This document shows, piece by piece, positions 1 through 40,811 of a stretch of DNA of 40,811 nt. Made by a program: the position numbers and the translations under genes. The notes beneath the pieces are model-generated. The model had not been told where the DNA came from. It saw only the letters and a list, made by a program, of their open reading frames with translations, and ran no database searches. Source of the DNA: an uncultured Myxococcales bacterium (GTDB lineage: Bacteria > Myxococcota_A > Polyangia > Polyangiales > Polyangiaceae); the NCBI GenBank assembly GCA_937902985.1, contig CALFNG010000383.1:1-40811 (forward strand), written 5' to 3'. Each line of letters opens with the position of its first letter. Position 1 is the stretch's first letter.

Positions 1-16
1 GTGTGCTCTTCCGATC
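1..16. other. Illumina adapter remnant at contig edge
   Basis: The first 16 bases, GTGTGCTCTTCCGATC, are identical to the 3' part of the standard Illumina read-2 adapter (known from library chemistry). From base 17 the sequence is normal high-GC coding DNA. This is best read as untrimmed adapter at an assembly end and not as genomic sequence. Any annotation of bases 1-16, including an open frame starting at base 1, should be ignored. Confidence 0.9.
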
Positions 17-2896
17 GGCGGCCACGGCGAGCGCGCGCCCGAGGCGCACCGGTTCGGCCGCCTCGAGCGCGAGGAGCAGCGCCCGGAGCCCGAAGTCGAA
101 GCCGCGCAGGGGGTCGCGCAGGGCGAGGCCCGTGGCGCCGCAGAAGGCGGCGTCGATCCGCGCGAGATCCTTGGGCGACAGGCTCTGCGCCCGCCGCACG
201 CGCGTGACGCGCTGGATCAGCGACGACAACCGCAGCCGCGTCTCGTGCCACACGATGGACGCCATCGCGGCCTCGGCGGACTCGGGGTAGCGAATGCCCA
301 CCTCGGTAAGCACTTCACGAAGGACGGCGAGCCCTTTCTCGTCGCGGCCGCTCTTCAGGTAGTGCTCCGCCGCCGTGCGGCGCAGGTCCGTCGCCTCGTG
401 GCGTGGCGCGTGAACGGCGGCCTCCATGTAGGCGTCGGCCGCGTCGGCGCCGCGACCTGCGTTGACGAGCGCGTCGCCGAGCTTCGCGTAGAGGAGATCG
501 AGCGACGCGGCTCGCAACGCGATCGCCGCGCGGTAGAGCGCGGCGGCCCGAAGGAACGCCAGGCCGCGGTCAGCCGCTTCGGCAGCGCGAAGGGAGTACT
601 CGCGGGCGCTCTCTTCGTCGCCCGCGGCGAGGAAGTGCTCGTACGCCGACTCGGGATCGACGCGCGCCGAGCTGGCGATCGCCCGGGCCAGCGCGAGGTG
701 CCGGGCGCGCCGTTGGTCGTCGCTCATGCTGGCGGCCACGGTCTCCCGGATCCGGTCGTGCGAGGTCTCGAGCAAGTCGTCGTCGCGGAGCCCGCGCGTC
801 GACACGAACCTCGCCCCGCGCAGGGCGATCGCGGCCGTTCGCCGTCGGGCCTGGAGCCCGGCCGCGCGCTCGGCGATCACGTGGGCGATCGGGCCCCGCG
901 CGAGGCTGATCGTCTCGAGCAGCGCTCTCGCGTCCTCGGAAAGGTCGGCGACGCGAGCGAGCACCACCTGCTCGAGCGACACGTCTCCGTGCACGACGGG
1001 AGCGATCCCCGGACCCTCGCCGCGGGTGGCGTGGCGCGCGTTCGACCAGCGCGCCAGCTCGGCGACGAAGAGCGGGTTGCCGCGGGACTCGGACGCGATG
1101 ACCGACGCCGTCCCCGGATCGTGCGACTCGAGGAGCGACGTCGCGAGGTCCTGAGCCTCGCGGTCGGGGAGCTCCCCGACGTCGACGTCCCGGAAGTCGC
1201 ACGACCCCGACAGCCGGGCGCGCGCGCTCCGGAGGGCGGCCAGGGCGTCGCTCGAGGCGGCGAGCTCGGTGCGATGGTCGCAGACGAGCAAGAGCGGCTG
1301 GGGCGCAGGGGTCGACAGGAGCGCTTCGACGAGCTGGATGCTGTCGGCGTCGCCCCATTGCAAGTCATCGATGTGCACGACGAGTGAACGGTGCTCCGCG
1401 ATCGACGCGAAGAGCTCCTTGAGGGCGGCAAACGCGCGGCGGCGGACCTCGAGCGGATCGGCCACGTCGCTGTCGACGTCGGGGGCTTCGGCCACGACGC
1501 GCGCGTTGCGAAGGACGGGGAAGAGGCGCGCGAGGGCGTGGATCCCGTGGGGGAGGAGCCCGTAGGCCTCGTCTTCGTGGAGGCGAGAGAGCCAGCGACT
1601 GAGCTCGTCGACGACCTGATCGATCGCCTTGAAGGGCACCGCCTCGCGCTCGTAGCAGCGCCCGGAGAGCACGAGGACGTCGGGCGTGGACGCCAGCGTG
1701 CCGAGGAAACGCGTAGCCAGCGCGCTCTTGCCCATCCCCGAGCGGCCCTGCAGCATCACGACGACGGGCGCCGCTTTCGCGCGGCTCGCCTCGAACGCGC
1801 TCTTGAGCGCCCGGAGCTGGTCGTGACGGCCGACGAACGGGACGTCGACGGAGACCGAGATCGGCGTCGGGCGGTCGCCCTCGAGGCGGTGCAAGATGTC
1901 CTCGCCCGTGGGCCGGGCGCGCGGGTCGATCCGCAAGAGGTCGACGCAGAGGGTCTCGAGGTCGGGGGGGACTCCGTCGACGAGCGCCGATGGCGTTGCG
2001 GCGAGCGGACGCTGCTTCGCGAGGAGGAGATCGCTCGTCGAGCCCTCGAACGGCATGCGTCGCGTCAGCGACTCGAAGAGGATGACCCCGACCGCGTACC
2101 AGTCCGACGCGGGTGACGCCGCCTGGAACGCGGCCTGCTCCGGCGCCATGTACGCGGGGGTCCCGACGAGCGGCTCGTCGCTTCGGACGCTCTTCCGGCC
2201 CGGGAGGTACTCGCCGACGACGCCGAAGTCGAGAAGCACGACGCGTCCGTCGCGCGTGACCATGACGTTCGACGGCTTGATGTCCCGATGGAGCTTGCCG
2301 GCTGCGTGGATCGCCTGGACTCCGGACGCGAGCTGCCGGAAGACGTCGCGCAGCCGGTCGGCGTCGCGCGCGAGGAAGCGCGTCCGCACGCCGACGGGCG
2401 CCGCCTCGCGCGTAGGGTCCGACCCGGGGAACACGTCGATGGCGCCGAACCGGCCGGTCTGCGGGACGAGCGTCTCGTAGAGCTTGGTCGGCGCGACCAT
2501 TGTCACGAGCTCGTTGACCGGGGTCGTCGGAGCGCCGGGGCCGTCGGAGCGTAGCTCCCGGACCAGCCCGGGGGGAGACACCGAGAGTGACGAATGAATC
2601 CACGTCAGGAGGTCGCAGCCGTCGACGAGCTCCATCGTGAAAAACCACTGATCGCCCTCCGAGAAGAGCTCGTAGAGCTGCACGACGTTCGGGTGCGTGA
2701 TGTCGGCGAGGGCTCGAAACTCCCGCTTGAACCGGAGGAGCGAGCCCGCGTCGAGGTGCGTCATCGTCTTCAGGGCCACGACTTCGCCACGCTCGACGTC
2801 GCGCACCTGATGGACCACCCCCATCCCCCCTTCGCCGAGTCGACCTTCGACCACGAAGCGGCTGGTGCCTTGAAATCCGTCGACCGCTCCGAGCAT
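17..2896 (-). CDS. PknK-type serine/threonine kinase with AAA ATPase and TPR region, 3'-truncated
   Basis: A cytoplasmic signalling protein, about 960 residues visible; the C-terminus is lost at the contig edge. Reading the minus strand from ATG 2896, the N-terminus has a glycine loop (GEGGMG), the lysine motif VALK, then a roughly 70-residue insert before the catalytic loop HRDIKPSN (about residue 200) and DFG. An AAA_16-type ATPase follows, opening with VPFVGR, with Walker A GRSGMGKSA (about 385) and Walker B LVVHIDDLQWGD (about 505). The rest is a helical TPR-like region. This architecture is common in myxobacteria: the kinase phosphorylates Ser/Thr targets and the ATPase/TPR part is thought to sense or dock partners. 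An in-frame GTG at 2914 is an alternative start; neither start has a clear Shine-Dalgarno. It diverges from the hydrolase at 3012. Confidence 0.93.
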
Positions 2897-2957
2897 GCTT
2901 CGCGTTGTCGTCACGTTGAGGCCCGATGGGGCGACCCGGTCCGATCCGGCGGGCCCA

Positions 2958-2994
2958 AGCCCGGAGGATACCAAACTCCCGGCGCCTCCGGGCT
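2958..2994. promoter_or_regulatory. Perfect 10-bp inverted repeat in divergent promoter region
   Basis: AGCCCGGAGG (2958-2967) and CCTCCGGGCT (2985-2994) are exact reverse complements separated by 17 bases. They lie between the divergent kinase and hydrolase genes, ending 17 bases before the hydrolase GTG. It could be a regulator-binding site for either gene or an RNA hairpin in the hydrolase leader. The symmetry is directly visible; the function is inferred. Confidence 0.5.
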
Positions 2995-3011
2995 CTGGTA
3001 CTCTCGGGGTC

Positions 3012-3932
3012 GTGACCGTCGTGACGGTGGTCGAAAATATCGACGCAGGCGAGGTGCGCCTCAGGTGCACGATCGCGGGCCCGCAAGCAGGCGCGGGCAG
3101 CTCGAGCGCGGCTACCGGCGACGGCGGACGGGCGCCGCTCGTCGTTCTGCTCCACGGCTTCCCGGAATGCGCGTCGTCGTGGGAAGGCGTGCAGCGGGCC
3201 CTCGCCGCGAAGGGCTACCGCGTGGTCGCCCCCGACATGCGCGGATACGGCGGCTCCGACAAACCGCGCGGCGTGAAGGCCTACGCGATCCCACGCCTCG
3301 TGGCGGACGTGGCCGGCCTCGTGCGGGCGCTCGGCACGACGCGTGCTCACGTGGTCGGGCACGACTGGGGCGGCGTCGTGGCGTGGTGGACGGCGATGCT
3401 CGAGCCGGACCTCGTCGACCGCCTGGCGATCGTCAACGCTCCCCACCCCGTGGGGTACGCGAGCGCCCTCCGCACATGGGCGCAGCTACGGCGCGCCTGG
3501 TACGTCTTCTTCTTCCAGCTGCCCTGGCTGCCCGAGCGCGCTCTCGGCTGGCGCGACTTCGCGGCCTTGCGCGAGACGTTCCGCGCCGACGGCATCTCCG
3601 AGCGCCAGATCGACGACTGCGTCGAGGCCATGCGCTCGCCCGGAGCGCGCTCTGCGGCGGTCGGGTACTACCGGGCCGGCATGCGCGGCACCGTGTTCGG
3701 CACGCAGCCGGCGTTCCGCAAGATCGAGCGCCCGACGCTCGTCGTGTGGGGCGAACGCGACCGGTTCCTCGTGCCTGCGCTCGCCGAGCCCCCGCGCGAA
3801 TGGGTCAGCGACGCGCGCACGGTGCGGCTCCCCGAGGCGACCCACTGGGCCCCCATCGACTCCGCCGTGCGCGTGGCCGAGGAGCTCGACGCGCACTTCA
3901 AGGCAGACCCCTCGAACCAGCAGGGAACCTGA
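3012..3932 (+). CDS. Alpha/beta hydrolase, epoxide hydrolase-like
   Basis: A 306-residue alpha/beta-hydrolase-fold enzyme. The oxyanion motif HGFPE is at residues 48-52. The nucleophile elbow is GHDWGG with Asp118, the aspartate type used by epoxide hydrolases and haloalkane dehalogenases, not the serine of esterases. The acid is probably Asp in GERDRF, and the base is His278 in EATHW. A cap region contains YYRAGMRG, whose tyrosines fit the epoxide-polarising residues of soluble epoxide hydrolases. Expected reaction: hydrolysis of an epoxide to a diol; the substrate is unknown. The frame is open back to 2895, but that part overlaps the kinase promoter and start, so GTG 3012 is preferred, with GTG 3021 or 3027 as alternatives. 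There is no signal peptide. Confidence 0.88.
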   Translation: MTVVTVVENIDAGEVRLRCTIAGPQAGAGSSSAATGDGGRAPLVVLLHGFPECASSWEGVQRALAAKGYRVVAPDMRGYGGSDKPRGVKAYAIPRLVADVAGLVRALGTTRAHVVGHDWGGVVAWWTAMLEPDLVDRLAIVNAPHPVGYASALRTWAQLRRAWYVFFFQLPWLPERALGWRDFAALRETFRADGISERQIDDCVEAMRSPGARSAAVGYYRAGMRGTVFGTQPAFRKIERPTLVVWGERDRFLVPALAEPPREWVSDARTVRLPEATHWAPIDSAVRVAEELDAHFKADPSNQQGT

Positions 3933-3954
3933 GCCCAGCGCTCACTGAAGAAAA

Positions 3955-4100
3955 AGGAGAAATAGCCGCAGAGCCGCAAAGGGCGCAGAGGGATGATGGT
4001 CTTGCGCGCGCTGGCGCGCTTGGCGGATGACCGTAGAGCGCGATCGCGCGCAAATCCCTCTTATCTCAGCGCCCTCTGCGCCTCTGCGGCTATTCTCGGT
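3955..4100. repeat. Imperfect fold-back (inverted) repeat, CCGCAGAGGCGCAGAGG type
   Basis: Arms 3961-3986 and 4069-4094 are reverse complements at 24 of 26 positions (AATAGCCGCAGAG core, then SCGCARAGGGCGC). Inside these, AGGGAT and TTGCGCGCG recur in opposite orientation, so about 140 bases can fold back on themselves. The element fills the space between two convergent genes, and its right arm covers the last codon of the minus-strand gene ending at 4090. Purine-rich CGCAGAGG-type repeats occur as dispersed intergenic elements in several large-genome bacteria; membership in such a family is an inference. It may also act as a bidirectional terminator. Confidence 0.7.
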
Positions 4101-4671
4101 CTCGCTCTCGCGAGTCGCTTGCCGGCTGGGCCGGTCGACGTGAGCCGAACGTCCTGTCGACCCAGACGCAGATGCGTTGCACGAGCCGCCGGCGATCGTC
4201 GGGCAAGTAAAACGTGTGATCGGCTCGCGGGTAGTACTCGATCTCGGCATGCCGCTGGAGCTCCGGCGTGCCCGCGAACTCCAGGAGCTGGTTCGCGTGG
4301 TTGTAGCTGCTGTCCTTGCCCACGTAGACGAAGAAAAGGCGCTTTCCGCACGCGATCATGCTCGCGTAGTCCCCGCGAATCTGGCCGGGAGAGGGGTACT
4401 CGCGGAGGTACACGATGTCGTCGTCCGCAGCCGAAAGGGGGATTCGGCCGAGGCGTCGCACGAGGGGCGCCCCGCGTAGCGGCTGGGGGATGTTGCGGGC
4501 CACGGCCCGCCGCCAGCGCGCGGGTTCGAACAACCGGAGCGGGTACCGAACGTAGAACCCCCTCGTTCGATAGACGTACCCCTCGATGAAGCAAACGCCG
4601 CTCACGCGCTCGTCGGCCAGCGCGAGGCGATGGGCGGTGTCCACACCGGAGCAGAACCCCACGGGGATCAC
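4090..4671 (-). CDS. Alpha/beta hydrolase-like protein, N-terminal part missing
   Basis: 193 residues starting at GTG 4671. The very N-terminus reads IPVGFCSGVDTAH, which looks like the GxCSGxxx nucleophile elbow of the alpha/beta hydrolases that accompany exosortase or polysaccharide loci. It is followed by a family-like stretch (RTRGFYVRYP, FEPARWRRAV) and ends with ADHTFYL, a plausible catalytic Asp-His region. A complete hydrolase would have about 90-110 further residues (first strands and oxyanion loop) before the elbow, and these are absent. The GTG overlaps the stop of the upstream frame as GTGA. It may be a decayed gene, or the second piece of a rearranged hydrolase. Substrate unknown. 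Confidence 0.6.
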   Translation of the reverse strand: MIPVGFCSGVDTAHRLALADERVSGVCFIEGYVYRTRGFYVRYPLRLFEPARWRRAVARNIPQPLRGAPLVRRLGRIPLSAADDDIVYLREYPSPGQIRGDYASMIACGKRLFFVYVGKDSSYNHANQLLEFAGTPELQRHAEIEYYPRADHTFYLPDDRRRLVQRICVWVDRTFGSRRPAQPASDSRERDRE

Positions 4672-5051
4672 GCGCTCGCTCGCGCAACGATCGCCGACAC
4701 GACGTGGGGGTCGGGGACGGAGGAGGCCGGGTCACGGGACCCGTACCGCCCGGCTCCGTTGGTCACCCCCGTGCTGTGGACCTCGACCGTCGCCCCCCGA
4801 CGCTGGAAGGTCACGCCGAGCGCCGAGAAGTCTTCTCGCGGCTCCTTGACGAAGACCTCGAACTTGGCGCCGGCCGGCGGTTCGAGCCGGCGAAGATCGA
4901 TCTTCGCGATGGACTCGCGAACGCTGCGCGGGAACGCGTAGCCGGCCAACTCGCCGTCTCGCCGCCGGGCGGGATGGAGCAAGCGAAGTCGCTGCGTCGC
5001 GTCGAAGAGCTCGAGCTCATCGAGGTCTATCCGCCCATCGTCGGTTGCCAT
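4668..5051 (-). CDS. Short ORF resembling C-terminal part of an alpha/beta hydrolase
   Basis: 127 residues from ATG 5051. The segment GELAGYAFPRSV ... AKIDLRRLEPP, followed by an alternating strand/helix pattern and a final PDPHVVSAIVARAS, resembles the post-nucleophile half of hydrolases of the type described for the next gene; this rests on pattern only. There is no nucleophile elbow or HG oxyanion motif. An in-frame TGA lies about 24 bases upstream of the ATG, so the frame cannot simply extend. It overlaps the downstream gene by GTGA (4668-4671), which suggests translational coupling. Order and content suggest two hydrolase genes that have lost their N-terminal halves, but an intact small unknown protein is also possible. 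Confidence 0.5.
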   Translation of the reverse strand: MATDDGRIDLDELELFDATQRLRLLHPARRRDGELAGYAFPRSVRESIAKIDLRRLEPPAGAKFEVFVKEPREDFSALGVTFQRRGATVEVHSTGVTNGAGRYGSRDPASSVPDPHVVSAIVARASA

Positions 5052-5146
5052 AGCTCGGTGTCCGGTGCCTCGTCAGGGGTCAGCCCCTCCGCCCCGAGCA
5101 AGGGTTGTGACACCCGCCTGGCCGGCGCTGCCTCCGAGACCGGGCG

Positions 5147-5695
5147 TCACTCGTAAGGGATGCAGCTCTCGACGCGAACGGGAAGCAATCGCTCGCGGCC
5201 GTTCAAGAAACCGAGCTCGACGACGAACGCGTATCCAATGACGTAACCGCCCTGCGCGTGCACGAGCTCCGCCGCCGCCTTCGCGGTTCCGCCCGTGGCG
5301 AGCACGTCGTCGACGATGACGACGCGCGCCTCTTCGCGGAGGCTGCCCTTGTGCATCTCGAGGACCTCGCGACTGTACTCGGTCGTGAACTCGACGCGGT
5401 CGACGGCTGCGGGGAGCTTCCCCGGCTTTCGCACCGGAACGAAGCTCGCGTTCAGGCGCGCCGCGAGCGCGCCGCCGAAGATGAAGCCCCGCGCTTCGAT
5501 GCCCACGATGGCGTCGATGTGCTCGCCGATGAATCGCTCGGCGATCCCGTCGAGCACGATGTGCAGCGCGCGCGGACTCGCGAGCAGCGGCGTGAGGTCT
5601 TTGAAGACGACGCCTGGCCGTGGAAAGTCGGGCACGTCCCGGATCAGCGAGCGGCAGAAATCGAACGTCGATTGCGCGCGGACGAGGAGTGGCAT
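5147..5695 (-). CDS. apt: Adenine phosphoribosyltransferase
   Basis: Salvages adenine by condensing it with PRPP to AMP and pyrophosphate in the cytosol. The 182-residue version starting at ATG 5695 matches the usual 170-180 residue size and begins just before the conserved PDFPRPGVVFKDLTPLL segment. The PRPP-binding signature is VVIVDDVLATGGTAKA, and GIEARGFIFG is the other family hallmark. The frame is open to ATG 5800, which would add a Lys/Arg-rich 35-residue tail; ATG 5695 has GAGG seven bases upstream whereas 5800 has no ribosome site, so the shorter form is preferred. It lies downstream of surE on the same strand. SurE releases nucleosides from nucleotides, so both fit nucleotide turnover. 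Confidence 0.93.
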   Translation of the reverse strand: MPLLVRAQSTFDFCRSLIRDVPDFPRPGVVFKDLTPLLASPRALHIVLDGIAERFIGEHIDAIVGIEARGFIFGGALAARLNASFVPVRKPGKLPAAVDRVEFTTEYSREVLEMHKGSLREEARVVIVDDVLATGGTAKAAAELVHAQGGYVIGYAFVVELGFLNGRERLLPVRVESCIPYE

Positions 5696-5819
5696 CGGCG
5701 CCTCGATCCGCCGTGAAGGTACGTTCACGGGCCGCGCGCGCTTGGCCGCCGTGCTGCGGTTGGCGGTCATTCGTTTGATCGATCGTCGCTTGGTGGCCAT
5801 GGATGTCTTTTACGCTCGA

Positions 5820-6617
5820 TCACGCCTGCTTCGCCACCGCTCGCGCGGCCAGCGCCGTCATCGCCTCGGCGTCGCCAGGGTTCGTGAGGTCGAGCGAGAG
5901 GCGGGTGATCGATGCGGCTCCGTCGTCGTATGCATCGGTGTCCGTGCCCGGATCGCGCTCGTGCCGAACCGACGGACCGCCCAGCCACAAGTATTCGCGG
6001 CCGCGCGGGTCCCGACGAAAGTCGACGATCTCGTCGTAGATCCGGGCGCCCAGGCGCGTCGCGCGGACGTCTCCGGTCCATGCCTCGGGGACGTTGAGGC
6101 TGATGAGCACGCCGCGCGTGACGCTCGATCTCGCCGGCCCTCGCTCGCTCCGCAGCTCGAACGCGAGGCGCGCGGCCAACGCGGCCACTACGCCGAGGTC
6201 GAGCGACGGGTGCGCGCTCACGGCGAGGGCGGGGATCCCGCGAAGGGCCCCTTCGCGAGCGGCGGCGATCGTCCCCGAGTAGAACGCGTCTTGACCCAGG
6301 TTCATCCCGTGGTTGATGCCCGACACGACGACCTCGGGCTTGCGCGGGAGCACCCGCGTTCCCGCGTGGAGCGCGACGTAGACGCAGTCGGCCGGCGTAC
6401 CGTCGAGAGCGAAGACTCCAGGCTCGACCGACCGGAGGCGCATCGCGCGATGCAAGCTGAGGGCGTGGCTCGACGCGCTCTGCTCGTTCTCGGGTGCGAG
6501 GACCACGACTTCGGCGCCCGCGCGGGCGAGCGCAGACCGCATCGCCCCGATCCCGGCGCTCGCGTACCCGTCGTCGTTCGAGAGCAAGACTAGGGGAGCG
6601 GACCCCGGTTCGGACAT
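5820..6617 (-). CDS. surE: 5'/3'-nucleotidase SurE
   Basis: A metal-dependent phosphatase that dephosphorylates nucleoside monophosphates (and, in some species, polyphosphate). About 265 residues. The N-terminal LVLLSNDDGYASAGI carries the metal-binding Asp pair; PENEQSASSHALSL, LDGTPADCVYVA and VVSGINHGMNLGQDAFYSGTIAAAREGA are family landmarks, all intact and in order. An upstream ATG at 6629 would add four residues; no ribosome-binding site clearly separates the two. The gene lies directly upstream of apt on the minus strand and is probably co-transcribed with it. Confidence 0.95.
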   Translation of the reverse strand: MSEPGSAPLVLLSNDDGYASAGIGAMRSALARAGAEVVVLAPENEQSASSHALSLHRAMRLRSVEPGVFALDGTPADCVYVALHAGTRVLPRKPEVVVSGINHGMNLGQDAFYSGTIAAAREGALRGIPALAVSAHPSLDLGVVAALAARLAFELRSERGPARSSVTRGVLISLNVPEAWTGDVRATRLGARIYDEIVDFRRDPRGREYLWLGGPSVRHERDPGTDTDAYDDGAASITRLSLDLTNPGDAEAMTALAARAVAKQA

Positions 6618-6735
6618 CGGCCGGGGCATAGCACGACGCGCTCTGGCCTGGCGCAGGTCTCCGAACGCGCGACAGCCGCGCTCTTCGATCGAAGTGCGCG
6701 GCCGTGGGTCGGTGGGGGCCGGGAAGAGCGGTCGC

Positions 6736-7906
6736 TCAGAAGTGGATCCCGTGGACGATGTCCGGATAGTCCGGGTTCGTCGTCGGGGTCCCCTCGGCGG
6801 GGTAGTACTGGCCGAGGTAGATCCACATGTTCTGCTTCAGCGCCTAGTCGCCGAACGTCCTCGTCGAGCTCGTCGGGTTGTAGTACTTGCAGGTCCAGGT
6901 GATGCTCGTTCCCGCCTTCATCTGCATCGGGAGCGTTGGCGACGTGTGCGGCTGCGACGGGGCGCCCGGACCGGCGGTGATGAGCGGGGGCTCACTCCAG
7001 TCTTTCTCCTCGTAGAACTGGCCGGCCGGAGTCGAGGCCGTGAAGTCGATCGAGTACTGGTGCATGTGGCTCCAGTTCGTGAAGACCGTATAGTCGATGT
7101 CGCCGATCGGCGAATCGGTCGACGTGATGCTGACCCGGGGTCGATATCGGGGTCATCGCGGGCACGCTGATGGCGATGTTGTTGAAGAGCGTCCCGACGT
7201 GGATCGTCACGGTGCCGGCTTCGCCGGATAGATGACGATCTTCACCTCGGGCGTCACGGGGCTCCCCGACGTGTCGAGGTAGTGGACGTTCATCATCAGA
7301 CCATTCGTGCCGACCAGCGGGTAGCCCATGTTCGGGCCGTACTCGACCGTGTAGTCACCTGGCGTCTGCGACCGGAAGGGAAGGAGTGAAACTCGAGGCC
7401 TGCGCCCGGACAGTCCGCGAGGTCCGACACGCCGTTCCGCCCCGTCGCCTGGCTCATGTTGAAGAGGAAGAAGTGGTGCGACCCGGCGCTCATCGTGCCG
7501 ACCATCTTGGTGAGGTCGACGTCGTGACCGAAGGGGTTGCCGAATCCCTGGCACTTGTAGACTTCGCTGTTGGCCGGGACCGTGAAGGGAGACATGACGA
7601 GCGTGATCGGCTGATCGAGCTGGGCGTCGGGCACCGCGGCATCGCCGAAGAGCGTGGTGCGCCCGCCGCTGCTCCCGGCGTCGGTGTTGCCCGCGCCGCT
7701 CGCGGACCCGCTACTTGCGCCCCCGCCGCTGGCCGTGCCGGACGCGTCGTCGCTGCCGGACCCGGAGCTGCTCCCGCCGCTGCCGCTGCGGCTGCCTCCG
7801 CGCGAACTGAGACCGTCGCCGACCCCGGAAAACCGGCCCGAACCCCCGCTGCTGCACGCGAGGACTCCCGTAAGGCCCGCCGCAGGATCCATGACCACGT
7901 CTTCAT
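6736..7906 (-). pseudogene. Broken copper type II (PHM-like) monooxygenase lipoprotein
   Basis: Joining three frames gives one recognisable protein. It has a lipoprotein signal (MKTWSWILR, then LTGVLAC after a shift near 7870-7880), a long Ser/Gly linker, and a domain with copper-ligand motifs of peptidylglycine-hydroxylase-like enzymes: GSHHFF (CuH pair), MNVHYL, and SHMHQYS (CuM HxH). A further region (ALKQNMWIYLGQYYPAEG) holds the expected ligand Met. The frame breaks near 7380, 7215 and 7140, and an in-frame TAG sits at 6846-6848 between GD and ALKQN. The true end is the TGA at 6736. Flanking genes are intact, so decay of this gene is likelier than generally poor sequence. Family members are secreted or surface oxidases of unknown substrate in myxobacteria (inference). 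Confidence 0.8.
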
Positions 7907-8288
7907 ACGGCCCTCCGTTGGGCGCCCGTGGGGACACCTCTACTGGCCGCGACTACAGCACGCCGTGTGCCGAACTAAAGTTCCAGCGTGATTGTGGTGA
8001 TGCGTCCAATGTAACCGTAAGGAAACCTTTCGCAGGGTGTGCACTATTGCGAGCTCGCTGCGCAACAGTAGGCGCTTTGTTTGCGGGGTTCCGTCCCCCC
8101 CTGGACAAGCAATTGGTGGCCAAAGAGAATGCCGCGGTGCGTAGCGGTGCGCCAGCGAATGCAGGCCGACGGTCGGCGGGGCGGGTGCGTCGCCGATCCT
8201 TCCGCAAGCCGTGGCGGGCGCTCGTTAGCGTCCGTGGCGACGGCGGCGAGCGCGACGCGAACGCGACAAGCTGTAGTAGGTTCCCCGA
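7907..8288. promoter_or_regulatory. Gene-free divergent region with a palindrome at 8047-8065
   Basis: About 380 bases without a supported gene between the broken monooxygenase (minus) and the biotin carrier gene (plus). It contains a perfect 10-base palindrome GCGAGCTCGC (8049-8058) nested inside TTGCG (8047-8051) ... CGCAA (8061-8065). Local base composition is less GC-rich than in neighbouring genes around 7970-8060, as expected for a promoter region. I could not assign a convincing -35/-10 pair. The operator role is speculative. Confidence 0.35.
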
Positions 8289-8801
8289 GTGCGTTACTAC
8301 GTCTCTCTCGATCCCGACCCGCAAGCGAAACCAACCGTCGTCGAACTCGTGGAGCTGCCAAATGGCGAGCTCCAGGCCCGGGTCGACGAGCGCCCCGTCG
8401 AACTAGACGTCGCCTACCTCGGCACGCAAATCAGCGTCCGGGTCGATGGACGGATGGTCGACCTGACGACCGAAGGCTCGCCGCCCGAAGTCGGCGCAGT
8501 GGCCAGCGGTCACCGCTCGTACATCCGCGTCGAGAGCGAGCGCTTGCGCGCGGCCGAACAAGCAAAGAAGTCGTCGGGGGGCGGCGGAGACCGCGTCGTC
8601 AAGAGCCCGATGCCGGGACGCGTGGTGAAGGTCCTCGTGTCGAAGGGCGACATCGTCGCCGTAGGGCAGGGGCTCCTCGTGCTCGAAGCCATGAAGATGG
8701 AGAACGAGGTGAAGGCCAAGGTCGGTGGAACCGTCGCCGCCGTTCACGTCGCCGCCGGGGCTGCCGTCGAGGGGAATGCCAAGCTGGTGACCCTGGAGTG
8801 A
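8289..8801 (+). CDS. Biotin carboxyl carrier protein-like (biotinyl-domain protein)
   Basis: 170 residues starting at GTG 8289. The C-terminal 80 residues form a biotinyl/lipoyl domain: SPMPGRVVKVLVSKGD, then EAMKMENE with the modified Lys in AMKM, then the AAGAAVEGNAKLVTLE end. The N-terminal half is a beta-rich domain as in carrier subunits of acyl-CoA carboxylases, joined by a Lys/Gly linker (KKSSGGGGD). It should accept biotin from BirA and carry carboxyl groups for a biotin carboxylase and a carboxyltransferase, but neither partner gene is in the window. It could serve acetyl-, propionyl- or methylcrotonyl-CoA carboxylase, or a decarboxylase. Confidence 0.88.
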   Translation: MRYYVSLDPDPQAKPTVVELVELPNGELQARVDERPVELDVAYLGTQISVRVDGRMVDLTTEGSPPEVGAVASGHRSYIRVESERLRAAEQAKKSSGGGGDRVVKSPMPGRVVKVLVSKGDIVAVGQGLLVLEAMKMENEVKAKVGGTVAAVHVAAGAAVEGNAKLVTLE

Positions 8802-8898
8802 CGCGCGCCATGGCCGACGCATCGCCGATCGCATCGCCGGTCGCAGACCACCGGCGCGAACGCCCCGCGCAACCGTGAGACGCGAGCGGTAGCGAACG

Positions 8899-9906
8899 AT
8901 GACTGCCCTGCCTCGCATACCGCTCGTGCATGGGCCGACCCCCATCGTGAAGCGCTACGGGCTCGATGAGCTCACCGGCGTCAATCTGTGGATCAAGCGC
9001 GACGACGTGACCGGCGGCGCCGAGTCGGCCAACAAGGTCCGCATGCTCGAGTGGCTGCTCGGCGACGCGATCGGGCGCCGGGCCGACACCATCCTCACGT
9101 GCGGCGGTCTGCAATCGAACCACGCCCGGGCGACGGCGCTCGTCTGCGCCTCGCTCGGATTGGCGTGCGTGCTCTTTCTTCGCGTCGACGACCCGTTGCG
9201 ATCGCCGCTGCCGCTCGAGGGGAACGTCCTCCTCGATCGCATGGCCGGCGCGGAGATCCGGCTCATCCCGCACGCCGAGTACGCGCAGCGGGGGGCGATC
9301 ATGGAAAGCGCGTCGCTCGAGTTCCGCGACCGAGGGCGGCGGCCGTACGTGGTGCCGGAGGGAGGCTCGAACGGCCTCGGCTCACTGGGCTACGTCGAGT
9401 ACATGCGCGAGACCGCGGCGCAGATGCATCAGGGGCTGGCCGGTGGCGACGCCCCGTTCGACGTTATAGTCCACGCCTGCAGGTCGGGGGGCACTGCGGC
9501 GGGTATCGCACTCGGAGCCGCACGGTTCAATGTGGCGAAGAGCGTACGTGCGATGGCCGTTTGCAACGACGCGGCGTACTTTCAAGAGGTGATCGCGCGC
9601 GTCGTGAACGAGACCCGCTCTTGGGACGCGTCGCTCCGGGAGGCCGCGCCCCTCGTCGTCGACGATGTGTCGAAGGGCCTGGCGTACGCGGTGAGCTCTC
9701 CGGAGCAGCGCGAGACGATCGTCCGCGTCGCGCGCACCAGCGGCCTCGTCCTCGATCCGGTCTATTGTGGGAAGGCGATGCACGACCTGCAGGCGGCGGT
9801 CGAACGCCGCGACATCGCGGCCGGAGCCCGCGTGCTCTTCGTTCACACGGGCGGTCTCCCGGGGCTGCTCGCGCAGGGTGACGCCTTCGGGGCGGAGCTC
9901 GCGTGA
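8899..9906 (+). CDS. D-cysteine desulfhydrase / ACC deaminase-family PLP enzyme
   Basis: 335 residues, fold type II PLP enzyme. The PLP lysine lies in SANKVRMLE; QSNHARATA binds the substrate carboxylate; PEGGSNGLGSLGY binds the cofactor; the C-terminal LDPVYCGKAM and HTGGLPGLLAQ are typical of DcyD and ACC deaminase. These enzymes break D-cysteine to pyruvate, H2S and ammonia, or 1-aminocyclopropane-1-carboxylate to 2-oxobutyrate and ammonia. General similarity favours D-cysteine desulfhydrase, but the sequence alone does not settle the substrate. Cys in DPVYCGKAM replaces the more frequent Thr or Ser. The next gene overlaps its stop codon (GTGA). Confidence 0.87.
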   Translation: MTALPRIPLVHGPTPIVKRYGLDELTGVNLWIKRDDVTGGAESANKVRMLEWLLGDAIGRRADTILTCGGLQSNHARATALVCASLGLACVLFLRVDDPLRSPLPLEGNVLLDRMAGAEIRLIPHAEYAQRGAIMESASLEFRDRGRRPYVVPEGGSNGLGSLGYVEYMRETAAQMHQGLAGGDAPFDVIVHACRSGGTAAGIALGAARFNVAKSVRAMAVCNDAAYFQEVIARVVNETRSWDASLREAAPLVVDDVSKGLAYAVSSPEQRETIVRVARTSGLVLDPVYCGKAMHDLQAAVERRDIAAGARVLFVHTGGLPGLLAQGDAFGAELA

Positions 9907-10691
9907 AAGTGGGGGCCTCCGCGCTCCCTGCTGCCGAGCCCGACGCGCCGGCCACGGTGGCCGACACCGCCAAGGTCGTCCTCTGGGGTCTCGTCTTCTG
10001 GGGCGGCGAGCAGCTCGCCGCGGCCGTGTTCGAGCGAAATGCCACAGCCATGGCGGCCGCCCAGGCGGCGGTGGCCGAGTGGGGGGCGGGCCGTATGGGG
10101 ATCGCGTGGAGCGATCGGCGTGGCCCGCCGCCCACGTGGGCCGCGATCGGCCATCGAGCCGCGATCGGCGCGGGCCTAGGGTTCGGGAGCGCCGCCGCTG
10201 TCGTGGGCGTCGCGCTGGCCACTCGCGCGGCGGTCGTCGTGCCCGGTGAGCCGTCGCTCGGCGTTCTGATCGTCGGCCTGTTCGTCGCGGCGCTAGGCGC
10301 CGTGCGCGACGAGCTCTTGCTGCGCGGCGTCGTCATTCGCGCCACGCGCCTCCTCCCGTTCGGCGCGACCCTCGTCGCGTGCGGCCTTGCGGCAGCGGCC
10401 GCGCGGTTCGGAGCCGAGGGAAGGGTCAACTTCATGACGGCCCTCGAGGCGCTGCGCGGCGTCGCCCTCGGCGCGATCTGGCTCCGCGATCGCGGCGCGT
10501 GGATGGCATGCGCCGCGAACACGGCCTGGACGTGGACGACGGGACCGGTCACGGGCGGCGGCTTGCTCGACGTTCGCTTCGCCGAGGCTGCCGGGACGGG
10601 CCCCGCGGGGTTCGTCGTTCTCGCGATCGCAGCGGCGGCGTCGTCGGTCTGGGCGATGCGGGTCCGCTCGCCCTCGAGGCCTGCGCGATGA
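9903..10691 (+). CDS. CPBP-like membrane protein with incomplete protease motifs
   Basis: 262 residues with about six hydrophobic segments. The segment GAVRDELLLRGVVIRAT resembles motif 1 (EExxxR) of CPBP/Abi intramembrane glutamic proteases, and FMTALEALRGVALGAIWLRD followed by WMACAANTAW resembles the later motifs. However, motif 1 reads RDELLLR with one Glu rather than a pair, and the His expected in the last motif (HxxxN) is Ala (AAANTAW context). It is therefore probably a non-catalytic family member, or a related membrane protein of unknown role. GTG 9903 overlaps the upstream stop, and its own stop overlaps the next ATG (ATGA at 10688), so three genes are likely co-translated. Confidence 0.65.
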   Translation: MKVGASALPAAEPDAPATVADTAKVVLWGLVFWGGEQLAAAVFERNATAMAAAQAAVAEWGAGRMGIAWSDRRGPPPTWAAIGHRAAIGAGLGFGSAAAVVGVALATRAAVVVPGEPSLGVLIVGLFVAALGAVRDELLLRGVVIRATRLLPFGATLVACGLAAAAARFGAEGRVNFMTALEALRGVALGAIWLRDRGAWMACAANTAWTWTTGPVTGGGLLDVRFAEAAGTGPAGFVVLAIAAAASSVWAMRVRSPSRPAR

Positions 10692-12187
10692 CGCCGCGCG
10701 ATTCGGCAGACTCGACTCGCGACGTGGTGCAGGAAGACTTTCTCTTTCACCTCTATCGCGGGAGCGAGCTCCTTCAGGACAACCGCATCCTCGAGGCCAA
10801 GGAGGCGCTCGAGCAAGCGCTGACGATGCAGCCGCTCGACGCGAAGGGTCAGGACTTGCTCGGCACCGTCTACTTCCGACTCGGCCTCTACCCGCCCGCC
10901 ATCAGGATCTACGAGGCCCTCGCCGCGCAGTTTCCGATCGACGTCGCCGTGAAGATCAACCTGGCGCTCTGTTACATCAAGACCGGCCAGCCCGAGCCAG
11001 CGCGGCGCGCACTCCGCAGCGTCGTCGAGATCAATCCGGAGCATAAGCGCGCCTGGGCGTATCTCGGTCTGGCCCTCCAGAAACTCGGCGAGTTCGAGCA
11101 GGCGCAGGTCGCATTCGAGAAGGGCGATCGACCCACGATGGCCCGCAAAGTGACCGAGTTCCGCCGATCGCTGATGCCGCCAGCGCCCGACTCGCAGCCC
11201 CCGGAGATCGCACAGGGCGTTCGCGACATGGCCCAGGCCGCGTTCTCCGAGCTCGACGCTGGCGAGCTTCGGTTCGCGCTCGCCGAGGCCGCGCCGCCCG
11301 AGGCCGGATCCTGGCACACGCTGGAGCTCGGCGGCTCGTCGAGGCGACTTCGGAGTCCGCCGCCAAGGAGCCCGTTCTCGAAGACGCTGCCACCGCCCTG
11401 GATGGGTGGCGAGGCGCCGCCCGATCTCCCCTCGATGCCGCCACAATCCATCCCCGTGTCCGTGCCGCCGCTTCCGCGCGCGAGCGCGCCGGCGGGCGCG
11501 AAGCCACCTCCGGCCCGGCCGGTGGACCCGCCTTCGGAGCGCGGTCTCCTCGACGCACCGTCGCTCCTTGCGGCTGGCGCCGAGCCGCTCCTGGCCCGAC
11601 GCGCCTCGGGGGTGGTGGTCGTTCAGACCGGCCGGCAAGCGGAGCGCGCGTTCGCGGGACGACTCGACGCCTTCCGCGTCGTCGCGGGCCACGTCGTCAC
11701 GCGCGTGCTCCACCGGCGGACCCGCGACGCCGAGAGCAGCGAAGTCCTGGGGGGGATCGGCAGCCCCCTCGTACGGGTCGCGGGCGAGGCGCAGCTGGTC
11801 CTCGGGCCCCGGCCGGGACACGCCCTCACGTTGATGGACGTCGGGGGCGACATCGTGTTCGTGCGGGAAGAGTTCCTTGTCGGGTTCGAACTGTCCTTGC
11901 AATACGAGAACGGACGCGTCGAGCTGGGGGCCGCGGCGGGCGAGAGCGTTCCTATCGTGCAGCTGCGCGGAGCGGGCACGTTCGTCCTCGAGGTGTCGGG
12001 CGACCTGGCGCGACTCGCGCTCCTCCCGGCGACGTCGGGGACTCCCTTGCTCATCAATCGAGACTGGGTCGTCGCCTGGTTCGGGCGGCTCGTGCCGCGA
12101 GTGCTCCCTTCGACCGAGTCGCCCGGCGGGCACCGCGGGCTCATCGGGTTCTCGGGAGACGGCAGCGTCCTCGTCAACGTGGTATGA
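10688..12187 (+). CDS. TPR protein fused to AIM24-like domain
   Basis: 499 residues. Residues about 15-160 contain three to four TPR units (SELLQDNRILEAKEALEQAL; LLGTVYFRLGLYPPAIRIYE; INLALCYIKTGQPEPARRAL; AYLGLALQKLGEFEQAQVAF). A Pro/Ala/Ser-rich linker of about 140 residues follows. The C-terminal third is beta-rich, with VREEFLVGFELSL, QLRGAGTFVLEV and a final LIGFSGDGSVLVNVV that fit the AIM24/TerD-like jelly-roll family. TPRs mediate protein contact; AIM24-family function in bacteria is unknown. Start ATG 10688 overlaps the upstream stop; the frame is open further upstream only as a shadow of the previous gene. Confidence 0.8.
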   Translation: MTPRDSADSTRDVVQEDFLFHLYRGSELLQDNRILEAKEALEQALTMQPLDAKGQDLLGTVYFRLGLYPPAIRIYEALAAQFPIDVAVKINLALCYIKTGQPEPARRALRSVVEINPEHKRAWAYLGLALQKLGEFEQAQVAFEKGDRPTMARKVTEFRRSLMPPAPDSQPPEIAQGVRDMAQAAFSELDAGELRFALAEAAPPEAGSWHTLELGGSSRRLRSPPPRSPFSKTLPPPWMGGEAPPDLPSMPPQSIPVSVPPLPRASAPAGAKPPPARPVDPPSERGLLDAPSLLAAGAEPLLARRASGVVVVQTGRQAERAFAGRLDAFRVVAGHVVTRVLHRRTRDAESSEVLGGIGSPLVRVAGEAQLVLGPRPGHALTLMDVGGDIVFVREEFLVGFELSLQYENGRVELGAAAGESVPIVQLRGAGTFVLEVSGDLARLALLPATSGTPLLINRDWVVAWFGRLVPRVLPSTESPGGHRGLIGFSGDGSVLVNVV

Positions 12188-12233
12188 GGCGCTTGCCAGC
12201 GCCCGGACGGCCGTGGCAAGCCGAGAGGGCGCG

Positions 12234-12923
12234 ATGAGCAAACCGCTGGCCCCATCTGCCGCGTCGGCCCTGCTGCCTCCGTCCGAGGCCAAGCAGCGCC
12301 GCCGTACCCTCGCGGAAGATGCGCTCAATCTCCCGAACCTTCTCACGCTCGCCCGCGTCGTCGCGATCCCGTTCCTGGTGTGGCTGCTCGACACCCCGAG
12401 CCCGGTGCGCGATTTTTGGGCGTGCATCGTGTTCACGGCGGCCGCGATCACCGACATGCTCGACGGGTACCTCGCGCGCAAGATGGGCGTCGTTAGCGTG
12501 CTCGGGAAGTTCCTCGACCCGCTCGCCGACAAACTCATCGTCATGGCGGCGCTGGTCTGGATGGTCCCGATGGGCCGCATCCCGGCGTGGGTCGTCGTGC
12601 TTCTTCTGGCGCGCGAGCTGAGCGTCACAGGCCTTCGGAGCGTGGCCGCCAGCGAAGGCGTCGTCATCAGCGCCGGGCAAGAAGGAAAAACGAAAACCGC
12701 TCTGCAGATGATCGGGATCGTGGCGCTCGTGCTCGGCTATCCCTACCACCTGTCGTATCTGGGCATCGATCTCGGCGTCGTCGACATGGTGCACGTCGGC
12801 CAGATGCTCATTTATCTTTCGCTCCTCTTCTCCTTCGCGAGCGCCGCCCAGTACGTGCGTCTTTTCAGCGCCGCCGTCGAAGCCAAGGAGCAGAAGCGAG
12901 CGGGCGGTGACGCCGCCGCCTGA
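12234..12923 (+). CDS. pgsA: CDP-diacylglycerol-glycerol-3-phosphate 3-phosphatidyltransferase
   Basis: Makes phosphatidylglycerophosphate from CDP-diacylglycerol and glycerol 3-phosphate at the inner membrane, the committed step to phosphatidylglycerol and cardiolipin. 229 residues with several membrane helices. The CDP-alcohol phosphotransferase signature D-x2-DG-x2-AR-x8-G-x3-D-x3-D is complete (DMLDGYLARK, then GKFLDPLADK). LNLPNLLTLARV at about residue 30 is the usual PgsA N-terminal motif. A 30-residue hydrophilic N-terminal extension precedes it. ATG 12234 is 47 bases after the TPR gene. The upstream in-frame extension is a shadow of that gene. Confidence 0.95.
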   Translation: MSKPLAPSAASALLPPSEAKQRRRTLAEDALNLPNLLTLARVVAIPFLVWLLDTPSPVRDFWACIVFTAAAITDMLDGYLARKMGVVSVLGKFLDPLADKLIVMAALVWMVPMGRIPAWVVVLLLARELSVTGLRSVAASEGVVISAGQEGKTKTALQMIGIVALVLGYPYHLSYLGIDLGVVDMVHVGQMLIYLSLLFSFASAAQYVRLFSAAVEAKEQKRAGGDAAA

Positions 12924-12981
12924 AGCGGCGCGCTCGGGGCTGGCATTTCGCTTCGTTTTCTGGGAAGTTCCGCGCCGCCCG

Positions 12982-13470
12982 ATGCGCCATCCCGCTTTTT
13001 TCTCGTTCACCTCGTTCACCTCGTTCACCTCGTTCGCCGGCGTTGCGGCCTTGCTCGCCGCGATCGCATGCTCCAACCAGGGGGAGGGCGAGTTCTGCGA
13101 CATCAACGCCGGGGTCCCCGGCGGCGATTGCCAAGACGGGTTCCAGTGCGTCGCCGCTCCTGGTCTGGAGACCACGTCCGGCGGCAGTCGAGACCGCTGC
13201 TGTCCGGTCGCGGGCGGGGTGCCCACGACGACCGTCTGCATGGCCAACGCCGTCCAGTTCGACGGCAGCACCGAAGTGATCGACGCCTCGTCGCCCGACG
13301 CGGCCCCCGCAACCGAGGCCGGGAGCTCTCTCGAAGCCTCCGCCGATGCGACGACCCAGGCGGACGTCGTCACAAACGACGGTACGGTCGGCGATGGCGC
13401 GCTCGACGGCGCGACGCCCGCCGCGGAGGCGGGAGCGTCGCGTGACGCTTCCGACGCGGCCCACGAATAG
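12982..13470 (+). CDS. Putative secreted lipoprotein, Asp/Ala/Thr-rich tail
   Basis: About 162 residues from ATG 12982. A signal peptide with hydrophobic core AGVAALLAAIA ends in a lipobox Cys (AAIAC). It is followed by a short cysteine-containing module (CDINAGVPGGDC, CVAAPG, CCPVAGG, VCMANA; seven cysteines after the lipid Cys), then a low-complexity acidic/alanine tail. It is expected to be lipid-anchored, with disulfides formed outside the cytoplasm. A 9-bp tandem repeat encodes part of the signal peptide (SFT repeated). The frame is open to 12907, overlapping pgsA, but the signal peptide supports the internal start. No function recognised. Confidence 0.72.
   Translation: MRHPAFFSFTSFTSFTSFAGVAALLAAIACSNQGEGEFCDINAGVPGGDCQDGFQCVAAPGLETTSGGSRDRCCPVAGGVPTTTVCMANAVQFDGSTEVIDASSPDAAPATEAGSSLEASADATTQADVVTNDGTVGDGALDGATPAAEAGASRDASDAAHE
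13002..13037 (+). repeat. 9-bp tandem repeat inside signal-peptide coding sequence
   Basis: Three perfect copies of CTCGTTCAC (13002-13028) and a fourth with one change (CTCGTTCGC, 13029-13037). It encodes Ser-Phe-Thr units in the signal peptide. Because the unit is three codons, copy-number slippage would change signal-peptide length without shifting the frame. Confidence 0.9.
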
Positions 13471-13488
13471 GCATAGACTGGCGCGGCA

Positions 13489-13758
13489 ATGCCTCCGTCG
13501 ACGCTCGTGCACGGCGCCCAGCAGGCGCTGCTCCTCGTGGTCGCCGTGTCTCTCCCCGTTCTCGCCGTGGCGGCTGTCGTGGGCTTCGTCGTGGCGGCTT
13601 TCCAGGCCGCGTCGCAGATCCAGGATCCCACGATCGCGCATTTGCCTCGTCTCCTCGCCGTGGCCGCCGCGCTCGCGGTTCTCGGTCCGTGGATGGGGCA
13701 CGAGGTGGCGGCCTTCGCAGCGAACATGTTCGCGAATGCGTCCGGAGGTCGCCCGTGA
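13489..13758 (+). CDS. FliQ/SctS-family export-apparatus protein, isolated
   Basis: 89 residues with two hydrophobic helices (ALLLVVAVSLPVLAVAAVVG and LLAVAAALAVLGPWMG) joined by VAAFQAASQIQDPTIAHLP. That linker is the hallmark of the FliQ/SctS family (typical form QAATQIQE.TL.F.PK). In type III secretion systems and flagella this protein forms part of the inner-membrane export gate with SctR and SctT. No other secretion gene lies in the window. It is 18 bases after the lipoprotein gene, and its stop overlaps the start of the TetR regulator (GTGA at 13755-13758). It is probably an SctS of a dispersed type III-like system, or a repurposed small membrane protein. Confidence 0.82.
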   Translation: MPPSTLVHGAQQALLLVVAVSLPVLAVAAVVGFVVAAFQAASQIQDPTIAHLPRLLAVAAALAVLGPWMGHEVAAFAANMFANASGGRP

Positions 13759-14429
13759 GGGAGTCGCCGGCGCGTGCCCTCCGCGCGGCCTCCAGGCCGC
13801 GCCGCTCCGCCGCACGTAGCCCTCGAAACTCCGTGGGGCGCGCCGGAGGCAAGCGCGAGCGAATTCTCGAAGCCGCCGTACGGGTCTTCGCGCGCAAGGG
13901 GTTCCACGCGACCCGCGTGAGCGAGGTGGCGAAGGCAGCCGGAGTCGCAGACGGGGCCATCTACCTGTACTTCGAGTCGAAGGATCGCCTCCTCATCTCG
14001 CTGTTCGAGCATCGCGTCGAGCGGCTGCTGACGTACCTCGAAACCGAGTTGCCCCGGGCGCAGAGCGCGTCGCACGGCCTGCAGCGAATCATCGAGCTAC
14101 AGCTCGGCCTCCTCGAAGGAGAGCGCGATCTCGCCGAAGTCGTGACGATCATCTTCCGTCAATCGACGAAGCTGATGAAGGAGTACGCCGCGCCGAAGTT
14201 CAACGCGTACCTCGACGTCATCGCCGGGGTCATCGCCGAGGGCCAGGGGGCGGGCGAGCTTCGCGACGACGTGTCGCCCCACCTTGCCGCGCGGGCGGTC
14301 TTCCGGGCGCTCGACGCGATCACGATGACGTGGGCGTTCCGCAAAGCCGAGCACGGCGGGCTCCTTCGAGCCTCGGGTCAACTGGTCGAGATCGTCCTCC
14401 GGGGGCTCACACCGCCGGTCTCGCGATGA
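13755..14429 (+). CDS. TetR/AcrR-family transcriptional regulator
   Basis: 224 residues from GTG 13755. After a basic N-terminal tail comes a typical TetR DNA-binding domain: RERILEAAVRVFARKGFHATRVSEVAKAAGV, then the recognition helix region ADGAIYLYFESKDRLL. The C-terminal helical ligand/dimer domain resembles regulators linked to lipid or fatty-acid metabolism (EVVTIIFRQSTKLM), but the ligand is unknown. Both ends overlap neighbours: GTGA with the SctS gene and ATGA with epmA. It is therefore embedded in an operon and may regulate that operon; no operator was identified. Confidence 0.9.
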   Translation: MRESPARALRAASRPRRSAARSPRNSVGRAGGKRERILEAAVRVFARKGFHATRVSEVAKAAGVADGAIYLYFESKDRLLISLFEHRVERLLTYLETELPRAQSASHGLQRIIELQLGLLEGERDLAEVVTIIFRQSTKLMKEYAAPKFNAYLDVIAGVIAEGQGAGELRDDVSPHLAARAVFRALDAITMTWAFRKAEHGGLLRASGQLVEIVLRGLTPPVSR

Positions 14430-15340
14430 AGCGCCTGCGCGAGCGCGCGCGCGTCTGCGCCGACGTGCGCCGATTCTTCGACGCGCGCGGCTTCCTCGAG
14501 GTGCAGACGCCCCTCATGGTGCCGTCGCCGGGACTCGACGTTCACCTCGATGCGTTCGAGATCGCAGGCGGGGAAGGGGGCTCGCCTCGCTGGCTCAGCA
14601 CGTCGCCCGAATACCAGATGAAGCGACTCCTCGCCGGTGGGCTGAAGCGCATCTACCAGATCGCTCCTTGCTTTCGCCGGGGCGAGCGAGGCGCGCGCCA
14701 CAACCCGGAGTTCACGATGGTCGAGTGGTACCGCGGCGGCTCGACCGTCGCCGACGTGATGCGCGATACCGAGCAGCTCGTGGCGTCGGTGACGGGCGGC
14801 GACGTTCGCCTCGGCGACCGCACCCTCAGGTTGACGCCGCCGTTCGACCGCATCTCGGTCTGCGATGCGTTCGAACGGTTCGCGGGCTGGTCGCCCGACG
14901 AGACGCTCGCGGCGGCGGAGAACGATGAAGACCGTTACTTCCGCGCTCTCGTCGACCGCGTCGAGCCGGCGCTGGCCCTGGCCGATGGCGGCTGTTTCCT
15001 CGTCGACTTTCCCGCGACCCAGGCGTCGCTCGCGCGGACCAAGCCCGGCGACGCGCGTCTGGCCGAGCGGTTCGAGCTCTACGTCGCGGGGGTCGAGTTA
15101 TGCAACGGCTTCGGCGAGCTCGTGGACCCGATCGAGCAGCGCCAGCGGCTCGTTCGCGATCAAGCGACGCGCCGGGCGAAGGGGCTGCCGGTCTATCCGG
15201 TCGACGAGCGATTCGTCGAGGCGCTCACGAGCGTCCCGCCGAGTGGAGGAAACGCCCTCGGTCTGGATCGGCTGGTCGCGCTCGCGTGCGGCACGACGGA
15301 GATCGCCGAAGTGCTCGCGTTCACGGCTGACGAGGTCTGA
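14426..15340 (+). CDS. epmA: Elongation factor P lysine-lysyltransferase EpmA (GenX/PoxA)
   Basis: 304 residues, a class II lysyl-tRNA-synthetase catalytic core without the anticodon-binding domain, the size expected for EpmA. It joins (beta)-lysine to a conserved Lys of elongation factor P, which relieves ribosome stalling at polyproline. Landmarks: motif 1 region FFDARGFLEVQTPLMVPSPG, motif 2 FRRGERGARHNPEFTMVEWY, ELCNGFGEL, and motif 3 GGNALGLDRLVAL. Start ATG 14426 overlaps the tetR stop. Its 3' end overlaps the convergent MoaB-like gene by 20 bases. Neither efp nor epmB is in the window. Confidence 0.93.
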   Translation: MKRLRERARVCADVRRFFDARGFLEVQTPLMVPSPGLDVHLDAFEIAGGEGGSPRWLSTSPEYQMKRLLAGGLKRIYQIAPCFRRGERGARHNPEFTMVEWYRGGSTVADVMRDTEQLVASVTGGDVRLGDRTLRLTPPFDRISVCDAFERFAGWSPDETLAAAENDEDRYFRALVDRVEPALALADGGCFLVDFPATQASLARTKPGDARLAERFELYVAGVELCNGFGELVDPIEQRQRLVRDQATRRAKGLPVYPVDERFVEALTSVPPSGGNALGLDRLVALACGTTEIAEVLAFTADEV

Positions 15341-15911
15341 GCGACGGGCGCATCGAGTTCGTTCCGGATCGGCCGACGTGGGTTCGCATGCGCCCCGTGG
15401 CGAGCTCGATGGCGTCGGGGAGCGCGGGGATCACGAGGACTTCGATCGCCCGCCGGACGTGCGTCGCCTGGCCGGAGAGCGCGAAGACGACGCACTGACT
15501 GTATACCCCCGCGGTGGCGCGGGCCAGGAGCGACGCGGCCCCGCCGGCGAACTCGTCGCGAAGGAGGCGCCGATAGTCTTCGCCGAACCCTTCGATCCTG
15601 CGCTCGACGAAGCCGTCGATCGCTTCGCACGTGTTGTCGAACGGCCCGAACCCGGTTCCGCCGACAATGATCATCGCGTCGGCCTCATTGGATGTGGCGA
15701 CGCTGGAGACGAGCTGGCGAATGTACTGGAGTTCCGACTTGACGATCACCGAGCGAACCATCGAGAAGACGGCGCGGACGTCGTCGGTGACGCTCTTTGC
15801 GAGGTCTTCGAGGGTGCGACTCTTGTAGGCCGTGACCGCAGCGACGAGGACGCGCGGAAGATCGCGCGAGCTCGGTGGCGGCGCGGTCGTCGGTCGCTCT
15901 CCCTCGGTCAT
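15321..15911 (-). CDS. MoaB/Mog-like molybdenum cofactor protein
   Basis: 196 residues. The core has the family signatures: DAMIIVGGTGFGPFDNTCEAI (canonical GGTG followed by P-x-D-x-T-x-EA), FGEDYRRLLRDEF, then GAASLLARATAGV and VFALSGQATHVRRAIEVLVIPALPDAI. MoaB/Mog adenylylates molybdopterin before molybdenum insertion. Several usually invariant positions differ (Phe-Asn around FDNT; Ser in VFALSGQ where Pro is typical), so activity is not certain. N-terminal and C-terminal tails of about 20 residues are extra. Convergent with epmA with overlapping 3' ends; the MutS-like gene lies upstream on the same strand. Confidence 0.8.
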   Translation of the reverse strand: MTEGERPTTAPPPSSRDLPRVLVAAVTAYKSRTLEDLAKSVTDDVRAVFSMVRSVIVKSELQYIRQLVSSVATSNEADAMIIVGGTGFGPFDNTCEAIDGFVERRIEGFGEDYRRLLRDEFAGGAASLLARATAGVYSQCVVFALSGQATHVRRAIEVLVIPALPDAIELATGRMRTHVGRSGTNSMRPSLRPRQP

Positions 15912-15947
15912 ATCAAAAGAGTCTAAAGGTCCCTCCGGCGAAGTCCA

Positions 15948-17792
15948 TCACGGACATTCGGTCGCGTCGGGTACGTCGATGCCGACGGCGCGCATCAGGC
16001 GAAGCGCATTCGAGCTCTGCACGATCCCGGGGCGAAGGACGTAGTCGAAGGTCATGACGTCGCCTTGGACTTGCTCCTCGAGGTGACCGTTCTCGACCTG
16101 CCCGGGCAGCTCGCGCTCGAGCGCGGTGATTCCGAGGTCGTGGGTCGAGACCGCGCCGAGCGCACCGACGGCCACGAGCTCCCTCACGACGGCGCACGCT
16201 CCGATGATTCGCTCTCGAGAGTTCGTGCCGTGCAGGATCTCGTCGAGCAGATAGAGCACGGGAGCCTCGCGAGATTCGGCCGGGTCCCGCGCGAGATCGA
16301 TGACGCGCTTGAGGCGGCGGAGCTCGGCATAAAAGTGCGAGACGCCGTGCTCCAGGGAGTCTTCGACGCGCATGCTCGTCGCCACGCGGACCGGCCCGAT
16401 CCGCAGCGACGCGGCGCACGCCGGCGCGCCCGCGAACGCGAGGACCGCGTTGGCGCCGATGGCTCTGAGGAGCGTGCTCTTCCCGGACATGTTCGAGCCA
16501 GTCACCACCAGAGCCCGTCCGCGGTCCGGTAGGCGGACGTCGTTGCCCACCCGATGATCGGCGGCGATGAGCGGGTGCCCCAGACCCCGTCCCTCGAAGA
16601 GCGGCTCTTCGGCGAACTCCGGCCAGGCGAACTCAGGGTGCTCGAAGGCAAACCCGCCCAGGCTCGCCAGCGCCTCGGTCTCGGAGAGCCCCTCGAACCA
16701 GATGCGGAGGCGGCGGCCCGCTCGCGCCCGCCATCGCTGGAGCGCGAACGCGCAGTGCACGTCCCACATCAAAACCGGGCCGATGAGGAAGCGAAAGACC
16801 TCGTTCCGGCGCGCGTCGGCGAATCCGACGATGCGCTCGAGTCGCCCGATCTCTTCGCTGGCGCGCTGCCCGTTGCCCTCGAGAGTCGCTCGCAATGACG
16901 CCAGAAGGGGCGCGTCGAACGGCTCGCGCTCGATGGCGGCGAACATGCCCCGCCAGCGAGTGACCGCTGACTCTTTTGCCGAGACCGCATCGAGCATCGG
17001 GGCGAAGCGGCCGCCCGTGACGATGCCGAGAGTGATGGCGGCCACGCAGATTCCGGTGATCGCGCCGCCCGAAAGACCGAGCGAACTCCCCGTGGTCAGG
17101 AGGGCTACGACGAGCGTCGGCTGTACCCACGCAAGTGCCTGAAGAAACCTGGAGGTCCGGTCGGTCTCGCTTCCTTCTGCCCACGCGATGAGCCCCGACG
17201 GGTCAGGCTTGTCGTCGCCGAGGACCGCGCCGGCCGAGGCCAGCCCTTCGCGGAACGCGAACCGGGCGGCGAGATCGCGCACGGCCGCCTGCCGGGCGAG
17301 GGTGTCGTGTGGCCAGCGGCCGCGGCTTTCGAGCGAAAGGAACGCAGCGAGCCGTTCTCCCCCGAAGCGGGTCTCGGTTGCGTCGACGAGCTGCATCAGC
17401 GACGCACGACCAAAGACGTCGAGATCGCTAACGAAAGGATGGTCGGGCGATCGAAACCGGACGCTCTCGGCCGAAAGGGCGTCCCAATCCAGAGCTAGCC
17501 GTGCGAGCCCCCGCGAATGAAACCGCTGTCCCGCTTTGGCGCGTTCGGCCGCATCGTGCACGCGCGCGTGAACGACGACCAAGAACACGAAGGCCAGAGC
17601 CAGGAGCCCCAGAGCGGCCCAGGCCCAGCGTTCCAGCCCGCCCCACACGATGCCGCCAATGAGGCCGACGACGACGGCCGCCAAAGCCAGGCGAGCGACC
17701 CCGAGCGCTCGCGACCGAGCGTCGAGAACGGCGAGCGAACGGCCGTGCCTCGCGAGACCCTCTTCATAAGTGGCGCGCGCCTGCACGCGCAC
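15948..17792 (-). CDS. Membrane-anchored MutS domain V-like ATPase
   Basis: 614 residues. An N-terminal hydrophobic pair (LALAAVVVGLIGGIVWGG, WAALGLLALAFVFLVVVHA) and another pair near residues 220-265 indicate membrane anchoring. The C-terminal quarter is a MutS-type ATPase: Walker A TGSNMSGKSTLLRAIG, then SMRVEDSLEHGVSHFYAELRRLK, Walker B LYLLDEILHGTNSRER, and STHDLGI. It lacks the mismatch-recognition domain, so it is not MutS proper. Such membrane MutS-like proteins are widespread in Bacteroidota and myxobacteria, with unknown role. GTG 17792 is 15 bases after the small winged-helix gene, so they form a likely operon. Confidence 0.88.
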   Translation of the reverse strand: MRVQARATYEEGLARHGRSLAVLDARSRALGVARLALAAVVVGLIGGIVWGGLERWAWAALGLLALAFVFLVVVHARVHDAAERAKAGQRFHSRGLARLALDWDALSAESVRFRSPDHPFVSDLDVFGRASLMQLVDATETRFGGERLAAFLSLESRGRWPHDTLARQAAVRDLAARFAFREGLASAGAVLGDDKPDPSGLIAWAEGSETDRTSRFLQALAWVQPTLVVALLTTGSSLGLSGGAITGICVAAITLGIVTGGRFAPMLDAVSAKESAVTRWRGMFAAIEREPFDAPLLASLRATLEGNGQRASEEIGRLERIVGFADARRNEVFRFLIGPVLMWDVHCAFALQRWRARAGRRLRIWFEGLSETEALASLGGFAFEHPEFAWPEFAEEPLFEGRGLGHPLIAADHRVGNDVRLPDRGRALVVTGSNMSGKSTLLRAIGANAVLAFAGAPACAASLRIGPVRVATSMRVEDSLEHGVSHFYAELRRLKRVIDLARDPAESREAPVLYLLDEILHGTNSRERIIGACAVVRELVAVGALGAVSTHDLGITALERELPGQVENGHLEEQVQGDVMTFDYVLRPGIVQSSNALRLMRAVGIDVPDATECP

Positions 17793-17807
17793 GTCGATAT
17801 CACGCGC

Positions 17808-18077
17808 TCAGGCTGCGCGGTGGGCCCGCTGCACGGGACGTGAGGCCTGGGCAGGTTTCGGAAGCAACGCAAGGGCGAGCGCGAGACCGCCCATCGTGAG
17901 CCGGGGCGGCCCGTGCGGGCGTCGTTCGACCAACCCCTGACCGTCGAGACGGCGGAGCGCCGCCCGCACGGCGTCGCGAGCTTTGCCCACCCGGAGCGCT
18001 ATTTCGGCCTCGCCCGCGCCTTGTCGCCGTCGCGCAAGCCGCAACATCGCCCGCAGGACCATCGCGTCGAAGTTCAT
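17808..18077 (-). CDS. Small winged-helix DNA-binding protein
   Basis: 89 residues. The pattern LRLARRRQGAGEAEIALRVGKARDAVRAALRRLDGQGLVERR fits a helix-turn-helix followed by a wing (GPPRLTMGG), like MarR/PadR-type minimal domains. The tail is Ala/Arg-rich. It immediately precedes the MutS-like gene. An 8-base palindrome GGACGTCC (18104-18111) lies about 27 bases upstream of the ATG and could be its own operator. Family assignment is by pattern only. Confidence 0.62.
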   Translation of the reverse strand: MNFDAMVLRAMLRLARRRQGAGEAEIALRVGKARDAVRAALRRLDGQGLVERRPHGPPRLTMGGLALALALLPKPAQASRPVQRAHRAA

Positions 18078-18139
18078 GAGGCGACCCTAACCGTATACTG
18101 AACGGACGTCCAGAACGGCGCGCTCTTTTTTCGGGCTGA

Positions 18140-18772
18140 TCAGGCAGCTTCGTCGGCGCTGCCCAGGGCCTCGAGTAGCCGGTCGAGCGCCCCCTCGACC
18201 TCTCCCGCGAGCTTCCGCGGAACGGACCGCGTCTCGGAGAGGAGATCGCGAAGTCGCTTCGCAACGTTCTTCAGGCCGGCGACCTCCCTCGCCTGCCGCT
18301 GCTCCTCATCGATCGGAAAGACCACGCTCCCGAACGCACGCACGACGGTCGCGGCAGGCGCCGCATCATCGAGCACCCTCCGGCGTATTTCTTCGACCGT
18401 CCCCTTCGGGGCGCCCTCGCTGGCCTCCGCCCGTCGAAGGAAGTCGACCGCCTGGTAGCTTGGTATCGGATCGCGAAGGGCGTCGCGTTCGAGCACTCCG
18501 GGGGCCCGACGCTTGAGGAACGTGTACGAGCCCGTGAGTTTGTCGGCCGTCTCCTGCCGGATCCGGAGCTCGCCCTTGGCGTAGGCCTCGAACGAGTCGT
18601 AGCCCCAGTTCTTCCAGCCCCCGCTCCGCTTGACCGCGGTCAGCCCTTCGGCAAGTTCGATCCAGCTTGCCTTGAAGCGCCGCGCGCGTGCGAGCAGCTC
18701 GGCGCGTTCAGGGTCGTCCGCGTGGGAGCGCTCGGCATCGGCCAGCGCAGCGTCCGTCTTCGTGCGGTGCAT
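18140..18772 (-). CDS. Conserved hypothetical protein, helical, myxobacterial type
   Basis: 210 residues, highly charged, with no signal peptide or membrane segment. The central region reads RRFKASWIELAEGLTAVKR, WKNWGYDSFEAYAKGEL, RQETADKLTGSYTFLKRRAP, then IPSYQAVDFLRRAE and a coiled-coil-like C-terminus (GLKNVAKRLRDLLSET). I recognise this arrangement as a conserved myxobacterial family without known function; this is recall, not a search. The SFEAYAKGELRIRQETA part could be a helix-turn-helix, so a nucleic-acid-binding role is possible. It lies 62 bases upstream of the winged-helix gene. Confidence 0.75.
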   Translation of the reverse strand: MHRTKTDAALADAERSHADDPERAELLARARRFKASWIELAEGLTAVKRSGGWKNWGYDSFEAYAKGELRIRQETADKLTGSYTFLKRRAPGVLERDALRDPIPSYQAVDFLRRAEASEGAPKGTVEEIRRRVLDDAAPAATVVRAFGSVVFPIDEEQRQAREVAGLKNVAKRLRDLLSETRSVPRKLAGEVEGALDRLLEALGSADEAA

Positions 18773-18833
18773 GGGATGGATTTACGAACGTTGGGCGGTC
18801 CGAAACAAGAGTCGCTTGTAAGCTGGCCGCCCC

Positions 18834-19589
18834 ATGCGCGTTTTCCGGTTCATGCCGTCGTCGTCTTCGCTCTTCCTGTCGTCTCTCGTCATCATCTCCG
18901 GGGCCCTTGCGTGCGGCAGCGGAAACCCGAGCCGACCCGAGCCAGAGGCCCCTTTCCGGCCACCGGAACCCCCGCCGAGCGCCTTGCCCGTCGCCAGCGC
19001 CACCGCGCCCGGGCCGACGGCGACGCCCGGTCACCTGCCCGCGGCGTGCGCGGATGCCGCTTCGACCGTCTGCGCGCCGCCCGGCGAGTTCGTCGAGCGC
19101 CTGTGCGCGAAGCCCCTGCAAGACGTCGCGCTCGCCCTCTTTGCGAAAGAGACCCCCTTCACTCGCCTCTACCTGAAGGGCAAGTTCGACGAACTCGGCT
19201 TCGACGAAGAAGTGCTCGCGCTTAGATTTCACGGTCCGCAGAAGGGCGGGATGGTCGTGGGCAGCGGCAACGGCACCTACGACCTCCTGCGCTGGGACGG
19301 GACGTGTTCGCGGGGCGTCGAGGCGGAGATGATCGGCCGCACGCGGCCGGGCCGCCCCCGCAGCGCGCACGTCCAGTGGCACCGAATCGGCTCGACCTAT
19401 CAAGACGCGCTCATTGCCGGCAGCGACGCGGTGAAGCGCGCCCACGCGAGGCGCGGGAAGGAGTGTCAAGGCGCGATGAGCGGCGACGTCTCCCGGGCCT
19501 GCGAGGGGGCTGACGAAGCGCTCGCCGATGCCGTGGTCGACTTCGTCCGGACACACGGCGGACTACCTGAGCCAGGCACTATCCCCTAG
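18834..19589 (+). CDS. Putative lipoprotein of unknown function
   Basis: 251 residues from ATG 18834. A signal peptide (SLFLSSLVIISGALA) ends in a lipobox Cys (GALAC), followed by a Pro-rich linker (PRPEPEAPFRPPEPPPSALP). The mature domain of about 190 residues contains cysteines (CADAASTVCAPP, ERLCAKP, DGTCSRG, KECQGA, RACEGA) and motifs FTRLYLKGKFDELGFDEEVLAL and RPRSAHVQWHRIGSTYQDALIAGS. No enzymatic motif recognised. It diverges from the hypothetical gene at 18140-18772, leaving a 61-base shared promoter region. Confidence 0.75.
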   Translation: MRVFRFMPSSSSLFLSSLVIISGALACGSGNPSRPEPEAPFRPPEPPPSALPVASATAPGPTATPGHLPAACADAASTVCAPPGEFVERLCAKPLQDVALALFAKETPFTRLYLKGKFDELGFDEEVLALRFHGPQKGGMVVGSGNGTYDLLRWDGTCSRGVEAEMIGRTRPGRPRSAHVQWHRIGSTYQDALIAGSDAVKRAHARRGKECQGAMSGDVSRACEGADEALADAVVDFVRTHGGLPEPGTIP

Positions 19590-19740
19590 AGCCCCTCAGG
19601 GCGTGACTCCAAAGTCATACTATGGAGCACCCCGGGGATCGGCTAAGACGTCAGAAAGCAGGGTCAAATCGCTTGAATTGCTGTCGATTCGAAGGCTGGG
19701 GTCGTTCGTGGGTCGACGATTGCTAAGCACCCTGAGCTGG
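19590..19740. other. Atypical junction upstream of truncated gene
   Basis: About 150 bases of visibly lower GC and different texture from the flanking coding DNA (for example GGGTCAAATCGCTTGAATTG at 19662-19681). It contains two overlapping small inverted repeats that cannot form together: TGACT-CCAA-AGTCA and CTCCA ... TGGAG (about 19604-19626). It sits exactly where the next gene loses its N-terminal coding part, which suggests an insertion/deletion scar or a mobile-element remnant. No transposase coding is visible. Confidence 0.45.
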
Positions 19741-20433
19741 TTCTCCCCGTACGTCGCGACCAACTGGTTCCACGTCAACTCGCGGTTCGTCCCGTTCCTC
19801 TGGCTCGCGGCGCTCGCCCGGCTCCCTGATCGGCTGCCGCGGCGCGCGCTCGCGTTCCTCGGCGTCTGCGCGCTGTCGTATGCCGCGGGAATGGGCGCCG
19901 ACTACCTGCGGCTACGGCGCGACTGGTCGAGGTTCACCGCCGGCATCAGCGCGGTGCCCGAAGGGGCGCGGCTCTTGCCGCTGATCTTCAAGAGCAAGGA
20001 GACGAGTGAGAACACGCGGGCCCTGCTCCACGCCTGGGGCTTCTACGTGGTCGAGAAGCTGACGAGCGCCCCGCTCCTCTTCGCTCACTCGCGCAGCTTC
20101 CCCGTGATGTACAGGACGCCGCCGGATCCGCAGTTCAATCACCTCGTGCTCGAGAGCTTCGCCCCGACCATGGCATCGCCGGACTGGGGATGCGGAATCC
20201 TGCGGTCGGGAGGCGTGGTGACCGACGACTGCGATGCCGCGTGGCGGGGCCGCTGGGCCGACTTCTGGCGAAAGGCCGAGCCCAAGTTCGATCATGTCCT
20301 CATGTGGAGCGCGCCGCGCGACGTCATCGCGCAGGTGCCGTCGCGATACCGCGTGGCCTTCCAGCGCGACGAGGTCACGATCTTCGAGCGCGTCGACGGC
20401 ATGCCGAACTCGGCGTCAGCGTCACGGCAATAG
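19708..20433 (+). pseudogene. 5'-truncated membrane protein (C-terminal fragment)
   Basis: Convincing protein sequence begins only near 19735 (LSTLSWFSPYVATNWFHVNSR), continues through one or two hydrophobic segments (FVPFLWLAALARLP, ALAFLGVCALSYAAGMG), and then a soluble domain (AVPEGARLLPLIFKSKETSENTRALLHAWGFY, PLLFAHSRSFPVMYR, FAPTMASPDWGCG). This looks like the last 230 residues of a larger multi-pass myxobacterial membrane protein, in the style of GT-C glycosyltransferases, whose N-terminal helices are missing. GTG 19708 is the nearest possible start, and no clear ribosome site precedes it. It could still be expressed as a fragment. The last 12 bases overlap the convergent gene. Confidence 0.6.
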
Positions 20434-21213
20434 GCGGAGCTCGACGTCGATCCGCCTTCCGGGGCCGCCGTTCGGCGGAAGCGCGAAGAAGGCGCTTCCG
20501 AGGTCGCCGGAGAAGCTGCCGCCGCTCAGCGCGAAGACGTCGCCGTGCAGCCCGTCGTGCACGTTGTCGTGGCCGACGCGCGAGGTGATGCGGATCCGCG
20601 TGACGGCTCCGTGTGCGGTGAAGGCCCTCCGCGTGCCCAGCAGGGCGAGGCTGCGGTCGATCCCGCGGCGGAGCGCGATCGACGGCGAGCCGCCGATCGT
20701 GCTGCGAAGCAGGTGCCCATCGTCGTCGAGCACGAGGGTCAGGTCCGCCGAGCTCGTCGACCCGAAGGGAACCGTGGGCCAGACGGGATCGGCGCTCGCG
20801 GCCTGAGGGAAGGCACGCGTGAACGTGGTGGCGAGGTCGGACGCGAACCTAACGCCCACGGCGCCGAACAGCGCCGGATGAGCCGCCGCCACGGCCGACG
20901 CGTTGGACGCGGAGGCGGGCTCGATGCTGCGAGGCACAGCTCCCGACCCCGGCGAAGGCGGCGTCGGCGCGGCGGGGCCCGCGGGAGTCGCCGGCGTCGC
21001 CGCCGCAGCGGCCAGCTCCTCGCTCTCTTCGGGCGCCGGGGGAGCCGGTTCGACATCCAACGTCTCGCCGGCAAGACCCTGGGACGAGGGCTCGAACGTC
21101 TGCCTGCGCTCGGGTTCGCGCGCGTGTAGCGCCCGGAAGACGCCCGCGTGCACCCCGACGCTCAGGGCGACGAAGAGGGGTAGGGGGAGCGCTGGCGAGC
21201 GTGTTCGCTTCAC
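20422..21213 (-). CDS. TonB-like single-pass periplasmic protein
   Basis: 263 residues from GTG 21213. A short basic N-terminus (VKRTRSP) leads into one membrane helix (LPLPLFVALSVGVHAGVF; the SVGVHA pattern is typical of TonB-like proteins). Then comes a long Pro/Ala/Glu linker and a C-terminal beta/alpha domain (LTLVLDDDGHLLRSTIGGSPSIALRRGIDRSLALLG, ITRIRITSRV-like). The architecture fits an energy-transducer or TonB/TolA-like protein, but the C-terminal domain is not a clear TonB_C match. Divergent from malQ with only 52 bases between starts. Confidence 0.62.
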   Translation of the reverse strand: MKRTRSPALPLPLFVALSVGVHAGVFRALHAREPERRQTFEPSSQGLAGETLDVEPAPPAPEESEELAAAAATPATPAGPAAPTPPSPGSGAVPRSIEPASASNASAVAAAHPALFGAVGVRFASDLATTFTRAFPQAASADPVWPTVPFGSTSSADLTLVLDDDGHLLRSTIGGSPSIALRRGIDRSLALLGTRRAFTAHGAVTRIRITSRVGHDNVHDGLHGDVFALSGGSFSGDLGSAFFALPPNGGPGRRIDVELRLLP

Positions 21214-21265
21214 CCGGCTATTTTGGCATCCTCTTGAGCGGGGCGCTCGAGTAGACGTATGGGCC

Positions 21266-22828
21266 ATGCGTCGACAGGCTGGCGTCGTTCTGCCGCTCTT
21301 CGCGATCCGAACGCGCGACGACTGGGGAATCGGTCAGCTGACCGCTCTACCGGCGTGCGCCGCGTGGATCCGCCAGGGCGGTCAACGCCTCTTGCAAGTG
21401 CTTCCGCCGCACACGCTCTCGTCGGGAGAGACGAGCCCCTACGGCGCTCTCACCGCGTTCGGGCTCGATCCGATCTACGCGGACATCGGGGCGATCGAGG
21501 ACCTCGACGCGGCGAGAATCGACGATGCCCTCGGGTCCGACGGCAAGGCCGCGCTCGCCCGGGCGCGGGCAGCCGAGCTGGTCGACTACGACACGGTCCG
21601 CGATCTCAAGATGCGCGCCTTCGCGGTCGCCTTCACCCGCTTCGTTCGCCAGGACTGGGAGCATGATACGCCCCGCGCGAAGCGGCTCGCCGAGTTCATG
21701 CGGAGCGAGCGCGGCTGGCTCGACGACCTCGCACTCTACGAGGCGCTGCGCGCATCGCACGCCGGCTGGGGCTGGGCGAGCTGGCCCGAAGACGAGCGCG
21801 ACCGCGCCCCCGTCGCGCTGGCCGGTGCGCGCAAAGACCACGACCTCTATTTCCTCGAGATCGCGTACGTCCAGTGGACCTTGAGCTCTCAGTGGGAGGA
21901 CGCCCACGATCGAATGCGAGAGCTCGGCGTCGAGCTGATGGGCGACTTGCCCTTCGTCGTGGGGAGCGAGAGCGCCGACGTGTGGTCGCATACCGCGCAG
22001 TTTCAAATTCAGCTCTCGCTCGGGGCGCCGCCCGACGATTTCTCCGCCGACGGGCAAGACTGGGGACTCCCTCCGTACGACTGGCTCGCGATGGAGAGCG
22101 ACGATCTCGCGTGGGTCCGGATGCGCGCCCGCCACGCGGCCCGCCTCTACGACCGCTTCCGCCTCGATCACGTGGTCGGCTACTTCCGGCAGTGGGTCCG
22201 GCGCAGAGACGGCGTCGACCGCGGTCGCTTCGACCCGGCCGGCACTCAGGGGCAGCGCGCGCGGGGATGCCGCGTCCTCGGCGTGATGCTCGACGAGCTG
22301 TCGCGCGCGGCGGAGCCGATCGCCGGGCCTCGGATCATCGCCGAGGACCTCGGCGTCATTCCGCCGTTCGTGCGCGAGTCGATGCGGGAGCTCGGGATGC
22401 CGGGCTATCGCGTCTTGCCCTGGGAGAAGGACGCGACCGGGTTCCGCGACCCGAAGGCCTTTCCGAGCGAGAGCGTCGCTTCGTGGAGCACCCACGACAC
22501 GGCACCGATCGACGCCTGGTGGCCGGAGCTGCCGGAGTATGACCGGGTGCCGCTCGCCCGCCGTGCCGGCGTCGCCGCGGGGCTCGAAGACGACCCGGAG
22601 CGATCGATCGGACTCATCGGAGACCTTTACCGAGCAAGATCCGGCCTCGCGCTCGTTCTCGCCCAGGAGCTCCTCGGGTTGAAGGATCGCATCAACACAC
22701 CCGGGACCGTCGGGCCTCAGAACTGGCGATGGCGCCTCCCCAGGCCGATCGAAGACCTCGCGGAAGACGCCGCGGTCGTGGCGCGCATGAACGCGATCCG
22801 GGTCGCCGCGCGCGAGTCGGGGCGCTGA
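21266..22828 (+). CDS. malQ: 4-alpha-glucanotransferase (amylomaltase, GH77)
   Basis: 520 residues. It transfers alpha-1,4-glucan chains between maltodextrins in the cytosol. GH77 landmarks appear in order: SPYGALTAFGLDPIYADI, LMGDLPFVVGSESADVWSH, GQDWGLPPYDW, nucleophile Asp in YDRFRLDHVVGYFRQW, acid Glu in IIAEDLGVIPP, and STHDTAPI, with a C-terminal NTPGTVGPQNWRWRLP. ATG 21266 starts directly at the N-terminal (RQAGVVLPLFAIRTRDDWGIG). Upstream extension of the frame is antisense to the TonB-like gene. Stop and next start overlap as TGATG (22826-22830), so it is translationally coupled to glgX. Confidence 0.96.
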   Translation: MRRQAGVVLPLFAIRTRDDWGIGQLTALPACAAWIRQGGQRLLQVLPPHTLSSGETSPYGALTAFGLDPIYADIGAIEDLDAARIDDALGSDGKAALARARAAELVDYDTVRDLKMRAFAVAFTRFVRQDWEHDTPRAKRLAEFMRSERGWLDDLALYEALRASHAGWGWASWPEDERDRAPVALAGARKDHDLYFLEIAYVQWTLSSQWEDAHDRMRELGVELMGDLPFVVGSESADVWSHTAQFQIQLSLGAPPDDFSADGQDWGLPPYDWLAMESDDLAWVRMRARHAARLYDRFRLDHVVGYFRQWVRRRDGVDRGRFDPAGTQGQRARGCRVLGVMLDELSRAAEPIAGPRIIAEDLGVIPPFVRESMRELGMPGYRVLPWEKDATGFRDPKAFPSESVASWSTHDTAPIDAWWPELPEYDRVPLARRAGVAAGLEDDPERSIGLIGDLYRARSGLALVLAQELLGLKDRINTPGTVGPQNWRWRLPRPIEDLAEDAAVVARMNAIRVAARESGR

Positions 22829-24942
22829 TGTCGCCGACGTCGAACCCGCCGGCGCTCGAGGCCGGGAAGCCGGCCCCGCTCGGCGCCACGTGGGACGGAC
22901 GCGGCGTCAACTTCGCGCTCTTCAGCCAGCACGCGGTCGCGGTCGAGCTCTGCATGTTCGACGACGCGGGGGTCGAGAGGCGCATCGAGGTCCCGTGTCG
23001 TACCCGACACGTCTGGCACGTCTACGTGCCCGGCGTCGGACCGGGCCAGCGCTACGGGTGGCGCGTCGACGGACCGTACGCACCTGACCTCGGGCATCGC
23101 TTCAACAGGAACAAACTCCTCGTCGATCCCTATGCCCGCGCCGTCGACGGCGAGCTCGACACGAGAGGTCCCGTGTACGCCTTTCCGCGCGACCGGGCCC
23201 TCGACGATCGCATCTTCGATCCGCGCGACGACGCGGGCTCGAAGCCGAAATCGGTCGTCGTCGACGATCGGTTCGACTGGGGCGACGACCGCCCGCCGCA
23301 CGTGCCGTGGGACGAGACCGTCGTCTACGAGATGCACGTGAAGGGCTTCACCAAGCAACATCCCGCAGTGCCGGAGGCGCTCCGCGGCACCTACCTGGGC
23401 CTTGCGTCGGCTCCCGCCATCGAACACCTGCTCTCGCTGGGCGTCACGACCGTGAAGCTGATGCCCGTTCACGCGCGCGCGAACGAACCAGCGCTGGTCG
23501 CGCGAGGACTGACGAACTACTGGGGCTACAATACCCTCGCGTTCTTCGCGCCGGACGAGCGGTTCGCGAGCCGCCGCGGCGACGCGCGCGGCGAGTTCCG
23601 ACAGATGATCAAGCAGCTGCACGCCGCCGGGATCGAGGTCGTTCTCGACGTGGTTTACAACCACACGTGCGAGGGCGATCGCTTCGGCCCGACGGCGAAC
23701 TTTCGGGGCATCGACGACCTGATCTATTACCGCCACGAAGCGCGTGCCGCCGGCGTGTATCTGGACACCACCGGCTGCGGGAACACGGTCGACGCGTCTC
23801 AACCGCAGGTGCTCAAGCTGGTCACGGACAGCTTGCGATACTGGGCGACCGAGATGCACGTGGACGGCTTCCGCTTCGACCTCGCTCCGGCTCTGGCTCG
23901 CGACGGTAGCGGCTCCTTCGATCGCCGGAGTGTCTTCGTTGCTGCGCTCCACCAGGATCCCGTCTTGTCGAAGGTAAAACTCATCGCCGAGCCCTGGGAC
24001 CTCGGACCCGAGGGCTATCGGCTCGGGGACTTTCCCGTGCTCTGGACCGAGTACAACGACCGCTTCCGCGACACCGTTCGGCACTTCTGGCGCGGCGAGC
24101 GCAAGGTCGTTGCCGATCTCGGCTACCGGTTGACGGGCTCGAACGACATCTTCGGCGGAGCCCACCGGCCCCCTCAGGCGAGCTTGAACTTCGTGACGGT
24201 GCACGACGGATTCACGCTCCGCGATCTCGTCAGCTACGAATCGAGGCACAACGAGGCGAACGGGGAGGGGAACTCCGACGGGGGACCCGAGGGCTCGAGC
24301 CAGAACCTCGGCGTCGAAGGCGAGACGACCGACGCCACCGTGGTCGCGCGGCGGCAAACGATCGCACGGAGCCTGATGGCGACCATGTTCGTGTCCCAAG
24401 GGGTGCCGATGCTCGAGATGGGCGACGAGCTATGGCGCACGCAGCGTGGGAACAGCAACGCCTACTGTCACGACTCGGAGCTCACGTGGGTCGATTGGCG
24501 CGTCACCGCGGCGAGCGCCGCGATGCTCGCCGCGACGAGAGAGCTCATCGCCCTGCGAAGGCGGCTCGGGGGCCTGCGCCAGCGCGAGTTCCTGAACGGG
24601 GTTCGGGTCGAAGAGGGCCTCAAGGACATCACGTGGCTGCGGACCGACGGCACCGAGATGCAGCTCGCAGACTGGAAGGAGCCGCGGCGCGCCACGTTGG
24701 CGTTCCGTCTCCAGGGGCATCCGGCCGTGGTCGTGATGATGAACGCCGAGCCGGCGCCGGTGACATTCGCACCCGGCGATCCCATGGGCACATCGAGCTG
24801 GCGAGTCGCGTTCGATTCGAGCGAGCCGGGCGTTCGAGCGCGCGGGGCCGAGGGCCCCGCCGGGAGCGCGGGGGCTGTGGCAAGCGTCGAGGTCGCCGCG
24901 GGCGCGCTTGTCGTGCTCGTTTCGGAAGAGCGACGCGCGTAA
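22828..24942 (+). CDS. glgX: Glycogen debranching enzyme GlgX (isoamylase type, GH13)
   Basis: 704 residues. An N-terminal CBM48 domain (APLGATWDGRGVNFALFSQHAVAVELCMFD) precedes a GH13 barrel: LDVVYNHTCEGD (region I), DGFRFDLAPAL (nucleophile Asp), LIAEPWDLGPEGY (acid Glu), FVTVHDGFTLRDL (third Asp). ETVVYEMHVKGFT and GNSNAYCHDSELTWVDW are typical of GlgX/TreX. It hydrolyses alpha-1,6 branches in limit dextrins; with MalQ it recycles short glucans from glycogen breakdown. Followed after 14 bases by a hairpin, then the Amt gene. Confidence 0.95.
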   Translation: MSPTSNPPALEAGKPAPLGATWDGRGVNFALFSQHAVAVELCMFDDAGVERRIEVPCRTRHVWHVYVPGVGPGQRYGWRVDGPYAPDLGHRFNRNKLLVDPYARAVDGELDTRGPVYAFPRDRALDDRIFDPRDDAGSKPKSVVVDDRFDWGDDRPPHVPWDETVVYEMHVKGFTKQHPAVPEALRGTYLGLASAPAIEHLLSLGVTTVKLMPVHARANEPALVARGLTNYWGYNTLAFFAPDERFASRRGDARGEFRQMIKQLHAAGIEVVLDVVYNHTCEGDRFGPTANFRGIDDLIYYRHEARAAGVYLDTTGCGNTVDASQPQVLKLVTDSLRYWATEMHVDGFRFDLAPALARDGSGSFDRRSVFVAALHQDPVLSKVKLIAEPWDLGPEGYRLGDFPVLWTEYNDRFRDTVRHFWRGERKVVADLGYRLTGSNDIFGGAHRPPQASLNFVTVHDGFTLRDLVSYESRHNEANGEGNSDGGPEGSSQNLGVEGETTDATVVARRQTIARSLMATMFVSQGVPMLEMGDELWRTQRGNSNAYCHDSELTWVDWRVTAASAAMLAATRELIALRRRLGGLRQREFLNGVRVEEGLKDITWLRTDGTEMQLADWKEPRRATLAFRLQGHPAVVVMMNAEPAPVTFAPGDPMGTSSWRVAFDSSEPGVRARGAEGPAGSAGAVASVEVAAGALVVLVSEERRA

Positions 24943-24956
24943 ACCTGCTCGAAGCG

Positions 24957-24978
24957 AGCCCGAAACAGACTTCGGGCT
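24957..24978 (+). terminator. Hairpin between glgX and amt
   Basis: AGCCCGAA (24957-24964) and TTCGGGCT (24971-24978) are perfect complements with a 6-base loop. The stem follows the glgX stop and is not followed by a T-run, so it may be a weak terminator, attenuator or processing site that separates malQ-glgX from amt expression. Confidence 0.5.
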
Positions 24979-24994
24979 AGTGCCGACGGGAGGG

Positions 24995-26317
24995 ATGGCG
25001 AAGATCGACCCCGGCGCGTGGCTCGTCGTATGCAGCGCGCTCGTACTGCTGATGGCGCCCGCCCTCGCGCTCTTCTACGCCGGTCGCGCCCCCGGGGCGA
25101 ACCCGAAGTCGATGCTGATCCGGTGGCTCGTCGCCCTGCCAATCCTCGCCATTCAGTGGGTCCTGTTCGGATACTCTCTCGCCTTCGGACCGACGCGACA
25201 CGGTCTCATTGGCGGTCTCGCGTACGCAGGAATGACCGGCGGCATCACGGACGTGCGCGGCGCCGTTCCAGCGATCGCCTTCGCGGCATGCCGCATGATG
25301 TTCGCGGTGATCGCGCCCGCGCTCATCTCGGGCGCGCTGGGCGCGCGAATGAAGCTCGGCGCCTACGTCGCGTTCGTCCTGTTCTGGTCGACCCTCGTCT
25401 ACGATCCGGTGGCCCACTGGCTGTGGGGGCACGGGGGTTGGCTCTCCCGCATCGGCGCGATCGACTTCGGCGGCGGCATCGTGGTCCATTGCACGACCGG
25501 CGTCTCCGCCGTGGTGTGCGCGCTGGTGATCGCGGAGCGCCCCAGCGATCCCGAGCGCCGGACGCTCGCCAGCGCGCTCGCCGGCGCCGCCGTGCTCTGG
25601 TTCGGCTGGTCGGCCTTGAACGCGGGTTCGGCTCTGGCCAGCGGGATCGTGCTCGGCCCGGCCTTCGTCACGACGCAGCTCGGCGCCGCGGGCGGAGGGC
25701 TCGGCTGGCTCGTCGTGGAGTGGTCGCAGCGCGGTCGACCGACGGCGATCGGCGTCGCCTACGGCGTGGTCTCGGGCCTCGTCGCGACGACGCCCGCCGC
25801 AGGGTACGTCGCTCCCTCGGCGGCCGTCGCAATCGGCTTCATCGCAGGCGCCGTGGGATATGGAACGGGCCTCGGCGTCGTCTGCGGCCTCGTTGCCGGC
25901 CTCCTGGCGATCACTGCGGGCGCGGGACACGTCGAGCCCGTGATGGCGATCGCGCTCGCCGGCATCGCGGGTGCCATCTGCTACGCGGCGGTGCTGCTCA
26001 AGGGTCGCTTCGGCTCACCGCGGGCGCCGGACCCCTTCGGAGTTCAAGGTGTCGGCGGTCTCGCGGGCGCATTGCTCACGGGCGTCTTCGCCCAGAAGGC
26101 GCTCAATCACGCGGGTGCGAACGGCGCGCTCTTCGGAAACCTGAGCCAGCTCGCGGTCCAGGCCGTCGCCTGCGTCGCGATCGGCGCCTACGCCGCGGTC
26201 GGCACGTTCGTGATCCTGAAGCTGATCGACGCGACGATCGGTCTCCGCGTCCCCGAGGTTCGCTTGCCGGAGGGGGCCGAAGCGCTCGCGGAGCCCCCCA
26301 CCGCGCGCGCCGCCTAG
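24995..26317 (+). CDS. Amt/AmtB-family ammonium transporter, atypical pore residues
   Basis: 440 residues with about 11 membrane helices from ATG 24995. Family landmarks: LFYAGR, VLFGYSLAFGP, RMMFAVIAPALISGAL, YDPVAHWLWGHGGWL, DFGGGIVVHCTTGVSA, LNAGSALAS, DPFGVQGVGGLAGALLTGVF. Matching E. coli AmtB (established family knowledge), Asp160 (D157 here), Trp148 (W144), Phe107 (F103), Ser219 (S212) and the first pore His168 (H165) are present. The second pore His318 is Gln (Q351), and the second gate Phe215 is Leu (L208). These positions control ammonium deprotonation and gating, so transport or sensing may be changed. No glnK/PII gene follows. Convergent with the ScfR-type regulator. Confidence 0.9.
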   Translation: MAKIDPGAWLVVCSALVLLMAPALALFYAGRAPGANPKSMLIRWLVALPILAIQWVLFGYSLAFGPTRHGLIGGLAYAGMTGGITDVRGAVPAIAFAACRMMFAVIAPALISGALGARMKLGAYVAFVLFWSTLVYDPVAHWLWGHGGWLSRIGAIDFGGGIVVHCTTGVSAVVCALVIAERPSDPERRTLASALAGAAVLWFGWSALNAGSALASGIVLGPAFVTTQLGAAGGGLGWLVVEWSQRGRPTAIGVAYGVVSGLVATTPAAGYVAPSAAVAIGFIAGAVGYGTGLGVVCGLVAGLLAITAGAGHVEPVMAIALAGIAGAICYAAVLLKGRFGSPRAPDPFGVQGVGGLAGALLTGVFAQKALNHAGANGALFGNLSQLAVQAVACVAIGAYAAVGTFVILKLIDATIGLRVPEVRLPEGAEALAEPPTARAA

Positions 26318-26343
26318 AGCGAGCGACGGCCGAGACCCGTTCA

Positions 26344-27798
26344 TCAGCGAAGGACGCGAAGCGGAACGGGCGCGTAGAGCGACACGCCGCGCACGTTCTC
26401 GTCGACATGAAGCGGATGACGGATCGACGGGAACGCTCGTTGCTCACAGTCGGTTCGCTCGCACAGGCGGCAGGTCACGCCAACGGGGGTCGCACTGTGC
26501 GCGCTCTCGAGATCGATGCCGTCGGAGTAGACCATCTGGCGTGCGTGCTCGACGCGACACCCCAGCCCGATCGACTGAACCGGTTGCTGCGCGTGGTAAC
26601 CGCTGGAGTCTTTGTGAATGGTGCGAGCGATGCAAAAATACGTCGCCCCATCGGTGAAGCGCGAGAGCTGGATGCGGATCATTCCCGGCGTCATGAACGC
26701 GGCGAACACGTTCCAGCGTGGGCACGCGCCCGAGAAGCGCGCGAAGCGAATGCCGCTCGAGCTGAATCGCTTCGAGATGTTCCCGGCGACGTCGATCCGG
26801 ATCATGTGGAACGGCACGGCCTCTGCGCTCGGTCTTCGCAGCGTCGTGAAGCGGTGACAGAGCTGCTCGAACCCCACCCGGAAGCGGCGGCCGATGACGT
26901 CGAGGTCATAGCGCTCCGCGCGGCACGCCTCGAGGAACGGCATGTACGGCATGAGCACCGCGCCCGCGAAGTAGTTCGCGAGCGCCACACGCGCCAGGCC
27001 GCGAGACTCGTCGGTCGTCAGGTGCGCGTCGGCGAGCAAGCGATCGATGCCGGCGTGCCCCGCCAGGAGCGCGATCTGGTGCGCGAGCTGGAACGTCCGC
27101 GATCGCGTCGGCAGGAGCTCGCTCAGCGTCAGGATCTTTTTCTCGACCTCGAAGCGGCGTAGGATTCCGCGCTCCGCTTCGCCGCGCGCGATGCGGACGT
27201 GCACCCCGTGTTGCTTGTCGAGGTATCGAATGAGCCCCGGGTACAGCTCTTCGGGATCGAGGCGGGCCTTCTTCCACAGCTCCTCTGCGCCCTCTTCGAG
27301 CTCGGGGAAGTAGTTCATATGGCCCTGAATCAGGTCGCTCACCTCTTCCGACGGGAGGAGCGACCGGTCCGGCCCCGTCGCGTCTTCGCCGTCGAGCCGC
27401 GAGGCGAGCTCCTCGCCGGCCGCACGTTGCGTCTTGTAAGAGGTGTAGAGAGCGAGCATCGCCCTCGCGACCTGCGGCTGGTTAACCGCGAGGTCCCGAA
27501 CGTCGGTCGACGCCAGGAGGTGGCCGTCGAAGAGGGGATCGGAGAACGCCTCGAGGAGGTCATGCACGAGGCGCGCGTCGTCGTCGGCGCCGAACGCGTG
27601 CAGATCGATCCCGAAGAGCTGCGCCAGCTTGATGAGAAGCGCCGCGGGGAGAGGCCGCCGGTTCGATTCGATGAGGTTGAGATAACTAGGTGAGATGCCT
27701 AGTCTTTCGGCCAGCTGTACCTGGCTCAAGATCTCCCGGCGCCGAAGGGCGCGCACCTTGGGACCGAGCTTCGGCAGCTCTCTGCTCGGTTGACTCAT
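26344..27798 (-). CDS. XRE-family regulator of the RamB/ScfR (short-chain fatty acyl) type
   Basis: 484 residues from ATG 27798. An N-terminal XRE helix-turn-helix (VRALRRREILSQVQLAERLGISPSYLNLIESNRRPL) is followed by an ImmA/IrrE-like middle domain in which the usual HExxH is degenerate (FQLAHQIALL), then the ScfR C-terminal domain with a cysteine cluster (CRLCERTDCEQRAFP) and SGACPRWN. RamB of Corynebacterium and related ScfRs control glyoxylate-cycle and acetate genes and respond to acyl-CoA-type signals. Its divergent position from aceB-aceA strongly supports the same role here. ATG 27831 is an alternative start, but it lies within a TGACA/TGTCA palindrome, so 27798 is preferred. Confidence 0.9.
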   Translation of the reverse strand: MSQPSRELPKLGPKVRALRRREILSQVQLAERLGISPSYLNLIESNRRPLPAALLIKLAQLFGIDLHAFGADDDARLVHDLLEAFSDPLFDGHLLASTDVRDLAVNQPQVARAMLALYTSYKTQRAAGEELASRLDGEDATGPDRSLLPSEEVSDLIQGHMNYFPELEEGAEELWKKARLDPEELYPGLIRYLDKQHGVHVRIARGEAERGILRRFEVEKKILTLSELLPTRSRTFQLAHQIALLAGHAGIDRLLADAHLTTDESRGLARVALANYFAGAVLMPYMPFLEACRAERYDLDVIGRRFRVGFEQLCHRFTTLRRPSAEAVPFHMIRIDVAGNISKRFSSSGIRFARFSGACPRWNVFAAFMTPGMIRIQLSRFTDGATYFCIARTIHKDSSGYHAQQPVQSIGLGCRVEHARQMVYSDGIDLESAHSATPVGVTCRLCERTDCEQRAFPSIRHPLHVDENVRGVSLYAPVPLRVLR

Positions 27799-27825
27799 GA
27801 CCTTGGTTGCATCTCCGCCAGACGT

Positions 27826-27862
27826 TGACATACTGTCACAGATTTACAACGTGTCATTGACA
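27826..27862. promoter_or_regulatory. Twin palindromic operator candidates between scfR and aceB
   Basis: TGACA-TAC-TGTCA (27826-27838) is a perfect 5-3-5 inverted repeat. TGTCA-T-TGACA (27852-27862) is the same half-sites in everted order, 13 bases further on. Both lie in the short divergent region between the ScfR-type regulator and aceB. TTGACA at 27857-27862 could also serve as a -35 element. Likely the site where the regulator controls itself and aceBA (inference). Confidence 0.6.
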
Positions 27863-27901
27863 ATTCTGAACGAGGCCTTCTTCAACGAGCTTTTCGAGCG
27901 C

Positions 27902-27930
27902 TTGACCGTTCCTGAGCAATGTTTCATGTA
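27902..27930 (+). promoter_or_regulatory. Possible promoter of aceB
   Basis: TTGACC (27902-27907) and CATGTA (27925-27930) are 17 bases apart, a plausible sigma-70-like pair. It would give a very short leader before ATG 27940. The -10 match is poor, so this is a weak call; the TTGACA at 27857 is an alternative -35. Confidence 0.3.
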
Positions 27931-27939
27931 AGGTGCGCG

Positions 27940-29565
27940 ATGTCGGATGCCTCGGCCCTTCAGCCTGAAAAAGCCTTCCCCCAAGGCGTGTCGCTAGTCG
28001 GTCCGACCCGACCGGATTATTCCCGTGTATTGACGCCGGCTGCGGTCTCCTTCGTGACCGATCTTGCGCGCACGTTCAGGCCGCGCCTCGAGGAGCTGCT
28101 CGCCCGCCGGGCGGCCAGGCAGGTTCAGTTTGACGCGGGGGCGCGCCCCGACTTTCTCGGCGAGACCGCCGACATGCGCGCGCGCGACTGGAAGGTCGCG
28201 GCGTTGCCGGGCGACCTGCTCGACCGTCGCACGGAGATCACCGGCCCGACCGACCGGAAGATGGTCATCAACGCGCTCAATTCGGGCGCGAGCGTCTTCA
28301 TGGCGGACTTCGAAGACGCCAACAGTCCCACCTGGGACAACATGGTCGATGGCCAGCTCAACCTGGCAGACGCGGTGCGGCGGACGATCACGCTGACGGC
28401 CGAGACGGGCAAGAAGTACGCGCTCAAAGAGAAGACCGCCGTGCTCTTCGTCCGACCGCGCGGCTGGCACCTCGTCGAGCGGCACATGGTCGTCGACGGC
28501 AAGCCCGTCCCCGGGGGTCTCTTCGATTTCGGGATGTTCTTCTTCCACAACGCGCGTGAGGCGATGGCGCGCGGCACGGGCCCCTATTTTTACCTGCCGA
28601 AGATGGAGAGCCACCTCGAGGCTCGCCTGTGGAACGACGTGTTCGTCCGCGCCCAAGCCAAGCTCGGGGTCCCGCAGGGGACGATCAAGGCGACCTGTCT
28701 CATCGAGACGTTGCCCGCCGCGTTCGAGATGGACGAGTTCCTCTACGAACTCCGCGAGCACTCGGCGGGCCTCAACTGCGGGCGCTGGGACTACATCTTC
28801 AGCTTCATCAAGAAGCGCGCGAACGACCCGGCGGCGGTGTTGCCCGACCGCTCGCAAATCACGATGGACAAGGGGTTCCTGGCGGCCTACGTCAAGCTCC
28901 TCATCAAGACGTGCCATCGACGCGGCGTCCACGCGATGGGCGGCATGGCCGCGCAGATTCCCATCAAAGACGATCCGGCGGCCAACGAGGCGGCCCTCGA
29001 GAAGGTCCGCGCCGACAAGCTCCGCGAGGTCACGGCGGGGCACGACGGAACGTGGGTCGCGCATCCGGGGCTCGTGCCCATCGCCAAGGCGATCTTCGAC
29101 GCGCACATGTCGGGGCCAAATCAGCTCGGCGTCTTGCGGGAAGACGTGCACGTCGGTCAGGCCGACCTCCTGCAAGTTCCCGAAGGGGCGCGCACCGACG
29201 ACGGCCTCCGGCACAACGTCCGGGTGGGCATTCAGTACATCGAGGCCTGGCTCAGAGGGAACGGCTGCGTTCCGCTCTATCACCTGATGGAAGACGCCGC
29301 GACCGCGGAGATCTCCCGGGCGCAGGTCTGGCAGTGGCTGCGCCACAAGGCCACCGTCGACGGAATCCCGTTCGAGAAGGACCGCTTCGCCCGCGTCGTC
29401 GAAGAAGAGATGCAGCGGATCCGCCGCGAGGTGGGCGACGCCCGGTTCACCGGGGGTCGCTTCCCCGAGGCGCGCGAGCTCTTCGTCCGGCTGTCGACGG
29501 CCCCGAAGTTCGAGGACTTCTTGACCCTGGCTGCGTATGACCTGCTCGTCACGGAATCGAAATAG
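27940..29565 (+). CDS. aceB: Malate synthase A
   Basis: Condenses glyoxylate with acetyl-CoA to malate, the second step of the glyoxylate shunt. 541 residues, the size of the A-type enzyme. Family signatures: [85 protein letters not shown] and [12 protein letters not shown] 27940 has AAGG seven bases upstream and starts just before the conserved region; the ATG at 27919 would add seven residues. Fourteen bases separate its stop from aceA, so they form an operon, presumably controlled by the divergent ScfR-type gene. Expected to be induced on acetate or fatty acids. Confidence 0.96.
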
Positions 29566-29579
29566 GAGAATCACGTCCC

Positions 29580-30851
29580 ATGTCTACTGCGACTCAAGCC
29601 GCTTCCGGCGAACGCCTGCATGCAGCGCGCTTCGACGGCATCGTTCGTCCCTACTCCAAAGCAGACGTGGAACGGCTGCGCGGCTCGGTACACATCGAAC
29701 ACACCCTCGCCAGGCTGGGGGCCAAGCGCCTCTGGGAGCTCCTCCACAGCGAGGCGTACATCAACGCGCTCGGCGCCATGTCCGGCAACCAGGCCGTCCA
29801 GCAGGTCCGCGCCGGCCTCAAGGCCATCTACCTCTCGGGCTGGCAGGTCGCGGCGGACGCGAACCTCGCGGGCCAGATGTACCCGGACCAGTCGCTCTAC
29901 CCGGCGAACAGCGTCCCCGCCGTCGTCAAGAAGATCAACGCGGCGCTCGAGCGCGCGGATCAGATCGAGCACGGCGAGGGAAAGAGCGAACGCAACTGGT
30001 TCGCGCCGATCGTCGCCGACGCGGAAGCAGGGTTCGGCGGTCCGCTGAACGCCTTCGAGCTCATGAAGTCGATGATCGAGGCGGGCGCCGCCGGCGTCCA
30101 TTTCGAAGATCAGCTCGCGAGCGAAAAAAAATGCGGACACATGGGCGGCAAGGTGCTCATCCCCACGGGCGCTTTCATCCGCACACTCATCGCGGCGCGC
30201 CTCGCGGCCGACGTATCGAACGTGCCGACGCTCCTCGTCGCGCGCACCGACGCCGACAGCGCGAAGCTCCTGACGAGCGACATCGACGAGCGCGACCGCC
30301 CGTTCATCCAGTCGGGCGAGCGCACGGCCGAGGGCTTCTACCGGATCAAGCACGGCACCGACACGGCGATCGCCCGTGGCCTTGCCTACGCGCCCTACGC
30401 GGACCTCATCTGGTGCGAGACGAGCACCCCCGACCTCGTTCAGGCGAAGAAGTTCGCTGAGGCGATCCGCGCCAAGTTCCCGAACAAGCCCCTCGCGTAC
30501 AACTGCTCGCCGAGCTTCAACTGGAAGAAGAACCTCGACGACGCGACGATCGCCAAGTTCCAGCGTGAGCTTGGCGCGATGGGTTACAAATTTCAGTTCG
30601 TCACGCTCGCGGGCTTCCACTCGCTCAACTTCGGAATGTTCGAGCTCGCGCACAAGTACAAGGACCGCGGCATGGCGGCGTACAGCGAGCTTCAGCAGGC
30701 GGAGTTCGACGCCGAGAGCCACGGCTACACGGCGACTCGCCACCAGCGCGAGGTCGGCACCGGCTACTTCGATCAGGTCGCCGAGGTCATTTCGGGCGGC
30801 AAGGCGTCGACGCTCGCGCTCGAAGATTCGACCGAAGAGCACCAGTTCTGA
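29580..30851 (+). CDS. aceA: Isocitrate lyase
   Basis: Splits isocitrate to glyoxylate and succinate, bypassing the CO2-losing steps of the TCA cycle. 423 residues. The catalytic signature KKCGHM is present ([19 protein letters not shown]), together with [54 protein letters not shown] and [18 protein letters not shown] lies 10-13 bases upstream of ATG. It ends with a strong hairpin 15 bases after the stop, closing the aceBA operon. Confidence 0.97.
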
Positions 30852-30866
30852 GCGGGAGCTGATGGC

Positions 30867-30901
30867 TTCGGGTCGCTTTCGGAGGCGAAAGCGTTCCCGA
30901 A
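30867..30901 (+). terminator. Hairpin terminator after aceA
   Basis: The stem CGCTTTCG/CGAAAGCG (30874-30881 and 30886-30893) with loop GAGG is extended by TTCGGG (30867-30872) pairing with CCCGAA (30896-30901) across a 1x2 internal loop. Fourteen base pairs in total. A short TTTT follows at 30912-30915, separated by GC-rich bases, so it may be a Rho-independent-like terminator or an mRNA 3' stabiliser. Confidence 0.7.
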
Positions 30902-30979
30902 CCCGCTCGCGTTTTGTGGGCCGTTCCTCGAAACGCTGGCGTCCGCGGTTTCTCCGATGCAGGGTTATCGGTAGCCGCC

Positions 30980-32770
30980 ATGCGTAATCGCCTGTTCGCG
31001 TCCGCCGTTGCAAGCCTCGCTGGTAGTGCTGCTCTCTTGCTGAGCGGCTCCATCGCCCTCGCCGACGAGAGCGACCGCCATTCCGTCGACCCGACCTTCG
31101 GCCCCGACGCGACGGTCGCTGGAACCGACACGATCGAAGGCGAGCTCGCCATCGACGTCCGTGACGACGCCACGGCGGCCGATCTGGCCGACCTCAGCGC
31201 GCGATACGGCGTGACGATGCGGCCGAGCAGCGCGTGGAGCACCACGCACGACAAGCTGGAAATCGCCGACGTCGATCCGGCCCGCGAAGACGCCGTCATC
31301 GAGGCTCTGTCGGGCGATCCGCGCATCGAGCACGTCGAGCCCATGGCCATCTACCGCGAGACCTTCGTTCCCGACGATCCGCTGTACGCCAGCAAGCAGT
31401 GGAACCTGCGCCGCGTGGGCGCCGAGAAGGCGTGGAGCTACTCGTGCGGTCAGGGCGTCACGGTCGCCGTGATCGACACCGGCGTCGCGTGCTTCGACAA
31501 GGGCCCGTTTTCGCGCGGCACCGACCTCGCTGGCACGCGGTGCGAGGGCGGGTGGAACTTCGTCACCGACACGCGCGAGGCCTACGACGATCAGGGCCAC
31601 GGCACTCACGTCGCGGGCACGATCGCGCAGACCACGCACAACGGCGTCGGCGCGGCGGGCCTCGCCTTCTGCGCGTCGCTGATGCCCGTGAAGGTGCTCA
31701 ACAAGCAAGGCTTCGGCAGCGTGGCGAACGTCGCCGAGGGCATCCGATTCGCAGCCGACGAGGGCGCTCAGATCATCAATCTCTCGCTGGGCGGGCCCAT
31801 CAAGAGCGGCATCTTGAAGGACGCCGTCGATCACGCGCTGGCGAGGGGGGTCGTGATCGTGGCGGCGGCGGGCAACAGCGGCAAGCGCGTCGGTTGGCCG
31901 GCCGCGTACCCGGGCGTCGTCGCCGTCAGCGCAACCGACGACACGGACACCATCGCCTGGTTCTCCTCGCGCGGGCCGGAGGTCGGCATCGCGGCCCCCG
32001 GCGTGGGCGTCACCCAGCAGACGATCTGCAACGGCGGTCGAGACAAGTGCGAGATCTTCGGCACGTTCAACGGCACGAGCATGGCTTCGCCGCACGTGGC
32101 CGGCGTCGCCGCGATGATCGAGGCCCTCGGCGTCACGCGTGCCGACGCCGTGCGCGACGCCCTCTTCGGCGGCGCGCGCGCGCCGACCGCGGGGTCGGAC
32201 CCGAACCTTTACGGCGCGGGCATCCTCGACGGAGGCGCTGCGACTTCGCGCGTCTTCTGGTCGCACTGGGGTCTGCGCGCCCTCGCGCTCCTCGGCCTGG
32301 GCCTGGTGGTGCGCCGCCGGATCGGCAAGCGCGGGGGGTGCATGACGCGGCACCCCGGCGCGTGGTTTGGGACGGCGCTGGCCAGCGTGGGCATTCTTTC
32401 GTTCGCCCCCCTCGCAGGGTGGCTAAACCAGTCAGGAAGGGCCCGCGACTTCGTGGAGCTGGCGATGCGCCCGCTGGGCGAGTGGGACGGGCTGCTCTGG
32501 GGGGCAGGTGCCCATCAATGGCTACTTCTCGCGAGCGCTCTACCAACCCTGGCGCTTGCGGCCATCGGGTTTCGCAGCCGGCATCTCCGGCCGCTCATCG
32601 GCGGCATCGCGCTCGGCAGCGCGGCTCTGCTGGTCCAGATGGCCTGGTCGGGAGATGCCGGCTTCGTTGCCGGCGCGTTCCTGGCGCGCGTCTGGGAGGT
32701 CGCAAACGCGCTCGTGTGCCTCTGGCTGGCCAGGGTCGCTCTCGAGGACAAGAAGCTCGGCGACGCGTGA
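30980..32770 (+). CDS. Secreted subtilase (S8) with C-terminal membrane domain
   Basis: 596 residues from ATG 30980. A signal peptide (FASAVASLAGSAALLLSGSIALA) is followed by an inhibitor-I9-like propeptide (residues about 50-120), then the S8 catalytic domain: Asp in VAVIDTGVA, His in DQGHGTHVAGT, oxyanion Asn in AAAGNSG, Ser in FNGTSMASPHVAG. After the protease, from about residue 415, there is a hydrophobic helix with a basic stop-transfer (RRRIGKRGG), then four more hydrophobic stretches (GTALASVGILSFAPLAGW to ALVCLWLARVAL). It is thus a membrane-tethered protease with a multi-pass C-terminal domain, an unusual arrangement. Transcribed toward DUF444-SpoVR after 47 bases. Confidence 0.9.
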   Translation: MRNRLFASAVASLAGSAALLLSGSIALADESDRHSVDPTFGPDATVAGTDTIEGELAIDVRDDATAADLADLSARYGVTMRPSSAWSTTHDKLEIADVDPAREDAVIEALSGDPRIEHVEPMAIYRETFVPDDPLYASKQWNLRRVGAEKAWSYSCGQGVTVAVIDTGVACFDKGPFSRGTDLAGTRCEGGWNFVTDTREAYDDQGHGTHVAGTIAQTTHNGVGAAGLAFCASLMPVKVLNKQGFGSVANVAEGIRFAADEGAQIINLSLGGPIKSGILKDAVDHALARGVVIVAAAGNSGKRVGWPAAYPGVVAVSATDDTDTIAWFSSRGPEVGIAAPGVGVTQQTICNGGRDKCEIFGTFNGTSMASPHVAGVAAMIEALGVTRADAVRDALFGGARAPTAGSDPNLYGAGILDGGAATSRVFWSHWGLRALALLGLGLVVRRRIGKRGGCMTRHPGAWFGTALASVGILSFAPLAGWLNQSGRARDFVELAMRPLGEWDGLLWGAGAHQWLLLASALPTLALAAIGFRSRHLRPLIGGIALGSAALLVQMAWSGDAGFVAGAFLARVWEVANALVCLWLARVALEDKKLGDA

Positions 32771-32817
32771 AGGCAAAGTGAGCAGAGATTCCCGAGGGGC
32801 GTTAGACTACGAAAGCG

Positions 32818-33930
32818 ATGTCCCTGAAGATCGACCAGGATCACTCTCGCTTCCGCGCGATCGTCCGCGGCCGGATCAGGCAGAACCTGCGCAAGTACAT
32901 CTCGCAAGGCGAGCTGATCGGTCGTCACGGCAAAGACGTCGTCTCGATCCCGATCCCGCAGATCGACATCCCGCACTTCTCGTTCGGCGACCGCCAACGC
33001 GGGGGAGCGGGGCAGGGCGAAGGCGATCCCGGCGATCCGATGGGCGGCGATCCCGACGGAGAAGAGGGCGAGGGCCGGCAGGCGGGTTCGTCGCCGGGTG
33101 ACCACGCGCTCGAGGTCGACGTCACGCTCGATGAGCTCGCGGCGATCCTCGGGGAAGAGCTGGAGCTGCCCGACATCGAAGACAAGGGCAAGAGCAAGAT
33201 CATCAACGAGAAGGACCGGTACACGAGCATCCGCCGGGTCGGGCCCGAGTCGCTCCGGAACTTCCGGCGGACCTACCGCGAGGCGCTCAAGCGCCAGATC
33301 GCGACGGGCACCTACTCGCCGACGAACCCGGTCGTCGTGCCCATTCCGAGCGACAAGCGCTTCCGGAGCTGGAAGACCGAGGCCGAGCCGGTCGCCAACG
33401 CCGTCATTATCTACATGATGGACGTTTCCGGCTCGATGGGCGACGAGCAGAAAGAGATCGTCCGCATCGAGAGCTTCTGGATCGATGCCTGGCTGCAGAA
33501 GCAATACAAGGGACTCGAGAGTCGTTACATCATCCACGACGCGGTCGCGCGCGAGGTCGATCGCGAGACGTTCTTCCACACGCGCGAGAGCGGCGGGACC
33601 ATGATCTCCAGCGCGTACAAGCTTTGCTCGCAGCTCATCGACGAGCGGTACACCCCCGAGGAGTGGAACATCTATCCGTTCCATTTCTCCGACGGCGACA
33701 ACTGGTCGATGGACGACACGCTCCTGTGCGTCGATCTCCTCAAGAACAAGCTCCTCCCCCGCGTGAACATGTTCGCGTACGGCCAGGTCGAGAGCCCATA
33801 CGGCTCGGGTCAGTTCGTGAAAGACCTCCGCGAACATTTCGGCCGCGACGACCGCGTCGTCACGAGCGAGATCCGCGACAAGGACGCCATCGTGGGCTCC
33901 ATCAAGGAGTTCCTCGGCAAAGGCAACTGA
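32818..33930 (+). CDS. DUF444 protein (YeaH/YhbH family), VWA-containing
   Basis: 370 residues. DUF444 proteins pair with the AAA kinase PrkA and with SpoVR in many bacteria (stress, stationary phase and sporulation links). N-terminus [24 protein letters not shown] and the [20 protein letters not shown] motif are family hallmarks. A Gly/Asp-rich linker follows, then a von Willebrand A-like domain with an intact MIDAS (MMDVSGSMG), [11 protein letters not shown] and HFSDGDNWS. The product is cytoplasmic and of unclear biochemical role. SpoVR follows 120 bases downstream, with a hairpin between; prkA is not in this window. Confidence 0.93.
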
Positions 33931-33935
33931 TCCCA

Positions 33936-33955
33936 TGCGTCGATTCCAAGACGCA
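33936..33955 (+). terminator. Small hairpin between DUF444 and spoVR genes
   Basis: TGCGTC (33936-33941) and GACGCA (33950-33955) are perfect complements with an 8-base loop, six bases after the DUF444 stop. No T-run follows, so it is more likely an attenuator or mRNA-processing element than a full terminator. Confidence 0.4.
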
Positions 33956-34050
33956 CGGACCGTCTTCCCGCCTTCCTGTTCAATCGTCTCCTCTCCGGCG
34001 GATGAAGGTGCGGGTAGAGGCGCCGGGCGTGCCGGGCTAAGCTCCTGGTC

Positions 34051-35616
34051 ATGAGCGAGTTTGCTCTCAAGACGGCGCTGCCGGCGTATCTCCGAGACGA
34101 GCAAAACAAGATCGAGAAGATCGCCGCTCAGGCCGGGCTCGATTTTTTCCCGACCGTCTTCGAGATCCTGACCTACGACCAGATGAACGAGATCGCCGCC
34201 TACGGCGGCTTTCCGAACCGCTATCCGCACTGGCGCTTCGGAATGGAATACGAGCGCCTGGCCAAGAGCTACGAGTACGGCCTCTCGAAGATCTACGAGA
34301 TGGTCATCAACAACAACCCGTCGTACGCCTACTTGCTCGAGGGGAACTCGCTCGTCGATCAGAAGCTCGTGATGGCCCACGTCTACGGGCACGTCGACTT
34401 CTTCAAGAACAACTACTGCTTCCGGCAAACCGATCTCGATACTGGCGGTCGAACGGTCGACCCCGTGAAGCGCCCCAGCACCTACGATCCCAACCGTCGC
34501 TGGATCGACAAGATGGCCAACCACGGCGCGCGGCTGCGTCGGGTCGTCGCGCGTCAGGGGATCAACAAGGTCGAGGAGTTCGTCGACCACTGCCTGAGCC
34601 TCGAGAACCTGCTCGATTTGCACGCGCCGTTCAGCGGCAAGCGCGTGAAGCGCGTCACGGAGGACGAGGGGGAGCTCAGGCACACCGAGGTGCCGCGCCT
34701 CAAGTCGAAGGACTACATGGAGTCCTTCATCAATCCGACGGAGTACCTCGAGGAGCAGCGCAAGAAGATCGAGGCCGAACGCGAGAAGACGACCAAGTTC
34801 CCGGAGCACGCCGAGCGCGACGTGCTCCTGTTCTTGCTCGAGCACGCTCCCCTCGACCGCTGGGAGCGCGAGGTGCTCGAGGTCGTGCGCGAAGAGGCCT
34901 ACTACTTCGCGCCGCAGTGGCAGACCAAGATCATGAACGAGGGGTGGGCCACGTACTGGCACTCCCGGCTCATGACCGAGAAGATCCTGGATGCGAGCGA
35001 GATCATCGATTACGCGGATCACGCCGCGGGCGTGCTCGCGACGAGCGGCGGCAGGTTGAATCCCTACAAGCTCGGCGTCGAGCTGTACCGGCACATCGAA
35101 GAGCGATGGGATCGCGGGCAGTTCGGCAAAGAGTGGGAAGAGTGCGACGACCTCGAGGCGAAGCGAAACTGGAACCTACGCCTCGGCCTCGGCAAGAAGA
35201 AGATCTTCGAAGTTCGCGCGCTCTACAACGACGTGACCTTCATCGACGAGTTCTTGACCGCCGAGTTCTGCCGTGAGCACAAGCTCTTCAGCTTCGGCTG
35301 GTCGAACCGGAACGAGCGCTACGAGATCGAATCGCGCGACTTCAAGGCCGTGAAAGACAAGCTCCTCTTCCAGCTCACCAACGGCGGCAACCCCTTCATC
35401 TACGTCGAAGACGCGAACTACGACAACCGCGGCGAGCTCCTCCTTCGCCACGACCATCAAGGTCTCGACCTCCGGCAGGACTATGCCAAAGAGGTCATGC
35501 GCAGCGTGCTCCGGGTGTGGAAGCGGCCGGTCAGCGTGACGACCGTCGCCGAAGGCAAGCCGGTGATGCTGCGCTTCGATGGCAAGGAACAGACGGCGCG
35601 GCACCTTCGCACGTGA
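34051..35616 (+). CDS. SpoVR family protein (YcgB-like)
   Basis: 521 residues, full length for the family. Signatures: [93 protein letters not shown] and [12 protein letters not shown]. The conserved His/Glu residues in HVYGH and NEGWATYWH look like a metal site (inference). In Bacillus SpoVR affects spore cortex; in Gram-negatives it co-occurs with PrkA and DUF444. Downstream of DUF444 on the same strand, followed after 38 bases by the HEPN-like gene. Confidence 0.94.
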
Positions 35617-35654
35617 GCCGCGCCTGAGCCGAGGCGAGGGGAACGCGAGCACGC

Positions 35655-36149
35655 ATGACCGAGTTCCGGCGCGACAAGACTCACTGGCTCCACCGGCTGA
35701 CGCCAGACGAGTGGATCGCGGCTGCGCTCGGTGAGGTGGCGCGCGCGGAAAAGGCCTGGGGCGTGGGCGACGCGCGCGGGGGCGTCGTCGGGCTGAAGCG
35801 CGCCGCCGGAATGGGCCTCAACGCCGCGCTCATCGTCGAGCGCGACGAGACCTGGGGTCGGACGTACGTCGAGCACGTCGAGGCCCTCTCGAGAGACCCA
35901 CGCGTCCCTGAAGCCGTGCGGCACGCCTGCCGCGTCGTCCTCGAGGCCAAGGGGCCGGCTGGCGACGTGGTCAGTCTCCGCACGCCGCGCGGGCACCAGC
36001 ACGTCGTCGAAGCGGCGCGCGACATCGTGGCGCACGCCTGGGCGGTCGTGAAGAGGCACGAGGGGGAGCCACCGACCGCCTCGGGCTCGGCGAATGCCTC
36101 CGGCGATGCAAGCGATGCGAGCGATGCGAGCGATGCGAAGCACGATTGA
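35655..36149 (+). CDS. HEPN-like helical protein of unknown function
   Basis: 164 residues, helical. LTPDEWIAAALGEVARAEKAW, VGLKRAAGMGLNAALIVE, ETWGRTYVEHVEALSRDP and AARDIVAHAWAVVKRHEG form the four-helix pattern seen in HEPN-like families, but no clear RxxxxH nuclease motif is visible. I recall related hypothetical proteins in myxobacteria. The C-terminal tail is Ala-Ser-Asp repeats made by a 9-bp tandem repeat that also supplies the start codons of the next gene. It lies directly after spoVR and is a likely operon member. Confidence 0.68.
   Translation: MTEFRRDKTHWLHRLTPDEWIAAALGEVARAEKAWGVGDARGGVVGLKRAAGMGLNAALIVERDETWGRTYVEHVEALSRDPRVPEAVRHACRVVLEAKGPAGDVVSLRTPRGHQHVVEAARDIVAHAWAVVKRHEGEPPTASGSANASGDASDASDASDAKHD
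36103..36138 (+). repeat. 9-bp tandem repeat in overlapping gene ends, providing four ATGs
   Basis: Four copies of GCGATGCRA (36103-36111, 36112-36120, 36121-36129, 36130-36138), the first with one change. In the upstream gene they encode Ala-Ser-Asp or Gly/Ala-Asp units; in the downstream frame each copy provides an in-frame ATG (36106, 36115, 36124, 36133). Expansion or contraction would keep both frames. Confidence 0.92.
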
Positions 36150-37353
36150 GCTCGCGCTGGTGCTGGCGCTGGCAGCCTGCGGCGCAGAGTCGCCGGCGGT
36201 GCCGATCGCGCCCTCGGCGACGAGGGAGACGCCCGTCGTGACGACGTCGGCTACGGCGCCTCCGCCAACGGCCGCCTCCACGGCGGCGCCTGCGGGGAGC
36301 TCGGCGTCCGCGGTGTTGCCGGGACCTCCGGCGGCCAGGGATTCGACGGCGAGCGCACCGCTGCCGCCGGCGCGGCCTGCGACCCTCTCGCTCTCGTCGG
36401 GTCGAGGGGAGCCCGGCGACGCCGAGCTCGCCGCGGGCGACGACGCGTTCGAGCGCGGAGACCTCGCCGCGGCCGACAAGAGCTACGCGGCTGCCCGTTC
36501 GAGGGGCTCGAAGGGTGGCGCCGCTGTCGGTCTCGCGCGCGTTCGCATTGCACGGCAGAACGTGGCACTCGACTATGCGTCGGCCAAAGGCAATACGTCG
36601 ATCCTTGCGGCGGCGAGGGACCTGGCCCACGTCGCGAAGGAGACTCCCGGCTTCGGCGCTGCGTTCGTCGAGCTGGGTCGCGCACAGCTCCTCCTCGGCG
36701 ACGCCCCCGCCGCCATCGATTCGATGAAGCGCGGGACGACGCTCCTGCCCGACGAGCCCGAAGCTCACTCGCAGCTCGGCGTCGCCTGGCTCGCCACGGG
36801 TCATGCCGACGAGGCAGTCCGCGAGCTCTCCCGCGCCGCGGAGCTCGACCTGGGCAGCGCGGCGCGCCACGGGAACCTCGGCACGGCACTGTTGATGACC
36901 GGTCGAACCAAGGAGGCGATCGTCCAGTACGAGCTCCGGGCGCGCATCGACGACGGAGATCCGCGCGCACACTCGGATCTCGGCACGGCCCTCCTCGCGA
37001 CCAACGACCTGGACCGCGCGCTCTCCGAGCTGAGGCGCGCAACCGCCCTGGAGCCGACCCGCGCGACCTTCCATTCAAACCTCGGGTACGCCCTGCAACA
37101 AGCCGGGCAGCCCGACCGCGCGATTGCCGAATACCGAGAAGCGCTCCGGCTCGACGCGGGGCTCGCGAGCGCGTGGATCAACCTGGCCACGATCCTCGCG
37201 CGAAACCCCAAGACGCGCGCCGAGGCCCGCGCTGCGCTGGCCCGCGCGGCGGCAGCCTCGCCCGACGATCCGCGCGTGAGGGCAAACCTCGAAGAGCTGA
37301 ACTCGCTCGAAAAGGGCGTCTCCGTAGGCGTCGGCCCGGACGCGGGGTCGTAG
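36133..37353 (+). CDS. TPR-repeat lipoprotein
   Basis: About 406 residues from ATG 36133; ATGs at 36124, 36115, 36106 and 36094 are alternatives. The signal peptide (IELALVLALAAC) has a lipobox Cys at about residue 16, giving a lipid-anchored protein. A Pro/Ala/Thr-rich spacer of about 80 residues follows, then at least seven TPR units (for example AFVELGRAQLLLGDAPAAID, AHSQLGVAWLATGHADEAVR, HSNLGYALQQAGQPDRAIAE). TPRs suggest assembly or scaffolding in the cell envelope. It overlaps the HEPN-like gene by 17 or more bases in a different frame. No enzymatic domain. Confidence 0.87.
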   Translation: MRSTIELALVLALAACGAESPAVPIAPSATRETPVVTTSATAPPPTAASTAAPAGSSASAVLPGPPAARDSTASAPLPPARPATLSLSSGRGEPGDAELAAGDDAFERGDLAAADKSYAAARSRGSKGGAAVGLARVRIARQNVALDYASAKGNTSILAAARDLAHVAKETPGFGAAFVELGRAQLLLGDAPAAIDSMKRGTTLLPDEPEAHSQLGVAWLATGHADEAVRELSRAAELDLGSAARHGNLGTALLMTGRTKEAIVQYELRARIDDGDPRAHSDLGTALLATNDLDRALSELRRATALEPTRATFHSNLGYALQQAGQPDRAIAEYREALRLDAGLASAWINLATILARNPKTRAEARAALARAAAASPDDPRVRANLEELNSLEKGVSVGVGPDAGS

Positions 37354-37649
37354 CTGAAAATTTCTGCTCTGCACGTGATTCTGCGCCTGCAGACAGCGAC
37401 CGCCAGAACGAACGTCTCTTGTCAATCCCCGTGGCGGGGGTGAGCGTCGTCCGTGCTTGACGTCCGCGAACGCAATCCCCTAGCGTACCGCGCTGCCAAG
37501 GCGAGCAATCGGCGCCGATGCAAGTGTGCAGTCTGCGGGGAAGCATGGGCGACTCGAGGCGTTGCGTCTCCAAACGTTACCGAGGGCATCGCAACGGAGT
37601 CCCCCCCCTGCGCGGGTACGCGAAGTAAGCAAGCAGTGGAGGCATTCCG
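37354..37649. other. 296-bp gene-free region holding a hairpin, promoter and long leader
   Basis: Between the TPR lipoprotein and the cold-shock gene. It contains a perfect small stem CCCCG-TGG-CGGGG (37427-37439), possibly the upstream gene's terminator, and a promoter-like pair at 37457-37486. No protein-coding sequence is convincing here. If the promoter is right, the cold-shock transcript has a leader of about 155 bases. Confidence 0.5.
37457..37486 (+). promoter_or_regulatory. Candidate sigma-70-type promoter of csp gene
   Basis: TTGACG (37457-37462) and TAGCGT (37481-37486) are separated by 18 bases. The -35 matches five of six consensus bases; the -10 is weak. The predicted transcript would start near 37493, leaving a long 5' leader as is common for cold-shock genes. 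Inference only. Confidence 0.4.
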
Positions 37650-37871
37650 ATGGCTGTGGGACGGGTTAAGTGGTTCAACGACGAGAAGGGCTGGGGGTTC
37701 ATCAAGCAAGACGCTGGCCCGGACGTCTTCGTTCACTACTCCCAGATTGCGGGGGACGGTCGCCGGCGTCTCTATGAGGACGAGGTCGTCGAGTTCGAAA
37801 TCAAAGAGGGCCCGAAGGGGCTGCAGGCGGTCAACGTCGTTCGGCAGGAGGGCGCGAGTGCGCTCAGCTGA
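37650..37871 (+). CDS. Cold-shock domain protein (CspA family)
   Basis: 73 residues, a single cold-shock domain that binds single-stranded RNA/DNA and melts secondary structure. RNP1 is KGWGFI and RNP2 is VFVHYS; the opening MAVGRVKWFNDEKGWGFI is canonical. The insert GDGRRRLYEDEVVEFEI replaces the usual GFR-type loop. GGAGG lies seven bases before ATG, a strong ribosome site. A long leader upstream may be thermo-responsive. Confidence 0.95.
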   Translation: MAVGRVKWFNDEKGWGFIKQDAGPDVFVHYSQIAGDGRRRLYEDEVVEFEIKEGPKGLQAVNVVRQEGASALS

Positions 37872-37928
37872 CAACGACGGATGACGGGGAAATCCGCGGT
37901 GAGTCCAAAGCGACGCTAGATCGTGCGC

Positions 37929-37960
37929 GCCCGGGTCAACCGCGAAAGCGGGCTCCGGGC
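37929..37960. terminator. Hairpin between convergent csp and metallophosphoesterase genes
   Basis: GCCCGG (37929-37934) pairs with CCGGGC (37955-37960) around an inner stem CCGC-GAAA-GCGG (37940-37951) with a GNRA tetraloop; internal loops are GTCAA and GCT. Placed between two convergent stops, it probably serves both strands. No T-run is present. Confidence 0.5.
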
Positions 37961-37982
37961 GTCATTCACCGGGCACCGGCGC

Positions 37983-38909
37983 TCACACGTACTTCGGTAC
38001 ACTAGCGGGCGCAAAGGCGCCGGTCGCCGGGTCGCAGACGCGAGATTCGATCCGCTTCACTCCCTGCTCGTCGAGCTCGTAGACGTTGAAGCCGGCCATC
38101 CGGTCGTCGCGCTCGTCGTGCAACGACGCGCTCGTCGCCCCGACGTGGTGAACCGTGCCCTCGGTCGTCGTCAAGATCCGCTGGATGCGCCGGTGCAGGT
38201 GCCCGTGCAGCACGAGCCCGCGCGACAAGGGCATGAGAAGCGAGAGCAGCTCGGGAGCGTCGCGCAGGCCGTCGAGATGCGTCTTGAGGGTCGACCAGCC
38301 GTCTTGAACCGCGGGGTGATGGAGCGCGAGCACGAGCGTTCGGCGCGCAACCTCCGGATGGGCGAGGACGCGCGCCAGCGCGTCGAGCTGAGCGCGGCCG
38401 AGCTCACCCGCTGCGACGAGCGGCAAGCGCGGCACGGCGCTCGAGAGCGACACGATGGCGGCATGACCTCGGAGCTTCACCACGGGAAAGCGCGCCGAGG
38501 CGGCGGTATCGACGGCAAGCTCGGGTAGATCGCTCTCGAGCCAGTCGGAGAAGTACATCTCGAAGCGCCGTGAGGTCATCGCTCCGCGGGTGTAGACGTC
38601 GTGATTCCCGGGAACCACGGTCACGCGATCCGGATCGACCCCGAGGTCTTGTACGAGCACGTCACGCGCGAGCTCGAACTCGCTCTCGAGCGCAAGGTTC
38701 GTGAAGTCGCCCGTGACGACGACGTGGTCGACGCCCGCGTCGGCGATCGCCCTCGCGATCGCCCGGACGTGCGAGGCGCGATGGATATGTCCGCGCTTGA
38801 ACCGCAAGTTCGCCCACCCGGTCAATCGTTTGTTGAGAAATCGGCGCATCGGGACGCCGTCGAGCGACAGGAGATGAAGATCGGAAAAGTGTGCGATTCT
38901 CATGTTCAT
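37983..38909 (-). CDS. Calcineurin-like metallophosphoesterase
   Basis: 308 residues from ATG 38909 (an ATG at 38903 is an alternative). Metal-ligand blocks of the family appear in order: FSDLHLLSL (D-x-H), VVVTGDFTN (GDxxN), VVPGNHDVY (GNHD), [17 protein letters not shown] (GHxH). This is the class III cyclic-nucleotide phosphodiesterase-like fold; the substrate could be cAMP, a phospholipid or a nucleotide sugar such as UDP-diacylglucosamine. The ATG overlaps the upstream stop (ATGA at 38906-38909), so it is translationally coupled to the SUMF1-fold gene. Confidence 0.9.
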
Positions 38910-39937
38910 CCCGCGTCCGCCGCGCAGCGGAATCCTATCCACGCCGGTCGCGACAGCGACGTGGTGTCGCGGGACGCTGACCGTATCCATACCGCGCCGT
39001 CTTCGTACGACCCTCCGCGGATGACGTGAAAGCCGCCGCCGCCCGCCCGAGGCCTGGGATCGACTTCGGGGCCTGGAGTGTATCCCACGGGACGACCGGA
39101 AGGATCGATCTCGAGCTCGTCGGCCACCCACTCGGCGACGTTGCCCGCCATGTCCATCAGGCCGGCGGGTGTCGCGCCGTCGGGAAACGAACCCACCGGC
39201 GCGAGCCCGGCGAACCCGTCGGTGGCGTCGGTGCGATCGTCGGCCCACGAGCCGTGGTTGGCGAGGTGCGGGTTGTAGACGTTCCCCCAGGGGAACTGCC
39301 GGTCCTCGGGGCCGCGCGCCGCGTATTCCCATTCGGCTTCGGTCGGCAGACGGCCTCCCGACCAGCGGCAGAAGGCCGCCGCGTCGTCCCATCGTACATG
39401 CGTCACCGGAAGGTCGGAGCGCGAGAAGCGAGGGTCGTTCGGGGGGATCTCCGGCGGAGTGCACGGTCCCGCGGAGACGCAGCGCGCATACTCCGCGACG
39501 GTCGCCTCGGTGCGGTCCATCTCGAACGTCGAGATCGTCACCGCGTGCGCGGCCCCCTCGGCCTCGATCATCGCGACGACGTCGTCGTCATGGCATTGCG
39601 TGCCCCGGCCCTCCGAGGCGCAGAGGGCTACGGCCAGCTCCATTGCGGCCGGCGTCGAGCCCATCGTGAACGTCCCACCTGCGATGCGAGCTCGTCCCCG
39701 GGCGGGGGCCCTCAGCGCGTGGATGCCGTCGGCGGGCGCGCTCGCCGTCGCCGGATCGAGCCCCACCGACCACGCGCCCGCACGGGGCGGCCGCCGCGCC
39801 CCGGCGTCGCCCGCGAACAGCTGCGTCGCCACGAGCGCAGCAGGCAGCGGCCTTGCGAGCCCACGCGCCGAGAAAAAATGAAAAGGGAGGACGGGCGTAC
39901 GGGAAGGTTTTGACTTCGGATTTCGCAGAATACTCAC
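38906..39937 (-). CDS. FGE/SUMF1-fold protein lacking catalytic cysteines
   Basis: 343 residues from GTG 39937, which has GGGGAG a few bases upstream; the frame is open to 39994. An N-terminal signal-like segment ([22 protein letters not shown]) precedes a formylglycine-generating-enzyme-type domain: [89 protein letters not shown], and a terminal IGFRCAAD. The two copper-binding cysteines that true FGEs carry before GFRC are replaced (IRSASRDT), so it probably binds ligands rather than oxidising cysteine. It lies between E2 and the metallophosphoesterase. Confidence 0.88.
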
Positions 39938-39990
39938 GGCTCCCCGGGCTCCCTGTTCATCTTCTTCATCGAGCGCGAAGGGCGCCCCCC

Positions 39991-40811
39991 TCACCCCGTG
40001 AGGACGCGCAGAGGGTGTTCGACGAGACGGCGGAGCTCGGCGAGGAAGGACGCTCCGACCGCGCCGTCGACGACACGGTGGTCGCAGGAGAGCGTGAGCG
40101 CCAGCCGCTGACCCGCGACGACCGTCCCGTCGACCACGACCGGAACGTCGCGCACCTGTCCGACCGCGAGGATGGCGCCCTCGGGCGGGTTGATGACCGC
40201 CGCGAACTGGTCGATCCCGAACATTCCGAGGTTCGAGATCGAGAACGTTCCGTCGGCCATCTCTTCGGGCTTGAGCTTCTTCGCGCGCGCGCGCCCGGCG
40301 AGGTCGCGCACTTCACGCGCGATCGTGGCCACGCTCTTCTGGTCGGCGTTCCGCACGACGGGCGTCACCAGGCCGTCGGGGATGGCGACGGCGACGGAGA
40401 TGTCGACCCGCCGGTGAACGAGGATCGCGTCAGGCGAGAAGCTCGCGTTGCACTCGGGGACCCGCACGAGCGCGATGGCGCACGCCTTGACCAGGAGGTC
40501 GTTGAGCGACACCTTCGTGATGGTCGGGTCCCCGTCGGCGCCCGCGCTGGCCCCTTGACCCTTTGCCGACAGCTCGTCGTTGATGCGAGCCCGCAGCTTC
40601 ACGAGCTCGGCCGCGTCGACGTCGATCGAGAGATAGAAGTGCGGCACGGTCGTCTTCGATTCGACGAGCCTCCGCGCGATCGTCCGGCGCATGGGCGACA
40701 GAGGCCGCGCGTCGGGAGGCGCGAGCGCCGACGGCGTGGTCAGCGTGGTCGGCGTCGGCGCGGTCTCCGGGCGCGTCAGCGCGGCGGGAGCGCCGGGCGT
40801 GGCCGGGCTGT
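39991..40811 (-). CDS. Dihydrolipoamide acyltransferase E2 (PDH type), 5'-truncated by window edge
   Basis: About 272 C-terminal residues are visible. A Pro/Ala/Thr-rich linker ([17 protein letters not shown]) leads into the catalytic domain, starting [29 protein letters not shown], with [52 protein letters not shown], and the active-site [17 protein letters not shown]. It transfers an acetyl group from lipoyl-lysine to CoA within the pyruvate dehydrogenase complex; the linker and sequence favour PDH over 2-oxoglutarate E2. The lipoyl domain(s) and E1 genes lie beyond the window. ATG 40692 is internal and is not the true start. Confidence 0.93.

Follow-up and report, generated by a model that had tools for sequence, protein, structure and literature searches.

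Can an ammonium transporter (Amt) still move ammonium when one member each of its twin-His pair and its Phe gate has been replaced, and, if it cannot, why does its gene retain an open frame? These questions are raised by a divergent amt gene in a 40,811-nucleotide stretch of contig CALFNG010000383.1 (hereafter, the window) from an uncultured Myxococcales bacterium of the family Polyangiaceae. The only natural variation described for the twin-His pair is a glutamate in place of the first histidine, found in some fungal Mep proteins, and the invariance of the pair apart from this glutamate has been used as an argument for its mechanistic importance (Williamson et al., PMC7447429). The original prediction, made from the letters of the window, held that this Amt keeps the first residue of each pair and changes the second, and remarked that known variants more often alter the first histidine, in agreement with PMC7447429. 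It proposed that the changes could alter ion selectivity or turn the protein into a sensor, and called the genomic setting unusual.

Mutants of Escherichia coli AmtB indicate what such changes can do. The H318A variant behaves as a channel for NH4+ that does not saturate, lets K+ through as well and no longer relies on proton hopping (PMC7447429); it supports growth on ammonium (PMC7447429, PMC3647058) and does not carry methylammonium (PMC3647058). For F215L, a strong drop in ammonium and methylammonium uptake is stated in a passage of PMC6856177 that cites earlier work. Our literature search found no test of H318Q itself, nor any paper on a change at H318 combined with F215L.

The gene and its pore residues

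The reading frame encodes 440 amino acids plus a stop codon, contains no internal stops, and ends about 20 residues past the RVPEV motif. It matches the PF00909 profile with an E-value of 1.3e-86 and 291 bits (gathering cut-off, 23.2), and PF00909 is the sole domain found, with no fused signalling domain. Against TIGR00836 the protein scores 324.5, under the curated cut-off of 343.3, where its relatives score 444–467. A search of viral contigs with the protein returned no relative. Alignment columns were assigned from an alignment with E. coli AmtB and 36 other Amts, and from a second alignment with 14 near relatives, giving the following features.

24995–26317, + strand: divergent amt gene, the start of which aligns with the MAKID of a same-genus orthologue
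25289–25303, + strand: Cys99-Arg100-Met-Met-Phe103, i.e. F103C and Q104R (AmtB numbering) beside the retained outer Phe (AmtB F107)
25487–25489, + strand: His165, codon CAT, the retained first twin-His residue (AmtB H168; alignment)
25616–25618, + strand: Leu208, codon TTG, in the AmtB Phe215 column (inner Phe gate), with F213S and G214A just before it
26045–26047, + strand: Gln351, codon CAA, in the AmtB His318 column (alignments and motif survey)

Coordinates and residue numbers given in the original prediction proved correct, as did its reading of the pore: both alignments place Gln351 in the H318 column and Leu208 in the F215 column, the AmtB comparison that it had proposed puts no His or Phe at either, and the first His (H165) and the first Phe (F103, equivalent to AmtB F107) are present. 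Equivalents of AmtB W148, D160, W212 and S219 are also preserved. An Arg at the Q104 column and a Pro at the 314 column lie in or near the pore; the Arg, close to the Phe gate, together with the loss of AmtB F103, should further weaken cation binding.

The H318 column holds His in all 66 alignable Amts from many phyla. The F215 column likewise holds Phe in 66 of 66, a figure biased by the fetching of these loci via WFGWFGF, which presupposes F215; a set of 31 subfamily members is unaffected by this bias. The survey of Myxococcota suggested by the original prediction was run on the Gln form of the TM10 motif, searched as DNA with D-x-F-G-[IVM]-Q-G-x-x-G, a pattern that covers AmtB-type motifs only. 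Of 377 genomes searched in the phylum, the present one alone has this form, and a further 299 genomes, from the phylum to which a Rhodospirillales locus belongs, gave no match. With His in place of Gln, the motif was found 82 times, distributed over 70 of the family's 108 genomes.

A duplicated TM8-TM9 hairpin

TM8-TM9 is duplicated in tandem (41 residues), with the frame kept and the copies diverged, a feature that the original prediction had missed. The PF00909 profile aligns in two pieces, each of which uses profile positions 252–289, and when the protein is compared with itself, a single repeat displaced by 41 residues stands out (score 88, against 38 for the runner-up).

25748–25861, + strand: TM8-TM9 hairpin copy 1, residues 252–289, at the canonical place in the structural model
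25871–25984, + strand: TM8-TM9 hairpin copy 2, residues 293–330, the extra copy, of low model confidence

The copies share only 57% of their DNA over the 53 codons compared, which rejects duplication during assembly as their source. Every aligned relative has a single TM8-TM9, no other carrier is evident in the 108 family genomes (next best match, 113 bits, vs 262 for the protein against itself), and a literature search, which was not exhaustive, returned no description of helix duplication within Amts. The two helices that copy 2 contributes are strongly hydrophobic, and adding helices in an even number leaves the topology unchanged; 13 transmembrane (TM) helices are therefore expected, not 11. 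An AlphaFold2 model built with 49 relatives has the Amt fold (mean pLDDT 83.7), with copy 1 confidently modelled and the additional hairpin, copy 2, at pLDDT 51–66 (about residues 290–345), values that are expected because the insert is absent from all relatives. Compared with structures of Amts and Mep2, the model gives Z scores of 51–55, including 54 to both Amt-1 and AmtB.

Genomic setting and orthologues

The position of amt after malQ-glgX, noted in the original prediction, is correct, and two features lie immediately upstream.

22828–24942, + strand: glgX, the stop codon of which lies 52 bases before the amt start
24957–24978, + strand: perfect 8-bp hairpin AGCCCGAA-ACAGAC-TTCGGGCT in the glgX-amt gap, with no T run and not scored as a terminator

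A scan for promoters and terminators detected neither a promoter-like site nor a terminator; the DNA hairpin may belong to some other type of terminator or attenuator. As no promoter-like site was found, expression of amt is uncertain. Downstream, at 26344–30851 of the window, a short-chain acyl-CoA regulator (HTH, Peptidase_M78, ScfRs) is encoded divergently from aceB-like and aceA-like genes (malate synthase and isocitrate lyase), forming a glyoxylate-bypass cluster that has the same order in the same-genus genome G001.

No PII gene (glnK) is present in the window. The original prediction regarded this absence as unusual, and a PII gene does lie nearby in 53 of 80 amt loci of other bacteria and archaea; within this family, however, none of 20 flanks of subfamily relatives holds one (some of these contigs are short). 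Loss of a former glnK operon is ruled out as an account of the absence, the subfamily being without nearby PII genes in this family. Six PII-family genes occur in the same genome, at least one of them adjoining a canonical Amt. The genome encodes six other Amts, all with both His and both Phe, the nearest of which is about 43% identical. The same genome (G000) has, on its contig C311, two canonical Amt genes of different subtypes (18994–20325, L006; 42160–43380, L005) separated by about 22 kb.

The nearest sequence is a canonical Amt from another genome of the same genus, G002 (L051, 1217–2512, − strand), at 68% identity. A tree pairs the two proteins with a support of 79 and terminal branches of 0.70 for the window Amt vs 0.08 for the G002 protein, which itself shares 85% identity with an Amt from a different genus. 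The G002 gene is an orthologue by the tree and by a nearby glgX, shares the start and also lacks a nearby glnK. In contrast to the window Amt, its product has both His, both Phe, one TM8-TM9, the DD motif, full loops and the EGLDxxxHGExAY tail. Since this orthologue is canonical, a single lineage acquired both the substitutions and the duplicated hairpin. The adjacency of glgX and amt is only partly common to the two genomes, as one inverted gene, probably encoding a lipoprotein (L051, 2618–3997, opposite strand), intervenes in G002 and is missing there in the window. In G001 (77% complete), malQ-glgX is followed by an opposite-strand gene for a PAS/histidine-kinase-like protein (L079, 1764–4247) in place of amt, and no Amt of the window type was found in that genome; such a gene looks dispensable in the genus.

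Replacement of conserved residues on the cytoplasmic side

Replacement extends well beyond the pore pair. Of 117 columns invariant in the 31 other subfamily members, 25 are altered in the window Amt, as against 0–4 in equally divergent members; one of these, L027, has an equal number of differences from the consensus (132 columns), yet only two changed invariant columns. In AmtB numbering the altered invariant columns are:

V36A, V41P, L42K, Q104R, T111A, E121A, F125L, A162G, T165I
G183A, F213S, G214A, F215L, L259I, S263Y, A267S, I272T
Y308S, D309P, D310R, L312P, H318Q, E390L, L394A, D395E

Counting all near-invariant sites, more than 40 replacements are found besides the Gln and Leu of the pore pair, including F103C, K39A and A314P. 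Several of the altered stretches, as placed by the alignment, form the cytoplasmic face.

25085–25126, + strand: first cytoplasmic loop, in which the sister's MVRRKNVLSTLMH is replaced by RAPGANPKSMLIR
25529–25567, + strand: third cytoplasmic loop, four residues shorter and without the PHNL/PHDL motif
26015–26035, + strand: fifth cytoplasmic loop and TM10 start, with YDDSLDA replaced by SPRAPDP
26261–26314, + strand: C-terminal tail, without the EGLDxxxHGExAY motif

In place of the DD motif that precedes TM10 stands PR, and the cytoplasmic motifs through which Amts contact PII are lost. At sites conserved in at least 90% of sequences, 34 of 88 are changed in the cytoplasmic half vs 15 of 94 in the other half (p 0.0008, with assumed, approximate AmtB helix limits). 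The bias is robust to jittering of the limits (median p 0.0014), to omission of the tail (p 0.001) and to circular shifts (p 0.022), and is weaker on strictly invariant sites (median p 0.04). A frameshift was considered as the source of the altered loops and tail and rejected: the codon alignment shows substitutions and three indels, all in frame, and gives no sign of a compensating frameshift.

Selection on the divergent branch

In our own implementation of an MG94-type branch model (F3x4, 371 codons), omega is 0.12 on the window Amt branch and 0.069 elsewhere, values that are rough because silent sites are near saturation and GC3 is unequal between the two genomes. Neutrality is rejected for the whole branch (2dlnL 58), and the branch omega is not significantly higher than the background (2dlnL 3.0). 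The two hairpin copies jointly give an omega of 0.26 and also reject neutrality (2dlnL 8.0); copy 2 by itself is indistinguishable from neutral. All three indels relative to the G002 sister keep the frame, and differences at codon positions 1, 2 and 3 number 84, 77 and 170. In simulations, roughly 125 neutral changes produce 25 hits at invariant sites, and by interpolation about 38% of such runs remain free of stops. GC content at codon positions 1 and 2 is 0.635, vs 0.55–0.605 in all relatives measured.

Discussion

The functional reading in the original prediction fared unevenly. The Gln and Leu changes are real, very rare, and fall at positions that matter in AmtB mutants, but a reading centred on this pore pair is too narrow, because the pair forms a small part of a wider remodelling that is accompanied by the hairpin duplication. 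The sensor role was not supported, given the missing signalling domain, the loss of PII-contact motifs, and the twin-His and Phe gate that the sensor Ks-Amt5 keeps (PMC10433425).

We favor, with a probability of roughly 50%, the reading that the product is transport-impaired, is not under PII control, and has been kept under weaker or altered selection; the loss of transport is argued by analogy with single AmtB mutants, and the variant is one sequence from a single draft genome. The gene is this lineage's orthologue of the ordinary Amt of the family and would have been released from the usual constraint after the split from its same-genus sister. On its branch, where replacement is accelerated and biased to the cytoplasmic side, it gained the TM8-TM9 duplication (and hence 13 predicted TM helices) and lost the second twin-His residue, the inner Phe of the gate and the cytoplasmic motifs that serve gating and the docking of PII, with the predicted Amt fold and much of the periplasmic half retained. 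We infer that the product folds as an Amt and would not carry out selective, PII-controlled, deprotonation-coupled ammonium uptake, allowing at most slow or leaky passage of NH3/NH4+ past a His/Gln pore. Its old role may be covered by the six other Amts of the genome, and it would be subject to weaker or different selection, and would count neither as a standard transporter nor as a specialised sensor.

A long-dead pseudogene is excluded because substitution on the branch is non-neutral overall. A recent one is less likely than the favored reading, though it has to be considered: a normal Amt would have persisted along most of the branch and only lately begun to drift without function, its frame so far unbroken. 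The invariant-site hits correspond to some 125 neutral changes, with about 38% of simulated drifts stop-free; copy 2 is compatible with neutrality, codon positions 1 and 2 are more GC-rich than in the measured relatives, no promoter-like site was detected, G001 has no Amt at this place, and six other Amts are present in the genome. On the other hand, 440 codons remain stop-free with three indels all in frame, the replacements are concentrated on the cytoplasmic side instead of evenly spread, and the joint rejection of neutrality by the hairpin copies implies that selection maintained the form with 13 helices for a while. Sequencing or assembly error is scarcely credible: the genome is a draft of 563 contigs, but the frame is open, differences from the sister are codon-periodic (84/77/170), hairpin copies 57% identical in DNA are no assembly repeat, and neighbouring genes match the same genus.

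Other readings grant the protein a positive function. A working Amt derivative of 13 helices, made by the hairpin duplication and operating through a His/Gln pore and a Phe/Leu gate free of PII control, seems unlikely. A reading in which Gln351 and Leu208 create a wetter, less selective pore, selected for PII-free passage of NH4+ (perhaps K+) or NH3, is improbable. AmtB H318A is non-saturable and K+-passing (PMC7447429) with ammonium growth retained (PMC3647058), the first His and the equivalents of D160, W148, S219 and F107 are present, and the PII-docking motifs are lost; yet F215L strongly lowers AmtB transport according to that same passage of PMC6856177, Arg and Pro occupy the Q104 and 314 columns, within the pore or close to it, the trimer may be upset by the added hairpin, and an unregulated cation leak would be costly. 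We consider it very improbable that the protein is a transport-dead sensor that binds periplasmic ammonium and signals, or a regulatory subunit in mixed trimers with canonical Amts. Part of the periplasmic binding site (W148, S219, F107) is kept while transport residues are lost, and the model matches sensor Amts at Z 49–50, as would any Amt. However, a signalling domain is neither fused nor adjacent, degradation is greatest on the cytoplasmic face, the known sensor Ks-Amt5 has an intact Phe gate and twin-His (PMC10433425), and the closest of the genome's Amts that could serve as partners share only about 43% identity with it.

What makes the window Amt interesting is, above all, that it amounts to a natural experiment on how the twin-His pair and the Phe gate work. 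It offers a direct test case, in which the second His is missing, a gate change that is crippling in AmtB is present, and a helical hairpin has been added: either transport persists along a different path, or the entire apparatus is given up as soon as one of its elements can be spared. It also provides an example of hairpin duplication within the Amt fold. Should the unlikely reading of a working 13-helix derivative be true, the protein would be a natural test of the two-lane transport model, and we know of no earlier natural prokaryotic Amt that lacks the second twin-His residue.

Like E. coli AmtB and Archaeoglobus fulgidus Amt-1 (PF00909, TIGR00836), the protein is modelled with the Amt fold (Z 54) and has the equivalents of F107, W148, D160, H168, W212 and S219. 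It differs from them in carrying Gln for H318, Leu for F215 and Arg for Q104, in having 13 predicted TM helices rather than 11, and in scoring under the TIGR00836 cut-off. With the sensor Amts Ks-Amt5 and Sd-Amt1 it shares an Amt fold that possibly serves outside ordinary transport; these proteins carry signalling domains, whereas the window Amt has none, and Ks-Amt5 has both the Phe gate and the twin-His pair intact (PMC10433425), where the window Amt has neither. The fungal proteins Mep1 and Mep3 resemble it in that one twin-His residue has been naturally swapped for another (PMC9040831, PMC7447429), but there the first His is replaced by Glu, whereas in this bacterial protein the second is replaced by Gln, together with further losses.
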